A stretch of 64,000 nt of DNA from Synechococcus sp. KORDI-52 (GTDB taxonomy: Bacteria > Cyanobacteriota > Cyanobacteriia > PCC-6307 > Cyanobiaceae). The position numbers were made by a program, and so were the translations under genes. The notes beneath the pieces were generated by a model. It worked only from the letters and a program-made list of their open reading frames with translations, had not been told where the DNA came from and ran no database searches. The stretch lies in NCBI RefSeq assembly GCF_000737595.1, contig NZ_CP006271.1, positions 744,001 through 808,000 of the forward strand, given 5' to 3'. Shown one piece after another: positions 1 through 64,000 of this stretch (within the stretch, counting starts at the first letter, position 1; each line of letters begins with the position of its first letter).

Positions 1-147
1 GATAAATCCTGCAAATCCGAGCCAATGCCACGAGCCTTTGAGGGGAGTAGCCCAGAGCATTCCACAGATAAATATGACGAGCCCTAGATATACGGCCAAG
101 GCTGAGCGCCAGCTTAGTAAAGGCAAAGATGCGGTGGTCTTAGCCAT
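1..147 (-). CDS. Hypothetical membrane protein, 5' part only
   Basis: The minus strand reads open from an ATG at 147 to the left edge, giving 49 residues. After a short polar start (MAKTTASLPLLSW) comes a hydrophobic stretch of about 20 residues (about 15-34) that looks like a membrane segment or uncleaved signal. A second hydrophobic stretch is starting when the sequence ends. The start is supported by an AT-rich upstream gap (148-291) with several TATA-like stretches. I do not recognise the family. The gene is cut by the window edge, so its size and role cannot be judged. Confidence 0.5.
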   Translation of the reverse strand, partial: MAKTTASLPLLSWRSALAVYLGLVIFICGMLWATPLKGSWHWLGFAGFI

Positions 148-291
148 TAGAAAAATAGTATTTATAAATTCAAGCTAATAAAAGGTTTCAGGTAATCAAC
201 CTATTGGTTTGAATAAACAACAATGTAAGTGCTGCTAGGTATTAGGTCAGCTCGTGATTGAGTGAACGCTTACCGCTCCATTCAGATCCCG
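148..291. promoter_or_regulatory. AT-rich intergenic region
   Basis: This gap is clearly richer in A and T than the flanking coding DNA. It lies between the start of the leftmost minus-strand gene and the 3' end of the MBL-like gene. Read on the minus strand it offers TATAAA/TATTTT-like stretches close to the start at 147, consistent with that gene's promoter. I saw no clear hairpin terminator and no RNA gene. Confidence 0.35.
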
Positions 292-1014
292 TTATTGCAT
301 CACTGTGATCACGGTGGTGTCGTCAAGGCTGCCCGGCAGAGTCTGCGTCCGGCCCACACGGCGCACGGCGGTGCCGCCCATGGCATTGAGGAAGGGTTGC
401 ACACCCTCTTGATCACAGCCTTCGGGGGCCTCGCCGTTGACGTACTGCACTGGAATCACCCGCTTGGGATTCAACTGGTTCACCACCGCCGCGGCTTCTT
501 CGGCGTTGTAGATCTTGCTGCCGCCGCCCACGCCGATGATCAGCACATCGGGGTTGCCCAGCAGCACCCGGTCAGCGGCGCTGAGTTCACCAGCGGTGGC
601 ACCAAGGTGGGCAAAGCTGAGGCCCCCTTGCTGCCAGCGCCAGAGGGTGGCATTGCCAAACCGACGTCCGCCGATCCGGTCGTGGGGGCTGGAAAAGCCC
701 TCCAGGTTCAGGCCGCCGATGCGATACGACCCCGGTTCCGCCAGAAAGCGGCCGCCGGCGACGTTGCGGGCCCCCTCATCGGCAAGTTCGGAGTTGGCCA
801 GCACAACGCCCGCCGTCAGCCGGGGTTCCGGCAGGCCAGCGGCACAACCCACCGACTTGTAGGGGTTGAGCAGCACCGACTGGCCGCCGCCCTGGATCAG
901 CAGGGCCCGTTGCCCGTAGCTGCTAATCGACACTCCACCGCCCGCGAAGGCCGTAGATGTGAGGCTGATTGCCAGGCCTGCAGCGGCGGTCACAGCGGAA
1001 CGCAGGACGGACAT
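292..1014 (-). CDS. Exported MBL-fold-like protein with lost metal ligands
   Basis: The product is 240 residues. Residues 1-24 look like a signal peptide (hydrophobic core, cleavage after AFA), so it is probably periplasmic or lumenal. The body resembles UlaG-type metallo-beta-lactamase-fold hydrolases (COG2220): a beta-rich start with the pattern YGQRALLIQ, a later FAHLG, and a strand ending VLIIGVGGG. The usual HxHxDH zinc motif is not there; the matching place reads ANSELADEG. The protein may be a non-catalytic relative. The ATG at 1014 was chosen because it begins the signal peptide; a longer reading would run into trpG. It lies 35 bp downstream of trpG on the same strand, so the two may be co-transcribed. 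Confidence 0.7.
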   Translation of the reverse strand: MSVLRSAVTAAAGLAISLTSTAFAGGGVSISSYGQRALLIQGGGQSVLLNPYKSVGCAAGLPEPRLTAGVVLANSELADEGARNVAGGRFLAEPGSYRIGGLNLEGFSSPHDRIGGRRFGNATLWRWQQGGLSFAHLGATAGELSAADRVLLGNPDVLIIGVGGGSKIYNAEEAAAVVNQLNPKRVIPVQYVNGEAPEGCDQEGVQPFLNAMGGTAVRRVGRTQTLPGSLDDTTVITVMQ

Positions 1015-1049
1015 GGGCGGCAGTGAACTGGCTCTGGACGCTAACAGCG

Positions 1050-1643
1050 TTATCCCTCGGCTTCCCGCAGAAAGTTCGCCAGCAGTTGGTGGCCCTGATC
1101 GGTGAGCACGCTTTCGGGGTGGAACTGCACCCCCTGCAGGTGGTGATGCTCCCGGTGCCGCAGGCCCATGATGGTGCCGTCCTCGAGCCATGCGGTGACC
1201 TCGAGGCAGTCCGGCAGGGTGTCGCGTTCGGCGATCAGGGAGTGGTAGCGGGTGGCCGTCAGCGGTTGGGGAAGGCCGGCGAACACGCCGTCGCCCTTGT
1301 GCAGCACCGGTGAGGTTTTGCCGTGCATCTGCTGCTGGGCGCGCACCACCCGGCCGCCGTACACCTGGGCGATGGCCTGATGGCCCAGGCATACCCCCAG
1401 CGTGGGCACCGTTGCTGAAAGCTCTTTGAGGATGTCGAGGCAGACGCCCGATTGATCCGGGTCGCCAGGGCCCGGCGACAACAGGATCGCGTCCGGCTTC
1501 AGGGCACGGATCTGCTCGAGGCTGATGGCGTCGTTGCGATGCACCTGCAGATCCGCCGCCAGCGGATGCTGGGCGGCGAGTTCACCGAAGTACTGCACCA
1601 GGTTGAAGGTGAAGCTGTCGTAGTTGTCGATGACCAGCAGCAT
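1050..1643 (-). CDS. trpG: Anthranilate/aminodeoxychorismate synthase component II (glutamine amidotransferase)
   Basis: This is a class I glutamine amidotransferase of 197 residues, the normal family length. It supplies ammonia from glutamine to the chorismate-using partner (TrpE and/or PabB) for tryptophan or folate synthesis. The N-terminal [16 protein letters not shown] is the family signature. The nucleophile is Cys85 in GVCLGHQ, and the other triad members are His175 and Glu177 in FHPES. In cyanobacteria one such subunit may serve both TrpE and PabB, so pabA is an equally fair name. The MBL-like gene follows 35 bp downstream. No large synthase subunit is in the window. Confidence 0.93.
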
Positions 1644-1657
1644 CAGCGAATCGGGAG

Positions 1658-2140
1658 TCAGAGCCCCAGGCGGAGCAGGAGCGGCGGAAGCAGGAGAAAC
1701 AGAGCGATCAGCAAGGAGCTGATGGCAGCTGTCAGCACGGCGGCAGCAGCACAGTCTTTGGCGATGCGGGCCAAGGGGTGGTAGCGCCGGCCGATGGCCA
1801 GATCCACCACCGCTTCCATGGCTGTGTTCAGCAGTTCCAGCACCAGCACGGCCGCCACCGTAAGCACCAGCACGGCCAGGCGGATCAGATCCAGTTGCAG
1901 CCAGGCGGCCAGACCAAACACCACCACGCCCGTCACCACATGGATGCGGAAGTTGCGCTGGGTGAGGAAGGCATAGCCGAGGCCCTGGGCGGCATAGCGA
2001 AAGCTCGCCGGGAGGTCGCCAGCGATGCGCCAGCTGCCCCGTCGTCGCATTGCGTTGGGCACCATGGCCACCTCCTCCGATGCTGCATCTGCGGATGGGG
2101 TCCGGGGCGATTCGGTGGTCATCGGAACGGAACTCGGCAT
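1658..2140 (-). CDS. dgkA: Diacylglycerol kinase (DgkA/undecaprenol kinase type)
   Basis: This is a small membrane kinase that phosphorylates diacylglycerol or undecaprenol at the inner membrane. The product is about 160 residues: a polar N-terminal tail of roughly 40 residues, then a DgkA core with RNFRIH and the signature [12 protein letters not shown], and three hydrophobic segments ending in a leucine-rich tail. The open frame extends further upstream, but that part overlaps ybeY, so the ATG at 2140, just after the ybeY stop at 2169, is the sensible start. ATGs at 2122 and about 2065 are alternatives. It sits in a same-strand run ybeY-dgkA-trpG, with trpG starting 14 bp after its stop. 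Confidence 0.85.
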
Positions 2141-2168
2141 CCGCAGGCGCACGCCCGCTGGTTGAAGA

Positions 2169-2687
2169 CTACCCGGGTTGTCCAGGCCATCCATCCGCCA
2201 GAAGCCCCTCCTGCAGGGCGAGCATCGCCGCGAGGCTGTCGTCATCGGGATGGTCCCAGCCCAGCAGATGCAGCAGGCCATGGCTCACCAGCCAGCGCAA
2301 TTCCCGCTGCAGGCTGTGGCCCTGCTCCTGGGCCTGTCGCCGGGCCGTCTCTAGGGAAACGACGATGTCCCCCAGTTCGATGCTGGGGCCTTCCATCCAG
2401 TTGCCGGCGTCGTCGAGGGCTGCAAACGACAACACATCCGTGGGGCCTGCTTTCTGGCGCCAGGCGTTGTTCAACGCCGCAATGCTGGTGTCGTCGGTGA
2501 AGCGCAGCCCCAGGCTCAGCTCCTCTGCCGCCCGAACCAGGGTTGGGCAGTTGAGGCTCAAATCCCCGCAAACGCGGTTCAGCCAATGCTCCAGCTGCTG
2601 GCGCCAGGCCGTTTCATCAAGCAGATCAGTGCTATCGGAGGGTTGCAGCACCGTCCCCTCCAAATCCAGTGCGAGGTCGAGCTCCAT
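2169..2687 (-). CDS. ybeY: Endoribonuclease YbeY (rRNA maturation factor)
   Basis: This is the zinc endoribonuclease that takes part in 16S rRNA 3' maturation and 70S quality control. The 172-residue product carries the metal-binding HxxxHxxxxxH motif as HGLLHLLGWDH, with histidines at 136, 140 and 146, and upstream the conserved stretch GPTDVLSF. Its length and motif order are normal for the family. It begins 2 bp after the stop of the small DUF3285 gene and is followed by dgkA, an arrangement seen in many cyanobacteria. Confidence 0.94.
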   Translation of the reverse strand: MELDLALDLEGTVLQPSDSTDLLDETAWRQQLEHWLNRVCGDLSLNCPTLVRAAEELSLGLRFTDDTSIAALNNAWRQKAGPTDVLSFAALDDAGNWMEGPSIELGDIVVSLETARRQAQEQGHSLQRELRWLVSHGLLHLLGWDHPDDDSLAAMLALQEGLLADGWPGQPG

Positions 2688-2689
2688 GC

Positions 2690-2854
2690 CTAGCCCGGCA
2701 GCGTCGGTCGCCCCAGCCAGGCCACGAGGGTGATGAAGCCGAGGAATCCCATGGCGGTGAGGCCGAAGTGAAACAGGCTTTTGCTGCCCTTGCGCACCAT
2801 GTTGCGCATGGCCTGTTTGACGAAGCTCGGCGGTGGGGTGCTCTCGCTGGCCAT
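2690..2854 (-). CDS. Small DUF3285 membrane protein
   Basis: The 54-residue product has a short polar N-terminus, a basic stretch (residues about 11-24, KQAMRNMVRKGSKS), and one hydrophobic segment of about 20 residues ending in WLGRP. This matches DUF3285, a small cyanobacterial family of unknown function. The ATG at 2854 was preferred over an upstream in-frame start at 2935, which would overlap prfB by more than 70 bp. It lies between prfB (4 bp gap) and ybeY (2 bp gap) and is surely part of the same transcript. Confidence 0.75.
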   Translation of the reverse strand: MASESTPPPSFVKQAMRNMVRKGSKSLFHFGLTAMGFLGFITLVAWLGRPTLPG

Positions 2855-2858
2855 GGGA

Positions 2859-3987
2859 TCAGGAATCGGCGTCGGCGCCGGGGCTGTCGACACCCTGGCG
2901 TAAGGAGGCGTCGATGAAGGGGTCGAGGGCCCCATCCATCACCGCTTGCACATCGTTGGTTTCCTCGTTGGTGCGCAGGTCTTTCACCATCTGGTATGGG
3001 TGAAACACGTAGTTGCGGATCTGGTTGCCCCAGGCCGCTTCCACGATGTCGCCACGGATGTCGGCGATTTCGGCCGCCCGTTGCTCCTGGGCGATCACCA
3101 GCAGCTTGGCCTTGAGCAGGGCCATCGCTTTCTCCTTGTTCTGGAGCTGGGAGCGTTCCTGGGTGCAACGCACGGCCAGGCCGGTGGGGATGTGCAGAAT
3201 CCGCACGGCGGTCTCCACCTTGTTCACGTTCTGACCGCCGGCACCACCGGAGCGTGAGGTGGTGACTTCGAGGTCCTTTTCGGGAATGTCGATGTCGACC
3301 TCCTCTTCCAGTTTCGGCATCACCTCGATGCCGGCAAAGCTGGTCTGGCGTTTGTCGTTGGCATTGAAGGGCGAGATCCGCACCAGGCGGTGCGTGCCCT
3401 TTTCGTTGCGTAGATAGCCGTAGGCGTAGCGCCCCTCCACTTCGATCGTGGCGCTTTTGATCCCCGCTTCCTCCCCTTCCGAGAGTTCGTCCACCGTTAC
3501 CTTCATGCCGCGGTCTTCCGCCCAGCGGGTGTACATGCGCAGCAGCATCTGGGCCCAGTCCTGGGCATCCGTGCCGCCGGCACCTGCATTGATGCTGAGC
3601 ACGGCACCCTCTTTGTCGTATTCGCCGCTGAGCAGACGCTCCAGTTCCCAGCGGTCCAGCCCCTGACGCAGCTGGTTCAGACCGTTCTGAGCCTCCTGCA
3701 GCAGGTCCTCGTCAGGCTCCAGCTCGTAGAGCTCAAGGGTGGCCTGGGCGTCATCGACAGCACCGCGCCATCCGGCCAGCTGAGACAGCTGTGCCTTCAC
3801 CTCATCCAGACGCCGCATCTGCTTCTGGGCGTTCTGCTGGTCATCCCAGAAATCGGGCTGGGCCGCGAGTTGTTCGAGATCCTGTTGCCTGGCGTTCAGT
3901 GCAGGAACGTCAAAGACAGTCCTGGGCATGGCCCAGGCGGTCAGTGAGCTCGGAGAGGTCGCGTTTGAAGTCGGTGAGATCCAGCAA
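2859..3987 (-). CDS. prfB: Peptide chain release factor 2, expressed by programmed +1 frameshift
   Basis: RF2 ends translation at UGA and UAA. The main frame (from 3911 down to 2859, 350 codons plus stop) has the codon-reading motif SPF in [11 protein letters not shown] and the catalytic GGQ in [11 protein letters not shown]. Its conserved N-terminus is in another frame: a TTG at 3987 with AGGA 8 nt upstream starts a 25-codon segment ([10 protein letters not shown]..., ending AQDCL) that hits an in-frame TGA at 3912-3910. The junction reads CTT TGA C, the classic RF2 autoregulatory shift site, with an AGGA a few bases before it like the internal Shine-Dalgarno of E. coli prfB. The joined protein is about 375 residues, normal for RF2. 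A caller that ignores the shift would begin at ATG 3929 and lose about 20 true residues. Confidence 0.95.
3909..3915 (-). promoter_or_regulatory. prfB programmed +1 frameshift site (CTTTGAC)
   Basis: On the minus strand the heptamer CTT TGA C follows 24 codons of zero frame. Shifting forward by one base puts GAC GTT CCT in frame and joins the two halves of RF2. The sequence just upstream (CAGGACTGT) holds an AGGA that can act as the stimulatory internal ribosome binding site. Low RF2 favours the shift and high RF2 favours termination, which is the known autoregulation in this family. Confidence 0.93.
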
Positions 3988-4064
3988 GGACTCGGTCCTG
4001 ATCAGCCTCTGACGCTATCAGCGCAGTTGCTGCATAGGATCCGACCACTGGCATCACCAACGCA

Positions 4065-4322
4065 ATGGCCAAGGTTGAGATCTACACCTGGCGCACCTGC
4101 CCGTTCTGCGTCCGCGCCAAGGGGCTCCTGGATCGCAAGGGGGTGAGCTACACCGAGCACAGCGTGGATGGGGATGAGCCCGCTCGCGATGCGATGGCGG
4201 CCCGGGGTGATGGTCGCCGCAGTGTTCCGCAGGTTTACATCGATGATCGCCACATCGGTGGCTGTGACGATCTCCATGCCCTGGACCGCGCCGGTGAGCT
4301 CGATGCACTGCTGAAGGCCTGA
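4065..4322 (+). CDS. grxC: Glutaredoxin 3
   Basis: This is an 85-residue dithiol glutaredoxin with active site Cys12-Pro-Phe-Cys15, the cis-proline region SVPQVYID, and the glutathione-binding GGCDDL near the C-terminus. It reduces disulfides and glutathione mixed disulfides in the cytosol. It is directly followed, 3 bp later, by glutathione synthetase, so an enzyme using glutathione and one making it share a transcript. It is divergent from prfB, with the two starts about 77 bp apart. Confidence 0.95.
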   Translation: MAKVEIYTWRTCPFCVRAKGLLDRKGVSYTEHSVDGDEPARDAMAARGDGRRSVPQVYIDDRHIGGCDDLHALDRAGELDALLKA

Positions 4323-4325
4323 TCG

Positions 4326-5249
4326 ATGCGCCAGCTGTTCGTCCTGGATCCGCTGGGGCAGATCAATCCAGCCAAGGATTCCTCCGCTGCGCTGATGCAG
4401 GCCGCCCATCGCGCCGGCGATGATGTGTGGGCCTGCACGCCTTCCGATCTGATTGCCCGGGGCGATGAACCCCTCGCCATCGCCCTGCCGGTGACGCCGG
4501 AGCCCTGGATCACGGCTGGGGCGGGCGAACGTCAGGTGCTGGCTGGATTTGACGTGATCTGGATGCGCAAGGACCCGCCGGTGGATGAGGCGTATCTCTA
4601 CGCCACCCATCTGCTGGAGGTGGCGGAGCGGGCTGGGGTGCGGGTGCTCAACCGCCCCAGTGCGCTGCGCAGCTGGAACGAAAAGCTGGGGGCGTTGCGC
4701 TTCAGCCGTTGGATGGCCCCCACGCTGGTGGCGGGGCGGGTCTCGGAACTGCTGCTGTTTGCCCAGGAGCAGCAGGAGATCGTGCTCAAACCCCTGGGGG
4801 GCCGCGCTGGGCTGGGGGTGATTCGGGTGAATGGCCAGGCGCCGGGCTTGAAGGCCCTGCTGGAGCTGGTGACGGAGCAGGAACGCCTGCCGGTGATGGC
4901 CCAAGCCTTTCTGCCGTCCGTGAGCGAAGGCGACAAGCGCATCCTGCTGGTGGACGGCGATCCCCTGGGGGCGATCAACCGGCGCCCCTCAGCGGGGGAG
5001 TTCCGCAGCAATCTGGCCGTCGGCGGCCAGGCGGAGGCCACGGAGCTCACCGAGCGGGAGCGTCAGATCTGTGCTGCCCTGGCCCCGGCGTTACGGGCGG
5101 AGGGATTGTTCTTCGTCGGCATCGACGTGATCGGCGGCATGCTCAGCGAAATCAACGTCACCAGCCCCACCGGGGTGCGGGAAGTGGAGCGGCTGATGAA
5201 CCAGCCCTTGGCCGATCAGACGATCGAGCGGTTGCGTGCGCTGGTCTGA
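4326..5249 (+). CDS. gshB: Glutathione synthetase
   Basis: This ATP-grasp ligase of 307 residues joins gamma-glutamylcysteine and glycine. Visible landmarks are [13 protein letters not shown] in the substrate region, [12 protein letters not shown] (the flexible ATP loop), [10 protein letters not shown], and the metal-binding end [19 protein letters not shown]. The length is typical. It forms a two-gene unit with the glutaredoxin, and its last 34 bp overlap the 3' end of the convergent menF gene. Confidence 0.95.
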
Positions 5250-6622
5250 AGCTCCAGCTGGTCCGCCAGCACCGCCAGCTTTAGCCCCACTTCCTGCAGC
5301 TCCCGCTCGGCAACGGACCCCCGCACCAGGCCGGCTCCGGCGGTGAGGTCCAGCTCGCAGCCCCGGGCATGGCCGCAGCGGATCGCCACCCGCAGTTCCG
5401 CATCACCGGCACTGTCGATCCAACCGATCGGCGCGGCATAGCTGCCGCGTTCGAAGGGTTCGAGGGTGCGCAACCAGGCCATCGCATCTCGGCGTGGCAA
5501 CCCGGCAACGGCGGGGGTGGGGTGCAGTTGTTCGGCCAGCGCCAGCACGGGCTGGCCCTGGGTTTCCGCCGTGATCGGGGTGTGCAGGTGGGTGAGATTG
5601 CCGTGACGGGCCAGTTGGGGTTGGCGGCGGCGGCGCGGGGTCAGTCCGTTGCGGCGCAGTTGGTCGGTGATGGTTTCCACCACCAGCTCGTGTTCGCGGC
5701 GGTCCTTGTCGGAGCGCAGCAGCTGAGCGCCGGAATCCCCCTGCCCCGCCGTACCGGCCAGGGCGTCGCTGCGGAGCCATCCGGCGCGCAGGCTGAGCAA
5801 ACGTTCCGGCGATGCACCGAAGAAGGCATCCCCGGCGTGGCGCTGCCAGAGGAAACGGCAGCTGCCGGCCTGCTGCCGCCGCAGCCGTTTCAGCAGCGGC
5901 AAGGGGTCGAAGGTGTGGGCCAGAACAATGCGGTGCCGCACGGCCAGCACCAGTTTGTGCAGGTCGCCGCTGTTCACCAGATCGATCCCGCGGGTGAGGG
6001 CTGCGGCGTAGCGCTGCCGCCAGGTTTCCGCTTTCGTCGCCGCCACCAGCGCCTGGGGCTTCAGCGGGCTGGCCATGACCGGCGTCTGGAGCAGCTGCTC
6101 GTGCTTGAGCCAGAGCTGTTCGGCCAGCACGCGGCAGTCCGCCGCACTGCCCACCACCCCGTTCAGCCGCAGCCAGCCGCGGCGTCCCTGACGGCTGAGC
6201 TGCCAACGGGGCAGCACCGCCTGCACCGATGGCACCACCGCTTCACTGCGGCGGCGCTCGCTCACCTGATCGAAGAAGCGGAAGCGCAGCAGCACCCGGG
6301 GGCGCGCATGGGCCGGGCTGCCTACTGCGGTGTCGTGGAGGCGACTGAGGCAGAGGTCGGCGAAGCGCTGGGCCTGCTCAAAGCGACGGCTGCCCGCCAG
6401 CTCCAGCTCCTGGCAGGGCCCTGCGGCAGCCAGGCAGAGGCCCGGCGCGCTGTCCCACAGCACCTGCAGGCTTTCCTGTTCCGCCAGCTGCGGCAAGGCC
6501 AGAAGCGGGTCGATCCCTTCGATCGGCAGGGCCAGACTGAGCAGCGCTTCATCGCCGTCACAGGCCAACCATCCCCGCTGGGCAGCGGAGAGGAGGGTGC
6601 TGAAACAACAATCAGCCGACAT
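5216..6622 (-). CDS. menF: Isochorismate synthase
   Basis: This 468-residue chorismate-binding enzyme turns chorismate into isochorismate, the first step of phylloquinone (vitamin K1) synthesis. The C-terminal catalytic half shows [27 protein letters not shown], the strand [17 protein letters not shown] and [10 protein letters not shown] in the order expected of isochorismate and anthranilate synthase families. The gene is divergent from menA across about 70 bp, so a shared control region for the men genes probably lies at 6623-6692. Confidence 0.92.
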
Positions 6623-6692
6623 CCGCGGCGTTTCCGACCAGGGTTACTGCTCAAATGTATGGGTCTTCGCCCTGTGGGAACGGGTCCTGTCC

Positions 6693-7637
6693 ATGTCTGA
6701 GCCGCAGGCTGTCGCATCCCGTTACGCCGACCGGCGCCGTTTGTGGAAGGCAGCGATCAAGTGGCCGATGTATTCCGTCGCCGTGATGCCCGTGCTGCTG
6801 GCGGCTGGATGGCAGTTCGGGGTGGCGGGCTCCCTGCGATGGCTGCAGTTGGGGGGCTTTGTGCTGGCGGCCATCCTGCTGTTGCTTTGGGAAAACCTCA
6901 GCAACGATGTTTTTGATGCGGCCACGGGTGTGGATGCCACCGGCAAGCCCCATTCCGTGGTGAACCTCACCGGCCGCCGCGACCGTGTCGCCCAGGGAGC
7001 GACCGCTGCGCTGGTGTTGGGGTTGCTGGTGATGGGCGGGTTGGCCTGGAACAGCAGCGGGGCGGCGTTGGGCCTGGTGCTGGTCTGTTGCGGCCTGGGT
7101 TACGTGTACCAGGGGCCCCCGTTCCGCTTGGGTTACCGCGGCCTGGGTGAGCCCCTGTGTTGGCTTGCCTTTGGCCCCTTTGCCACCGCCGCCGCTCTTG
7201 TGGTGCTGCAGCCCATGGGGGCAGCGTCGATTCCTTGGGGCACCGCCTGGGTGTTGGGGGCCGGCCCCGCGCTGGCGACCACCCTGGTGTTGTTCTGCTC
7301 CCACTTCCATCAGGTGGAGGAGGACGCCGCCCACGGCAAACGCTCGCCGGTGGTGCGTCTGGGCACGGGTCGGGCGGCGGCGTTGGTGCCCTGGTTTGTG
7401 GCCTTGACCTTGGCGCTCGAGTGGGTGCCTGTGCTGCATGGCGACTGGCCCCCGACGGTGCTGTTGAGCGCCGTTGGACTCCCGGCGGGCGTGCAGCTGA
7501 TGCGTCTGCTCCAGCGCCACCACGACAGGCCGGAGCAGATCAGCGGCTGTAAGTTTCTGGCCTTGCGCTTTCAGGGCTGGAATGGTCTGGGGCTGAGTGC
7601 GGGCCTGGCTCTGGCGCGCTTCTGGACTGGCGGATGA
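6693..7637 (+). CDS. menA: 1,4-dihydroxy-2-naphthoate phytyltransferase (UbiA family)
   Basis: This membrane prenyltransferase attaches the phytyl chain to the naphthoquinone ring in phylloquinone synthesis for photosystem I. The product has 314 residues and about eight or nine hydrophobic segments. The first aspartate-rich motif is NLSNDVFDAATGVD. The ATG at 6693 (MSEPQAV) was chosen because the open frame upstream runs antisense through menF. Its stop overlaps the menC start (ATGA), so it leads a menA-menC-menE operon. Confidence 0.92.
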   Translation: MSEPQAVASRYADRRRLWKAAIKWPMYSVAVMPVLLAAGWQFGVAGSLRWLQLGGFVLAAILLLLWENLSNDVFDAATGVDATGKPHSVVNLTGRRDRVAQGATAALVLGLLVMGGLAWNSSGAALGLVLVCCGLGYVYQGPPFRLGYRGLGEPLCWLAFGPFATAAALVVLQPMGAASIPWGTAWVLGAGPALATTLVLFCSHFHQVEEDAAHGKRSPVVRLGTGRAAALVPWFVALTLALEWVPVLHGDWPPTVLLSAVGLPAGVQLMRLLQRHHDRPEQISGCKFLALRFQGWNGLGLSAGLALARFWTGG

Positions 7638-8602
7638 CGCTCCGGCTGCAGCGTCGCCGCTTCCGCTTTGCCCTGCTGCAGCCGCTGCGCACGGCAGCCG
7701 GCGAGCTGCGGGAGCGCTGTGGCTGGTTGCTGCGGCTGGACGACGGTCAGGGCGCCGTGGGCTGGGGCGAAGTGGCCCCGCTCCAGCAGCATCAGTTCAC
7801 GGCCTGTGAGCAGGCTCTCGCGTCGCTCCCGGACGAGCTTCCGCAGGCTCAGCTGGAGGCTGTGTTGCGGAAGGTGCCAGGGGCGGTCGGTTTTGGTCTT
7901 GGCGCGGCGCTGGCTGAGCTGGAGGGCGTTGTGTGCGCTGCCTCACCCCAGGGCTGGCTGAAGGCCCCGCCGCCGGCGCTGTTGTTGCCGGCTGGCGAGG
8001 CCATGCTCACGGCCCTGGCGGCTGAGGAGGCGTCGGCGAGTGGTCTGGAGGGACGCACCTTCAAGTGGAAGGTGGCCGCAGAGTCGGATCCTCTGGAACG
8101 TCAGCTGCTCGAGCAGCTGCTTCAGCGGCTGCCGCCCACGGCCCGGTTGCGTCTGGATGCCAACGGCGGTTGGGACCGCAGCACGGCCCAGGCCTGGATG
8201 CAGCGGTTGCGCGATGACCCGCGCCTGGACTGGTTGGAGCAGCCGCTGGAGGTGGAGGATCTGCCCGGCCTGGAGCAGTTGGCGGCGCTGGGGCCGGTGG
8301 CCCTCGATGAATCCCTCGACCAGCAGCCGGAGCTGCGCCGTAGCTGGAGGGGCTGGCAGGTGCGCCGGCCCGCGCTGGAGGGAGATCCCCGCCTGCTGTT
8401 GCGGGAGCTTCAGGCGGGGCTGCCCAAACGCATGCTGAGCACGGCGTTTGAAACCGGCATTGCTCGGCGCTGGCTGGAGCATCTGGCCGGTCTTCAGGCC
8501 CAGGGCCCCACGCCGGTGGCACCGGGCCTGGCCCCCGGTTGGACACCATCTGGAGCCTTGTTCTCCAACGATCCAGAGCAGGTCTGGGCCGCGGCGGCAT
8601 GA
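7634..8602 (+). CDS. menC: o-Succinylbenzoate synthase
   Basis: This is an enolase-superfamily enzyme of 322 residues that dehydrates SHCHC to o-succinylbenzoate. It has the catalytic KxK lysines in FKWKVA, the metal-binding LDANGGW, and further on ALDESLD. The N-terminus GWGEVAPLQ fits the muconate-lactonizing subgroup. It overlaps menA by 4 bp at the start and menE by 4 bp at the end, which implies translational coupling. Confidence 0.92.
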   Translation: MTLRLQRRRFRFALLQPLRTAAGELRERCGWLLRLDDGQGAVGWGEVAPLQQHQFTACEQALASLPDELPQAQLEAVLRKVPGAVGFGLGAALAELEGVVCAASPQGWLKAPPPALLLPAGEAMLTALAAEEASASGLEGRTFKWKVAAESDPLERQLLEQLLQRLPPTARLRLDANGGWDRSTAQAWMQRLRDDPRLDWLEQPLEVEDLPGLEQLAALGPVALDESLDQQPELRRSWRGWQVRRPALEGDPRLLLRELQAGLPKRMLSTAFETGIARRWLEHLAGLQAQGPTPVAPGLAPGWTPSGALFSNDPEQVWAAAA

Positions 8603-9765
8603 GCGAGTTCGAGCGGCTGGAGCAGCAGCTGGCGGCAGGGCAGTGGGTGCCCCTCTCGCCTGAGGTGGACGCAGCCCCCATTGCTCAATTGCCGCCGGGG
8701 CCAGGGGTGGTGGTGCGCAGTGGTGGCAGCGGTGGCGGCAGCCGTTGCTGCGCCCAACCGTCGCTGCATCTGGATCGTTCAGCCGCCGCCACCGCCCATT
8801 GGTTGACGGGCATTGGCGTGGACCCCGCCTCCACCCTGCTGCTCAACCCACTGCCGCTGGCCCATGTGAGTGGTCTGATGCCCTGGTGGCGCGCCCGCTG
8901 CTGGGGCGCGGCGCATCAGCAGCTGTCGCCTGGGTTGATGAAAACCCCCACCGAATTGCTCGCGTTCTGTCGGGGCCTGCCCACCTGGGGCAAGAACCCT
9001 GCCGTGTTGTCGTTGGTGCCCACACAGCTGGCGCGGCTGCTGGCCCATCCAGACGGCGTGGCTGTCCTGCAGCAGTTGCAGTTGATCTGGATCGGTGGCG
9101 CTGCTCTCCCGGCTCCATTGGCGGATCAGGCGCGTGCTTTGCAGCTGCCGCTCGCGCCCTGTTACGGGTCGACGGAGACGGCGGCAATGGTGGCGGCCCT
9201 CGCACCGGCACGATTTTTGGCCGGTGAGCCGGGGTGTGGGGACCCGCTGGTGGATGTGGAGCTGCGGCTGGCCGCTGATGGGGCGCTTGAGGTGCGCACT
9301 GATCGGTTGGCCCTGGGCCGTTGGCAGGAGGATCAGCCCGAGGGTTGGGAACCGCTCAGGGATGCCAATGGCTGGTGGCGCTCCGGTGATCAGGCCGCGT
9401 TGGCCCCAGGCCTTCAGATTGTGGGGCGCATCGATGGCGCCATTCACTCCGGGGGGGAAACAGTGTTCCCCGAGCAGCTGGAGCAGCGCTTGATGGCGGC
9501 TCTGCAGGCGATATCGCTTCCGGTGAGTGCCGTGCTGTTGCTCGGTGTTGATGATCCGGAGTGGGGGCAGCGGCTGGTGGCGCTGGTGGGCAGCACTGAC
9601 GCTGCGGTGCTTCAGCGCCTTGCGGCCCTCACGGGGGCCTGGTCGCCGGCGGAGACGCCACGGCGTTGGCTGTTGTGCCCCGAGTTGGCCCCCTCGGCCT
9701 TGGGAAAATGGCAGCGCCAGCGCTGGCGGGAGTGGTTACAGCGGTTGGATTCGGCCGAGGCTTGA
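8599..9765 (+). CDS. menE: o-Succinylbenzoate-CoA ligase
   Basis: This is an ANL-superfamily adenylating enzyme of 388 residues, on the short side. It activates o-succinylbenzoate to its CoA thioester. Visible motifs are YGSTETAAMVA, GWWRSGDQA, GRIDGAIHSGGETVFPEQLE and the C-terminal catalytic lysine in ALGKWQRQRW. The N-terminal P-loop, normally a Ser/Thr/Gly-rich SSGTTGxPK type motif, is degenerate here (RSGGSGGGSRCCAQ). The start at 8599 overlaps the menC stop. The last 30 bp overlap the convergent thioesterase gene. Confidence 0.9.
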   Translation: MSEFERLEQQLAAGQWVPLSPEVDAAPIAQLPPGPGVVVRSGGSGGGSRCCAQPSLHLDRSAAATAHWLTGIGVDPASTLLLNPLPLAHVSGLMPWWRARCWGAAHQQLSPGLMKTPTELLAFCRGLPTWGKNPAVLSLVPTQLARLLAHPDGVAVLQQLQLIWIGGAALPAPLADQARALQLPLAPCYGSTETAAMVAALAPARFLAGEPGCGDPLVDVELRLAADGALEVRTDRLALGRWQEDQPEGWEPLRDANGWWRSGDQAALAPGLQIVGRIDGAIHSGGETVFPEQLEQRLMAALQAISLPVSAVLLLGVDDPEWGQRLVALVGSTDAAVLQRLAALTGAWSPAETPRRWLLCPELAPSALGKWQRQRWREWLQRLDSAEA

Positions 9766-10191
9766 GGCTTCCAGCCAACGGTCCACGCCATCGGGCAGGG
9801 CACAGCGCCGACGGGTGTGGGCGTCGATGGCCACATGGCGCAGGCAGCCGCAGGCGACCAGCTGGTCCTCCAGCCGCACCTGGCTGTTCACTTCAAAACT
9901 GCTGGGATCGAGCCGTTCTGTGTCCAGATGGATCAACAGTTTGTCGCCCACCTGCACGGGGGCGCGGAAATCGGCATGGCAGTGCACGATCGGCAAGGCC
10001 ACGCTGGGTTGTTTTCCGCGGCCGCCGGGGAAGACTGAACCCGCCGGCAGGCCAAAGCGTTCCAGGCTTTCTTCCCAGGCCTGGTGGCACCAGCCCAGCA
10101 GCTGCTGAAAGTGCATCACGCCGGCGGCATCGGTGTCGCTGAAGCGCACGGTTCGGCTCAGCTCCAGCCAGGGGGCAGAGGTCATGGCCAT
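9736..10191 (-). CDS. 1,4-dihydroxy-2-naphthoyl-CoA hydrolase (hotdog thioesterase)
   Basis: This is a 151-residue hotdog-fold thioesterase of the 4-hydroxybenzoyl-CoA thioesterase group. The family active-site region reads FSDTDAAGVMHF, with Asp as the likely catalytic residue. Synechocystis slr0204-type enzymes of this kind release DHNA from DHNA-CoA before MenA acts. Its position, convergent with menE, supports that role. The ATG at 10191 is followed by a second ATG at 10185; either could be used. No menB or menD is in the window. Confidence 0.85.
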   Translation of the reverse strand: MAMTSAPWLELSRTVRFSDTDAAGVMHFQQLLGWCHQAWEESLERFGLPAGSVFPGGRGKQPSVALPIVHCHADFRAPVQVGDKLLIHLDTERLDPSSFEVNSQVRLEDQLVACGCLRHVAIDAHTRRRCALPDGVDRWLEASSLGRIQPL

Positions 10192-10213
10192 GTGTTGTTG
10201 AAGCCGGTGCCGA

Positions 10214-10228
10214 CTGTCACCCTGACAG
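10214..10228. repeat. Perfect inverted repeat CTGTCA-N3-TGACAG
   Basis: A 6-bp perfect inverted repeat with a 3-bp spacer lies in the 53-bp gap between the divergent thioesterase gene (start 10191) and the membrane protein (start 10245). Its size and position suit a dimeric repressor site, but no regulator can be assigned from the sequence, and chance is possible. Confidence 0.3.
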
Positions 10229-10244
10229 AAATTCAGCCCGAACC

Positions 10245-10922
10245 ATGGCCGCGCCGATCGCTCATGAGCCTCCGTCCATCCAGAAGGCCTGGCAAGCCTT
10301 CCTTCAGCACATCCCTGTGGTGCTGGTGATTTGGGTGGGCTCCATCGTGCTGTCGCTCGTTGGTGTTCTCGCTTATGCCCTGATCATCGTTGTGGTTTCC
10401 GCGACCCTTGGCAACAGCGAGGTGGCGCTGGGCTTCGGGGCGGTTCTGGCCCAATTGGTTCAGCTGCCCTTCTCGCTTCTGGTCAGCCTGTTGTCGGTGT
10501 TGCTGGTGGCTGTCCCTGCCGTCTACTACGAGCGCGGTGAGGTGGTCACGATTTCGGCGGCCGCTCAGCTGCTCACCGGCCATTGGTGGCGTTATCTCCT
10601 CGCAGGCCTGTTCTTTTCGCTCGCCATGACGATTGGCTTTCTGCTCTGCATCCTTCCCGGCATTGCGGTTGCGCTGGTTGCTCCGGTGTTTGTGAATCGC
10701 ATCTTCGTCACCGACATGGGCATCGGAGAGGCGTTCGCCCAGTCGTTTCAGGTTGTGTATCGCTCGGAGAACGGGTTGAGCTTCGTTGGGCTTGAGGTGT
10801 TGACGGGCATGGTTGTGGCGTTTCTGGCCCTGTTGACTTGTGGCCTGGGCGGTTTTGTGGTGATCCCCATGGCCAGCTTCTTCCTGCAGAACGTTGCCTA
10901 TGAGCGCGGTCTGTTGCGTTGA
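10245..10922 (+). CDS. Polytopic membrane protein of unknown function
   Basis: This is a 225-residue protein with about five or six hydrophobic segments. It opens with a soluble stretch of roughly 20 residues containing IQKAWQAFLQHI, then alternates long hydrophobic helices with short loops. The architecture resembles the minus-strand protein at 13985-14782, which has a comparable amphipathic entry ([12 protein letters not shown]). I do not recognise a catalytic motif. It may belong to the loosely defined DUF4013/GDPD-anchor-like membrane group, but that is a guess. It is transcribed away from the men thioesterase and ends 4 bp from the convergent DUF2752 gene. Confidence 0.75.
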   Translation: MAAPIAHEPPSIQKAWQAFLQHIPVVLVIWVGSIVLSLVGVLAYALIIVVVSATLGNSEVALGFGAVLAQLVQLPFSLLVSLLSVLLVAVPAVYYERGEVVTISAAAQLLTGHWWRYLLAGLFFSLAMTIGFLLCILPGIAVALVAPVFVNRIFVTDMGIGEAFAQSFQVVYRSENGLSFVGLEVLTGMVVAFLALLTCGLGGFVVIPMASFFLQNVAYERGLLR

Positions 10923-10926
10923 GGGC

Positions 10927-11271
10927 TTAGCCGCCGGGCCAGTTGTTGGTGCTCAGGCGCAGTAGCCAGTAGCTGATCAACGCTCCACCAATGATGGGAA
11001 GGGGCCAGACGGGCAGGCCCTTGGGGATGATCCGCCGTTGCTTGAGGGCCTGAATACTCCAAACCAACAGTCCCACAGCCGTGACTGGGCCGAAGAGATG
11101 CCATTGCAATGATCCGTTCAGATCACCGGTGAGGGCTGCCGCCGTTGCGCGGGTCAGAAAGCAGGTGGGGCAGGGCACCCCTGTGAGCTCACGAAGCGGG
11201 CAGCTCAGGCCGGGAAGGCCCGGATGAAGGCCCTTCAGCCATAACGTGCCCGTCAGGGTCGCGGGAAGCAC
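10927..11271 (-). CDS. DUF2752 membrane protein
   Basis: This 114-residue protein has the DUF2752 signature CPLRELTGVPCPTCFLTRA followed by LTGDLNGSLQWHLFGP, and two C-terminal hydrophobic helices. The paired cysteines in the CPTC-type motif are typical of the family, whose function is unknown. The start is a GTG at 11269-11271. It is divergent from the next membrane protein, with the shared promoter region in only about 45 bp. Confidence 0.82.
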   Translation of the reverse strand: MLPATLTGTLWLKGLHPGLPGLSCPLRELTGVPCPTCFLTRATAAALTGDLNGSLQWHLFGPVTAVGLLVWSIQALKQRRIIPKGLPVWPLPIIGGALISYWLLRLSTNNWPGG

Positions 11272-11316
11272 GTAACCCGTGCGTTGCAGTCGACGAAGAA
11301 AACGGTTCAGAGCTTG

Positions 11317-11874
11317 ATGCCACTAACCGGTCTTGTCACAGTCTGCTCGGTGCTGCCGCAACAGGTGATGGACGTTCTGATTCGAGCCCTGCTGGCCCAT
11401 GTCTATGTATGGACCTTGGTTCTCGCCCTACTGCTGTCTGCCCTGCAGACCCGACGGGGCTGGCGGCTTGAGCGATGGGCCGAGGCCTCGCTGCTTTGGA
11501 TCGCCTTTTGGGTGCTGGGCGTCGCCGGCGTTTATGGGTTCATCGTGCACATTGCCTTTGGCCCCTTCATTGCTGAGCAGATCGGCTGGCCCAACAGTCC
11601 CTTCCAGAATGAGGTGGCCTACGCCAATCTGACCATCGGCATCCTGGGCCTCACCAGCTTCTGGTATCGACGTCGCGACTATCTGCTGGCAGCCATGGTC
11701 GCTTTTGGCAGCTGGTTCTTTGCCGATGGTGTAGGCCATGTGGTGTCGTTGTTGGTGGACAACAACACCGCACCCTCCAATGCCGGTTCAGTGCTTTACA
11801 CCGACTTGTTGACCCCTTTGTTGGTGGTGCTTTTGCTTTGGCTCAGCCGGAAAGAGCGTTGCAGGTTGCATTGA
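11317..11874 (+). CDS. Conserved membrane protein (DUF6790-like)
   Basis: The product is about 185 residues with five or six hydrophobic helices. The middle holds a conserved-looking loop, IGWPNSPFQNEVAYANL, followed by another helix and a WYRRRDY turn, resembling proteins grouped as DUF6790. No enzyme motif is visible. The open frame begins with a TTG at 11284, but ATG 11317 or ATG 11368 (MDVLIRALLAHVY) are better starts; 11368 would begin right at the first helix. It ends against the convergent ndhH. Confidence 0.7.
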   Translation: MPLTGLVTVCSVLPQQVMDVLIRALLAHVYVWTLVLALLLSALQTRRGWRLERWAEASLLWIAFWVLGVAGVYGFIVHIAFGPFIAEQIGWPNSPFQNEVAYANLTIGILGLTSFWYRRRDYLLAAMVAFGSWFFADGVGHVVSLLVDNNTAPSNAGSVLYTDLLTPLLVVLLLWLSRKERCRLH

Positions 11875-13059
11875 TCAGCGATCCACGGATCCCATGATCA
11901 CGTCGATGGACCCAAGAATGGCCATGATGTCGGCCACCTTGTGTCCTTTGAGGATGTGGGGAAGGATCTGCAGGTTGTTGCTGTCGGCAGCGCGGATCTT
12001 GAAGCGCCAGGGGGTGACATCGTTGTTGCCCTGGATGAACACACCGATCTCGCCCTTGCCGGATTCCAGGCGGGTGTAGAGCTCGCCGTTCGGAATCTTG
12101 AAGGTGGGGGCCACTTTCTTGGCCACGTACTGGAAGTCGAACCCGGCGGCGTCGCTGCCTTTGCCTTCGTTGAGGCGCTTGGCCTCGAGATTTTCGGTGG
12201 GGCCGCCGGGGATCATGTCGCAGGCCTGGCGCAGGATCTTGAGCGACTGGCGCATTTCCTCGATGCGCACGCGGTAGCGGGCGTAGCAGTCGCCTTCCTT
12301 TTCCCAGGCCACCTGCCAGTCGAAGTCGTCGTAGCACTCGTAGTGATCCACCTTGCGCAGATCCCAGGGCACACCGGAGGCGCGCAGCATTGGGCCGGAG
12401 AGGCTCCAGTTGATGGCGTCCTGCTTCTCGATCGTGCCCAGGCCCTCGATCCGGCGACGGAAGATCGGGTTGTTGGTGATCAGCTTCTCGTATTCGTCGA
12501 TCTTGGGACCGAACCAGTCGCAGAAATCGCGACATTTTTCCAGCCAGCCCCAGGGCAGGTCAGCGGCAACGCCGCCGATGCGGAAATAGTTGTTGTTGAT
12601 CAGCCGCTGGCCAGTGGCGGCTTCCCAGAGGTCGTAAATCATCTCCCGCTCCCGGAAGATGTAGAAGAACGGGGTCTGGGCCCCCACGTCTGCCAGGAAG
12701 GGTCCAAGCCAGAGCAGGTGATTAGCGATGCGGTTGAGTTCCAGCATCAGCACCCTGATGTAGCTGGCCCGCTTGGGCACCGGGATGTCCGCCAGCTTCT
12801 CCGGGGCATTCACCACGATGGCTTCGTAGAACATGCCCGCCGCGTAATCCATGCGGCTCACGTAAGGCACGAACATGACGTTCGTACGGTTTTCAGCGAT
12901 CTTCTCCATGCCCCGGTGGAGGTAACCAATCACCGGTTCGCAGTCGACCACGTCCTCACCATCGAGGGTGACCACGAGCCGCAACACCCCGTGCATCGAG
13001 GGGTGGTGGGGCCCGAAGTTCACCACCATGGGCTCCGTGCGCGTTTCCAGCTGCGTCAT
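11875..13059 (-). CDS. ndhH: NAD(P)H-quinone oxidoreductase subunit H
   Basis: This is the 49-kDa-type subunit of cyanobacterial NDH-1, 394 residues. It sits in the hydrophilic arm on the thylakoid membrane near the quinone site. The N-terminus shows [17 protein letters not shown] and [14 protein letters not shown], both strongly conserved, and the C-terminus ends in [16 protein letters not shown]. The complex carries out respiration, cyclic electron flow and CO2 uptake. The gene stands alone here, apart from the other ndh clusters in the window, and is divergent from rsmH across 54 bp. Confidence 0.97.
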
Positions 13060-13113
13060 GGGAGCGGTGGTCCGATCGATGAGTAGATCTTAAGGAGTCT
13101 TCGCCTGTGGCTT

Positions 13114-13998
13114 GTGCCCCCCTTCAGCCATGTGCCCGTGCTGGCCGATGCGGTGCTGGATGCGGCCCGGCAGATCCCGCGGCCGGAGGGCCTTTTGATT
13201 GACGCCACCCTCGGTGGCGGCGGCCACAGCGCCCTCTTGCTGGACCAGCATCCCCGCCTGCGCCTGATCGGCCTGGACCAGGACGCCACGGCCCGGGCCG
13301 CGGCGGCGCAGCGTCTGGCTCCCTATGGAGATCGTGTCTCGATCGTGGCCACCAACTTTGCCGACTACGTGCCGCCCGAACCCGCCGTGATGGTGCTGGC
13401 GGATCTGGGGGTGAGCAGCCCCCAGCTGGATGTGGCGGAGCGGGGCTTCAGTTTTCGCCTCGATGGTCCCTTGGACATGCGGATGAATGCAGGCGGCGCG
13501 GGGGAGACCGCGGCTGAGCTGATTGACCGCCTGGAGGAGAACGAGCTGGCGGATCTGATCTATGGCTATGGGGAGGAGCGGCTCTCCCGCCGAATCGCCC
13601 GGCGGATCAAGGCCGACCTCAAGGACAAAGGCGCCTACAGCGGAACGGCAGCCTTGGCCTATGCCGTGGCCGGTTGTTATCCCCCCAAAGCGCGGCGGGG
13701 GCGGATTCACCCGGCCACCCGCACCTTCCAGGCCCTGCGGATTGCGGTGAACGATGAACTGGGAGTGCTGGATCGCCTGCTCCAGCAGGCTCCCGATTGG
13801 CTGGAGCCTGAGGGTCTGCTGGGGATCATCAGCTTCCATTCCCTGGAAGACCGCCGCGTCAAGACCGCCTTCCTGCGGGATGAGCGCTTGCAGCGGATCA
13901 CCCGCAAGCCGGTGGTGGCCACCAAGCAGGAGGAGGAGGCCAACCCCCGCAGCCGCAGTGCCAAATGGCGGCTGGCCCAAAGGCTCAGCGGTTGCTGA
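13114..13998 (+). CDS. rsmH: 16S rRNA (cytosine-1402-N4) methyltransferase
   Basis: This SAM-dependent methyltransferase of 294 residues (formerly MraW) modifies 16S rRNA in the P-site. It begins [14 protein letters not shown]. Other landmarks are the SAM loop [14 protein letters not shown], the strand [29 protein letters not shown], and the C-terminal [15 protein letters not shown]. The start is GTG 13114. An AAGGAG lies at 13092-13097, rather far (16 nt) from it. The 3' end overlaps the next, convergent gene by 14 bp. Confidence 0.95.
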
Positions 13999-14782
13999 GC
14001 AGGCCGCTGTTGTCGTCCTGGCCGAAGAGTTGTCGGTAGGCCGCGCCGGTGATGCAAACGCAAACCGGAGCAGCGGCCACAAGCCCCACCAAACAGGCCA
14101 GAACCCCCAGCAGCAGGATCAGCGCCTGAAGGATCAACAGCCCCAGCACTTGCCACCACTGGTCCTGCACCACAGTGATGCCCCGCTGGATCGTGGCGAT
14201 CGGGTTCAGGTCGTCCAGCAGGGCAATGAAGCCCAGGAAACTTTGGTTCACCTGGATGTAGATCACGAACAGCATCCCGATGGCCATGGTCAGCAACGCC
14301 AGGGGGCTGCGGCTGAAATTGAGCCCCAGCTCCAGGGCAGCCGCCCTGCCCGCCTCCGCCAGCTGCGGGTCGTTGGGGTCCACCGTTAAGGCCAGATTCA
14401 TCCAGGGACCAAGAACGCTCCAGGCATCGGAGGCATTGAGGGTCACGACGATCACCAGCAGGGCGATGGGCAGCAGCAGAAGTGTCAGCGCCACCTGCCG
14501 GCTGCACAGGCGCCAGATAGCAGTGCCGTTCCAGTGGGTGAAATCGTTGAAGCTGGGGACGGTGCCCTCCAGGGCCATCCAGGAGCCGCGGATCAGGCCG
14601 ACGCCGCCCCACAGGTTCACCACAGCCGACAGCAGCGGACCCAGGAGAGGAAGGACATTGGCCACTTGGGCCAGCAGTGAGCTGAGCAGCACAAAACCCA
14701 CAAAGGTCATGGGGGCCAGGCGAAAGGCATGCCAGCCGTCCTGGACGGCGCTCCCGACGGAGAGTTCGGCCCTGCTGTCCAT
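13985..14782 (-). CDS. Polytopic membrane protein of unknown function
   Basis: The product is 265 residues with about six hydrophobic segments: an N-terminal soluble entry ([14 protein letters not shown]), a long loop around residues 130-155 rich in Asp and Ala, and a very hydrophobic C-terminus with a cysteine-rich turn ([17 protein letters not shown]). The overall layout recalls the protein at 10245-10922. No catalytic motif is seen. It lies between rsmH (convergent overlap) and the cysteine desulfurase gene, which is on the same strand 33 bp upstream. Confidence 0.75.
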
Positions 14783-14815
14783 GGATTCAGATCTGTCGAC
14801 TGGAAATTAAAGGGA

Positions 14816-15892
14816 TCAGACCTGGGCCGCAGCGGCGGCGTCACCGATCGCCATCACGGCCTGGCGGATGTCTTCAGGTGTGGTGTCGCGCCCCAGGCTG
14901 AGGCGCAGGGAGGCTTCCGCTTCGGCACGGGTGCGGCCGATCGCTTGCAGCACGTGGGACGGGGCACCGTTGCTGCAGGCGGAGCCACTGCTGCAGGCCA
15001 GCTGCGGGCGCAGGGCCCGGTGCAGACGGCTGCCATTCACCCCGGGCAGGCTGATGTTGAGGTTGTGGGGCAGGCGCGGCTCCATGGCTCCGTTGAGCAG
15101 CACGCCGGGGAGCCGCTGCTGCAGGCCCTCCCAGAGCTGATCCCGCAGGCCTTGCAGCCGGCAGTTGCGCTGATCCCGGTCTTGCAACGCGCTTCGGGCT
15201 GCGGCCGCAAACCCCACGATCAAGGCGGTGGGCAGGGTTCCGGCCCTTAGCCCCTCCTCTTGGCCGCCCCCCCACTGCAGCGGTTCGATCACGATGCCGT
15301 CGCGCAGCACCAGCGCGCCGATGCCCTTGGGCCCGTAGAGCTTGTGGGCACTGAGGCTGAGAAGGTCAACGCCCAGGGCATCGGGGTTGAGCGGCACTGT
15401 CCCGAAGGCCTGAGCCCCGTCGCTGTGCAGGGTGATGCCATGGGACCGGCAGAGGGCACCCAGCTGCTCGAGTGGTTGGAGCACGCCGATTTCGTTGTTG
15501 GCTGCCATCACGCTCACCAGCCGCGTTTCGGGGGTGATCGCTGCCTCCAGCTGCTGGGGGGTGATCAATCCATCGGGGCCTGGCGCCAGCAGGGTGACGC
15601 TGAACCCTTCCCGCTGCAGTTGCTTTAATGGATCGAGCACGGCGTGGTGTTCGGTGGCCACGCTGATCAGATGCCCCTTCCCCAGGGCGCGGGCATGGCC
15701 CAGCAGCGCCAGGTTGTTGGCTTCGGTGGCACCACTGGTGAACACCAGCCGTTCCGGCTTCACCCCCACCGCCTCTGCCAGCTGGCGCCGTGCCATCTTC
15801 ACCGCCGCAGAGGCGCTGAGGCCGAGCCGATGCTGACGGCTGGAGGGATTGCCCCAGTCCGCACTCCAGAAGGGCGCCATCGCCTCTACCAC
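14816..15892 (-). CDS. Cysteine desulfurase (IscS/NifS family), 5' end uncertain
   Basis: This PLP enzyme takes sulfur from cysteine for Fe-S clusters and other thiocofactors. Visible are TSGATEANNLAL, EHHAVLDPL, HSDGAQAFG, the PLP lysine in SLSAHKLYGPKG, and the persulfide cysteine in LACSSGSACSNG. The first usual start (GTG 15892) leaves 358 residues, but the family's conserved N-terminal strand is encoded just upstream in the same frame (FDFQATTPCAAE, 15893-15928). That frame stays open back to a TGA at 15956-15958 with no ATG, GTG or TTG. A CTG at 15949 is the best candidate for the true start. Confidence 0.88.
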   Translation of the reverse strand: MVEAMAPFWSADWGNPSSRQHRLGLSASAAVKMARRQLAEAVGVKPERLVFTSGATEANNLALLGHARALGKGHLISVATEHHAVLDPLKQLQREGFSVTLLAPGPDGLITPQQLEAAITPETRLVSVMAANNEIGVLQPLEQLGALCRSHGITLHSDGAQAFGTVPLNPDALGVDLLSLSAHKLYGPKGIGALVLRDGIVIEPLQWGGGQEEGLRAGTLPTALIVGFAAAARSALQDRDQRNCRLQGLRDQLWEGLQQRLPGVLLNGAMEPRLPHNLNISLPGVNGSRLHRALRPQLACSSGSACSNGAPSHVLQAIGRTRAEAEASLRLSLGRDTTPEDIRQAVMAIGDAAAAAQV

Positions 15893-16002
15893 CTCAGCCG
15901 CACAGGGGGTGGTGGCCTGGAAATCAAAGGCGAGAGCCGAGCCGCTCAGGACGAGTCAGGCAGATGTTGCGATCATGGTGCTGCATTGCGTACAGCACCG
16001 GC

Positions 16003-16515
16003 ATGGGTCTGCGATTGCCGATGGCTCTGCTGGGCTTGGGCTGGCTGCTGAGCGCGCAGCCCGCCAATGGTTTCGATCGTGAGCAGGTGCTGGAGCAGAT
16101 GCGCCAATCGCGCCCTGCTGATCTCAAGGTGTTGCTTGAACGACCGGCCCCCGTCGGCACCCTCTCGATCGGGATCTACGGGGTCAAGCCAACGCCGTCG
16201 GATCCCAACACCCGCAGCTACCGGCTCTGGGAAGAGTCGGCGTCGGATCTGAACGTCTATGTCGAGAGCGTCAACTGTTCCACCGCCAAACCTCTGCGAG
16301 TGAAGCGCACGGCGTTGTTGGTCTACGTGCGCACCCTCAACCCCGGCGGCCCGATCACCGATATCAACCGGGAAGATCACCTGGTGTGGTGGGCGGCTTG
16401 CGTGCCCGAGGTGGCGGGAACCGACCCTGCCACGTTGCGCCAGAAGGCCCTCGATCTGGGCTTTTCAACCCTGATTCCCGAACGGCAGGAGCAGTTTCCC
16501 GCACTGGCCCGTTGA
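16003..16515 (+). CDS. Secreted hypothetical protein
   Basis: This is a 170-residue protein with a clear signal peptide at residues 1-23 (hydrophobic LPMALLGLGWLLS, cleavage near AQPANG). The mature part has one cysteine in ESVNCSTAK and another in WAACVPE, and no repeats or metal motifs. I do not recognise the family. An in-frame start at 15964 exists, but ATG 16003 places the hydrophobic core correctly. It is divergent from the cysteine desulfurase and 39 bp upstream of the response regulator gene. Confidence 0.7.
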   Translation: MGLRLPMALLGLGWLLSAQPANGFDREQVLEQMRQSRPADLKVLLERPAPVGTLSIGIYGVKPTPSDPNTRSYRLWEESASDLNVYVESVNCSTAKPLRVKRTALLVYVRTLNPGGPITDINREDHLVWWAACVPEVAGTDPATLRQKALDLGFSTLIPERQEQFPALAR

Positions 16516-16554
16516 GCTTGCTCTCCATACATTGCAACCAGAGCGATTCCGGCC

Positions 16555-17292
16555 ATGAGCGACGCGCCCACCCCCACCGCTGAATCCGCAGAGGCCGCGG
16601 CGCCCGCCCCGCGCCTGTTGCTCGTGGACGATGAGCCGGGGCTGCGGACAGCGGTGCAGGCCTACCTGGAAGACGAAGGCTTTGATGTGTCCACCGCAGT
16701 GGACGGGGAAGAGGGTTTCAGCAAGGCCCAGCAGATGCTGCCGGATGTGGTGATCAGCGACGTGATGATGCCGCGGCTCGATGGCTATGGGCTGCTGCAG
16801 AAGCTGCGCGCCGATGAACGGCTTGGCGGTACTCCGGTGATCTTCCTCACGGCCAAGGGGATGACGGCTGACCGCACACAGGGCTATCTGGCTGGGGTGG
16901 ACGACTACATCCCCAAGCCCTTCGACCCTGATGAGTTGGTGGCGCGGGTGCGCAACGTGGCCCAGCGTCAGCAACGGCTGCTGCAGGAAGCGGCCCGCTT
17001 TGCCGACACGGATATGGGTCAGATGGCCAAGCAGATCACCGAGATCCGCTCGCTGTTGGCCCAGGCGGAAGCCCTGCCCTCCACCGAGCCCGTGGTGCAC
17101 AGCTTCACGCCGCGGGAGGCGAGTGTGCTTCAGCTGGTGGCAGAAGGCTTGATGAACAAGGAGATTGCCCGTCAGCTGGAGACCTCGATCCGCAACGTCG
17201 AGAAGTACGTGAGCCGCTTGTTCAACAAGACGGGCACCTCCAGCCGCACGGAACTGGTGCGCTATGCCCTGGAGCACCGTCTGGTGACTTGA
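16555..17292 (+). CDS. ycf29: Ycf29/Rre1-like response regulator (receiver + LuxR-type HTH)
   Basis: The product is 245 residues. A disordered Ala/Pro-rich start (1-19) precedes a receiver domain (20-135) with the acidic pair in LLLVDDEPG, phosphoacceptor Asp69 in VISDVMMPRLDGYG, and the lysine in YIPKPFDPDEL. A linker of about 45 residues leads to a LuxR/FixJ-type helix-turn-helix (about 183-245: FTPREASVLQLVAEG...NVEKYVSRLF). This architecture and the receiver sequence match Ycf29, called Rre1 in Synechocystis, a stress-responsive regulator whose usual partner is Hik2. No kinase gene is adjacent. Its stop overlaps the start of the next gene. Confidence 0.82.
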   Translation: MSDAPTPTAESAEAAAPAPRLLLVDDEPGLRTAVQAYLEDEGFDVSTAVDGEEGFSKAQQMLPDVVISDVMMPRLDGYGLLQKLRADERLGGTPVIFLTAKGMTADRTQGYLAGVDDYIPKPFDPDELVARVRNVAQRQQRLLQEAARFADTDMGQMAKQITEIRSLLAQAEALPSTEPVVHSFTPREASVLQLVAEGLMNKEIARQLETSIRNVEKYVSRLFNKTGTSSRTELVRYALEHRLVT

Positions 17293-18209
17293 AGTCTGGC
17301 TGGCGCGAGGCCGCGTTCAACGACGGCTGGACCTACCGCGACCGGGTGCCGCTGGCCGATGCCGGCCTGCTGGTGAGTGCATGGCTGGCACATCGCTACC
17401 GCCACTCCGATGCGGCGGTGTGGCGGCAGCGGATTGCGGCTGGCGAGCTGGATTGGAATGGTGAGCTTCTCAGCAGCGATCGAGCCTTGCAGGGTGGGGA
17501 CACCCTCTGCTGGCGGCGTCCCTCCTGGGTGGAGGAGGCGATCCCCGATCAGTGGCAGACCATCCACGACGACGGTGATCTGTTGGTGATCAACAAGCCC
17601 TCGGGCTTGCCGGTGATGCCCGGAGGTGGTTTTCTGCGCCACACGCTCACGGCCTTGCTCGAACCAACCGGAGCCCGGCCTGTGCACCGCCTGGGGCGCT
17701 TCACCTCCGGTTTGCAGGTGTGTGCCCGCACAGCGCACACCCGCGCCCTCTGGTCGAAGCAGTTCCGTCCGGAGGGTGGTTGCCGCAAGGTGTATCAGGC
17801 CTGGAGCCAGCGGGTGCCTGGCTTGGAGCTTGGGCAGTGCTTGAGGGTGTGCAGTGATGTGGTGGAACGGCCGCATCCGTTGTTGGGTTGGATCTGGGGG
17901 CCGGAACCGCTCGACAATGGGCCGATCCGTAAGCGGCTCTCCGCCCATTCTGTGCTGGAGTTGCTGGAGCGAACGGCAGCGGGCGATCGCCTGCAGGTGA
18001 CGATCACCACAGGGCGGCCCCATCAGATCCGCATTCATCTGGCGCAGCTCGGCAGTCCGCTGCTGGGGGATCCGCTGTATCTCCGCAATCGTGAGATTTC
18101 AGCAAGCGCAACCCCCGGGGATGGTGGCTACCGGCTGCATGCCTGGAGGCTGGATGGCGGAGAGTTTTCTCTGCAGTCTTCTTTTTCCATCGATTGGGGG
18201 ATTCTCTAG
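17289..18209 (+). CDS. RluA-family pseudouridine synthase with altered active site
   Basis: This is a 306-residue protein with an S4-like N-terminal part (about 25-80) and an RluA-type catalytic domain. Landmarks are DLLVINKPSGLPVMPGG, the active-site segment RPVHRLGRFTSGLQV, and the C-terminal TGRPHQIRIHLA...GDPLY. In RluA enzymes the active-site motif is HRLDxxTSG, whose Asp is the nucleophile; here that position is Gly. A related plastid and cyanobacterial clade appears to share HRLG, so the protein may still be functional in some form. It starts at TTG 17289, overlapping the response regulator stop by 4 bp; no earlier start fits. Confidence 0.85.
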   Translation: MKSGWREAAFNDGWTYRDRVPLADAGLLVSAWLAHRYRHSDAAVWRQRIAAGELDWNGELLSSDRALQGGDTLCWRRPSWVEEAIPDQWQTIHDDGDLLVINKPSGLPVMPGGGFLRHTLTALLEPTGARPVHRLGRFTSGLQVCARTAHTRALWSKQFRPEGGCRKVYQAWSQRVPGLELGQCLRVCSDVVERPHPLLGWIWGPEPLDNGPIRKRLSAHSVLELLERTAAGDRLQVTITTGRPHQIRIHLAQLGSPLLGDPLYLRNREISASATPGDGGYRLHAWRLDGGEFSLQSSFSIDWGIL

Positions 18210-18332
18210 GTCCGCTCAATCCCTCGCCTGAGGGAAGTTTAATTGCAACTAATATGCGACTCGATTCATATTTGGTCGTATTTATTTAAGTTTATATGGC
18301 CTCTTTTAGTGGCTTTTAAGAAAGAATGATGC
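18210..18332 (+). promoter_or_regulatory. AT-rich upstream region of the chitinase gene
   Basis: This 123-bp gap is strikingly AT-rich beside its GC-rich surroundings. It contains a small hairpin (CCCTC 18221-18225 / GAGGG 18230-18234) followed by AAGTTT, a possible weak terminator for the pseudouridine synthase gene. Further on are TTGGTC and TTTATAT-like elements that could serve as a promoter. An AAGAAAGA precedes the TTG start at 18333. The exact promoter boxes cannot be fixed by eye. Confidence 0.4.
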
Positions 18333-21300
18333 TTGAATTTTGATGATTTAAACGAGTTAGGAATTGTTGTTTTGGCGCTGCAAGGATCTGTTTCAGGCAG
18401 TCTTTATTGGGGAGGTATGTCAGGTCAGTTGACCCTTGTCAACTCCGGTGACACCCCTCTGACGGATTGGTCCTATACCTTTCGTACTACGCAAAAAGAT
18501 GTTCAGGTTTGGTCGTCCAGCTATGACGTTGTTGATCTGGGGGATGGCACTTACGAGGTGACCGTTCGCCCCCCCGAGTGGGGTGCGTCTATTCCTGCCG
18601 GTGACTCCCTCAGCCTGAGTTTCAACGCCGTCAGCGTGGATCTGCCCACCAGCGGACCATTGACGGACGAGATGTTCTTTGCTGATGCATCTGTTGACGT
18701 CTCAGTGCCTGAAACTGAGCCGGACACGTCTCCCGACTCTCAGCCCGAACCGGACTCTGCTCACGAGCTCGAGCCCGAATCTGAACCAGCACCTGAGTCC
18801 CTGCAAGAGGTTGAAGCTCCAACCAGCGATGCACCAGCGCGCGTCTTCAAGGTGGATGTCTATTCAGGGGAGGTCAGCGACTTCCGCCCCGGCATCGACC
18901 GTCTCGACTTTGGCGGTCAGTCTGTTCACAACTTGATCCTCGGCAAAACGGAAGAGGGCTACGTCACGTTTCTCAGCCCCTGGAATGACACCCAGAAGAT
19001 GACTCTCGTGGGAGTGACCTACGACCAGCTGGCCCTTGATGATTACGGCGTTGTCGGTAACGAGCACCTGCGTCAGGACCTGGGTGGCGTTGTGTCTTGG
19101 GAGTTGGGTATTGGCCAGAAGGATCCCAACACCACTTACATCCGTTCGCACGAGTACGGCAAGGTCGAGACCATCACCGACTTTGATCCGACCACCGACA
19201 AGATCAGCTTTCTCTATTACGGCACCCGCGAGCGTCTTTCGGTGACGCAGGACGGTGCCGATTTGGTGATTTCAACCGAACCCACCGGGCAGACCTTCAT
19301 CTTCCAGAACACCAACCTGGCTGACATTCCTGGGGCCAGCCTGGAATTCCACTTCGACCAGATCGTCGAAGACAACCTCGAGATCCCCTTTGGTCGCTCG
19401 GTGGACTCGTTGACCCTCAAGGACCGCACGTCTTTGCTGACCCCTGCAGCGCCTGACGGTGAGCTGACGGATGGTTTCCAGACCCAGTCGGGCGATGCGG
19501 CGGTGAATGAGCAGCCTCCCCACGACAGCCATTCCATGGGTGACGACGGCTCCATGGACATGGATCCAGAGATGGAGATGGATGGCGAGATGGGCATGGA
19601 TTCCGGCATGGACATGCCCAGCGATTCCGAGCCATTAAGTCCTGAGCCTTTGGTTGAGACTGAACCCAGTGCTTCCGGCTTGGTGGTGTCCGCCACGATC
19701 ACTGGTGGTTGGTCGGGGACCTTCGCTGGCAATGTCACGGTGACGAACACCACCGGTGCTTCGGTCGGAACCGACTGGACGGTGAGCTTTGTCTCTGATG
19801 CACCCTTGAAGACCGTCAGTAATTTCGAGTTCACCAACACGCTCCGTGACGATGGCCGTTATGTCGTCACCTTGAGTCCCAAGTCTTGGTCAGCTCCTTT
19901 GGCCGCCGGTTCGGCCCAGAGCTCCTACTACCAGGGTTCCGGAGACTTCGTTGATCCGAATCAGGTGTTCGACCTCGGCTTCACGAGCGCCGAGGTGCCT
20001 CAGCAGCAGGCTGAGTTGGAGACTGATCCGTCTGTGATGGAGCAGCAGCCCGAAGCTCCCCAACAACCCGACTCCAGCGATGGTGTCGAGCCCTTTGATG
20101 GCGATACAACGGCCATTGAGGGCGCCACCCCGACCGAAGACACACCTGTAACGGAGAGCGGCACCGTCATCATCGACTACGAACGCCCCAATGGCACGAC
20201 TGACAAGCGGGTGGTGACCTACTTCGAGGAGTGGGGCATCTACAGCCGTGACGTGAATCTGTCGGACGTCGACGGCCAGTCGATGACCCACATGAACTAC
20301 AGCTTCTTTGATGTGAGGGCGGATGGGTCGATCACTCTGTTCGACGAATTCGCGGCCCTCCAGAAACGATTTCCTGAGGCCGATCAGGTCAGCCGCACCT
20401 TCAGCTCCAGTGAGTACGCCGCCATGGCACCGGAGCTGCTCGACATCTATGAAAATTCAGGGCGCTACACCACCAGCCAGAACGGTGATGCCATCACCGT
20501 GACGTCGGTTCCGGTGGGTTGGAACGGCGTTGGTACCAACGATGCCGGCAACTTTGAGCAGTTGCGTCGTTTCAAGGAACTCAATCCGGAGGTCAACCTC
20601 GGCTTTGCCCTAGGCGGTTGGACGCTGTCGGATGAGTTCAGCACCGCCTACGCCACCCAGGAGGGTCGCGACAAGTTCGTCAGCGAGACCGTGCGCATTT
20701 TCGAGACCTACGACTTCTTCACCGTGGTCGATTTCGACTGGGAATACCCGGGCGGCGGTGGCAAGGCGGGCAATGCAGTCTCCGCCAGCGATGGGGCGAA
20801 CTTTGAGTTGGTGTTGCGCGACCTGCGCACGGCTCTCGATGATCTCTCGGCCCGCACCGGGCGTGACTTTGAGGTGTCGGTAGCCACGGCGGGTGGCCAA
20901 GAGAAGCTGGCCAACCTCAATCTCCAAGGGATCGATCCTTACGTCGATTTCTACAACGTGATGACCTACGACTTCCACGGTGGATGGGAGAACGTCACTG
21001 GGCATCAGGCGGCCATGACCGGTGATGCCAACAACTACGACGTCACGGGAGCGGTCGACGTGTTCGAGAACGCGGGGATCGAGCTCAGCAAGGTTGTGAT
21101 GGGTGCCCCTGCCTACACCCGCGCCTGGGGGAACGTTGCTGATGGCGGAACCTTCGGCTACCAACAGCCCGGCTCCGGGCCTGATTCCACAGGGTCCTTT
21201 GAGGCGGGCATCTACGACTACAAAGATGTCCTCAACGACGTCATTACGGGGACGCGCAACCTCTACTGGGACGACGACAACAAGGCGGCGTTCCTCTACG

Positions 21301-21563
21301 ACGGAGACGAGTGGAGCTCCATGGAAACCACCGCCACCATTGCTGGCAAAGCGGCCTACGTGGAGGAGAAGGGGTTGGGCGGAATGATGTTCTGGGCCCT
21401 CAGCAACGATACTGAAGGCGAGGCCAGCCTGGTGGAGGCTGCCGATGACCTGCTGCGCAAGGGGGCGAGCTATGCCGAGGTGATCGAACGCGCCCCTGAG
21501 TTCGATGCGATTATTGGCGGCAATGGCGATTTCAGCCTGACGGATTTCACCGGCCTGGTTTGA
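18333..21563 (+). CDS. Large multidomain GH18 chitinase with two CBM2-like modules
   Basis: The 1076-residue protein reads, in order: CBM2-like module 1 (about 10-105), an acidic Pro/Glu/Ser linker (120-167), a beta-rich module (168-360, with TDFDPTTDKISFLYYGTRE), a linker holding a Met/Asp-rich stretch (402-430), CBM2-like module 2 (447-555), another acidic linker (555-610), then a GH18 barrel (625-1045). The GH18 signature is VVDFDWEYPGG: Asp800, Asp802 and catalytic Glu804 are present, but the first Asp of DxxDxDxE is Thr797. Other GH18 landmarks are NLGFALGGWT, FYNVMTYDFHG and GMMFWALSND. It should cut chitin outside the cell. There is no N-terminal signal peptide, and the acidic C-terminus (DFSLTDFTGLV) suggests type I secretion. 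The start is TTG 18333; the frame is closed upstream by a TGA. Confidence 0.93.
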   Translation: MNFDDLNELGIVVLALQGSVSGSLYWGGMSGQLTLVNSGDTPLTDWSYTFRTTQKDVQVWSSSYDVVDLGDGTYEVTVRPPEWGASIPAGDSLSLSFNAVSVDLPTSGPLTDEMFFADASVDVSVPETEPDTSPDSQPEPDSAHELEPESEPAPESLQEVEAPTSDAPARVFKVDVYSGEVSDFRPGIDRLDFGGQSVHNLILGKTEEGYVTFLSPWNDTQKMTLVGVTYDQLALDDYGVVGNEHLRQDLGGVVSWELGIGQKDPNTTYIRSHEYGKVETITDFDPTTDKISFLYYGTRERLSVTQDGADLVISTEPTGQTFIFQNTNLADIPGASLEFHFDQIVEDNLEIPFGRSVDSLTLKDRTSLLTPAAPDGELTDGFQTQSGDAAVNEQPPHDSHSMGDDGSMDMDPEMEMDGEMGMDSGMDMPSDSEPLSPEPLVETEPSASGLVVSATITGGWSGTFAGNVTVTNTTGASVGTDWTVSFVSDAPLKTVSNFEFTNTLRDDGRYVVTLSPKSWSAPLAAGSAQSSYYQGSGDFVDPNQVFDLGFTSAEVPQQQAELETDPSVMEQQPEAPQQPDSSDGVEPFDGDTTAIEGATPTEDTPVTESGTVIIDYERPNGTTDKRVVTYFEEWGIYSRDVNLSDVDGQSMTHMNYSFFDVRADGSITLFDEFAALQKRFPEADQVSRTFSSSEYAAMAPELLDIYENSGRYTTSQNGDAITVTSVPVGWNGVGTNDAGNFEQLRRFKELNPEVNLGFALGGWTLSDEFSTAYATQEGRDKFVSETVRIFETYDFFTVVDFDWEYPGGGGKAGNAVSASDGANFELVLRDLRTALDDLSARTGRDFEVSVATAGGQEKLANLNLQGIDPYVDFYNVMTYDFHGGWENVTGHQAAMTGDANNYDVTGAVDVFENAGIELSKVVMGAPAYTRAWGNVADGGTFGYQQPGSGPDSTGSFEAGIYDYKDVLNDVITGTRNLYWDDDNKAAFLYDGDEWSSMETTATIAGKAAYVEEKGLGGMMFWALSNDTEGEASLVEAADDLLRKGASYAEVIERAPEFDAIIGGNGDFSLTDFTGLV

Positions 21564-21570
21564 TCCGAAT

Positions 21571-21597
21571 CTCCCTTGAGCTGAGGGAGGGTTTTGT
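21571..21597 (+). terminator. Probable terminator after the chitinase gene
   Basis: A hairpin with stem CTCCCT (21571-21576) and AGGGAG (21584-21589) and a 7-nt loop is followed by GGTTTTGTT. It begins 8 bp after the chitinase stop codon and sits between that gene and the convergent chlM. Confidence 0.65.
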
Positions 21598-21622
21598 TCT
21601 CGAGGGGGAGGCTCAGACCTGA

Positions 21623-22336
21623 TCAGGTCTTGCGGAACTCGATCAAGCGCGAGAAGTAGAAGGGAGCTTTGTTCAGGCTGCGGCGCACCAACTTGAAGCC
21701 GCAGGCTTCCGCTGCTTTCACGATGCCGTCTTCCTTGAGCGTGTAAGCCCGGGTCGTTTTGCTGGGGCCGGGGAACAGCTGGCCGATCCCCTTCAACAGC
21801 GCCAGCAGTGGCGTGTAGGGCGCAAAACTCACGATCAGCCGTTCTTCGGTGAGGCTGCAAAGGTGCTTCACCATCTCCTCGGCCGGTTGCTGGGGGTAGT
21901 GGATGAACACGTCCAGGCAGCACACCGTGTGGAAGGAGCCGCTCAGGCTTTCCAGGTCGCTGGCGAAGAAGTTCAGCTTGGCCATGTCGAGGCCGGCCTC
22001 GCGGGCCCGGCGCTCGGCTTCCTGGGCCATGGCCTCGGAAATGTCGCTGGCGCTGATCGACCCCGCTCCCATCGCCGCCAGCGGCAGGCTCAGGCTGCCC
22101 ACTCCGCAGCCGGCGTCGCAGAAGCTCGCCTGGCTGAGTTCGCCGCTTTCCTTGATCCAAACCAGCACTTCATCCACGGTTTTCTGGTGACCGATGCGGA
22201 TGTTGCGCTGCACCTTGTTCACGTCATCGCTGTCGCTGTAGATGCGGTTCCAGCGGTCGAAACCCGTGGTTTCGAAGTAGCCCTTCACCTCCTTCTTCTC
22301 GGCCTGTTTCTGCTCTAACAGCTGATCGGGGGCCAT
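21623..22336 (-). CDS. chlM: Magnesium-protoporphyrin IX methyltransferase
   Basis: This is a 237-residue SAM-dependent methyltransferase that methylates the propionate of Mg-protoporphyrin IX, a committed step of chlorophyll synthesis. The N-terminal VKGYFETTGFDRWNRIYS is diagnostic for ChlM. The SAM site reads FCDAGCGVGSLSLPLA and the acidic strand end is SASDISEAM. The length matches cyanobacterial ChlM. It lies between the chitinase (convergent) and nagA on the same strand, 27 bp downstream of nagA. Confidence 0.96.
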   Translation of the reverse strand: MAPDQLLEQKQAEKKEVKGYFETTGFDRWNRIYSDSDDVNKVQRNIRIGHQKTVDEVLVWIKESGELSQASFCDAGCGVGSLSLPLAAMGAGSISASDISEAMAQEAERRAREAGLDMAKLNFFASDLESLSGSFHTVCCLDVFIHYPQQPAEEMVKHLCSLTEERLIVSFAPYTPLLALLKGIGQLFPGPSKTTRAYTLKEDGIVKAAEACGFKLVRRSLNKAPFYFSRLIEFRKT

Positions 22337-22363
22337 GGCGAAAGGGTTTGCGTGGGCGGGATC

Positions 22364-23551
22364 CTAAGCAGCGCAGGCCCAGTGCAGATCACCCTCCTTC
22401 TGGTGCCAGCGCAGCAGCTGCGTCAGTGGCCGTCCCATCAGGGCATCCATGCACCCCGTTGCATCGCCAATCACCCGCCGCGGCGCCACCGTGGCGCTCC
22501 AGATCGCAGCACTGGGGGCGTCACTCCAGCGGGCCAGCCGTTTCACCCCCTCCAGTTGCGGCAGGGTCACCCCCGCCAGGGTGCCGTCTTCGAGCCGGCA
22601 GGTGCCTTTCTCCACCAGCAGCAACCGCTCATCCCAGCGGTGCTCCCCATCGGCCAGGCCGTAGGGGGCTAGCGCATCGCTCACCAGCACCGTCTGCTCC
22701 AGCGCCAGCCGTTGCAACAGCACCGCCATCGTGGGGTGAACGTGCACGCCATCGGCAATCAGGCCTAGGGCAATGCCTCCGCGCCGGCAGGCCTCACCGA
22801 GAGGGCCTGGCGCCCGGTGGTGCAACCCCGGCATGGCATTGAAGGCGTGGGTGAGCATGGCCACCCCCTGATCGAAACCGGCGCTGGCCTGTTCGGCATT
22901 GGCGGCGCTGTGGCCGAGAGCCACGCTGATGCCCAGGTCCCGCAGCCGCCCGATCACCGCAGCGGCCCCCTCCAGTTCGGGAGCCAGGGTCACCAGGGCA
23001 ATCTCCGTTTCGAACCCACCAATGCGTTCGTTCAGGGCCTCCAGGCTGGGGCGGGCCAGGTGTTCACGGGGATGGGCACCGCGGCGGGTCTCTGCCAGAA
23101 ATGGACCCTCCAGATGGGCCCCCAGCAGCCGGCAACGGCCGCGCCGGTGTTGCTGCCGCGCCTGCCGCAGCACGTCCAGGGCTTGGCGCAGCGGCGCGAT
23201 GCCGCAGGTCACCAGGGTCGGGGCGATCGCTTCGACCCCATCGCGCCACAACAGCTCGAGGAGTTCCTCCAGCCGGGGCAAATCCATCTCGCTCAGTTCC
23301 GGGAAGGCCAGTCCCAACCCGCCGTTAATCTGCAGGTCAACACCCCGGGGGCTGAGCCAGTCGCCGTTCCAGTCCGCATAGGGTTGTTGAGCCTCTTGTT
23401 GCGCATCGGCGCCCATCGCGTCGATGCGGCAGATCAGCCCCTGCTCGTCGAGGTCGACGGAATAGCGCTGGTCTCCGTCCCCAGGCAGGGGACCCGGCAG
23501 TCGAACGTTGGTGATTCGGTGCATCAACGCAACACTGGCTTCGGCAGCCAT
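22364..23551 (-). CDS. nagA: N-acetylglucosamine-6-phosphate deacetylase
   Basis: This is an amidohydrolase-superfamily enzyme that removes acetate from GlcNAc-6-P, feeding chitin-derived or recycled aminosugar into central metabolism. The 395-residue protein has DLQINGGLGLAF, the metal-binding Glu in GAHLEGPFLA, the histidines in ALGHSAAN and LTHAFNAMPGLHHRAPG, LIADGVHVHP, and the catalytic Asp in LVSDALAPYG. The start may be ATG 23551 or ATG 23524 (MHRITNVRL), the latter closer to usual NagA starts. Its neighbours chlM and the chitinase put two aminosugar-use genes within 5.3 kb. It is divergent from purE across 11 bp. Confidence 0.93.
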   Translation of the reverse strand: MAAEASVALMHRITNVRLPGPLPGDGDQRYSVDLDEQGLICRIDAMGADAQQEAQQPYADWNGDWLSPRGVDLQINGGLGLAFPELSEMDLPRLEELLELLWRDGVEAIAPTLVTCGIAPLRQALDVLRQARQQHRRGRCRLLGAHLEGPFLAETRRGAHPREHLARPSLEALNERIGGFETEIALVTLAPELEGAAAVIGRLRDLGISVALGHSAANAEQASAGFDQGVAMLTHAFNAMPGLHHRAPGPLGEACRRGGIALGLIADGVHVHPTMAVLLQRLALEQTVLVSDALAPYGLADGEHRWDERLLLVEKGTCRLEDGTLAGVTLPQLEGVKRLARWSDAPSAAIWSATVAPRRVIGDATGCMDALMGRPLTQLLRWHQKEGDLHWACAA

Positions 23552-23562
23552 GGGGGGAGACG

Positions 23563-24117
23563 ATGGCAGTCTTGCCCCTCTGCGTTGTGCCGCCAGTGCT
23601 CCCCCGAGTTGCCGTTGTGATGGGAAGTGACTCCGACTTGCCCACCATGGAACCGGCTGCCCTCATCCTGCGTGAGCTGGGGGTGGAGGTGGAGGTTCGG
23701 GTGCTCTCGGCCCATCGCACCCCCCTGGAGATGGTGAGTTTCGCCCAGGCAGCCCGGGATCAGGGATTTGGAGTGATCGTCGCCGGCGCCGGCGGTGCTG
23801 CCCATCTCCCGGGCATGGTGGCCGCCCTCACCACGTTGCCCGTGATCGGTGTGCCGGTGAAAAGCCGTGCGCTTTCGGGTGTCGATTCTCTCCACTCGAT
23901 CGTGCAGATGCCCGGCGGGATTCCCGTGGCCACCGTTGCCATCGGAGGTGGCCTCAATGCAGGTTTGCTGGCGGCTCAGATTCTTTCTGTGGCGGATGCA
24001 GGTTTGGCCCAGAAACTTGAGGGTTACCGCAGCACCCTCCACGATGCTGTGGTGGCCAAGGATGCGCGTCTGGTTGAGCTGGGCAGCACGGATTACCTCT
24101 CTCAGATGGATTCATGA
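23563..24117 (+). CDS. purE: N5-carboxyaminoimidazole ribonucleotide mutase
   Basis: This is the class I PurE of purine synthesis, converting N5-CAIR to CAIR in the cytosol. The 184-residue product has [26 protein letters not shown] and [13 protein letters not shown], the three substrate-binding loops of the family. The first dozen residues precede the conserved strand PRVAVVMG, so a start at GTG 23587 is also possible. Its stop overlaps the next gene's start (ATGA at 24114-24117). Confidence 0.95.
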
Positions 24118-24743
24118 GTGTTCCCGTTCGTTCCACCCTGCGTTCCACGTTGCTTTGGGCGGTGGTTCCGGCGGCCGTCGTCTATGCGGTCGCCCTGGTC
24201 TGGAGCGCCTCAGAGGGGATCAGCGCCAAATTGGTGTTGAAGGATTTGGCCCAGTCCTGCAAGGCGCCTCTGGGGGAGGGCTTCCTCTCCAGCGTGGGCT
24301 ATCTGCTCTGGATGGCAGCAGCTGCCATTGCCTTGTTTGCGGCTTCCACCCGGCAGATCCAAGGTTCCGTCCTGAACCGTCAATTCGCCTTCTGTGGGGG
24401 TGGTTTCTCGCTCTGGCTCTGTCTCGATGACATGTTTCTGGTGCATGACCGTTACCTCGGTGAGGCGTTCCTCTACATCACCTATGCCTTCTTCACCGGG
24501 TTGCTGTTGTTCCGGTTCCGTGGGCCCCTCCAGCGCTTCGGCGGTGACACCTTTCTGGCTTCCGTTGTGCTGTTGGGCTTGTCGGTTCTGACCGATGCTC
24601 TTCAGGGCCTTTGGCCGAACTCCTACGAGACGGTGCAGATTTTTGAAGAGGGATTCAAGTTCCTCGGGATTGCCGCCTGGCTCAGTTTTTGGTGCCATTA
24701 CGTCAGTTCCTCCTCCAAATCGTCTCCCCTTGAGCAGCACTGA
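24114..24743 (+). CDS. Membrane protein of unknown function with acidic/His motif
   Basis: This is a 209-residue protein with about six hydrophobic helices. In the middle it carries LDDMFLVHDRYLGE, and near the C-terminus a second charged intramembrane cluster, VQIFEEGFKFLGI. Acidic and His residues inside membrane helices suggest a metal-binding integral membrane enzyme, but I cannot name a family. It is translationally coupled to purE by a 4-bp overlap. A transporter gene follows 21 bp after its stop on the same strand. Confidence 0.72.
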   Translation: MSVPVRSTLRSTLLWAVVPAAVVYAVALVWSASEGISAKLVLKDLAQSCKAPLGEGFLSSVGYLLWMAAAAIALFAASTRQIQGSVLNRQFAFCGGGFSLWLCLDDMFLVHDRYLGEAFLYITYAFFTGLLLFRFRGPLQRFGGDTFLASVVLLGLSVLTDALQGLWPNSYETVQIFEEGFKFLGIAAWLSFWCHYVSSSSKSSPLEQH

Positions 24744-24764
24744 TCGATCTGCGTTTTCGCCTCG

Positions 24765-25844
24765 ATGACGCCCTGGCCGGCCTGGTTGCGACTCGGTCTA
24801 CTGCTCCCCGTGCTGGGTTTGAACGCCTTTGTGCTGAAAGGTCTGTTGGTGCAGTTCGCGCCCTTCCCTGGGTTGTTCCTGACCGCAGCTCTGCTTGCGT
24901 TCCTTTTGGACCTGCCCTGCCGCTGGCTCACCCGGCGAGGCCTGCCCCGTGCCTGGGCCATGGTCAGCGTGGTCCTGGTGACCTTGGGGCTTTTGATCTG
25001 GGCAGCCGTGGGCTTGGTGCCGTTGTTGATTGAACAGCTCAGCCAATTGATCAGTGCTTCGCCCACCTTGTTGACGGCTGCCGAACAGTGGATCGACCGC
25101 GGGCAGCTTTGGGCGCTGGACCATGGTTTGCCCGCTGATTTCGCTGATCTCAGCAGCGATTTGGTGTCCCAGTTCAGCCGTCTGGCGACGCAGCTGAGTC
25201 AGCGCTTGTTGGGGCTGTTGGGGGCAACGGTGGGCACCACGATCAATGTGGTGATCGTGTTGGTGCTGGCGGTCTTCCTGTTGCTGGGGGCGGATCCGAT
25301 TGTTGAAGGCCTGGCCCGTTGGTTGCCAGACCGCTGGCGGGCGTTGGTGCAGACCACAATCGAGCGCACGTTTCGTGGCTACTTCGCTGGTCAGGTGGTG
25401 CTGGCGCTGATCCTCAGCGGAGGTCAGCTGTTGGTGTTCACCGCCTTGAACATTCCCTATGGCGTGTTGTTTGCGGTGCTGATCGGCTTCACCACCCTGG
25501 TGCCCTACGCCAGTGCCCTGTCGATTGTCTCGGTCAGTGCGGTCCTGGCGGTACAGGATCCCCGCACAGGCCTTGAACTGCTTGCCGCGGCGATCGTCGT
25601 CGGTCAGATCGTGGATCAGGTGATCCAACCGCGTTTGATGGGAAGCATTGTGGGTTTGCAACCGGCCTGGTTGCTGATCGCGTTGCCGATCGGAGCTCGG
25701 GTGGGTGCTCTCTATGGAGTGGGGGATCTGCTGGGCCTGCTGTTGGCGGTGCCTGTGGCCAGTTGCATCAAGACCCTGGCTGATGCCGCCAGGGCCGGTG
25801 ATCTCAGGCCGCCGGAATCACCCCCCGCTCCTGGAGCGCTTTGA
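24765..25844 (+). CDS. AI-2E family transporter (PerM/TqsA-like)
   Basis: This is a 359-residue integral membrane protein of the AI-2E/YdiK superfamily. It has two N-terminal helices, a soluble segment of about 80 residues ([12 protein letters not shown]...), then a cluster of helices with the family's [12 protein letters not shown] and [17 protein letters not shown]. Members export small molecules or act as ion antiporters, so the substrate cannot be told from sequence. The last 41 bp overlap the convergent cysC. Confidence 0.88.
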
Positions 25845-26454
25845 TCACCAGCTCCACGCAATCGGCCAGATCCTGCTTGCCGGTGTCGATCTTCAGTTCG
25901 GGCGCCTCAGGGGCCTCGTAGGGGCTGGAGATTCCGGTGAAGTCCTTGATCTGGCCAGCCCTTGCTTTGGCGTAGAGACCTTTGGGGTCACGGGATTCGC
26001 AGACGTCGAGATCGGCGGCGCAGAACACCTCGAGGAAATCACCGTCCTCCACAAGGCCGCGGGCCTTGTCACGGTCGGCGCGGAAGGGGGAAACGAAGGC
26101 CGTCAGCACAATCACGCCTGCATCCAGGAACAGCTTGGCCACTTCACCGATGCGGCGAATGTTTTCTTCGCGGTCGGCATCAGAGAAGCCCAGGTCCTTG
26201 CAGAGTCCATGGCGGATGTTGTCCCCGTCCAGCACATAGGTGGCAAGCCCCCGCTCGAACAGAGCCGCGTTCACGGCATTGGCCAGGGTGCTCTTACCGG
26301 AACCGGACAGTCCGGTGAACCAGAGGATGGCGCTGCGGTGGCCACGCTGCTTCGAGCGCTCGTCGCGGCCCACGGAGGCCTCATGCCAGGCAATGTTGGT
26401 GGACGCACCCTTGTTGGTGAGTTCTCCGTAGGTGGGGCTGGCTGTCATGGCCAT
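25804..26454 (-). CDS. cysC: Adenylylsulfate (APS) kinase
   Basis: This kinase phosphorylates adenosine 5'-phosphosulfate to PAPS for sulfate assimilation and sulfation. The 216-residue product has the P-loop GLSGSGKS (48-55), the substrate segment [34 protein letters not shown] and [16 protein letters not shown], all typical. It begins with a 40-residue N-terminal stretch seen in stand-alone bacterial CysC. ATG 26454 and ATG 26448 are both possible starts. Confidence 0.95.
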
Positions 26455-26479
26455 GGCATGAAGTGGCGGCCATTCTCCC

Positions 26480-26806
26480 TTAACCCCCAGCCCGTTTCGG
26501 CCGGTATCCCTCCTTGCTGAGCAGCTCGAGCGTCAGATCCACCTGATCGCCTTGCAGTTCGATCACGCCGTTCTTGGCGGTACCACCACTGCCGATGCGT
26601 GTTTTGAGCGTCTTCAGCAGCGCCTTGAAGCCCGCTGCATCCAGCTCCAGGCCACGGATCACGGTCACGGTTTTGCCGCCCTTGCCGCCGCGGGTGGGCT
26701 GGACCCGCACCATTTGCTGAGACTTTGCTGTGGGCTCCGTCGTAGGCCCGCTCGGTCGCTGCAGACTGTCGATGTTGCTGAATTCCTGCCAGCCTCCCTT
26801 CGGCAT
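26480..26806 (-). CDS. SUI1-family translation factor (eIF1/YciH-like)
   Basis: This is a 108-residue protein with a basic, disordered N-terminal half and a C-terminal SUI1 fold. Visible are [23 protein letters not shown] and the pattern [19 protein letters not shown] near the end. Bacterial YciH-type proteins act on initiation fidelity. ATG 26806 (MPKGGW) is preferred over ATG 26830, since the latter would abut the divergent methyltransferase start. The gene lies just upstream of cysC on the same strand. Confidence 0.88.
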
Positions 26807-26835
26807 CAACCCGTCGCAACCGCCTTGCATTGTCG

Positions 26836-27789
26836 ATGACCACCGCCACTCCTCGCTGGGCCGATTCCACCCGTGGCCTCGGCCGTCTGATTGAGATGTT
26901 GATCGGCATCGGTCTGCTGCGCCGTCCTCTTTTTTTCCAGGCCCGGCAGTTGATCATCCGCACAGCAGAGCGCAACGGCATCCCCTGGCGTGCCCGGCGC
27001 CGGGCGCTGCAGCAGGCGGCGGAACCGCTTCTGGCTGCCAGCGCCACGGCCGGGCTCACCCCACCGGCCTATTACCTGTCCCGCTTCCATGCCTATGAGC
27101 AGGGCAATCTCTGCTGGCAGGCCGCTGCTGAAGCCGAGCAGGCCACAGATGCCATGGCCCTGCGGGTGTGGCCAGATGAGCAGCTGAAGCCGGCCGAGGC
27201 CCAGGCCCGGCTCCGCGATGCCATCCATGCCGTGGCGGAGCCGTTGCTGCCCGCGTTGATCGATCGTGTGGTCGATCTGGGCTGTTCCGTCGGGGTGAGC
27301 ACCCAGGCCCTGGCCCGCTGGCTGAATGCCCGTGCCGCGGCGAATGCCGTCGATCCTCCAACGCTGATCGGGCTGGATCTGTCGCCGGAGATGCTGTCGG
27401 TGGCCCGTGTGCGTGACGGCCAGGGGCTCGTGCAGGACTGGCGCCATGCCGCCGCGGAAGCCACCGGACTGGCTTCGGCTTCGGTGGATCTGGTCAGCCT
27501 GCAGTTCGTTTGCCATGAGCTTCCGCAGGCGGCGACCCACGCTGTTCTGGCCGAAGCAGCTCGGCTGCTGCGCCCTGGTGGTGTGCTGCTGATGGTGGAT
27601 CAGGATCCCGGTTCGTCTGTGCTGCAACGCTTGCCGGCGCCGGTGGCCACATTGCTCAAGAGCACAGAGCCCTTCATTGAGCAGTACTTCGCCTTGGACA
27701 TGCCTGCCGCGCTGCGGGAGGCTGGGTTCCGGAATCTCAGCATCCGTGCCTGCGACCCACGGCACCGTGTGATCGCCTGCTTACGCTGA
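26836..27789 (+). CDS. Class I SAM-dependent methyltransferase
   Basis: This is a 317-residue protein. About 135 N-terminal residues of mainly helical sequence precede a Rossmann methyltransferase domain with the SAM motif [31 protein letters not shown], and the post-motif [12 protein letters not shown]...[14 protein letters not shown]. Proteins of this layout are conserved in cyanobacteria and plastids, but their substrate is not known to me. A TTG at 26830 is in frame, but ATG 26836 is the natural start. It precedes trpB by 22 bp. Confidence 0.85.
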
Positions 27790-27811
27790 GCCGACGCTCC
27801 GCCTTGGATCC

Positions 27812-29068
27812 GTGACCAGCACCCTGCCCAACGCCAGCACTCCGGATCCCTCCAACCTGCAGCCATCGGTGCGTCCTGGAGCCCACGGCCGCTTTGGTCG
27901 CTTCGGGGGTCAGTACGTGCCGGAAACCCTGATGCCGGCCTTGGCGGAACTGGAGCAGGCCGCCGCCCAGGCCTGGAACGATCCGGCCTTCACCGCTGAG
28001 CTCAACCGCCTGCTGAAGAACTACGTCGGTCGGGCGACACCTCTCTATGAGGCTGAGCGTCTGACAGCCCATTACCGCCGTGCCGACGGTGGCCCCCGCA
28101 TCTGGCTGAAGCGGGAAGACCTCAACCACACCGGGGCCCACAAGATCAATAACGCCCTGGGGCAGGCTCTGCTGGCGCTGCGGATGGGCAAGAAGCGGAT
28201 CATCGCCGAGACCGGTGCGGGGCAGCACGGCGTCGCCACGGCCACGGTCTGTGCCCGCTTCGGTTTGGAGTGCGTGATCTACATGGGCGCGGAAGACATG
28301 CGCCGCCAGGCCCTCAATGTGTTCCGCATGCGCCTGCTCGGGGCCACGGTGCAACCGGTGACGGCCGGCACCGCCACCCTCAAGGACGCCACCAGCGAAG
28401 CCATCCGCGACTGGGTGACCAACGTCGAGACGACCCATTACATCCTTGGCTCCGTCGCCGGCCCGCATCCCTACCCGATGTTGGTGCGCGATTTCCATGC
28501 CGTGATCGGTGAGGAATCCAAGCAGCAGTGTCAGGAGGCCTTCGGTCGACTGCCGGACGTGCTGATGGCCTGCGTTGGCGGTGGCTCCAATGCCATGGGC
28601 CTGTTCCATCCTTTTGTTCAGGACACCTCCGTGCGTCTGATTGGAGTTGAGGCCGCCGGTGATGGTGTGGCCACCGGCCGCCACGCCGCAACGATCACCG
28701 AGGGTCGTGCCGGCGTCCTCCACGGGGCGATGAGCCTGTTGCTGCAGGACGGCGATGGCCAGGTGATGGAAGCTCATTCGATTTCTGCTGGTCTCGACTA
28801 CCCCGGCGTGGGGCCGGAGCACAGCTACCTGCGGGAGATCGGTCGGGCCGAATATGCGGCAGTCACCGATCAGCAGGCCCTTGATGCCCTGCGCCTGGTG
28901 AGTGAGCTTGAGGGAATCATTCCGGCCCTGGAAACGGCCCACGCCTTCGCCTGGCTTGAGCAGCTCTGCCCCACCCTGGCCGATGGCACGGAAGTGGTGA
29001 TCAACTGTTCCGGCCGCGGCGACAAGGACGTCAACACCGTGGCGGAAAAGCTGGGGGATCAGCTCTGA
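27812..29068 (+). CDS. trpB: Tryptophan synthase beta chain
   Basis: This PLP enzyme joins indole and serine to tryptophan. The 418-residue product has [14 protein letters not shown], the PLP lysine in [24 protein letters not shown], and the phosphate loop [10 protein letters not shown]. It starts at GTG 27812; the about 20 Pro/Ser-rich residues before the conserved RFGRFGG are unremarkable. It stands apart from other trp genes except trpG at 1050. Its stop codon forms one arm end of a 16-bp inverted repeat shared with hrcA. Confidence 0.97.
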
Positions 29069-29081
29069 AGCTCAAGCTTCA
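29066..29081. repeat. Inverted repeat TGAAGCT-CA-AGCTTCA spanning both stop codons
   Basis: This is a 7-bp perfect inverted repeat with a 2-bp centre. The outer TGA on each strand is the stop codon of trpB (plus) and of hrcA (minus). It could fold as a short hairpin at both mRNA ends, but no T-run follows on either side, so a terminator role is uncertain. Confidence 0.5.
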
Positions 29082-30053
29082 CGCCAGCATCAATTCCAGG
29101 TGGCGGGCTACCCGCTGCACGGCGGCGCGGGCCGTGGCGTAGGCCATACGCATCGGGCCCACCAATGCCACGTGGCCGAGCCCCTCGTTGCAGCGGTAGG
29201 GAGCCTGCACCACCGCACAGGCTTCCAAGGCCGGCTGGGGATGCTCGTCGCCGATCCAGACCCGTGCGGATGCACCGCGGCTGATCAAGGTGCCGGGTTG
29301 GTCGTCGATCAGTTCCAGCAGCGGCCGAAGGCTGGCCGTGCTTTCGAATTCCGGTTCGCTCACCAGCCTTGAGAGGCCATGCACCACCACCGATGCGGGG
29401 TTCGTAGGGGTGGGTTGGTCGAGGGCGTTGCGCAGCACCGAGCCGCTGCGTTGCAATTGCCTCGGCAGCGCCTCCCAGTTCAGCTCCCCCTGCTCGAGCT
29501 GGTCTGCGGCCCACCGTTCCATGGCTATGAGTTCGGCGTCTGCCCCATGCGGCAGACGCAGGTTGAGATGGCTGGCGCGGCCATTGGCTTCCACCAGCAT
29601 CACCAGCAAGCGATCACCGCTGGGCACCAGGCGGATCGTCTCCAGCTGGCGGTTCTCCAGCTGCGGTTGGGTGATCAGGCTCATCAGACCGGTGAAATCA
29701 GTCAGCCGCCGGGCCACATGCATCAGCAGGTCGTCCAGGTCGGCCCAACGCAGGCTGAGGCCGGTGAGCTCCCGCTCCAAGTGTTGAACAGCAACGCCGG
29801 GTTCCGGCAGCAGCGCATCCACGTAGTGCCGGTACCCCATCGGGCTGGGAATGCGTCCGGCCGATGTGTGGGGCTGATGCAGCAGTCCACGACGCTCCAG
29901 AGCCCCCATGGCGGAACGAACGGTGGCGGAGCTGGCGGGGATGCCGAAGCGTTGCACCAGGGTGCGGCTGCCCACTGGTTCCATCGTGTCGACGTAGTGG
30001 TGCACCGTCGCCTGAAGCACCTGTTCTTGCCGAAGGGACAGGGGCTTGCTCAT
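29079..30053 (-). CDS. hrcA: Heat-inducible transcription repressor HrcA
   Basis: This repressor controls groESL and other chaperone genes through CIRCE operators. The 324-residue protein has an N-terminal winged helix (about 1-70: LSLRQEQVLQATVHHYVDTMEPVGSRTL, then SSATVRSAMGALERRGLL and HTSAGRIPS) and the C-terminal regulatory domain ending GHVALVGPMRMAYATA. Its start overlaps the rhodanese stop by one base (TGATG), so the two are coupled. No CIRCE element was noticed beside it. Confidence 0.94.
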   Translation of the reverse strand: MSKPLSLRQEQVLQATVHHYVDTMEPVGSRTLVQRFGIPASSATVRSAMGALERRGLLHQPHTSAGRIPSPMGYRHYVDALLPEPGVAVQHLERELTGLSLRWADLDDLLMHVARRLTDFTGLMSLITQPQLENRQLETIRLVPSGDRLLVMLVEANGRASHLNLRLPHGADAELIAMERWAADQLEQGELNWEALPRQLQRSGSVLRNALDQPTPTNPASVVVHGLSRLVSEPEFESTASLRPLLELIDDQPGTLISRGASARVWIGDEHPQPALEACAVVQAPYRCNEGLGHVALVGPMRMAYATARAAVQRVARHLELMLA

Positions 30054-30406
30054 CAGTAGCGGGGGACGCTGGGATCCACCTGAAGGCTCCAGGCATCAAT
30101 GCCTCCCTCAAGGTTCCACACCTCGAGGCCCCAGGGTTGGTCCAGCAGCCACAGACCGAAGTGGTAACTGCGGACGCCGGCATGGCAGACCACCACAACG
30201 GCCTGATCGGGCTGGAGGTCCTTTTGCAGGGTCGCCAGCCAGGCATTGGATTGGCTCAGGGGCCGGTGCAGCACCGCGCCGGGGAAGGGGGCGATGGCAA
30301 TCTCAGCCGCCTCGCGCACGTCCACCACTTGGGGTGACGGTCGTTCGCTTTGCAGCCATTGCTGCAACTCGGGCGCTTGGATGGGTTGTGGTTTGGATTG
30401 GCCCAT
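30053..30406 (-). CDS. Single-domain rhodanese-like protein
   Basis: This is a 117-residue rhodanese domain: VVDVREAAEIAIAPFPGAVLHRPL at the front, and the active-site loop VVVVCHAGVRSYHFG with the catalytic cysteine. The C-terminal NLEGGIDAW is the family's end motif. It transfers sulfane sulfur or acts as a sulfur carrier; the substrate is unknown. It lies directly upstream of hrcA with a one-base overlap and is divergent from the DUF3352 gene. Confidence 0.9.
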   Translation of the reverse strand: MGQSKPQPIQAPELQQWLQSERPSPQVVDVREAAEIAIAPFPGAVLHRPLSQSNAWLATLQKDLQPDQAVVVVCHAGVRSYHFGLWLLDQPWGLEVWNLEGGIDAWSLQVDPSVPRY

Positions 30407-30423
30407 GGCGCCATTCTGCGGTG

Positions 30424-32040
30424 ATGGACAAAGATGAGGCGATCCGAGAACGCCGGCCCATGAAGGCCCGCCCCTTCCTCAGCGCTGCCGGAGCTGCGCT
30501 GCTGTCGCTGCTTCTTCTGGCCGCTGGTCTGCTCTGGACCATGGATCGCCAGAGCCCCCTTCAACTGGCAGAGCAGCCGTTGCATCTGCCCCGGGCGGCC
30601 CGGTTCGTGCCCCGGGATGCCGATTTGTCCCTTCACTGGCTGGCCGATCCCGTGCGGTTGCCGGCCTATGCCCAGGCTGTGGCCCCTGCCTCCCAACGCC
30701 GCGATGCCCGTGATGGTGCAAGGCAGTGGCGTGAAGGGGTCTTTGCCTTGGCGGGCCTGCAGTTCGCTGTTGAGCTGGAGCCCTGGCTTGGAGAGGAGGT
30801 CAGCCTCACCCTCACCGATGGGGTCTCCCACGCTGGTTGGGTGTTGGCTTTGACCAGTCGGGATCACGACGGCGCCCGGCGCTTTCTGCAACGGTTCTGG
30901 CAGACCCGCAGCCTGGCGGGCACCGACCTCCAGATCAGCAGTTACCGCGGAATCGGTGTGATCAGCGGTCAGGGGGCGTTGGTGGGCCATGACCCCCAAC
31001 CCCTGGCGACGGCCTTGATCGATGACGATCTGCTTCTGGTGGCCTCAGGCCGGGGCGTGCTGGAGCAAGCCCTCGATGTCTCCCAGCTGCCGGATCAGCA
31101 TCAGCTGGGGGATCAACGCCTGCAGCGTCAGGTGGCTGAGCTCGGTCAAGGCGTGGCTCTGCTTACGGCCTCTCCCCACGCCCTTGAGCATTGGTTGCAG
31201 CTGCCCGAGCGGGTGGCCCAACGGGACGATCTGAGCGGACTTGTGGCATCGCTTCGGCCGGAGGGGGCCACCCTGGCGGTGGATGGGCGCCTCGGATTCC
31301 GGCAATCCCTTGGCGCCGACCCCTGGCCTGGCCTGAAGGATCTGACCGCCTCGGCCGGAGGCCATGCCCGCTGGCTGGCTCAGCTGCAGAGTCCAGCCCG
31401 TCTGTTGGATCCCAGCGAAAGTCATCCGCTGGCCCAATGGTTCGGTCCGGAGCTGGAGAAGCGCTTGGCGGACCAGCCGTCGGCAGAGGCTGTTGTGGGG
31501 GCCGATGACGGTCCTCTGCTTTGGCAGGACCAACCCGAGGGCTGGCTGCTGGCCACCCGCCCGCAAAGCCCCGCCAGGGATGTGGTGGATGCGCGTCTGC
31601 AGGAGCAGGGTCTGACCCGCTCTGAGCTGGAAGGCGATGGCGAGGTGTTGAGTGTGTGGACGCGTCTGGTGCGCCAGCGAGGCCGCCAGCCAGGGGTGGA
31701 TGCCCAGTTGGCCGCGGCTCAGGTCCGCGACGCTTCCCTGAACTGGTGGGGTGAGTCCTTGGTGGCGCTGGCGCAGCGCCAGAACGGCCGTGCCCTTCAG
31801 CCCCGCTTGAACCAGTGGCAGGAACTCACAGCGTCTTCCCAACCAGCGCAGGCCCTCCTGCTGGCGGAGGACCCGGCCCGATCCCTGTTGGGGCGATGGC
31901 GGCCCTGGGCCCTGCTGCAGGTGATGGCGGGGCGGCCCCTGCTGAACCAGGTCCGCGGGCTGGCGGTTGCCGTTGATGCTGATCGCCAGGAGGAGGGCGG
32001 CCCCGAGATTCCGTTGCATGCCCGGCTCCAACTCGGTTGA
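30424..32040 (+). CDS. DUF3352 membrane-anchored protein
   Basis: This is a 538-residue protein with a short basic start, one hydrophobic segment (AAGAALLSLLLLAAGLLW) that acts as an anchor or signal, and a long extracytoplasmic part rich in Leu, Gln and Ala. It opens with PRAARFVPRDADLSLHW, typical of DUF3352 proteins in cyanobacteria. No enzyme motif is visible and no function is established. ATG 30424 was chosen; ATG 30460 (MKARPF) also gives a good signal anchor. The open frame before 30424 is antisense to hrcA and the rhodanese gene and is not real. The last 23 bp overlap sixA. Confidence 0.8.
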   Translation: MDKDEAIRERRPMKARPFLSAAGAALLSLLLLAAGLLWTMDRQSPLQLAEQPLHLPRAARFVPRDADLSLHWLADPVRLPAYAQAVAPASQRRDARDGARQWREGVFALAGLQFAVELEPWLGEEVSLTLTDGVSHAGWVLALTSRDHDGARRFLQRFWQTRSLAGTDLQISSYRGIGVISGQGALVGHDPQPLATALIDDDLLLVASGRGVLEQALDVSQLPDQHQLGDQRLQRQVAELGQGVALLTASPHALEHWLQLPERVAQRDDLSGLVASLRPEGATLAVDGRLGFRQSLGADPWPGLKDLTASAGGHARWLAQLQSPARLLDPSESHPLAQWFGPELEKRLADQPSAEAVVGADDGPLLWQDQPEGWLLATRPQSPARDVVDARLQEQGLTRSELEGDGEVLSVWTRLVRQRGRQPGVDAQLAAAQVRDASLNWWGESLVALAQRQNGRALQPRLNQWQELTASSQPAQALLLAEDPARSLLGRWRPWALLQVMAGRPLLNQVRGLAVAVDADRQEEGGPEIPLHARLQLG

Positions 32041-32506
32041 CCTGCTCCTGCTGCGGCATGGCATCGCCGAACCCCGCCTGGCGGGGCGGGATCATCCGGA
32101 TCGTCCCCTGACCGCCGCCGGCCGTCAGCGCACGCAGCTGGTGATGGCGGCCCTGGTGCGGCGGGGGGTGCGGCTGGATCGTCTGCTGTCCAGCCCTTAC
32201 CGCCGAGCTCTGCAAACCGCTGAACTGGCCCTGGAGGCGGGGCTTGCCTCAGAGCTTGCGGTGGACGAACGACTCGAACCAGGAGGAGCCCTCGAAACGC
32301 TGCTGACGGCAGCCGATGGGCGCCTCGGTCTGGTGGGCCATGAGCCGGATCTGGGCGATCTGGCCTGCGGTCTTCTGGGGTGTGCTCCGGGTGCCCTGGT
32401 GCTGAAGAAAGCCGGTGTGATCCAGCTGCGTCATTCCACCGGCCAGTGGCAGGTGCAGGCCTTGCTTCGGCCATCACTGCTGATTGACGATTTAGGTTGC
32501 TGTTAG
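32018..32506 (+). CDS. sixA: SixA-type phosphohistidine phosphatase
   Basis: This is a 162-residue histidine phosphatase of the phosphoglycerate-mutase superfamily. Its N-terminal LLLLRHGIAEPR carries the catalytic His14 in the RHG motif. Further on are SSPYRRALQTAEL and the second active histidine in LGLVGHEPDLG. Family members remove phosphate from histidine phosphotransfer proteins, though the partner is unknown here. ATG 32018 is preferred over the in-frame 31967, since the conserved strand begins right after it. Confidence 0.9.
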   Translation: MPGSNSVDLLLLRHGIAEPRLAGRDHPDRPLTAAGRQRTQLVMAALVRRGVRLDRLLSSPYRRALQTAELALEAGLASELAVDERLEPGGALETLLTAADGRLGLVGHEPDLGDLACGLLGCAPGALVLKKAGVIQLRHSTGQWQVQALLRPSLLIDDLGCC

Positions 32507-32519
32507 AGGCAATCAGGCG

Positions 32520-33710
32520 GTGGCCCAGCAGCAGACAGGCGACCTGCGCCATGCGCGGACCGGGATCGAATTGCGTCCAGGCCTGGATGGCGTGCCTGCA
32601 ACCCAGTCGGCGATCTGCGACATCGATGGAGAGCAGGGGCTGCTCACCTATCGCGGCTACCCGATGCAGGATCTGGCGGCCAACAGCAGCTTCCTGGAAA
32701 CCGCCTATCTGCTGATTTGGGGAGAGCTGCCCAGCCGCAAGCAGTTGGCGGAGTTTGAGCACGCCGTGCAGATGCACCGGCGGGTCAGCTTCCGGGTGCG
32801 GGACATGATGAAGTGCTTTCCGGCCAGCGGCCATCCGATGGACGCGCTGCAGTCCAGTGCCGCCTCCCTGGGGCTGTTCTATTCGCGCCGGGCGATCGAC
32901 GACCCGCAGTACATCTATGACGCGGTGGTGCGGCTGATCGCCAAAATCCCCACGATGGTGGCGGCCTTTCAGCTGATCCGCAAAGGCCAGGACCCAATTC
33001 AGCCCAGGGATGATCTGGCCTACTCCGCCAATTTCCTCTACATGCTCACGGAACGTGAGCCGGATCCCCTGGCGGCGAGGATCTTTGATCGATGCCTGAT
33101 GCTCCATGCCGAGCACAGCCTTAACGCCAGCACCTTCAGTGCCCGGGTCACCGCCAGCACCCTCACCGACCCCTATGCCGTGGTGGCCTCAGCCGTCGGC
33201 ACCCTGGCGGGCCCGCTCCACGGCGGCGCCAATGAAGACGTCCTCGCCATGCTCGAGCAGGTGGGCAGTCCCGAGAATGCCGGCGCTTTCCTGGATGAGG
33301 CCATCGCAGCCAAGCGCAAAATCATGGGCTTCGGCCACCGGGAATACAAGGTCAAAGATCCCCGTGCCGTGATTCTCCAGGCCCTGGTTGAGGAGATGTT
33401 CGCCAGCTTCGGCCACGACGACCTCTACGACGTGGCCCGGGCGATTGAAGAGGAAGCGGCGTCCCGCCTCGGCCCCAAAGGCATCTATCCCAACGTGGAT
33501 TTCTATTCGGGCCTGGTGTATCGCAAGCTCGGTATCCCCAGGGATCTGTTCACGCCGGTCTTTGCCATTGCCAGGGTCGCCGGCTGGCTGGCCCATTGGC
33601 GGGAGCAGCTCGGGGCGAACCGGATTTTCCGGCCTTCGCAGATCTACTCCGGATCCCAGCCACGCTCCTGGATGCCCATTGAGGAGCGCGTCCCGGCTCC
33701 GGCCGCCTAA
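32520..33710 (+). CDS. gltA: Citrate synthase
   Basis: This is a type II-like short-form citrate synthase of 396 residues, condensing oxaloacetate and acetyl-CoA. Seen are LTYRGYPMQDLA, HAEHSLNASTFSARVTAST, the active-site histidines in AGPLHGGANEDV and FGHREYKVKDPR, and YPNVDFYSGLVYRKLGIP with the catalytic Asp. It uses a GTG start at 32520, 13 bp after the sixA stop. Confidence 0.96.
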   Translation: MAQQQTGDLRHARTGIELRPGLDGVPATQSAICDIDGEQGLLTYRGYPMQDLAANSSFLETAYLLIWGELPSRKQLAEFEHAVQMHRRVSFRVRDMMKCFPASGHPMDALQSSAASLGLFYSRRAIDDPQYIYDAVVRLIAKIPTMVAAFQLIRKGQDPIQPRDDLAYSANFLYMLTEREPDPLAARIFDRCLMLHAEHSLNASTFSARVTASTLTDPYAVVASAVGTLAGPLHGGANEDVLAMLEQVGSPENAGAFLDEAIAAKRKIMGFGHREYKVKDPRAVILQALVEEMFASFGHDDLYDVARAIEEEAASRLGPKGIYPNVDFYSGLVYRKLGIPRDLFTPVFAIARVAGWLAHWREQLGANRIFRPSQIYSGSQPRSWMPIEERVPAPAA

Positions 33711-33734
33711 GTTGCACCCACTTCCGTCGACACC

Positions 33735-34856
33735 ATGGTGAGTCCGGGACTGGACCTGGAATTGAGCTTTAGCCAGGCCCTGCAAGGGTTTGGCTTCTCT
33801 CCCGAGGTGGCGAGGCTGCTTTGGCTGCCGCTGCCGATGCTGCTGGTCCTGGTGGCTGCGGTGGTGGGTGTGCTGGTTTCGGTATGGCTGGAACGCAAGA
33901 TTTCCGCCGCTGTCCAGCAGCGGATCGGTCCTGAATACGCCGGTGCCCTGGGCGTGCTTCAGCCCCTTGCTGATGGCCTCAAGCTGTTGGTCAAAGAAGA
34001 CATCATTCCGGCGCGGGCCGACAGCCTGTTGTTCACCCTCGGCCCGGTGTTGGTGGTTGTGCCGGTGATCATCTCCTGGCTGATCATTCCCTTTGGCCAG
34101 AACCTGCTGATCAGCAACGTGGGCGTGGGGATCTTTCTTTGGATCGCCTTCAGCAGCATTCAGCCGATTGGCCTGCTGATGAGCGGCTATGCCTCCAACA
34201 ACAAGTATTCGCTGCTCGGGGGGCTGAGGGCCGCGGCTCAATCGATCAGCTACGAAATTCCCCTTGCTCTGGCGGTGCTGGCCATCGTCATGATGTCCAA
34301 TTCGCTGAGCACGGTCGACATTGTGGGTCAGCAGACCGGTGCCGGCATTTTGAGCTGGAACATCTGGCGTCAGCCGGTGGGCTTCCTGATTTTCTGGATC
34401 TGTGCCCTTGCTGAGTGTGAGCGGCTCCCCTTCGACCTTCCCGAAGCTGAGGAAGAACTGGTGGCTGGCTATCAGACCGAGTACGCGGGCATGAAGTTCG
34501 CCCTCTTCTACCTTGCGGGTTACATCAACCTGGTGCTCTCGGCCGTTCTGGTCAGCGTTCTGTATCTCGGTGGTTGGGGCTTTCCGATCCCTGTGGAGTG
34601 GCTGGCCGGCTGGTTGAATCAGCCCATCGATGCTCCCGTGGTCCAGGTGATCACGGGCACCGTCGGCATCGTGATGACGGTGCTCAAGGCTTATTTGCTG
34701 GTGTTCGTGGCGATCCTGCTGCGCTGGACCACCCCTCGCGTGCGCATCGACCAGCTGCTCGACCTGGGCTGGAAGTTCCTTCTGCCCCTGTCCTTGGTGA
34801 ACCTTCTGGTGACAGCAGCCCTCAAGCTCGCCTTCCCGGTTGCTTTCGGCGGCTAG
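33735..34856 (+). CDS. ndhA: NAD(P)H-quinone oxidoreductase subunit 1
   Basis: This is the ND1-type membrane subunit of NDH-1, 373 residues with about eight helices. It forms the join between membrane and peripheral arms and part of the quinone site. Landmarks are [44 protein letters not shown], and [24 protein letters not shown] written across residues of the central loop. It leads the ndhA-I-G-E operon. A small hairpin (CTAGGT 34853-34858 / ACCTAG 34865-34870) overlaps its stop codon. Confidence 0.97.
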
Positions 34857-34913
34857 GTTTTCCTACCTAGGATTCTTGCTCTCGGCTCCGCTTCGTTCTC
34901 TCCCTTTCAGACC

Positions 34914-35561
34914 ATGTTCGGCTTCCTCAAACAGGTCGGTGATTACACCCGGGATGCAGTCGATGCAGCTCGGAATCTGGCCCAGGGCTTCTCGGTCACC
35001 TTCGATCACATGCAGCGCCGTCCGGTCACGGTGCAGTACCCCTACGAGAAGCTCATTCCTTCCGAGCGCTACAGGGGCAGGATTCACTACGAATTCGACA
35101 AGTGCATTGCCTGTGAGGTGTGTGTGAGGGTCTGCCCGATCAACCTGCCGGTGGTGGATTGGGTGATGAACAAAGCCACGAAGAAGAAGGAGCTGCGCAA
35201 TTACTCGATCGATTTCGGCGTCTGCATTTTCTGCGGCAACTGCGTCGAGTACTGCCCCACCAACTGCCTCTCGATGACGGAGGAGTATGAGCTGGCGGCC
35301 TTTGATCGTCACAGCCTCAATTACGACAATGTCGCCCTCGGACGCCTTCCCACCAGCGTCACCACCGACCCTTCGGTCGTGCCGTTACGGGAACTCGCCT
35401 ATCTGCCTGCGGGCGAGATGGATCCCCATAATGTGCCTGCAGATCGGCCCCGAGCTGGCCAATTGCCGTCCCAGGTGCTGGAGACCCTCACCCCTCCAGC
35501 CAAGCCCGCTGCCAAGAATGAGGGACAATCCTCCAGTGAGGCCAAGGAGGGCGACGCATGA
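34914..35561 (+). CDS. ndhI: NAD(P)H-quinone oxidoreductase subunit I
   Basis: This is the 23-kDa-type iron-sulfur subunit of NDH-1, 215 residues. It has two 4Fe-4S sites: Cys64, 67, 70, 74 ([12 protein letters not shown]) and Cys104, 107, 110, 114 ([12 protein letters not shown]). It passes electrons toward quinone. The C-terminal 50 residues are a Pro/Ala/Ser-rich tail typical of cyanobacterial NdhI. Its stop overlaps ndhG by 4 bp. Confidence 0.97.
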
Positions 35562-36157
35562 CCATCGCGACCACCACTGAGCTGATCTGTTTCCTGGTGC
35601 TGTCCGCCGTTGTGGTGATTGGTGCCCTTGGTGTTGTGCTGCTCAGCAACATCGTCTATTCCGCCTTCCTGCTGGGCGGGGTGTTCACCGCCGTTGCAGG
35701 GCTCTACCTGCTGCTGAACGCCAGTTTCGTGGCCATGGCCCAGATCCTTGTGTACGTGGGTGCGATCAATGTGTTGATCCTGTTCGCGATCATGCTTGTC
35801 AACAAGCGGGAAGACCTCAAGGCCATCGCCAACCTCACCACCCGTCGGGTGGTGTCTGCCGGCGTCTGCGCCGGTCTGCTGGCATTGCTGGTTCGTGTGG
35901 TGGTCACCACCCCCTGGTCGCTCCCCGGTCCTGCCGCTGTGGGTGAAGAAGCCACAGCCCGCATTGGTGAACATCTGTTCACCGATTACCTGTTGCCGTT
36001 TGAGGTGGCATCGGTCCTTTTGTTGATGGCCATGATCGGCGCCATCGTGCTGGCCCGTCGTGATGTGCTGGCCACCGATGTGGTCACCGGTGAAGTGGCC
36101 GATCAAGGCCTGATTGAAAAGGCCCGAACTCCCCTGTTGATGAATCGAGCGGACTGA
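35558..36157 (+). CDS. ndhG: NAD(P)H-quinone oxidoreductase subunit 6
   Basis: This is the ND6-type membrane subunit, 199 residues with five helices. The conserved [21 protein letters not shown] segment occupies the third helix (residues about 62-82, slightly split by numbering). It contributes to the proton-pumping arm. It overlaps ndhI by 4 bp and ndhE by one base. Confidence 0.95.
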
Positions 36158-36486
36158 TGAGCGATTTCCTTGCCACGCTTCCATCCCTCCAGGCCTACCT
36201 CCTGGTGGCCGCCATGCTCTTCTGCATCGGCGTCTGGGGCCTGATCAACAGCCGCAATGCGGTGCGCGTGCTGATGAGCATTGAGTTGATGCTCAATGCC
36301 GTGAACATCAACCTGATGGCCTTTTCCTCCTTTGTGGATGGTGATCTGATTCGCGGTCAGGTGTTCGCGGTGTTCGTGATCACGGTGGCCGCTGCTGAGG
36401 CCGCCGTTGGTCTGGCGATCCTGCTGTCGCTTTACCGCAATCGCGTTACCGTCGACATGGAGCAGTTCAACCTGCTGCGCTGGTAA
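36157..36486 (+). CDS. ndhE: NAD(P)H-quinone oxidoreductase subunit 4L
   Basis: This is the ND4L-type subunit, 109 residues with three helices. Intramembrane glutamates are present in [15 protein letters not shown] and in [12 protein letters not shown], the residues thought to carry protons. It is the last gene of ndhA-I-G-E; its start overlaps the ndhG stop by one base, and NAD kinase follows 18 bp later. Confidence 0.96.
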
Positions 36487-36504
36487 CCCCCGCACACCTG
36501 GGTC

Positions 36505-37455
36505 ATGCGTCTCGATCGGGTCTGGGTGATCTATCGGGCCGACAGCCAGCCTGCCCAGCGTGAAGCCCGCCAATGTGCCAAGGAGCTGAAAGCCCTTGGA
36601 TCCCATGTCGTGACCGCAATGTCCGGCCCTCGTGTGAACCCTTTCCCCGGCTTGCTGGCTGTTGAAGAGTCGTTGCCCGACCTGGCCCTTGTGCTGGGTG
36701 GTGACGGCACAGTGCTGGGCGCTGCCCGCCACCTGGCGGTGTACGACATTCCAATCCTGAGCATCAATGTGGGGGGGCACCTTGGCTTTCTCACCCATGA
36801 CCGCCGGGTGTTGCGCGGCGATCAGATCTGGCAACGCCTTCAGGACGATCAGTTCGCGATCGAACGGCGCATGATGCTTCAGGCGATGGTGGATCGCCGC
36901 TCTGCTGAGGACCGTGCGGCCTCCCCCGGTCCGTTGCAACAGCCGGATCTTGAAGACGATGAGGAGCACCATTGGGCCCTCAACGACATCTACCTGCGGG
37001 CCTATCGCGATGAGATTTCGCCCACATGCACCCTGGAGCTGGAGATCGATGGGGAAGTGGTCGATCAGGTGCGTGGTGATGGTCTGATCCTCTCCACGCC
37101 TACGGGATCAACTGGTTACGCCCTTGCGGCAGGGGGACCGATCCTGCATCCCGGCATCGATGCCATCATCGTCGCACCGATCTGTCCGATGAGCCTGTCC
37201 AGTCGAACGCTGGTGGTGCCGCCCAGGGCCAGGTTGGCGATCTGGCCCCTGGGGGCTGGTGATCACCGCATCAAGCTGTGGAAGGACGGTGTGGGCTGCA
37301 CGGTTCTGGAACCCGGGGAGTGCTGTGTCGTTCAGCAGGCCCGTCACCATGCCCTAATGGTGCTGCTCAATCAAAGTCCTTCGTATTACAGAACCCTGTC
37401 CCACAAGCTTCATTGGGCGGGAAGCCTGAATGCGGCGCAGCCGTCCCAGAATTGA
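36505..37455 (+). CDS. nadK: NAD kinase
   Basis: This enzyme phosphorylates NAD to NADP. The 316-residue product has the catalytic [35 protein letters not shown], and the nucleotide-binding [26 protein letters not shown] run, all standard. It lies 18 bp after ndhE, so NADP(H) supply is placed beside the NDH-1 genes. Cyanobacteria often have two NAD kinases; which one this is cannot be told here. Confidence 0.95.
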
Positions 37456-37458
37456 GCC

Positions 37459-37965
37459 ATGGCCCTGGAAATTGAACGGCGCTTTCTGGTGCGGTCTGAT
37501 GCCTGGCGCAGCTGTGCCGGCCCGGCACAGGCGCTGCGCCAGGGCTACCTGGCCGCCAGTGCCGAGGGAGTGACGGTTCGGATGAGATTGCGCGGCACCG
37601 ATCAGGCCTGGCTCACCCTGAAGGCGGCGGCGGATGCCGCTGGCCTGGTGCGCCATGAGTTCGAATATCCGATTCCGGTGGCGGATGCCGAAGCTCTCTG
37701 GGAGCTGGCACCGCACCGGCTGGAGAAGGTCCGCTATGTCCTCGATCACCCTGGCGGAGACTGGGTTGTGGATTGTTTTCATGGGGGGAATGCCCCTCTG
37801 CTCCTGGCAGAGGTGGAGCTGGCATCGGCCCAGGTGGATCTGTTGATTCCAGCCTGGTGTGGCGAGGAGATCACCGGACAGTCCCGCTGGAGCAATGCGG
37901 TGCTGGCGCAGCACCCTGTTCAGTCCTGGCCGGAGCAGGAGCGCCGCCGTTGGGATCTGGTTTGA
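37459..37965 (+). CDS. CYTH-domain protein (triphosphate tunnel metalloenzyme)
   Basis: This is a 168-residue CYTH domain. The N-terminal signature is EIERRFLV, where the family usually has ExExK; here the lysine is arginine. Charged strands typical of the tunnel follow: VRMRLRG, AWLTLK, EFEYPI and LLAEVELAS. Relatives hydrolyse triphosphate or thiamine triphosphate, or act as adenylate cyclases. It starts 3 bp after the NAD kinase stop. Confidence 0.87.
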   Translation: MALEIERRFLVRSDAWRSCAGPAQALRQGYLAASAEGVTVRMRLRGTDQAWLTLKAAADAAGLVRHEFEYPIPVADAEALWELAPHRLEKVRYVLDHPGGDWVVDCFHGGNAPLLLAEVELASAQVDLLIPAWCGEEITGQSRWSNAVLAQHPVQSWPEQERRRWDLV

Positions 37966-38019
37966 AACCGGACTGGATTTGTCTTCAGGTTTCCTTTAGC
38001 TTTAAGGAGTTCTGATCTG

Positions 38020-38218
38020 GTGGCTGTTTCCAGTGGTGGGTCTGTACGACACAACTGGAATGCTCCGCTTTGCGGGCTCAAGCGTTGAAGCGTGCCTTGA
38101 ATACGCCACGCTGTTTCAGATTCCCGTCGGCCCCACATCCCTGCAAAGTCTGCCGGAGCCGCTCAGCTCCACCATCAGGGTGAGGGGGGATCGTTTTCTG
38201 GAAGGACGCAACAGTTGA
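38020..38218 (+). CDS. Small hypothetical protein, possible frameshift near its start
   Basis: Two overlapping frames appear to belong together. GTG 38020 has an AAGGAG 10 nt upstream (38004-38009) and begins MAVSSGG before running out of frame. The frame that starts at GTG 38033 has no ribosome site at a usable distance, but encodes 61 protein-like residues (GLYDTTGMLRFAGSSVEA...). Dropping one G from the GGTGGG at 38035-38040 would join them as a single product of about 65 residues. The function is unknown. The 3' end overlaps the convergent PedR-like gene by 44 bp. Confidence 0.45.
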
Positions 38219-38453
38219 AACCGTCCCGACAGATCTTGCCGTTGTCCATGGCCCAGTTCAGCAACGCAACCCTGTTCTTGGAACCGGTTTTGGTGAACAC
38301 GTTGCTTACATGGTTGTCGACGGTGCGTTTGCTGATGGTGAGACGATCAGCGATCTCCTGATTGGTCAGTCCCTCGGCCACAAGCTCGATGATCTCGATC
38401 TCCCTTGCAGAGAGGGAGATCTCCAGAGGATCCGTGCCGTCGAGGGAGGACAT
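38175..38453 (-). CDS. pedR: PedR-like small LuxR-type regulator
   Basis: This is a 92-residue protein consisting almost only of a LuxR/GerE helix-turn-helix (about 13-70: LSAREIEIIELVAEGLTNQE, then ISKRTVDNHVSNVF). It has no receiver domain. The C-terminus has CRDGFNCC (Cys75, 81, 82). This matches PedR (Synechocystis Ssl0564), a regulator whose activity follows photosynthetic electron transport through cysteine redox state. The spacing and cysteine positions support the call; the gene name rests on similarity recalled, not on a search. It is divergent from metF. Confidence 0.78.
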   Translation of the reverse strand: MSSLDGTDPLEISLSAREIEIIELVAEGLTNQEIADRLTISKRTVDNHVSNVFTKTGSKNRVALLNWAMDNGKICRDGFNCCVLPENDPPSP

Positions 38454-38520
38454 AATTGACCACCGTTGGATTCATGCTAGTCCGGACGACCGGTCTGATC
38501 CTGCATAGTGGGCCGGTGAA

Positions 38521-39426
38521 ATGGAACGAGATTTGAGGACGGCGCTGCAGCGCGCGATTGAGGCCGGGGATCAGGTGCTCACCGCCGAGGTGATGCCTCC
38601 CCGTGGAGCCGATCCCTCGCACATGCTGGCCATGGCTGCATCGCTGCAAGGCCGTGTTCATGCGGTGAATGTGACCGATGCCAGCCGGGCTGTGATGCGG
38701 ATGAGCAGCCTGGCCTCCTGCAAGTTGCTGCTGGAGGCCGGGCTGGAACCGGTGTTGCAGATGGCCTGCCGCGATCGCAATCGCATCGCCCTCCAGGCGG
38801 ATCTGCTCGGTGCCCATGCGTTGGGGATCCGCAACCTGTTGTGTCTCACAGGCGATCCGGTGCGGGCGGGAGACCAGGCGAATGCTCGGCCGGTGAATGA
38901 GTTCGAGTCGGTGAAGCTTTTGCAGCAGGTGGACGCCCTCAATCGGGGCGTGGATCCCGTGCAGGGCACCCTGCCCGATGGGGCGACCACGCTGTTCGCA
39001 GGTTGTGCCGCTGACCCGCAATCCAGGAGCTGGAGCGGTCTCCAGCGCCGGTTGCAGCGCAAGCAGGGGGCGGGAGCCCGCTTCGTTCAAACCCAGATGG
39101 TGATGGACCCTGAAGCGCTCGAGCGCTTCCAGCGCGAGCTGGCCGGCCCCCTGGACCTGCCCGTGCTCGCTGGCGTGTTTCTGCTGAAGTCAGCCAAGAA
39201 TGCCCGGTTCATTAACCGGGTTGTGCCGGGAGCCTGCATTCCCGATGCGTTGATTCATCGGCTGGAGTGCGCCGAGAATCCAGCCATGGAGGGTGTGGCC
39301 ATCGCTGCTGAACAGGTGAAGCGCTATCTCGGCATCGTTCGGGGCGTGCACCTGATGGCGATCAAGTCGGAGGAGCGCATTCCAATGATCCTGGATCGCG
39401 CCGGCGTCAGCTCGCTGCCTGGGTGA
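38521..39426 (+). CDS. metF: Methylenetetrahydrofolate reductase
   Basis: This is a 301-residue flavoprotein of the MetF family, making 5-methyl-THF for methionine synthesis. It shows LTAEVMPPRGADPSH at the start (family EFFPP-like motif), HAVNVTDASRA, ALGIRNLLCLTGDPV, and FVQTQMVMDPEALERF. The C-terminus is the standard barrel end. Its last 20 bp overlap the convergent nucleotidyltransferase. Confidence 0.9.
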   Translation: MERDLRTALQRAIEAGDQVLTAEVMPPRGADPSHMLAMAASLQGRVHAVNVTDASRAVMRMSSLASCKLLLEAGLEPVLQMACRDRNRIALQADLLGAHALGIRNLLCLTGDPVRAGDQANARPVNEFESVKLLQQVDALNRGVDPVQGTLPDGATTLFAGCAADPQSRSWSGLQRRLQRKQGAGARFVQTQMVMDPEALERFQRELAGPLDLPVLAGVFLLKSAKNARFINRVVPGACIPDALIHRLECAENPAMEGVAIAAEQVKRYLGIVRGVHLMAIKSEERIPMILDRAGVSSLPG

Positions 39427-40585
39427 GGTCGGTGCCCAGCAGCTCCGCCATGGCTTTCTGCTGTGGGGAAGGCTCCACCAGGTCTTGACGACGGGCATCG
39501 GTGATCAGCCAGTCGAGCGAGGCCTCCTGCAGATCGAAGTGATCACCGTCCTTGCCCACGCAATAGCGGCCGAACACCAGCTTCTCGAGCAGTTGCACGC
39601 CGGGGCCGATGCGTGAGTAGTCGAAGATGATCGAATTGTCGATCGTGGCGCCTTCACAGATGTGGCAGCTGGGGCCGATCATGGTGGGTCCAACGATCGT
39701 TGCGCCGTCTTCAATCTTGGTCATGCCGCCCACGTACACGGGGCCGCTGACGTTGATCTTGTCCCAGTTGGCGGCCACATTCAGACCGGTGTAGACACCT
39801 GGGAGAACCTCCTTTCCGGGAATGCCAACTTGCCGAACATCGCCCATCAACACGCTGCGGATGGCTTGCCAGTAGTCGGGAACCTTGCCGATATCCACCC
39901 ATTCGAAATCCATTGGAATGGCATAGAAGGGTGCCCCGAGCTCGGCCAGTTTCGGGAACAGATCCGAGCCGATATCGAAGGACTGACCCGAAGGGATGTG
40001 CTCAAAGATCTCCGGCTCGAAGATGTAGATGCCGGTGTTGATCGTGTCGCTGAGGGCTTCGTCGACGCTGGGCTTTTCCTGAAAGCTTGAAATTCTGTTT
40101 TGGTCATCGGTGACCACAACGCCGTAGCTGCTCACCTGATCCTTGGGGACCCGTTTGGTGACGAGGCTCGCGATGGCGCCTTTCTCACGGTGCAGACGAA
40201 CCGCTTCGCTGAGATCAAGATCGATCAGTGCATCACCGCAGAGCACCACGAAGGTGTCGTCGAAGAAGTGCTGGAAATCTTGGATCTTCTTGAGTCCGCC
40301 GGCAGACCCGAGGGCACTGCCAATCAGTTCACCTTCCTCAATGCGGCCTTCGAAGCTGTACGCAATCTCAACCCCGAAACGCTGGCCATCCCGAAAGTAA
40401 TTTTCGATCTCTTCGGCCAGGTGGGAGACGTTCACCATCACCTCGGTGAAGCCGTGCTCCTTGAGCAGTTCCAGCAGAAATTCCATCACCGGCTTCTGCA
40501 GGATCGGAATCATTGGCTTGGGGATCACATGGGTGATCGGTTGGACCCGCGTCCCCTTGCCAGCCGCCAGAATCATCGCCTTCAT
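39407..40585 (-). CDS. Sugar-phosphate nucleotidyltransferase (mannose-1-P guanylyltransferase type)
   Basis: This is a 392-residue protein with an N-terminal nucleotidyltransferase domain (MILAAGKGTRVQPITHVIPKP, then VVLCGDALIDLDL and FEWVDIGKVPDYW) and a C-terminal left-handed beta-helix (INVSGPVYVGG...GPTMIGPSCHICEGATIDNSI). It makes an NDP-sugar for glycans or envelope polysaccharide. Similar cyanobacterial proteins are annotated as mannose-1-phosphate guanylyltransferase, but glucose-1-phosphate thymidylyl- or uridylyltransferase cannot be excluded. Confidence 0.87.
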   Translation of the reverse strand: MKAMILAAGKGTRVQPITHVIPKPMIPILQKPVMEFLLELLKEHGFTEVMVNVSHLAEEIENYFRDGQRFGVEIAYSFEGRIEEGELIGSALGSAGGLKKIQDFQHFFDDTFVVLCGDALIDLDLSEAVRLHREKGAIASLVTKRVPKDQVSSYGVVVTDDQNRISSFQEKPSVDEALSDTINTGIYIFEPEIFEHIPSGQSFDIGSDLFPKLAELGAPFYAIPMDFEWVDIGKVPDYWQAIRSVLMGDVRQVGIPGKEVLPGVYTGLNVAANWDKINVSGPVYVGGMTKIEDGATIVGPTMIGPSCHICEGATIDNSIIFDYSRIGPGVQLLEKLVFGRYCVGKDGDHFDLQEASLDWLITDARRQDLVEPSPQQKAMAELLGTDLTQAAS

Positions 40586-40631
40586 TGGCGTTCGGTCGGG
40601 TCAATAGAAGGTAGTGACCATAGACCCGGTC

Positions 40632-41534
40632 TTAGGCCGCCATGGCCGTCCGGGTCGGCGATGGATCTGGCCCCTGCAGGCTGCTGATCGGAAGTTGTGT
40701 TGCGGTGCCACTAGCAGGGATGAATTTCAGCCGCAGCGGGCCATGAAGCCAGCCCTCCTGCTCCAGTTCAACCCGGCCCTGGGAGGAGAGAAACAGCAGG
40801 GCCCAGAACACGCCGACGCGGTCGCGGTCCAGGTCTGTGGCCGCGGCGATCTTCCACTGGTCAACGAGCTGATCGAAGCCCACCCAGTCCAGGGCGGTCT
40901 CCCAGCTGTTCAAAAACACCCCCAGTGCTGCGGTTGTTTCCGGGAGCTTTTCGCGGTGGGCCAGCCCGGCCACCTGGGCGATGGCTTCACGGTTGCTGTA
41001 GCGCTTCTGCCGTTTGCGGCGGCGCGCTTCAAGTTCATCTGATTCCAGCTGCTCAGCAATCGATTCCAGCTGTTCGATCAACTCCCCGAGAGTGACGGGG
41101 CGTCGTAACGGTGGTGGCGCCACGGGACGCCGCTGCAGATGGCGTTCCGGCCGTCGCGGCAGATCAAAGGCAGGATCCAGCCAACCTTGCTCATCGAAGT
41201 CGGCGTCGAAGTGATCTTCGACCTCTGGCGCAGGGGGCAGCATGCTGGTTTCGAGCATCTCGGCCTTCAGTCCCACGAGCACGGAGGCGGCGAGGAAGGC
41301 TTCGCTGCTCTCGGCCAGGTCCCGCTCGTAACTGCCGCCCCGACCGGCCAGGGCGGCCGCCACCTGCCCGGGAACTTCAATGCGTTGCCGCAGTTGATCC
41401 AGAAAGCCGTCGATGACGGCAATCACATCAACATCCCAGGGATCGAGATCCCCCCGTTCCGCTGCGTCCTGAAGCAGCCGAATCGCAAGGCGGGCTCCAG
41501 CATCAGCGCCGTCATTGGGGGCCACCTGGAGCAA
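40632..41534 (-). CDS. scpA: Segregation and condensation protein A (kleisin)
   Basis: ScpA bridges SMC heads in chromosome condensation. The 300-residue product has the N-terminal kleisin region ARLAIRLLQDAAERGDLDPWDVDVIAVIDGFL and SEAFLAASVLVGLKAEMLE, a charged variable middle, and a winged-helix C-terminus (DRVGVFWALLFLSSQGRVELEQ). The start is TTG 41534. No scpB or smc gene is in the window. Confidence 0.9.
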   Translation of the reverse strand: MLQVAPNDGADAGARLAIRLLQDAAERGDLDPWDVDVIAVIDGFLDQLRQRIEVPGQVAAALAGRGGSYERDLAESSEAFLAASVLVGLKAEMLETSMLPPAPEVEDHFDADFDEQGWLDPAFDLPRRPERHLQRRPVAPPPLRRPVTLGELIEQLESIAEQLESDELEARRRKRQKRYSNREAIAQVAGLAHREKLPETTAALGVFLNSWETALDWVGFDQLVDQWKIAAATDLDRDRVGVFWALLFLSSQGRVELEQEGWLHGPLRLKFIPASGTATQLPISSLQGPDPSPTRTAMAA

Positions 41535-41619
41535 GTCAATTCACCCTCTCCGGGCAAGGTATCGGGCGCAAACGGGTGCTGCCAGGGGGCGTTTAGCGAT
41601 TGTTCAGCGCCGTCAGCTC

Positions 41620-42009
41620 TCATTCGGCTGAGCTGCCATCGGCCTCATCGCTATCGCTTTCGGTGGAACGGCTGGTCACCGTGGTGGCAGGCAGGAGACC
41701 CAGCTGGGTTTCAACAGTGGAGCGGTAACGGCTGAGGTCGGTCTCCAGCTCCTGGATGCGCACCTGCTGGGCTTCGTATTCGTTCGCCTTGCTGAACTGT
41801 TCAACGTTGTTGAGCATGCCGGTCCAGGCCGCGAAGAACCAGGCCGACACGGCTCCCAACCCTGATGCCAGCAGCAGCAGACCCGCCAACGGCAGGGTGT
41901 ACTCGATCCCCGGAAGCACGTGAACCGTCGTGGGGCTGGTGTTCTCCAGGGTGAAGAACACGGTGATCAGTCCGAAGCTGAAAATCAGGCCGAAGTTGAT
42001 CTGACGCAT
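41620..42009 (-). CDS. LapA-domain (DUF1049) membrane protein
   Basis: This is a 129-residue protein with two N-terminal membrane segments (about 5-20 and 38-62), matching the LapA/DUF1049 pattern NTSPTTVHVL between them. A coiled-coil-like region follows (NVEQFSKANEYEAQQVRIQELETDL), then a Ser/Glu-rich tail. The role is unknown; relatives help assemble the envelope in other bacteria. It is flanked by scpA and ndhD on the same strand. Confidence 0.83.
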   Translation of the reverse strand: MRQINFGLIFSFGLITVFFTLENTSPTTVHVLPGIEYTLPLAGLLLLASGLGAVSAWFFAAWTGMLNNVEQFSKANEYEAQQVRIQELETDLSRYRSTVETQLGLLPATTVTSRSTESDSDEADGSSAE

Positions 42010-42076
42010 GGCAGGGGAGCGCTCTTTCGGACCCTACGGACGGTTGGGTGGGAATGAATCGGAATCGATACGTGAT

Positions 42077-43714
42077 TTATGACGCGCCCACGGCAGGGGC
42101 TCGAATCGCCGCTGGAACCGGCGCCTGACTTCGAATCAGGGGGGCCGTTGGTGAGATCACCTGTTCCATCGCACCCAGGTTTCGGCTCACCAGGGCTTCG
42201 ATCGAGCTGCGGTAGCTGTCGGTCATCAGCTTGGGGTACAGCCCGATTCCGATGATCGGCACCAGCAGGCAGCCGATGATGTAGACCTCGCGAGGCTCCG
42301 CATCCACCAGGTTGGTGTGGGACACCAGCTCCTCTTTCTCCTTGCCGAAGAAGATCTCCCGCAGCATCGAGAGCAGGTAGATCGGTGTGAGGATCACCCC
42401 CACAGCGGCCAGCCCGCAGATCACCACGCGGAAGGGCAGGGTGTAAGCCTCATCGGTGGCAAATCCGGCGAACACCATCAGTTCGCTCACGAATCCGCTC
42501 ATGCCGGGCAGGGCCAGGGAGGCGAGGGCACACACCGTCCAGAGCGCGAACATGATTCGCATCTTCTGGCCAATGCCTCCCATCTCATCCAGCTGAAGCG
42601 TGTGGGTGCGGTCGTAGGTGGCACCCACGAGGAAGAACAGGCTGGCGCCGATTAAGCCGTGGCTGATCATCTGCAGCATGGCTCCACTGGTGCCCAGGGC
42701 ACTGAAGCTGCCCACGCCGATCAGCACGAAGCCCATGTGGCTGATCGAGCTGTAGGCGATCTTTCGCTTGAGGTTGCGCTGGGCGAAGGATGTGAGCGCG
42801 GCGTAGATGATGTTCACCACCCCCAGCACGATCAGCAATGGTGCGAACTGGGAGTGGGCCGCTGGCAGCAGTTCACAGTTGAAGCGCAGCAAGGCATACC
42901 CGCCCATCTTCAGCAGGATGCCGGCCAACAACATATGCACCGGTGCTGTGGCTTCGCCATGGGCATCCGGTAGCCAGGTGTGCAAGGGCACGATGGGCAG
43001 CTTCACGCCGAAGGCGATCAGTAGCCCGGCATAGCAGAGCAGTTGAAAGCCCGTTCCGAAGTCTTTGGCCGCAAGAGCGGTGTACTCAAAACTGGGGGTG
43101 CCGCCGCCGAAGAAGCCCATGGCCAGGGCGGCCAACAGGATGAACAACGAGCTGCCGGCGGTGTAGAGGATGAATTTGGTGGCGGCGTACTGACGTTTCT
43201 TGCCGCCCCAGATGGCCAACAGCAGATACACCGGGATCAGTTCCAGCTCCCAGGCCAGGAAGAACAGCAACATGTCCTGCACGGCAAAGACAGCGATCTG
43301 GCCGCCATCCATGGCCAGCAGCAGGAAATAAAACAATCGAGGTTTGAAGCTCACCGGCCATGCCGCCAGGCAGGCCAGGCTGGTGATGAAGCTGGTGAGC
43401 AGAATCAGCGGCATGGAGAGTCCATCGGCTCCCACCGCCCAGGTGAGGCCAAGATCCGGCAGCCAGCTCACCCGTTCGGACAGCTGCAGGCCGCTCAGGC
43501 TGGGGTCATAGCCGGTGAGGTAGGCCGCAACGGTGATCAGGAAGGTGATCAGCGTCACGATCAGGGCGTACCAGCGCACCTGCTTGCCGTCGCCTTGGTC
43601 GGGAACCAGCGGAACCAGAAGGGCTCCAACGATCGGCACCAGGATCGACAGGCTCAGCCATGGAACGGTGGCCTGCACCGGATCGCTGAGACCGGCGACT
43701 GCGAATTCGAACAC
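42077..43714 (-). CDS. ndhD: NAD(P)H-quinone oxidoreductase chain 4 (NdhD)
   Basis: This is an ND4-type antiporter-like subunit of NDH-1, 545 residues with about 14 helices. It shows [21 protein letters not shown], the [27 protein letters not shown] core (positions about 232-258) and [12 protein letters not shown]. It follows ndhF on the same strand with a 90-bp gap holding an inverted repeat, so both likely form one unit. The start is GTG 43714. I read it as the respiratory/cyclic NdhD1 type rather than the CO2-uptake D3/D4 types, but that needs a tree. Confidence 0.93.
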
Positions 43715-43760
43715 GCTGTGATCCGATCCTCACTGGCTGGATCGTAGAAATCATGGGCGC

Positions 43761-43790
43761 TGTGTCATCACCTCGATAGGCGATGACACA
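43761..43790. repeat. Long inverted repeat in the ndhF-ndhD gap
   Basis: The arms TGTGTCATC (43761-43769) and GATGACACA (43782-43790) pair perfectly. Inside them CCT and AGG also pair, around a CGAT loop with one A-C mismatch, giving a near-perfect 13-bp stem. Next to it is a 12-bp palindrome, CACACATGTGTG (43787-43798). No T-run follows on the minus strand. It could be an attenuator, an mRNA processing or stabilising hairpin, or a protein site between ndhF and ndhD. Confidence 0.6.
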
Positions 43791-43804
43791 CATGTGTGAT
43801 GGGC

Positions 43805-45814
43805 TCAAGCGATTGGACCGCCGATCACTCCGAAGAGAACCACCAGACCAATCACTCCAGCGAACACAATCAGCGCATAGAACTGGGCCCGTCCGGTCTC
43901 GAGATATTTGAGACCTTCGCCGCTGCCGAGGGTGAGCAGTCCGGTGAGGTTGACCACGCCGTCCACCACTTTGGCGTCCACCTCGAGAACCTCCCGCGCC
44001 AGTTTGCGGCTGCCCCGCACAAACAGCTTTTCGTTCACCACATCGAGATACCACTTATTGGCGAGGAAGGCATTCACCGCCGGGAAGCGTCCTGCCACCA
44101 GCTGCCCCAGATCGATCCGACGCAGGGCATAGGCCAGAACAGCCAGGGTGATGCCGGCAACGGAGATGGCCACGGAGGCGCCAGCCAGAGGCAGAAACTC
44201 GCCCCAGCTGAACTGTTCCGCCATTTCAAGGGCTTCCTCAGGATTCAACAGCTCTGCGAAGCGGCTGTTCCAGGGGGTGCCCAGCAGGCCAATCAGCACG
44301 GAAGGCACCGCCAGCACCGCCAGAGGGGCCGCCATGGGCCAGGCCGACTCATGCACGCTGCCCCCATGGGCATGGTGCTCGGAAGGATCCTTGCCGGCTG
44401 CGGTCAGCAGCTGGGCTTGTATGGCGGTGTCGTTGCCGCGGAACTCCCCTTCAAAGGTGAGGAAATAGAGGCGGAACATGTAGAAAGCGGTCATCCCTGC
44501 CGTCAGGAAGCCCACCACCCAGAGCAGGGGATAGCTGTTGAAGGCCTGGCCAAGAATTTCATCCTTGCTCCAGAAGCCGGCCAGGGGCGGAATGCCGCTG
44601 ATGGCGATGCAGCCGATGAAGAAGGTGATCGAGGTGACGGGCATCTTCTTGCGCAGGCCGCCCATCAGGCGCATGTCCTGGGCGAGGACGGGCTCGTGGC
44701 CCACCACCTCCTCCATGGCATGGATGACGGAGCCTGATCCCAGGAACAACATCGCCTTGAAGAAGGCGTGGGTCACAAGGTGGAAGATGCCGGCGACCGG
44801 GGCACCGCAACCCATGGCCAGCATCATGTAGCCGAGCTGGGAAACGGTGCTGTAGGCCAGACCCTTCTTGAGGTCCATCTGGGTGAGGGCAATGGAGGCT
44901 CCCAGGAAGCAGGTGATCGTGCCAACGACGGCGATCACGGTTTGAACGACGGGGAACTGGGCGTAGAGGGGATCAAGGCGAGCCACCAGAAACACCCCTG
45001 CGGCAACCATCGTGGCGGCGTGAATTAAGGCTGAAATCGGCGTCGGGCCCTCCATGGCATCGGGCAGCCAGACGTGGAGGGGGAACTGGGCCGACTTGGC
45101 CATCGGACCCATGAACACCAGCAGGCAGAGCAGCAGCGCAGCCCATGGCGCCACCGTTCCAGTGCTCAGGCCGTTCTGCAGACCATCGGCGATTCCCTGG
45201 AAATCGAAGCTCCCGGTGGCCCAGAACAGGCCAAGGATGCCCAGCAGCAGGCCGAAGTCACCCACCCGGTTCACCACAAAGGCCTTCTGAGCAGCGTGGG
45301 CGGCACCGTCGCGGTCGTACCAGAAGCCCACCAGCAGATAGGAGCACATCCCCACCAGCTCCCAGAAGACGTAGATCTCGAGGAGATTGGGGCTGATGAT
45401 CAACCCCAGCATCGAGCTGCTGAACAGCGCCAGGTAGGTGAAAAAGCGCACATAACCCTTGTCGTGAGCCATGTAGCCGTGGGAATACACCAGCACCAGC
45501 AGCGCGATGGTGGTGACCAGCGCCAGCATCACGGCCCCTAGGGGGTCCACCACGTAGCCCATCGGCAGGACGAAGCTGCCGGCACTGGCCCAGACGAAAA
45601 GATGCTCGACCGGTGGGGCGCCATTCAGCTGGTTGAACAGGATGCTGTAGCTGAGGGCCGCAGCTGCACCAACACAGGAGATCAACAGCAGCGCAACGGG
45701 TTTGCGCAATCGGTTGATCGTGCGGTTGAAGCTGATCAATCCCAACCCGGTCAGCACAGCGCCGAACAGGGGTAGAACGGGAATGAGCCAGGCGAGTTCC
45801 TCGGCCGAGGGCAT
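43805..45814 (-). CDS. ndhF: NAD(P)H-quinone oxidoreductase chain 5 (NdhF)
   Basis: This is an ND5-type antiporter-like subunit, 669 residues with about 16 helices and a C-terminal lateral helix. It has [29 protein letters not shown] (residues in the central helices), [28 protein letters not shown], and [13 protein letters not shown]. The start is ATG 45814; a TTG at 45820 is in frame but less likely. It leads the ndhF-ndhD pair and lies next to the NnrU-like and rbcR genes. Confidence 0.96.
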   Translation of the reverse strand: [669 protein letters not shown]

Positions 45815-45848
45815 CCGCAAACAGCAGGTTGAAGCGAGTGTAGGCAGC

Positions 45849-46580
45849 TCAGCCCAGCAGGTTCTGGAGTGCTGAATTGCGCATCAACTCGGCAGCCGTA
45901 GGAATGAAGCGATGGGCCCACCAGAACACGCCGACGGCGATGGCGATGCCCAGTTGCGCTGGTCGAACGAATTCCTGCCACTGCAGCTGCTGGCGTCCAT
46001 CCAGCACCGCCGCGAAGGGCACGATCGAGGTGCTGGCCTTGAGCTCATCAAAGGCCTCGCCGAAGCGGGCCTTCAGGCGCCGGTCGCCATGCCAGACGGC
46101 GAAGAGGTGATGGCCGATCAGGCCCACGCAGGTCACCAGCATGAAGCTGCTTCCGATCCAGAGGGCGTGGGTGAGGCACCAGAGAACTTGGCCGATGGCC
46201 TGGGGATGGCGGCTGATGCGGATGATCCCTGTGGCGTAAAGACGCACCTGCGGCTTCAGCACCGCCGGGATCTCCAGCAGGTTGTACGTGGCGGGATACA
46301 GGAACAGAAAGCTGATGGCGGTCCCGATCCAGATCAACGGAATCACCCCCGGCACGCCCTGGACGTTCCACAGCCGCACCCCGTCATAGCGATGGGCCAG
46401 GAACCATCCGATCACCACCACGGCCGAGGGAATGCTCACCGCCGCGAAGATCAGGCGCCAGGCTCGTGCTCCGATCAGGGCCTCAGCGCGGCTGCGCAGG
46501 GCTGCGCCACCGCTGTGAATCACCGCAAACAGGATCAGCAGCACCAGCATCACGATGCTGCTGTGGTGGGTTGAGGCCAT
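45849..46580 (-). CDS. NnrU-family membrane protein (15-cis-zeta-carotene isomerase-like)
   Basis: This is a 243-residue protein with six or seven helices. The NnrU-domain signature is visible: LILFAVIHSGGAALR near the start, then GIIRISRHPQAIGQVLWCLTHALWIG and VGLIGHHLFAVWHGDRRL, with membrane histidines that bind heme in Z-ISO. Cyanobacterial NnrU-like proteins are related to plant Z-ISO, which isomerises zeta-carotene. The phytoene desaturase and synthase genes lie 2 kb away, which supports this but does not prove it. Confidence 0.78.
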   Translation of the reverse strand: MASTHHSSIVMLVLLILFAVIHSGGAALRSRAEALIGARAWRLIFAAVSIPSAVVVIGWFLAHRYDGVRLWNVQGVPGVIPLIWIGTAISFLFLYPATYNLLEIPAVLKPQVRLYATGIIRISRHPQAIGQVLWCLTHALWIGSSFMLVTCVGLIGHHLFAVWHGDRRLKARFGEAFDELKASTSIVPFAAVLDGRQQLQWQEFVRPAQLGIAIAVGVFWWAHRFIPTAAELMRNSALQNLLG

Positions 46581-46661
46581 GGCCGCTGCATTGGGAGGGC
46601 GTGATTCTGGCTGGCGACCCCGGCAGTCCTACATTTCAGCTGTTCCTCCGGGTGTCCCGCG

Positions 46662-47651
46662 GTGGCCGACCTGCCGTTCACCCTCGACCAGCTGCGGATC
46701 CTTCGCGCGATTGTGAGTGAGGGCAGCTTCAAGAAAGCCGCCGACAGCCTCTACGTCACCCAGCCCGCCGTCAGTCTTCAGATTCAGAATCTGGAGAAGC
46801 AGTTGGAGGTCTCGCTGTTCGACCGCGGTGGGCGCAAGGCCCAGCTCACGGAAGCCGGCCATCTGCTGCTGAGTTACTGCGATCGGATCCTCAGCCAGTG
46901 CCACGAAGCCTGCCGGGCGCTGGATGATCTCCACAACCTCAAAGGAGGATCCTTGATTGTGGGGGCAAGTCAGACCACGGGCACTTATCTGATGCCCCGG
47001 ATGATCGGTTTGTTCCGCCAGAAGTACCCGGAGGTGTCGGTGCAGCTCCAGGTCCACAGCACCCGGCGCACCGGTTGGAGTGTGGCTAATGGCCAGATCG
47101 ACCTGGCGATCATCGGTGGTGAATTGCCGGCGGAACTCAACGAACTGCTTCAGGTGGTCCCCTACGCCAGTGATGAGCTGGCGCTGGTGTTGCCGGTGAA
47201 GCATCCGTTGGCCCGACTGGCTGAACTCACCAAGGAAGACCTGTATCGCTTGGGTTTCGTCTGCCTCGACGCGCAATCCACCACCCGAAAGATGGTCGAC
47301 CAGCTCCTGGCCCGCTCCGGCCTCGATGTGCAGCGCCTGCGTATCGACATGGAGCTGAATTCGCTGGAGGCCATCAAGAATGCTGTTCAGGCGGGCCTTG
47401 GTGCCGCCTTTGTTCCGGTGGTGTCGATCGAGCGGGAGTTATCGGCCGGAACGATTCACCGGCCCCAGGTGGCTGATCTGCAGGTGCGCCGCCAGCTCAA
47501 GTTGATCACCCATCCCGCCCGCTACTGCTCACGGGCTTCGGTGGCTTTCCGCAATGACGTCTTGCCCGTCTTCGCCAGCGCGGACAGCCCGATACGACAG
47601 GCACCGAAAGCCGTACCTGGGGCGATCGGGGAGCCGCTGATTCAGAACTGA
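46662..47651 (+). CDS. rbcR: LysR-type regulator RbcR (Ycf30)
   Basis: This is a 329-residue LysR regulator. The N-terminal helix-turn-helix ([20 protein letters not shown], then [20 protein letters not shown]) and the effector domain beginning [19 protein letters not shown] closely fit RbcR/Ycf30, which regulates RuBisCO and carbon-fixation genes. The related NdhR/CcmR controls ndh and carbon-uptake genes, so a role at the nearby ndhF-ndhD is possible. The start is GTG 46662. It is divergent from the NnrU-like gene and overlaps the DUF3172 gene by 10 bp at the end. Confidence 0.87.
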
Positions 47652-48274
47652 TCGGCTTCCGGAGTCAGACCAACCGTGTCGTCAGCCACGCCTCGGGTCA
47701 GGAATTTGTTCTGACTGATATCAGTTTGGTAGACGCAGCGCACCACAGGTTTGTCCCGAACGGAGCCGATGTAGGCAAAGGTGTTCATCCGTTGTTTGCA
47801 TTCCCGCTCCTGTTCGGAGGTGATCGCTCCTTCCTTGCGCAGCACCGACCAGTTTTCCCGACGGATTACGCAACCCGGTTGCAGCGTGGGCTGGGTCACG
47901 AAGCTGCTGGAGGGGTTGAGCGTCGTGTACATCTCGATGTCCATGACGAAGGCGCTCGCCCCCCACTGCCGGCAGAATTCCGGATCGGGCACAGCCATGT
48001 CCAGTTGTTGGGAACTGGCGATGTTGCCCTGGTCGCCCTGGGTGGTGCTGGTGACAGCGCTGCCGATGCCAATTCCCACCACAAGAACCCCAGCCAAAAC
48101 GGCCACGGTGAGGGTGCTGAATTGGAAGGGACCTTGCCCTCCAGCCCCAGGCGGTGGGCCGGGAGGACGGCCGTATCCGCCCCGGGGTGGAGCGTCATAA
48201 CGGTCACGCTCACCGCGGTCGTAGCGGCCATCCCGTGGTCGGCGGCCGCCGCGGTCGTAGCGCGAGCCGGTCAC
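47642..48274 (-). CDS. DUF3172 membrane protein
   Basis: This is a 210-residue protein. The first 50 residues are a low-complexity Arg/Gly/Asp/Tyr/Pro tract ([19 protein letters not shown]), followed by one membrane helix ([21 protein letters not shown]) and a C-terminal domain with three cysteines ([26 protein letters not shown]) that fits DUF3172, a family found in cyanobacteria and chloroplasts. The function is not known. It overlaps ndhM by 4 bp, so the two are coupled. Confidence 0.85.
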
Positions 48275-48618
48275 AGCAGTTCAGGGGTGCGAGGCAGGCC
48301 CATGGAGAAGTTCTGCACGCGTCCATCGGGGTTGTAGCTCAGTTCGCCGGCCTGAAGCAGTTGCCTGATGAAACCCTCCAGGTCGGTGCCGATGCGGCGC
48401 AGGGTGTAGTCACTCAGCTCGCCGCCGGCCGCGCCATCCACCAGCTCTTTGAATCGACCTTGAACCTTGGTGAGGCTGGCGTCGTCCCACAGAAATTCGT
48501 TGTCGGGATCCAAATCCAACGTCAGCTGGTCGTCCGAAGGAACCAGGTCTTCGTCCTGCAGGGCTGCTGTGAATAGGCGCACGTGGCGGGTGGTGCACTT
48601 GAGAAGGGTGTCAGCCAA
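48271..48618 (-). CDS. ndhM: NAD(P)H-quinone oxidoreductase subunit M
   Basis: This is a cyanobacterial and plastid-specific hydrophilic subunit of NDH-1, 115 residues from TTG 48618. It reads [47 protein letters not shown] and [10 protein letters not shown], matching NdhM along its whole length. A longer open frame to 48669 adds residues not seen in the family. It is divergent from phytoene desaturase (crtP), with the shared control region at 48619-48706. Confidence 0.93.
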
Positions 48619-48697
48619 GACGCGCCCACGGGAAAGCTGCCAAGACTTTAAGAAGCGAACGGGGCTCAAGCCCTTTTAAGGTTGGTTTCACTTTTGA

Positions 48698-50125
<1,428 letters not shown>

Positions 50126-50128
50126 GCC

Positions 50129-51037
50129 ATGCCCCTCGCCTCCCCGGATCTCGACGCAGCCTTTGAGGCCTGCCGTCGGGAGACCGCCGAGTGGGCCAAG
50201 ACGTTCTATATCGGTACCTTGCTGCTCCCTCCGGAGAAGCGGCGGGCCATCTGGGCGATCTACGTATGGTGCCGGCGCACCGATGAGTTGATGGACAGCC
50301 CGGAAGCCCAGGCCCGTCCGGTGGATGAGCTTGCCGATCGGCTCGACCGCTGGGAGGAGAAAACCCGGGCTCTGTTTAAAGGCCGGGTGGAGGACGACCT
50401 GGATGCGGTGATGGTGGACACCCTGGAGCGCTTCCCCCAGGGCATTCAGCCTTATCTGGACATGATTGAGGGCCAGCGGATGGACCTCACCTGGACCCGC
50501 TACCCCCGCTTTGAAGATCTCAAGCTCTACTGCTATCGCGTGGCAGGCACCGTGGGCTTGATGACCCAGGGGGTGATGGGTGTCGACCAGGCCTACACCT
50601 CAGCCCCCTGGAGTGATTGCCCCGACACCTCCGATGCCGCCGTCGCCCTGGGGATCGCCAACCAGCTCACCAACATCCTCCGTGATGTGGGTGAGGATCG
50701 GGGCCGTGGTCGAATTTATCTTCCACAGGAGGATCTCAAGCGTTTCGGCTATTCCGAGGATGAGCTGATGGCTGGAATCCTCAACAACTCCTGGCGCGCG
50801 CTGATGCGTTTCCAGCTCGAGCGGGCGCGCGATTGGTTCACTCGCTCCGAAGCTGGAGTCCGTTGGCTGTCCGCCGATGCGCGCTGGCCGGTGTGGACGT
50901 CGTTGCGGCTGTACCGCGGCATTCTGGATGAGATTGAACGGGTCGATTACGACGTGTTCAATCACCGTGCCTACGTGGCCAAGGTGAACAAATTGCTCGA
51001 TCTGCCCCGGTCCTTTCTATTGGCCCAGTCACGCTAA
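50129..51037 (+). CDS. crtB: Phytoene synthase
   Basis: This enzyme joins two geranylgeranyl diphosphates to phytoene. The 302-residue product has the two Asp-rich prenyl-binding motifs, DELMD (in VWCRRTDELMDSPEA) and DVGED (in NILRDVGEDRGRGRIYLP). The length is typical. It makes the substrate of the crtP product, which is encoded directly upstream, so this is a two-gene carotenoid operon. A strong hairpin follows the stop. Confidence 0.97.
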   Translation: MPLASPDLDAAFEACRRETAEWAKTFYIGTLLLPPEKRRAIWAIYVWCRRTDELMDSPEAQARPVDELADRLDRWEEKTRALFKGRVEDDLDAVMVDTLERFPQGIQPYLDMIEGQRMDLTWTRYPRFEDLKLYCYRVAGTVGLMTQGVMGVDQAYTSAPWSDCPDTSDAAVALGIANQLTNILRDVGEDRGRGRIYLPQEDLKRFGYSEDELMAGILNNSWRALMRFQLERARDWFTRSEAGVRWLSADARWPVWTSLRLYRGILDEIERVDYDVFNHRAYVAKVNKLLDLPRSFLLAQSR

Positions 51038-51038
51038 A

Positions 51039-51067
51039 ACCCCCAGCCGCTTCGACCGGCTGGGGGT
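51039..51067. terminator. Strong hairpin terminator between crtB and the RRM gene
   Basis: Ten perfect base pairs, CCCCCAGCCG (51040-51049) with CGGCTGGGGG (51057-51066), enclose a 7-nt loop, with one more A-T pair outside. On the minus strand the stem is followed by TTTT, so it best serves the RRM protein gene. It also lies 3 bp past the crtB stop and can stop transcription from the plus strand. Confidence 0.85.
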
Positions 51068-51101
51068 GATTGGTGTTTGTCTCGATCAGATCACCGACGG
51101 A

Positions 51102-51533
51102 TCAAACGGCCGTCTTCTGGTTGGCCAGCAGATCTTTGAGCTTGGAGAGTTCACCGGCCCAGCGGGGGTCAGGAGCTCCCTCACTCTTTTCGTCGCTGTG
51201 CACCACCTTGTTCACAGCCTTGCGAGCCACCTGAGGCTGGCCTGCTGCATTGAGGCCTCCACGGCGACTGCCACCGACGTTGTTGTCGCGTCGCTCGGAG
51301 CGCTCGACCCGCAGGGAGCTGCCACCGAACTCCTTGCCGTTCAGCGCTTCAATCACGGCATCGGCGAGCTTGGGATCGTCGACGTTGGCGAAGCCGAATC
51401 CGCGGCAGCTGCCGGTTTCGCGGTCGAGAACTGATTTGAACCGAATCCCCTCTCCCACTGACTTGAGCAGAGCCACCAGCTCCTGTTCTTCAAAGGTCTG
51501 CGGCAGGTTGCCGATGTACAGGCGGATGCTCAT
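51102..51533 (-). CDS. RRM-type RNA-binding protein (Rbp)
   Basis: This is a 143-residue protein with one N-terminal RRM (1-80): RNP2 as LYIGNLP and RNP1 as RGFGFANV. A Gly/Arg/Asn-rich linker follows (about 82-100), then a C-terminal helix (PRWAGELSKLKDLLANQK). Cyanobacterial Rbp proteins bind mRNA, help target it, and are often cold-induced. There is no obvious ribosome binding site before ATG 51533. An inverted repeat lies just upstream at 51558-51583. Confidence 0.92.
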   Translation of the reverse strand: MSIRLYIGNLPQTFEEQELVALLKSVGEGIRFKSVLDRETGSCRGFGFANVDDPKLADAVIEALNGKEFGGSSLRVERSERRDNNVGGSRRGGLNAAGQPQVARKAVNKVVHSDEKSEGAPDPRWAGELSKLKDLLANQKTAV

Positions 51534-51557
51534 GAAAGAAAGAAAATGCGATCTGTC

Positions 51558-51583
51558 GGTGTCTGACCGTCATCATTGACACC
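51558..51583. repeat. Inverted repeat GGTGTC-N14-GACACC upstream of the RRM gene
   Basis: Six-base arms at 51558-51563 and 51578-51583 are perfect inverted copies. They lie 24-50 bp before the RRM gene start and after the start side of the nucleotidyltransferase stop. The repeat may be part of the 5' leader or an operator. The evidence is only the symmetry. Confidence 0.3.
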
Positions 51584-51594
51584 TGCAAAGTTAA

Positions 51595-52812
51595 TCACAG
51601 AGCGTCGCTCTCACGGGTTAAAAAACGTTGGGCCTCTCCAACCGCCTCGGCTTTGGTCTGGATTCGCTCGAAGGCATGTTCCAGCTTCAGATGATGCAGC
51701 AGCCGTCCCAGACGAGGCCCGGGTTGCAGTTCCAGGGCCTGGACCAGGCTGTTTCCATCGATTGGGGCTCTGGGATGGAAGAGGGGATCCTCAGCATTCC
51801 GCCATCGTTCCAGCCAGATCTCCCTCACGGGCTTGGTCAGTTGCAGGGCCAGGGCGGGGAGATCCTCGTCCAGCTCTTCATGCAACTGCAGCCGATCGCT
51901 CTCGGCTAACGATTCCGGTGCCTGACCGAGGCGCTGCTGCCAGACCCGCAGCCGTTTGCAGCGTTGACGCAGGCCGCGACTGGCGCGGAGTTGGATGAGG
52001 CCCTCATCGCTCACCAGGGCCGTCAGCCTCGCCAACGGCACCGCAGCGGCGGCTTCTTCGCTGCTCAGGCCTTCGATGTCGGCGGGTGCGGGGGGTTTCC
52101 CCCCGGCGGCCCAGGGGCGTAGCAACGGCCCCCTCCTCAGGATTGCAATAGCGGTATCGGCGTGGTTGCCCCGCACCAGGCGCTGCAGTTCCGAGAGGAT
52201 CCGCTCCGGTGCCGCCTCCGGCAGCCGAGCGGCATGGCGCTCAATCCAGCCCATGGTCTGGCTGCAGATGGTGAGCGGGATCTCCGCCGCCAGCCGCACT
52301 CCCCTCAGCAGCCGCAGAGGATCGTCGGTGAGGTTGGCTTCCGAGACGGCTGTCAGGCGTCCCTGCCGGAGATCGTTCACTCCTCCTGTGGGGTCCCACA
52401 GCTGTCCCCAGGGCTGGAGCGATACGGCGATGGCATTGAGTCGGTAGTCGCGCCGCCAAAGGTCGTCTTCGATGCGGTCTCCGTCCTGGCGGGCGATGTC
52501 CACCGTCCAACCTCCAAGCACCAGCCGGGCGATGCTGCGTTCTTCGTCGAGCACCACGCAGGTGCCGTGCAGCTCTTGGGCCAAGGCCTTGCTCAGGGCG
52601 ATGGCATCCGTCGGGACCACGAGGTCGAGATCGGGTTCATCCGGCAGACGATCCAGCAAGCCATCCCGCACGGCGCCGCCCACCAGCACCGTGCCTTGGG
52701 GGAGTCGTGCCAGCGGCAGTGGCCATTGCGCGGGGGCCAGTCGTGCTCGCAGTTGTTCAAGCAGGGCGTCGCTGGAGCCTTGGGCCATCAGAATGGGGGA
52801 ATGATCGGCCAT
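51595..52812 (-). CDS. cca: CCA-adding / poly(A) polymerase family nucleotidyltransferase
   Basis: This is a class II tRNA nucleotidyltransferase-like protein of about 405 residues. It has the nucleotide-binding VLVGGAVRDGLLDRLPDEPDLDLVV region with its DxD, then RRDYRLNAIAV, DPTGGVNDLRQGRL, and DDPLRLLRGVRLAAE. Members add CCA to tRNA or act as poly(A) polymerases; cyanobacteria split the A- and CC-adding tasks in some species. Several ATGs (52827, 52821, 52812, 52788) are in frame; 52812 or 52788 are most likely, given the divergent ycf34. Confidence 0.88.
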   Translation of the reverse strand: MADHSPILMAQGSSDALLEQLRARLAPAQWPLPLARLPQGTVLVGGAVRDGLLDRLPDEPDLDLVVPTDAIALSKALAQELHGTCVVLDEERSIARLVLGGWTVDIARQDGDRIEDDLWRRDYRLNAIAVSLQPWGQLWDPTGGVNDLRQGRLTAVSEANLTDDPLRLLRGVRLAAEIPLTICSQTMGWIERHAARLPEAAPERILSELQRLVRGNHADTAIAILRRGPLLRPWAAGGKPPAPADIEGLSSEEAAAAVPLARLTALVSDEGLIQLRASRGLRQRCKRLRVWQQRLGQAPESLAESDRLQLHEELDEDLPALALQLTKPVREIWLERWRNAEDPLFHPRAPIDGNSLVQALELQPGPRLGRLLHHLKLEHAFERIQTKAEAVGEAQRFLTRESDAL

Positions 52813-52819
52813 GGGAGGC

Positions 52820-53071
52820 ATGTGCATCTGCGTGGATTGCAGCTGGGTCGACCGTTGTCAGGCCTATCACGCAGTTGAGCGTCAGCATGGTGTTCCGCAC
52901 CTGGCGGAGTTGCCGGATTTTGAGCCAGAGGCGCCCCGTATTCACGTGTCGGTGATGGACCTCCCCGATGGCCAGGCGGGGATTGAGTGGGATGTTCGCT
53001 CCTGCTCCAGCTTTCAGGCGGATCCCGGACGGTGGCAGCGTTGCTGTCCTGGCCAGGAGCTGCCCCGATGA
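52820..53071 (+). CDS. ycf34: Ycf34 family protein
   Basis: This is an 83-residue conserved cyanobacterial and plastid protein. It begins MCICVDCSWVDRCQAYHAVE with Cys2, 4, 7 and 13, and contains PDFEPEAP and GIEWDVRSCSSF. Ycf34 is reported to bind an Fe-S cluster and to affect photosynthetic electron transport. ATG 52820 matches the usual MCICV start; an ATG at 52811 is also in frame. Its stop overlaps tsaB (ATGA). Confidence 0.9.
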   Translation: MCICVDCSWVDRCQAYHAVERQHGVPHLAELPDFEPEAPRIHVSVMDLPDGQAGIEWDVRSCSSFQADPGRWQRCCPGQELPR

Positions 53072-53691
53072 CGGCTCTGCCGCTGCTGCTCGCCCTCCAC
53101 AGCTGTTCCGACGGCTTCGGCCTGGCGCTGCTTGATCCCCAGCAACCTGGAGACGGCCCTTTGGTGCAGGTTCATCCGGATGGCCGGGGTCTGTCGAACA
53201 GTCTGATTTCGCGGGTGCAGGCGCTCCTGCCCCCTGAGCGTTGGTCTCAGTTGCAGGGTCTTGCCGTGGCGACGGGACCCGGCGGCTTCACCGGCACCCG
53301 CCTCACGGTGGTGATGGCCCGCACGCTGGCTCAACAGCTGGATTGCCCCCTGCTGGGGGTGAGCAGCTATGCCCTGATGGCACCACGCCTGGAGCGGCAA
53401 CTGCCGCACTCCAGGCAGGGGAAACCGTTCTGGATCACCCAGGAGCTACCGCGTCGGGGGGTGGTCGGTGGTCAGTACCGGATCAGCGAGGGCGCAGTTC
53501 ATGAACTCAGCCTGCCGGCGTTGCTGCCTCAGGGATCTTCCCCTCAGCCTGCCGTTGAGGCGCAACTCGATGTGGCGGAGGATGTGGCGCGGTTGTTGCA
53601 GTTGTTGCAGCGCAGCCATGGGGCTGGGGCCGCGATGCCTTGGGCCGAGGTGTTGCCGATCTACCCCACCTCTCCCGTCGGACAGGTCTGA
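53068..53691 (+). CDS. tsaB: tRNA threonylcarbamoyladenosine protein TsaB
   Basis: TsaB is the partner of TsaD in the t6A modification of tRNA. The 207-residue product has ALHSCSDGFGLALL in the first beta unit and the ASKHA-type signature ATGPGGFTGTRLTVVMART. The C-terminal half is variable, as in the family. The start at 53068 overlaps the ycf34 stop. The stop overlaps the next start by one base. Confidence 0.9.
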   Translation: MTALPLLLALHSCSDGFGLALLDPQQPGDGPLVQVHPDGRGLSNSLISRVQALLPPERWSQLQGLAVATGPGGFTGTRLTVVMARTLAQQLDCPLLGVSSYALMAPRLERQLPHSRQGKPFWITQELPRRGVVGGQYRISEGAVHELSLPALLPQGSSPQPAVEAQLDVAEDVARLLQLLQRSHGAGAAMPWAEVLPIYPTSPVGQV

Positions 53692-54266
53692 TGGCGGGCG
53701 TGCGTGCAGGGCTGCTGTTGGGTGCTGGTCTGATGGCTTGGCTGTTGGGGCCAGGTCCGCTCTCGCCCTATCGGCGGGCACTGTTGGACCACAGTCCACC
53801 GCAGCTGGTGCTGGTGCTTGGGGGGGATGTGGACCGGGAACGGATGGGAGCCCGGTTGGCACGTCAGCTCGATCTGCCTCTGCTGGTGAGCGGAGGCAGC
53901 AATCCCGAGTACGCCGAATGGATGCTCAGTGAGGAGCGCTTCAATCCCGACCGCGTCACCTTGGATTACAGGGCCCGTGACACCCTCAGCAATTTCACGT
54001 CTGTGGTGGATGAGCTGCAGGCGGATGGCGTTCGCCACGTGCTGCTGGTGACCAGCGAAGACCATTTGCCCCGCTCCATGGCCGTGGGCCAGGTGGTGGC
54101 GGGCAGCCGCGGAATTCAGCTCACCGGAGTCCCGGTGGCCTGCCGCGAGGACTGCACTCAGGAGGGGCCCCTGAAGCAGTGGAGTGACTGGGTGCGTGCC
54201 GTGGCGTGGGTGATGACCGGTCGCGATCTCAGGGATGCTGCGGACCCTGATCCAGCAGAGCGTTGA
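53691..54266 (+). CDS. DUF218 (YdcF/SanA-like) envelope protein
   Basis: This is a 191-residue protein with an N-terminal anchor (GVRAGLLLGAGLMAWLLG), then a DUF218 domain with VLGGDVDRERMGARLA, LLVSGGSNPEYAEW, DYRARDTLSNFTSVVDEL and LVTSEDHLPRSMAV. DUF218 proteins sit at the periplasmic face and are tied to envelope integrity. The exact reaction is unknown. The start overlaps tsaB by one base (TGATG). The last 38 bp overlap the convergent plsC. Confidence 0.87.
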   Translation: MAGVRAGLLLGAGLMAWLLGPGPLSPYRRALLDHSPPQLVLVLGGDVDRERMGARLARQLDLPLLVSGGSNPEYAEWMLSEERFNPDRVTLDYRARDTLSNFTSVVDELQADGVRHVLLVTSEDHLPRSMAVGQVVAGSRGIQLTGVPVACREDCTQEGPLKQWSDWVRAVAWVMTGRDLRDAADPDPAER

Positions 54267-54882
54267 TGCGCTCCTGCAGCAGGGCGGTGGTCGCATCCAG
54301 ATCGGGCCTGCGGCGACTGGCGGGAGCTGGGATGGGATCACCGATGCGCAGCTGAATCGGCACAAGGCGTGGCCAACTGCGCCCGGTTCCCAAGGCACGG
54401 TGGCTGTTATGGATGGCCACCGGCAACAGCGGGGCTCCCGTGCGTGCGGCCAGCAGGGCCGCTCCAGGGAGTGGGTTGTTGATCCGACCGTCGCTTTGTC
54501 GGGTGCCGTCCAGAAACACGCCGGTGGCCCAGCCCTCCTCGAGCCGTGCCGTTGCGGTTCGGATCGCCTCGCGATCACTGGCTCCCCGCCGCACGGGGTA
54601 GGCACCACAGGCCCGGATCACGCGGCCCAGCAGCGGGATGTTGAACAGTTCAGCTTTGGCCATGAAGGCCACGGGGCGTCCCAGGGCATGGCCCAGCAAG
54701 GGTGGGTCCAGATGGGAACCATGGTTGGCGACCACCACGAGGGGCCCTTGCATGGGCACCCGGTCGTTGCCGGCGGTCGATCCGCAGAACAACAAGCGAA
54801 AGACCGGGAACACCAGCAGACTGCTGACCAGCCGGTAGGTGAGGCTCGGCTTGGGGGTGCGGACGAGGCTGGAGTGACTCAC
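54229..54882 (-). CDS. plsC: 1-Acyl-sn-glycerol-3-phosphate acyltransferase
   Basis: This is a 217-residue PlsC-type enzyme that acylates lysophosphatidic acid to phosphatidic acid at the membrane. The catalytic NHxxxxD is VVANHGSHLDPPLLG. The usual FPEGTRS block reads FLDGTRQSDG, with Pro-Glu replaced by Leu-Asp, a mild change. There is an N-terminal hydrophobic segment. The start is GTG 54882, overlapping the fabD stop by 4 bp. It is the last gene of a lipid operon. Confidence 0.92.
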   Translation of the reverse strand: MSHSSLVRTPKPSLTYRLVSSLLVFPVFRLLFCGSTAGNDRVPMQGPLVVVANHGSHLDPPLLGHALGRPVAFMAKAELFNIPLLGRVIRACGAYPVRRGASDREAIRTATARLEEGWATGVFLDGTRQSDGRINNPLPGAALLAARTGAPLLPVAIHNSHRALGTGRSWPRLVPIQLRIGDPIPAPASRRRPDLDATTALLQERINALLDQGPQHP

Positions 54883-55775
54883 TGACCGAGATCTCCCGCT
54901 CCGGCGATCTGGGCGGTGGTGACCCCCCTCATGCTGCGTTTGGCCAGGCCACTGAGCACGTTCCCCGGACCGATTTCCACCAGGGTGTCCACGCCGCTGT
55001 CGGTCATCGCCGCCATGGTTTCGCGCCAGCGCACGCCTGTTGTCATCTGCTGTTTCAGGCGCTGCTTGAGCTCGTCCGCGCTGGTGCTGGCGCTGGCGGC
55101 GCTGTTGCTGAGCACCGGAACGCGGGCATCCTGAAATGGCACGTTGTTCAACTCTGCGGCGAAGCGTTCAGCCGCGTCTGCCATGAACGGGGAGTGGAAG
55201 GCTCCGGAGACGACCAGAGGGATGGCGCGCTTGCATTTCAGGGCTCCACTCACCCTCTCCACGGCCTTTGGAGAGCCGGAGATGACCACCTGTGCATCGC
55301 TGTTGTCGTTGGCGATGCTGACGCCGTCCGTGGCGGCCACCAGGTCGTCCAGCTGAGCGCGATCGAAGCCGATCACGGCCGTCATGGCCCCGCCCCCGGC
55401 GCTCGCCATCAGTTCTGAGCGGGTTTTCATCAGCTGCAGACCGGTCTCCAGCCCAAACACCCCTGCGCTGTAAAGGGCGACCAGCTCGCCCAGGCTGTGG
55501 CCTGCCACCAGTGCCGGCTCGCGGCCCTGCTGCTGAAGGTTGTCGGCCAGCACCGATTCGATCACGAACAGGGCGGGCTGGGTGTTGCGGGTGTCATTGA
55601 GATCATCCGGTCCCTCACCGCTGCCGCTTTCCCCTTGGCAGATCGCCAGCAGGTCGCGTCCCAGCAGCTCGGAGGCCATGGCGAAGCGCTCGCGGGTGCC
55701 ATCGATGCTGAGCAGCGCTTCTGCCATGCCCACCTTTTGAGAGCCCTGACCGGGAAAGACCCAGGCGATCGCCAT
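54879..55775 (-). CDS. fabD: Malonyl-CoA:ACP transacylase
   Basis: This enzyme loads malonyl groups onto ACP for fatty acid synthesis. The 298-residue product begins AWVFPGQGSQKVGM, has the nucleophile motif VAGHSLGELVALYSAG and the later histidine in VSGAFHSPFMADA. ATG 55775 was chosen because it begins right at the conserved FPGQGSQ region. Upstream residues of the open frame overlap fabH. It is followed by plsC with a 4-bp overlap. Confidence 0.96.
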   Translation of the reverse strand: MAIAWVFPGQGSQKVGMAEALLSIDGTRERFAMASELLGRDLLAICQGESGSGEGPDDLNDTRNTQPALFVIESVLADNLQQQGREPALVAGHSLGELVALYSAGVFGLETGLQLMKTRSELMASAGGGAMTAVIGFDRAQLDDLVAATDGVSIANDNSDAQVVISGSPKAVERVSGALKCKRAIPLVVSGAFHSPFMADAAERFAAELNNVPFQDARVPVLSNSAASASTSADELKQRLKQQMTTGVRWRETMAAMTDSGVDTLVEIGPGNVLSGLAKRSMRGVTTAQIAGAGDLGQ

Positions 55776-55803
55776 TGCTGTGTTGTGCTGACCGTGCCGG
55801 AGA

Positions 55804-56823
55804 TTACGCGGGCCCGCTCCAGCGGAAGAGGGCTGCACCCCAGCTCAAGCCCGCTCCGAAACCGCTGCTGGCGATGCGGTGGCCGGGTTGGATGCGTCCA
55901 TCGCGTACGGCTTCATCCAGCATCAAAGGGATGGTGGCCGCGGATGTGTTGCCGTAATGGGCCAGGTTGCTGAGTACTTTCTCGGACGGCACCGAGAAGC
56001 GTTCGGCCACCGCATCGAGGATGCGCTGGTTGGCCTGATGCAGCAGCAGCCAATCCAGGGAATCTGCGGCGACACCACCCTGAGCGAGCAGCTTCTCGAG
56101 AATCGCCGGCACTTCGCGCACCGCGAATTTGTAGACCTCCTGCCCATTCATCTGAATGGGGTCGAAGCCGCCGCACTGATGGGTTGCGTCTCCCACCAGG
56201 GGCTGCCGCTGGCTCACCTGGGGAAGCTGGAGCACCTCGCCGCGGCTGCCATCGGAGCGCAACAGGAATCCATCGAGATCGTCCTGACCGTTTTCTGAAG
56301 CCTCCATTACCACGGCACCGGCCGCATCACCGAACAGAACACAGGAGCGTCGATCGTCCCAGTTCACCCAGCGGCTGAGTTGATCGGCCCCCACCACAAG
56401 AATGCGGCGCATCGCACCACTGCGCAGGTACTGGGAAGCGGTGACGACAGCAAAAAGAAAGCCACTGCAGGCCGCGGTCAGATCAAAGGCCACGGCATGG
56501 GTGGCACCGAGGCGAGCCTGCAGTCGTGGCGCGGAACCGAACAGGTCGTCCGGGGTGGAGGTGGCCAGCAGAATCAGATCGAGGCTGTCGGCAGACCAGC
56601 CGGCCATTTCGAGAGCCCGTTCCGCCGCCAGTCCGCCCAGCTCAGCAAGGGATTCATCGCTGTTGACCACCCGACGCGCGGCAATCCCAGTGCGACTGCG
56701 GATCCAGTCGTCACTCGTTTCCACCCGCTTGCCGAGTTCAGCGTTGCTGATCGAGCGGCTGGGCGTTGCGCTGCCAGACCCTCGGAACAACACCCCGCTG
56801 GTTGTGCTGAGCGGCTCGACCAA
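55804..56823 (-). CDS. fabH: 3-Oxoacyl-ACP synthase III
   Basis: This is the KAS III that starts fatty acid chains from acetyl-CoA and malonyl-ACP. The 339-residue product has the Cys in DLTAACSGFLFA, the His in LLLHQANQRI, and the Asn in AHYGNTSAATIP. SDDWIRSRTGIAARR is the N-terminal family block. The start is TTG 56823. It lies between plsX (27 bp) and fabD (28 bp) on the same strand. Confidence 0.96.
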   Translation of the reverse strand: MVEPLSTTSGVLFRGSGSATPSRSISNAELGKRVETSDDWIRSRTGIAARRVVNSDESLAELGGLAAERALEMAGWSADSLDLILLATSTPDDLFGSAPRLQARLGATHAVAFDLTAACSGFLFAVVTASQYLRSGAMRRILVVGADQLSRWVNWDDRRSCVLFGDAAGAVVMEASENGQDDLDGFLLRSDGSRGEVLQLPQVSQRQPLVGDATHQCGGFDPIQMNGQEVYKFAVREVPAILEKLLAQGGVAADSLDWLLLHQANQRILDAVAERFSVPSEKVLSNLAHYGNTSAATIPLMLDEAVRDGRIQPGHRIASSGFGAGLSWGAALFRWSGPA

Positions 56824-56850
56824 AGCGGAGGTTGATTGACGTCGCGTCAG

Positions 56851-58170
56851 TCAATCACAACCCTGTTGCAGCGTGGCGAGATCCTCCATCACCCCATGGC
56901 TGGCCGCGGAGTGGGCAATGCGCAGGGCACTGACCACCGAGAGGGCCTTGCTGCTGCCGTGACCGATCACGGAGATGCCGTTCACCCCGAGGAGCAGGGC
57001 GCCGCCGTGCTCGGCATGGTCCAGCCGCTTTTTGATGCGTTTGAGGTTGCTGCGCAGAAACGCTGATCCCACCTTGCCTCGACGGCCGCGGGGCAACTCC
57101 GCCCGCAGCACCCCCAGCAGAACACTGCCAACGGACTCCAGGAACTTCAGCAGCACATTGCCGGTGAACCCATCGCAGACCACCACATCGAAGTCGCCCG
57201 AAAGCACATCCCGGCCTTCGCAGTTGCCGGCGAAATGGAGCCTGGATTCGTCCCGCAGCAGTTCGTGGGTTTTTAAGGAGAGATCGTTCCCCTTGCATTC
57301 CTCCTCACCGATGTTCAGCAGCCCGATGCGCGGGCGTTTCACCTGCAGCACATCCCGGCTGTAGATGTTTCCCAGCAGGGCGAACTGGTGCAGGTAGGTG
57401 GGTTTGCAGTCCATGTTGGCGCCGACGTCGAGCACCAGCACCGGCTGGCCCGGATCCTTGGTGGGGAACAGGGCGCCGATGGCGGGTCGGTCGATGCCCT
57501 TCAGCCGCCCCAGCCGAAAAATCGCCGAAGCCATGACAGCCCCGGAATTGCCGGCGGAGTAAACCGCCAGGGCCTCGCCTGTCTTCACGAGGTCCATGGC
57601 CACATTGATGCTGGCGTCCCGTTTGCGCCGCACCGCCGTGGCCTCGTCATCCATGCCGATGGAGGGGCCACTGGCCACCAGATCGAGATGTCCGGCGGCC
57701 CGCGCACTTTCCAGAGATTCGCGCAGGCCGAGGCTGTTGGCGGCGGCCATCACCCGGTCGATTTCCCCCACGAAGCGGATCTTCAGAGGCAGCCGGTCAA
57801 TGGCGTCCAGGCATCCCTCCAGGATCGGTCCCGGCGCGTGGTCACCGCCCATGCCATCGACGGCGACCCAGAGGCGCTCCGCATCGTCGATCTCATCGGT
57901 ATCGGCGCCCCCCTGCAGCCAGCGCAGGGGATCGAACACCAACGGTTGAAGCACGCTGCTGGCCACCGTGCCTGCTCCTGACACCACGGTTTCCGCCACG
58001 GTGCCGGCCATCGAACCCGCTGCCGTCGCTGAGTTGGCAGCGCCATCAACGATGGTTGTGACGGCGGCATTGCGCCGATACCAGATCACCAGGCGACGGA
58101 TCGCCCGAGGACGGTTGGTCTTGTGCCGCGGCTGAGGGGCCGGGGTGGGATCAGGGACCTTCTGAGGCAA
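56851..58170 (-). CDS. plsX: Phosphate acyltransferase PlsX with N-terminal extension
   Basis: PlsX makes acyl phosphate from acyl-ACP for phospholipid synthesis. The usual protein begins at about residue 99 (LWVAVDGMGGDHAPG), followed by SAGNSGAVMASAI, LVLDVGANMDCKP and VVCDGFTGNVLLK. Before it is an extra stretch of about 98 residues: basic at first (RPRAIRRLVIWYRRNA), then Ala/Gly/Val/Thr-rich with repeated TVA and GTVA units that may be membrane-associating. The start may be TTG 58170, overlapping rpaB by 20 bp, or GTG 58089. Confidence 0.92.
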   Translation of the reverse strand: MPQKVPDPTPAPQPRHKTNRPRAIRRLVIWYRRNAAVTTIVDGAANSATAAGSMAGTVAETVVSGAGTVASSVLQPLVFDPLRWLQGGADTDEIDDAERLWVAVDGMGGDHAPGPILEGCLDAIDRLPLKIRFVGEIDRVMAAANSLGLRESLESARAAGHLDLVASGPSIGMDDEATAVRRKRDASINVAMDLVKTGEALAVYSAGNSGAVMASAIFRLGRLKGIDRPAIGALFPTKDPGQPVLVLDVGANMDCKPTYLHQFALLGNIYSRDVLQVKRPRIGLLNIGEEECKGNDLSLKTHELLRDESRLHFAGNCEGRDVLSGDFDVVVCDGFTGNVLLKFLESVGSVLLGVLRAELPRGRRGKVGSAFLRSNLKRIKKRLDHAEHGGALLLGVNGISVIGHGSSKALSVVSALRIAHSAASHGVMEDLATLQQGCD

Positions 58171-58897
58171 CGGAATCGACGATGCGCTGGAACAGGTAGC
58201 CGGTGCCCCGAGCCGTGAGGATCAACTCGGGATTGGCAGGATCATCCTCCAATTTGGAACGCAGGCGAGAGATATGAACATCAACCACCCGGGTGTCCAC
58301 GTGGCGCTCTGGGGTGTAACCCCAGACCTCCTTGAGGATCTCGCCGCGGTTGAACGGTTCACCGGAACGGCTCACCAGCAGTTCCAAAAGGCTGAATTCC
58401 ATCCCCGTTAGGCGGATGCGTTCATCACCGCGGAACACCTGGCGTTTGTTGGTGTCGATGCGCAGGTCGCTGACCTGGATGACGCCGGAGTTGGGAATGC
58501 CAGCAACCTGCTCCTTCTCGACCCGGCGCAGCACGCAGCGGATGCGGGCCTCCAGCTCCTTCGGGCTGAAGGGCTTCACCACGTAGTCATCCGCGCCGAG
58601 CTCAAGGCCTGTGATCCTGTCGGCCACGTCGCCGAGGGCCGTCAGCATCACGATGGGAACGTCCGATTCCTTGCGCAGCTCCTGGCAGACGCCATAGCCG
58701 TCAAGCTTCGGCATCATCACGTCCAGTACCACCAGGTCAGGCATGCAGGTGGGGAACAGTTCCAGAGCTTCGGTGCCGTCACAGGCGGTCACGACGTTGT
58801 ACCCGATCATGGATAAACGGGTTTCCAGGATCCGTCGGATCGATGCCTCGTCGTCGACCACGAGGATCGTTTCCTTGGTGGGAGCCGTGGCCGTCAT
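58151..58897 (-). CDS. rpaB: OmpR-type response regulator RpaB (Ycf27)
   Basis: RpaB is an essential cyanobacterial regulator of high-light and photosystem genes. The 248-residue product has a receiver (ILVVDDEASIRRILE, phosphoacceptor in LVVLDVMMPKLDGYG, YVVKPFSPKELEARI) and a winged-helix DNA-binding domain ending in RGTGYLFQRI. The start at ATG 58897 gives the normal length; the longer frame from 58969 does not fit. It leads rpaB-plsX-fabH-fabD-plsC and is divergent from radA. Confidence 0.94.
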   Translation of the reverse strand: MTATAPTKETILVVDDEASIRRILETRLSMIGYNVVTACDGTEALELFPTCMPDLVVLDVMMPKLDGYGVCQELRKESDVPIVMLTALGDVADRITGLELGADDYVVKPFSPKELEARIRCVLRRVEKEQVAGIPNSGVIQVSDLRIDTNKRQVFRGDERIRLTGMEFSLLELLVSRSGEPFNRGEILKEVWGYTPERHVDTRVVDVHISRLRSKLEDDPANPELILTARGTGYLFQRIVDSVASEGP

Positions 58898-58987
58898 GGG
58901 CACCGAGGCGTTAGTCACTTCTCGCCACAAATAAAAGGGCAGCCCCCTGCTCCGTTCATTCAACGGCAACTTTCTTCACAGTTCGCA

Positions 58988-60385
58988 GTGCCCAAGTCCA
59001 CCGCTGTTTTCATCTGTCAGGCCTGCGGAGCCCGTGCCCGACAGTTCTTTGGTCGTTGCCCGGAGTGTGGCAGCTGGAACTCGTTGGTGGAACAAACCCA
59101 GCCTGCCGCCGATGGTCGTCGTCGCCGCAGTGCCCCGGATCCAGAGATGGCCGCTGCACCACGACGCTCCACGGCCATGGCCTCCCTGGAGGATCAACCG
59201 CTGCAGCGTCTGGCTACGGGGTCGGCGGAATTTGACCGCGTCCTGGGGGGTGGCCTGGTTCCCGGTTCGCTGGTGCTCGTGGGAGGTGATCCGGGCATCG
59301 GCAAGAGCACATTGCTGCTGCAGAGCGCCTCTGCGATGGCGGCCGGAGCATCGGTGCTCTACGTGAGTGCTGAGGAATCAGCGCAGCAGGTGAAGCTGCG
59401 TTGGCAGCGGCTCGCTGGAGGGGTGTCGGAGCTGCAGTTGCTGGCCGAAACCGATCTGGAACTGGTGCTGGAGGAGCTGGAGGCGCTGCGCCCCGCTGTG
59501 GCGATCATCGACAGCATTCAGGCGTTGCATGACGCCAATCTCACCAGTGCTCCGGGGTCAGTCGGCCAGGTGCGCGAATGTGCGGCTGCCCTGCAACGGC
59601 TGGCCAAACGCCAGAACATCTCCTTGCTGTTGGTGGGGCACGTCACCAAGGAAGGCATGCTGGCCGGCCCGAAAGTGTTGGAACACCTTGTGGATGCGGT
59701 GCTCACCTTCGAGGGAGACCGGTTTGCCAGTCATCGCCTGCTGCGCGCTGTCAAGAACCGCTTCGGCGCCACCCATGAGTTGGGCTTGTTCGAGATGCAA
59801 AGCGGTGGCCTGGCCGAGGTGGGCAACCCCAGTGAGCTGTTCCTCAGCGATGCCCGTGCCTCCGGTGTCGCCACGATCGTGGCCTGTGAGGGCACCCGTT
59901 CACTGGTGGTGGATCTACAGGCCTTGGTGAACGTCACCAGCTACGCCAGTCCGCGTCGCACGGCCACAGGGATCGGCACCAACCGTCTGCATCAGATCCT
60001 TGCAGTGCTGGAGAAGCACATGGGACTGCCGTTGTCCCGCTTCGACTGTTATCTCGCCGTCGCGGGGGGGCTTGAGGTGGAGGAACCGGCGGCGGATCTG
60101 GGGGTTGCTGCGGCGGTGGTCGCCAGCTTCAGAGACCTCACCCTGCCTGCGGGCACGGTGTTGATCGGCGAGCTCGGTTTGGGGGGACAGCTGCGCCCTG
60201 TGGGGCAGCTGGAGCTTCGGCTTCAGGAAGCGGCCCGCCTGGGGTTCCGGCGAGCTGTCGTGCCCGGGGGCAGTGGCCTGGGGGATCTGGCCTCGGGGCT
60301 GGATCTGGAGCTTCTGGAGGCCGACAGCGTCACCGAGGCCCTGGTGCTGGCGCTCGGTGAGGCCATGCAGCCCGACCAGGACTGA
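58988..60385 (+). CDS. radA: DNA repair protein RadA (Sms)
   Basis: RadA is a RecA-like branch-migration ATPase. The 465-residue product has an N-terminal zinc finger (Cys10, 13, 24, 27), Walker A GDPGIGKST (100-108), the RadA-specific KNRFG in RAVKNRFGATHELG, and a C-terminal Lon-like domain (FDCYLAVAGGLEVEEPAADLG). The start is GTG 58988. It is divergent from rpaB across about 90 bp and ends against the convergent ycf3. Confidence 0.96.
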   Translation: MPKSTAVFICQACGARARQFFGRCPECGSWNSLVEQTQPAADGRRRRSAPDPEMAAAPRRSTAMASLEDQPLQRLATGSAEFDRVLGGGLVPGSLVLVGGDPGIGKSTLLLQSASAMAAGASVLYVSAEESAQQVKLRWQRLAGGVSELQLLAETDLELVLEELEALRPAVAIIDSIQALHDANLTSAPGSVGQVRECAAALQRLAKRQNISLLLVGHVTKEGMLAGPKVLEHLVDAVLTFEGDRFASHRLLRAVKNRFGATHELGLFEMQSGGLAEVGNPSELFLSDARASGVATIVACEGTRSLVVDLQALVNVTSYASPRRTATGIGTNRLHQILAVLEKHMGLPLSRFDCYLAVAGGLEVEEPAADLGVAAAVVASFRDLTLPAGTVLIGELGLGGQLRPVGQLELRLQEAARLGFRRAVVPGGSGLGDLASGLDLELLEADSVTEALVLALGEAMQPDQD

Positions 60386-60386
60386 T

Positions 60387-60908
60387 TCAGAAGTAAACGT
60401 CGACGTTGCTGCGGCCCGTTGACTTCAGCCAGTTCTCGATGTCGAGATAGCCACCGGGATTGAGGCGCACGGCCTGGGTCCAGACGTCGGCCGCCTGGTC
60501 AAACCAGCGATCCGCCTCGTCCTGCTGACCACCTTCCTCGGCGATGCGGCCCCACTTCTCGTAAATCAGACCCATGTTTTTCAGGCATGAGGGTTGCTTC
60601 GGGTTTTCCTCGAGAGCCTTGCGGTAGGTCTCGATCGCCCGGTCTTCCTCGCCGTTGGACATGTAGATGATGGCCATGTTCTTGAGGGTTTCGCTCCGGT
60701 CGGTGGAGTTCTCCTCAAGCTTCAGGGCCTCCTCGTAGTTCTCCAGTGCCTCGGCGTAGTCACCATCGTTCTGGGCGGAGAGGCCATCGCGGTAATACAC
60801 GTAGGCCTCCTTCGAGCGGGCATTGATCGGCAACAGCTTGACGATCAGGTCCGCCATCACCGTGAAGCTCTTGTCAATGAAGTTGTCGTTGCGGTTGCTG
60901 CGGGGCAC
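60387..60908 (-). CDS. ycf3: Photosystem I assembly protein Ycf3
   Basis: This is a 173-residue TPR protein needed to build photosystem I. It starts [20 protein letters not shown], the family's conserved start, and has three TPR repeats: [41 protein letters not shown] and [14 protein letters not shown] (around residues 38-125). The C-terminal [20 protein letters not shown] is typical. The start is GTG 60908. It is divergent from the copper ATPase. Confidence 0.97.
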
Positions 60909-60993
60909 GGCGCTCCGGCGGACGGACCCCCATCCTGACGGGACCGGAGCCCGACCTAGCCTGCTCGTAAAGATCCCTGTTGCGTAAACACCT

Positions 60994-63303
60994 GTGAGCC
61001 CTGCGGTTCAGACCGTCGTCCTGGATGTGGAAGGGATGAAATGCGGCGGTTGCGTCCGCGCTGTTGAAACCACATTGCTGGATCAGCCCGGTGTCCAGCG
61101 CGCCGATGTGAATCTGGTCACCCGCTCGGCCTGGCTTGATCTCACCGCCGGTGAGAGTGATGTGAATGGTGTTCTGAAAGCCCTCGCAGAAAGGGGCTTT
61201 CCGGCCAAGGAGCGCTCGCTGGATGACCCGATCGGAGGGCTGGCTACCGCGCCGGCGCTGCCGGGCTGGTGGCAGCAATGGCGACAGCTGATGGTGGCCC
61301 TGGTGCTGCTGCTGCTGTCGGTGCTGGGGCATCTCAGCGAGGCAGGTCAACTTTCGCTTCCCCTGATCGGCTCCTTGCCGTTTCACGCCACGCTTGCCAC
61401 GGTGGCTCTGCTGGGGCCGGGCCGTCCGATCCTGGTGGGTGGTGTTGCGGCAGCTCGAGCAGGGGCTCCCAGCATGGATTCCCTCGTGGGCCTGGGGGTG
61501 AGCAGTGCCTATGTGGCCAGCCTGGTGGCCTTGGTCTGGCCCCAGGTGGGTTGGCCCTGCTTTTTCAATGAACCTGTGATGTTGCTGGGGTTCGTCCTGC
61601 TGGGACGTTTCCTCGAGGAACGGGCCCGTTTTCGGACCGGTCAGGCCCTGCAGCAACTGGCCCAGCTCCAGCCGGACAGCGCACGCCTGCTGTTGAGCGA
61701 CGGGACGATTCGTGAGGTGCGTGTTGGCGCTCTGAGGCCAGGCGAAACCGTGCAGTTGCTGGCCGGTGACCGCATTCCAGTGGATGGGGTGGTGCTTGAG
61801 GGGGCCTCGGCCGTTGATGTGTCCCCCCTCACCGGTGAGCCCTTGCCGCTGCAGGCGGAGCCCGGCACGGAGTTGTCGTCCGGCAGCCTCAATCTGGAGG
61901 CCACCCTGGTGCTGAAGGTCACCCGCGTTGGTGCCGAAACCGCCCTGGCCCGGATCATTTGTTTGGTGGAGCAGGCCCAGGCCCGTCGAGCCCCCATCCA
62001 GGGCCTGGCCGATCGTGTGGCGGGCCGCTTCTGCTTTGGCGTCATTGGCTTGGCCTTCGCCACATTTCTGTTCTGGTGGTTGTTCGGTGCCGAACACTGG
62101 CCCGAGGTCCTGCAGGCATCAGCTCCTGGAATGCCCACGACCCATGAGATGAGTCATGGCATGCATCACGGCGGTTTGGGCAGTGGAGCCAGCACCCCGA
62201 TGGGTCTGGCTCTGCAACTCTCGATCGCGGTGCTGGTGGTCGCCTGCCCCTGTGCCCTCGGCCTGGCGACCCCCACCGTGATCACGGTGGCCACCGGCCT
62301 GGCGGCGCGGCGCGGCTGGCTTTTCCGTGGTGGTGACGTTATCGAAACCGCCGCCCGTTTGGATCATGTGGTCTTCGACAAGACCGGCACTCTCACTCTG
62401 GGTCGCCCTCTGGTGACCGATGTGTACGGGGACGACCCGGATCATTTGTTGCAGCTCGCAGCCAGCCTGGAGCAAACCAGCCGGCACCCCCTGGCCTACG
62501 CCCTGCTGCAGGAGGCTCAGGGCCGGGAGATCGCTCTGCTGGAGTGCAACGAGGTGCGCACCGTTTCCGGTCAGGGGCTGGAGGGCCATGTGGACGGTGC
62601 ATCGGATCGGGTGCGTGTGGGCAAGCCCGACTGGTTGGTCGAGCAGGGTGTTGCCATCGCCCCTGATGCCCAGAGCTGGCTCTCCGCCGCAGCAGGCTCG
62701 GTGGTGGCTGTGGCGGTTGGAGATGCCCTGATGGGTCTGGTGCAGATCGAGGATCAGCTTCGTCCGGATGTAGCTCCGGCACTGCAACGCCTGCGCTCTC
62801 ATGGTCTGGCGCTTTCGGTGTTCAGTGGTGATCGGCAGGCCGCTGTGCAGCGCCTTGGTCAGCAGCTGGGCTTTGCTGCCCAGGATCTGGGCTGGCAGAT
62901 GCTGCCGGAGCAGAAGCTGCAACGCCTCGAGCAGCTGCGGCAGGTGGAGCGGGTGGCGATGGTGGGCGACGGCATCAACGATGCTCCGGCCCTGGCCGCG
63001 GCTGATCTTGGGATTGCCATTGGCACCGGCACCCAGATCGCTCAGGACTCCGCTGGCCTGGTGTTGCTTGGCGATCGCCTCGACAACCTGCCCGAAGCTC
63101 TCGGCCTGGCCCGCCGCACCCTGGTGAAGGTGCGGCAGAACCTGTTCTGGGCCTTCGGTTACAACCTCATTGTTCTCCCGGTCGCCGCCGGTGCTCTGCT
63201 CCCCAGCCATGGGGTGCTGCTGTCGCCTCCGCTGGCGGCCCTGCTGATGGCCTTGAGTTCGATCACCGTGGTTTTCAATGCCTTGGCTCTGCGGCTGCCA
63301 TGA
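60994..63303 (+). CDS. Copper-transporting P1B-type ATPase
   Basis: This is a 769-residue heavy-metal ATPase. The N-terminal HMA domain has GMKCGGCV (Cys17, Cys20). The transmembrane metal site is CPC at 418-420, the phosphorylation motif DKTGT at 462-466, the HP motif appears as SRHPLA, and GDGINDAP lies at 658-665. A His/Met-rich loop (about 380-394, [12 protein letters not shown]) sits just before the CPC helix and may bind copper. It is of the CtaA/PacS type, but which one (plasma membrane or thylakoid) is not clear. The start is GTG 60994. Its stop overlaps tmk (ATGA). Confidence 0.94.
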
Positions 63304-63929
63304 CAGGTCGTTTCATTGTTCTCGAGGGCATCGATGGCTGCGGCAAGACCACGCAGATCCAGCATCTGGTGGACTGGTTGCCCAACAGCGGTCTGATGCC
63401 TAAGGGCGCTGCTCTTGTCTGCACCCGTGAGCCCGGCGGCACTCCCCTGGGGCGCTCGATCCGTGAACTCCTGCTGCACACGGCAGACCAGGAAGCACCA
63501 GCTCCCACCGCTGAGCTGCTGTTGTATGCCGCTGATCGGGCTCAGCATGTTGAAACGTTGATCCGCCCGGCTCTTGTGCGTGGCGACTGGGTGATCAGCG
63601 ATCGTTTCTCGGGATCGACCCTCGCTTATCAGGGCTATGGCCGTGGTTTGGATCGGGACCTGATTCAGCGGCTGGAACAGATCGCCACCACGGGGCTGCA
63701 GCCGGACCTCACCCTCTGGCTGAGACTTTCCATTCGAGAGAGCCAGCAGCGCCGCCTCGGGGACAAGGACGACCGCATCGAAGCCGAGGGGGCCGCATTC
63801 CTGGAACGGGTCGCACAGGGTTTTGCCCAGTTGGCCGAGCAGCGCTCCTGGTGCACCATCGCTGCAGACCAGTCAGCCAGCGCTGTTCGTGCTGCTCTGG
63901 AACGTCAGCTTCAGGAGCAACTGGCTTGA
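63300..63929 (+). CDS. tmk: Thymidylate kinase
   Basis: This enzyme phosphorylates dTMP to dTDP. The 209-residue product has the P-loop [13 protein letters not shown], the DR motif in [15 protein letters not shown], and a lid region [11 protein letters not shown]. The length is normal. It overlaps the copper ATPase by 4 bp and the following delta-prime gene by 4 bp. tmk followed by the delta-prime gene is a common arrangement in bacteria. Confidence 0.95.
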
Positions 63930-64000
63930 GCGCGCTGTTCGAGGATCTGATCGGCCAGCCCCTCGCCGTTGATCTGCTGTCTGCAGCCCTGGCCCAGGAA
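63926..64000 (+). CDS. holB: DNA polymerase III delta' subunit-like, 5' part only
   Basis: A TTG at 63926 overlaps the tmk stop and opens 25 codons to the window end: [20 protein letters not shown] and then ALAQE. The [14 protein letters not shown] start is typical of clamp-loader delta-prime and gamma subunits. The position after tmk supports delta-prime. Only the first helix region is present. Confidence 0.75.

What the first reader, a model, noticed from the sequence alone, without database searches (positions are those of the whole stretch)
18333..21563. Large multidomain chitinase in a picocyanobacterium, with no N-terminal signal peptide
Two CBM2-like modules, an unassigned beta-rich module and a GH18 barrel make an unusual 1076-residue enzyme for a free-living phototroph. 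Chitin use has been reported in some marine picocyanobacteria, so the type is known, but this domain order, the Thr in place of the first Asp of DxxDxDxE, and the lack of a Sec signal are worth attention. Type I secretion through an acidic C-terminus is a possibility.
Basis: partly seen in the sequence, partly recalled or inferred. Interest (0 to 1): 0.75.

Follow-up and report, generated by a model that had tools for sequence, protein, structure and literature searches.

The report
Signal-less chitinase of marine Synechococcus
This gene encodes a chitin-cutting enzyme of a known type from ocean Synechococcus, related to one already shown to be released and active, and its one unexplained part looks like a module from proteins that bacteria export without a normal signal sequence.

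Summary
Window 18333-21563 (+) is an open frame with two CBM2 modules, a beta-rich module (here MOD) and a C-terminal GH18 domain, without an evident Sec signal; the start is probably the TTG at 18372 (1063 aa). It is not an oddity. By size the genome is Synechococcus KORDI-52. The Thr is one of the N/S/T alleles of this clade, and DxDxE is intact. New here: MOD has no Pfam or NCBIfam model, is an internal duplication, weakly resembles the C-terminal beta-roll caps of RTX enzymes, is shared with GH9 proteins, and in Ruegeria lies in a type I secretion gene cluster. That favours type I export without proving it: no RTX repeats, no HlyD gene beside the cyanobacterial loci held, and no link with canonical HlyD across the genus. 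chiA sits at one fixed site (rluD|chlM), scattered across the genus. New member of a known kind.

The parts
18372..21563 (+). chiA, GH18 chitinase gene, probable start TTG at 18372 (1063 aa); the open frame from 18333 is 1076 aa
18375..18662 (+). first CBM2 module (residues 15-110 of the 1076-aa frame; Pfam CBM_2 27-100)
18828..19517 (+). MOD (residues 166-395): beta-rich module, two similar halves with a connecting helix, no Pfam/NCBIfam model
19518..19667 (+). acidic His/Met-rich linker, part of it an 18-bp tandem repeat (19554-19616), length-variable among orthologues
19668..19967 (+). second CBM2 module (residues 446-545)
20208..21410 (+). GH18 catalytic domain (residues 626-1026)
20721..20744 (+). 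active-site motif TVVDFDWE (residues 797-804; D800, D802, acid E804)
21453..21560 (+). conserved C-terminal tail (residues 1041-1076), also present but internal in some relatives
21570..21590 (+). terminator-like hairpin between convergent chiA and chlM (pattern match only; 3 found in the region, 3.3 expected from shuffles)
17289..18209 (+). left flank of the site: RNA pseudouridine synthase (RluD-like)
21623..22336 (-). right flank of the site: chlM, Mg-protoporphyrin IX methyltransferase

Best explanation
This is the KORDI-52 copy of the marine Synechococcus ChiA. It is made in the cytoplasm without a signal peptide and exported whole, most likely through a type I (ABC-HlyD-TolC) channel. 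Two CBM2 modules hold it on chitin, and the GH18 barrel cleaves chitin by the usual substrate-assisted mechanism (E804 as acid, D800 and D802 helping; roles recalled from GH18 knowledge). The products can then be taken up. MOD is a tandem pair of beta-roll-cap-like units that probably serves folding, stability or export outside the cell. Shown here: domain content, kept DxDxE, relationship, fixed locus, duplicated MOD and its spread. Published for a relative: extracellular activity. Inferred: the strain name, the export route and the role of MOD. The confidence given covers the enzyme and its signal-less export; the type I route taken alone is about even, and the first rival concerns that route only.
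For: GH18 and CBM2 above curated cut-offs; chitinases at the top of Foldseek (1itx, E 2.5e-24); D800, D802, E804, M877, Y879, D880 and W1021 invariant in 8 sequences. 78% identity and the same order in G264, whose 2,366,980 bp equals WH7803 (2.36698 Mb) in a table of PMC10669429 and whose neighbour is a protein with MOD and a central CBM2, as PMC10651935 describes for WH7803_2069 (one central CBM2). PMC10651935: deletion of chiA abolishes endochitinase and chitobiosidase activity in spent medium. PMC4949707: chitinases of four strains are found in the exoproteome without a signal peptide. MOD and RTX enzymes: of the 11 VIA rows at Z 5.5 to 4.5, seven are MIS38 or Serratia lipases, two an alginate epimerase/lyase and two CylK (that these lipases are RTX, type-I-secreted proteins is recalled); Foldseek best E 4.6e-3, LipA. 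MOD proteins with RTX repeats (L104) or a serralysin C-terminal domain (L217, 22.9 bits, cut-off 20.7). In Ruegeria the MOD protein lies in a cluster annotated type I permease/ATPase, HlyD and calcium-binding protein. The own genome has a type I HlyD at 277 bits.
Against: No GGxGxD nonapeptide in the window protein. VIA Z is below 8 and Foldseek has no match at E 0.001 or better. The MOD halves do not match the cap at the C-terminus of the RTX-bearing L104 protein (17 and 27 of 60 shuffles as good). None of 91 other loci held has a HlyD match (E <= 1e-6), though many have short flanks and four have weak ABC-ATPase matches (L040, L041, L094, L215). A TIGR01843 match at E <= 1e-40 is found in only 8 of 34 genus genomes, in 3 of the 8 that have chiA at the chlM site, and is missing from G006 (one contig) and G030. 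The Ser of SxGG is Ala. The tail is internal in relatives.
Confidence: 0.8

Rival explanations
1. Same enzyme, but it leaves the cell by another route (lysis, vesicles, or an unknown non-classical exporter), and MOD is only a carbohydrate- or metal-binding or stabilising module.
For: No HlyD match beside the gene in any cyanobacterial locus held; canonical HlyD not shared by chitinase-bearing relatives; MOD occurs with CBM2 in the cyanobacterial chitinases, GH9 proteins and small CBM2 proteins scanned; PMC4949707 only predicts a non-classical mechanism.
Against: The chitinase makes up 8.5% of the RS9917 exoproteome (PMC4949707), which is hard to square with lysis alone, though it is 0.1% in WH7803; the Ruegeria cluster and the RTX- or serralysin-tailed MOD enzymes.
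Confidence: 0.35
2. The enzyme stays on the cell surface, held by MOD or its acidic linkers, and acts in attachment to chitin rather than as a free enzyme.
For: Two CBM2 modules and an RTX-cap-like module; [quoted passage not shown]
Against: WH7803 activity is in cell-free spent medium, and chiA deletion does not change attachment (PMC10651935).
Confidence: 0.1
3. A catalytically dead chitin-binding protein, because of the T in place of the first Asp and the Ala in place of the Ser of SxGG.
For: Both changes are real.
Against: The presumed WH7803 ChiA has N and A at these positions, and WH7803 ChiA is required for activity (PMC10651935); DxDxE, MxYD and the barrel-floor Trp are kept.
Confidence: 0.04

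Closest known systems
ChiA of Synechococcus WH7803 (WH7803_2068), PMC10651935
   Same: GH18 with two N-terminal CBM2 (published); in G264 (matched to WH7803 by size and neighbour) 78% identity, the same CBM2-MOD-CBM2-GH18 order and no evident signal peptide
   Different: The first CBM2 is only 49% identical, while MOD, second CBM2 and GH18 are 83%, 86% and 91% (L157); the gene lies at another locus next to a MOD-CBM2 gene that KORDI-52 lacks; T in the window where G264 has N
Chitinases in the exoproteomes of WH7803, WH7805, RS9916 and RS9917, PMC4949707
   Same: Carbohydrate-binding half followed by a chitinase domain; no signal peptide; found outside the cell
   Different: Their sequences were not compared here beyond the presumed WH7803 one
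Commonest form among the loci mapped: MOD-CBM2-CBM2, then GH18 (16 of 35 proteins, against 8 of the window's order)
   Same: Same modules; GH18 72-76% identical in the nearest ones (L077, L158-L161)
   Different: MOD stands first and is about 50% identical; on the tree it falls outside the window type's clade
RTX-type, type-I-secreted enzymes (MIS38 lipase, Serratia LipA, serralysin, PrtC; class recalled)
   Same: No signal peptide; the first MOD half resembles their C-terminal roll/cap region, the second half that of LipA
   Different: No nonapeptides; MOD is internal, not at the C-terminus; similarity weak
GH9 (cellulase-family) proteins of larger Cyanobiaceae genomes (L214-L216)
   Same: CBM2-MOD-CBM2-catalytic domain; no evident signal peptide by eye
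   Different: GH9 in place of GH18

Membership tests
GH18 chitinase | Profile match over curated cut-off | tested here: met
   PF00704, 234 bits, cut-off 29.6
GH18 chitinase | Catalytic DxDxE with acid Glu, and MxYD | tested here: met
   D800, D802, E804, M877, Y879, D880 invariant in 8 sequences
GH18 chitinase | First Asp of DxxDxDxE and Ser of SxGG (usual positions, not the catalytic core; recalled) | tested here: not met
   T and A in the window; N/S/T and A in the clade, including the relative matched to the active WH7803 enzyme. Since an enzyme required for activity shares the variation, the filing as GH18 rests on the profile, DxDxE and fold rows
GH18 chitinase | TIM-barrel chitinase fold | tested here: met
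   AF2 pLDDT 73.2, pTM 0.80; the 50 Foldseek rows shown are all GH18-type chitinases, 1itx E 2.5e-24, TM 0.61 of query
GH18 chitinase | Chitinase activity | not testable with these tools
   Published for WH7803 ChiA (PMC10651935)
Synechococcus ChiA (WH7803_2068 type) | Two CBM2 N-terminal to GH18 | tested here: met
Synechococcus ChiA (WH7803_2068 type) | Close full-length relationship to the WH7803 gene | tested here: met
   78% over residues 19-1072 with G264; that G264 is WH7803 rests on its size and on the neighbouring gene
Synechococcus ChiA (WH7803_2068 type) | No signal peptide, yet extracellular | tested here: inconclusive
   No signal-like N-terminus by eye; location cannot be tested here
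CBM2 | Profile match over curated cut-off | tested here: met
   Two matches over the cut-off, 32.3 and 28.9 bits, cut-off 24
RTX / type I secreted protein | GGxGxDxxx nonapeptide repeats | tested here: not met
   none in the window protein
RTX / type I secreted protein | Beta-roll/cap fold | tested here: inconclusive
   Z up to 5.5, below the level of 8; Foldseek best E 4.6e-3
RTX / type I secreted protein | Uncleaved C-terminal secretion signal | not testable with these tools
   No reliable motif is known to me; the conserved tail is internal in relatives
RTX / type I secreted protein | Exporter genes alongside (usual, not universal) | tested here: not met
   No HlyD match in 91 loci held, only in Ruegeria; own flanks are rluD-like and chlM

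The most novel reading that the evidence does not exclude
MOD is an undescribed export or folding module derived from RTX caps. It has lost the calcium nonapeptides, moved to an internal or N-terminal position, and is swapped between chitinases, GH9 cellulase-family proteins and CBM2 proteins of picocyanobacteria, so that signal-less polysaccharidases leave phototrophic cells through a type I channel.
Probability: 0.35. Interest if true: 0.6.

Novelty: new member of a known kind. Interest (0 to 1): 0.35.

Why it matters
How marine Synechococcus releases large enzymes that lack signal peptides is open in what I could read: the exoproteome study says only 'non-classical'. A conserved, testable module shared by chitinases and GH9 proteins, found in Ruegeria inside a type I secretion cluster, gives that question a handle. 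The same-site, scattered distribution of chiA in one genus also bears on how chitin use is kept or lost in planktonic cyanobacteria.

Tried and rejected
Chitin operon: nagA (22364-23551) lies beyond chlM, but it is on the far side of chlM in 28 of 29 chlM loci whether or not chiA is present (adjacent in 26, about 1.2 kb away in L063 and L070); the 29th (L072) is cut by a contig end. So the neighbourhood is not evidence of a chitin cluster.

Foreign DNA by composition: the gene has 58.6% GC against 63.7% for the window. The whole-genome figure for KORDI-52 is 59.1% (PMC10669429), so the dip says nothing.

Remnants of chiA: 10 stretches were searched, 7 of them from the 18 empty sites and 3 from unclear loci (L054, L060, L073); best tblastn E 0.55, best blastn E 0.41, none convincing. 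The other 11 empty sites were not searched.

C-terminal type I signal: a 47-residue tail query found only itself in the own genome at E <= 10, and the tail is internal in L100, L102 and L104 (by eye).

Canonical HlyD as a correlate: TIGR01843 at E <= 1e-40 in 8 of 34 genomes. With it: G000, G007 and G033 (chitinase-bearing) and G010, G012, G013, G015, G028 (not). Without it though chitinase-bearing: G006, G030, G011, G018, G009, of which the last three are incomplete. No correlation. Weaker HlyD-family matches exist in the own genome and were not compared between genomes.

Viral carriers: 223 pattern matches in viral contigs, none a relative; no MOD in phages.

Other matches of MOD, all judged chance: PF20066 on L103, 22.8 bits, just under its cut-off 23.7; ribosomal protein S17 chains at E 0.0063 in a profile search of the PDB sequences.

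VIA rows at Z about 3 and below include large clostridial toxin structures, mostly on the second half; at that level I take them as noise.
Full report
WHAT IS THERE. The open frame 18333-21563 (+) encodes 1076 residues. Pfam gives Glyco_hydro_18 at 626-1026 (E 3.4e-69) and two CBM_2 stretches; the own genome shows this one GH18 match only. The genome is 2,572,069 bp, which equals Synechococcus KORDI-52 (2.57207 Mb) in a table of PMC10669429; KORDI-49, KORDI-100 and WH7803 match G007, G006 and G264 in the same way (passages of the tables only). These names are inferred from size.

START CODON. One search sets out the codons. At the place of the window's codon 4, G030, G006 and G033 have a stop (G033 also at codon 6); G007 has one at the place of codon 1. 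The TTG at window position 18372 (codon 14) is present in 5 of 5 genus sequences compared and is the only such start shared by all. I take it as the likely start. About 13 residues then precede the Pfam CBM_2 match, with nothing like a Sec signal. This is read by eye.

RELATIVES AND DOMAIN ORDER. In the genus, 9 of 34 genomes match the protein; one of these (G005) matches only through a CBM2. Full or nearly full relatives are G030 (90%), G007 (87%), G033 (86%), G006 (83%) and G018 (73-76%, N-terminus missing at a contig end); G011 and G009 hold fragments of it. These five have CBM2-MOD-CBM2-GH18. In the family, 55 of 400 genomes match at E <= 1e-20. Of 35 proteins mapped, 8 have the window's order of MOD and CBM2 and 16 have MOD-CBM2-CBM2; GH18-first and GH9-bearing forms also occur. 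G264, matched to WH7803, has the window's order at 78% identity, next to a second gene with MOD and a central CBM2. PMC10651935 describes WH7803 ChiA with two N-terminal CBM2 and the neighbour 2069 with one central CBM2 (parts 1 and 2 of 3 read).

HOW THE ORDER MAY HAVE ARISEN. G227 has five modules, MOD-CBM2-MOD-CBM2-GH18. In a tree of 34 MODs its second MOD falls with the window type (9 rows, support 100) and its first in a 4-row clade (support 98) with MODs at the front of other chitinases (quick tree, and the tool warned of long branches meeting at the window type's clade). The first CBM2 of the window is 57% identical to that of G131 and only 49% to that of G264, although MOD, second CBM2 and GH18 of the window and G264 are 83-91% identical. 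So the front end seems to be exchanged as a cassette. Direction is not resolved.

LOCUS. Of 29 chlM loci from 29 genomes, chiA lies beside chlM in 8. In 18 the RluD-like gene abuts chlM instead, 11-65 bp away in 15 and 156-292 bp in 3 (tblastn coordinates). The other 3 are a contig end or lack clear neighbours (L054, L060, L073). Seven of the 18 empty sites and these 3 were searched and hold no convincing remnant. On a tree of chlM plus nagA DNA (27 genomes; G009 and G016 were dropped as cut, G014 was left unlabelled, and G005 and G029, whose site is unclear, were counted as lacking chiA) the 7 chiA-bearing genomes need 7 changes, no fewer than shuffled labels (mean 6.3). The gene is thus scattered at one fixed site: many losses, or repeated replacement through the flanks. 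Counts cannot tell which.

ACTIVE SITE. In the cyanobacterial clade of the window the first position of DxxDxDxE is N, S or T. The GH18-first cyanobacterial enzymes L095 and L100, like the non-cyanobacterial relatives listed, have D. The Ser of SxGG is Ala in this clade; DxDxE and MxYD are kept (a pattern scan; for L104 and L036 it caught the first, different GH18 domain, and the second reads S and ALGGW). The roles of these residues are recalled knowledge of GH18. G264 has N and A, and WH7803 ChiA is required for activity, so neither change implies a dead enzyme. AF2 of residues 605-1076 reached pLDDT 73.2, pTM 0.80, and Foldseek's best matches are chitinases.

THE UNASSIGNED MODULE. MOD (166-395) has no Pfam or NCBIfam match in the window; among 15 members only scattered weak matches appeared (best E 0.0089 and 0.0077), and L103 as a whole protein has PF20066 just under its cut-off. 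AF2 gave pLDDT 86.8. The two halves align to each other by profile (probability 90, E 1.7e-6), so it is a duplication. Foldseek's first matches are LipA of Serratia and MIS38 lipase (best E 4.6e-3; none at 0.001 or better). VIA-align places the first half on the C-terminal roll/cap region of such enzymes (8ja4 Z 5.5; MIS38 lipase residues 521-615 Z 5.3, 24% identity; AlgE6 R-module 4.4, PrtC 4.1, serralysin 3.2) and the second half on LipA 521-613 (Z 4.5). These Z values alone would be unsafe. Independent signs agree: a MOD chitinase with RTX repeats (L104, PF00353), a MOD GH9 protein ending in Peptidase_M10_C (L217, just over cut-off), half-modules at the C-terminus of L100 and in Rhizobiales chitinases, and a Ruegeria plasmid protein with MOD (53% identity over 92%) in a cluster annotated type I permease/ATPase, HlyD, calcium-binding protein. 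Against: no nonapeptides in the window protein, no HlyD match in any of 91 other loci held (overlapping loci and short flanks included; weak ABC-ATPase matches in four), no link with canonical HlyD, and one negative half-module test.

SPREAD OF MOD. 42 of 400 family genomes have it, all 42 among the 55 that match the chitinase query, which itself contains MOD. Of 386 genomes drawn from the phylum 16 match: 13 in the family, two in another family and one partial, weak match. Of the two, one was read and is CBM2-MOD-CBM2 followed by a GH9-like stretch (by eye). Three family members have CBM2-MOD-CBM2-GH9, and two more GH9 proteins have MOD after the GH9 domain. Outside cyanobacteria it was seen in two Rhizobiales contigs (37% identity) and in one plasmid record, Ruegeria.

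LITERATURE. PMC4949707 (section 10 and passages) reports signal-less chitinases in four exoproteomes. PMC10651935 shows the need for ChiA. PMC12329445, PMC11319675 and PMC3034196 were seen as passages. The PNAS paper on chitin use in picocyanobacteria (PMC10194020) is not held, so it may already show KORDI-52 or MOD. The searches (chitinase or chitin with type I secretion and cyanobacteria or Synechococcus) listed 6 and 8 papers; in titles, starts of abstracts and the passages seen, none ties this chitinase to a type I exporter, but most of those papers were not opened.

VERDICT. An ordinary member of a known enzyme group, with one useful new lead: the nature of MOD.

Noticed in passing
window 19518-19667 and the same place after MOD in relatives: A His/Met-rich acidic linker follows MOD: at least 2 His in the next 75 residues in 25 of 25 MODs outside one clade of the tree; in that clade of 9 it is 0-1 His, with Met-rich stretches instead. 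HxH occurs in 16 of 34, not in the window. Possibly metal binding.
   Followed up: partly
window 22364-23551 (-): A NagA-like gene (TIGR00221, 200 bits, under the cut-off of 225.65) on the far side of chlM in 28 of 29 genus loci, with or without chiA.
   Followed up: yes
L036 7697-13270 (G018; same protein as L104, single-cell genome AG-670-F04): A protein of 1858 codons with MOD, CBM2, RTX repeats and two GH18 domains, one of another GH18 type.
   Followed up: partly
G106:C1:939704-942374: A chitinase-like stretch with several in-frame stops (2 TGA, 1 TAG, 1 TAA in the GH18 part): apparently a decayed copy.
   Followed up: no
L037 12921-15893 (G033): A second chitinase type in a genome that also has the window type: 991 codons, CBM2-CBM2-split GH18 match, no MOD match.
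   Followed up: no
L200 2761-13226 (own genome C1:1366760-1377225): A type-I-like gene group: HlyD over cut-off (277 bits), a 716-aa protein that looks like an ABC transporter by eye and a 2200-aa protein; the only TIGR01843 match over cut-off among 34 genus genomes.
   Followed up: partly
L225 6447-9041 (Ruegeria plasmid NZ_CP065362.1): A MOD protein annotated hypothetical, without Pfam match, with a further half-module-like stretch near its C-terminus (by eye), inside a type I secretion cluster.
   Followed up: partly
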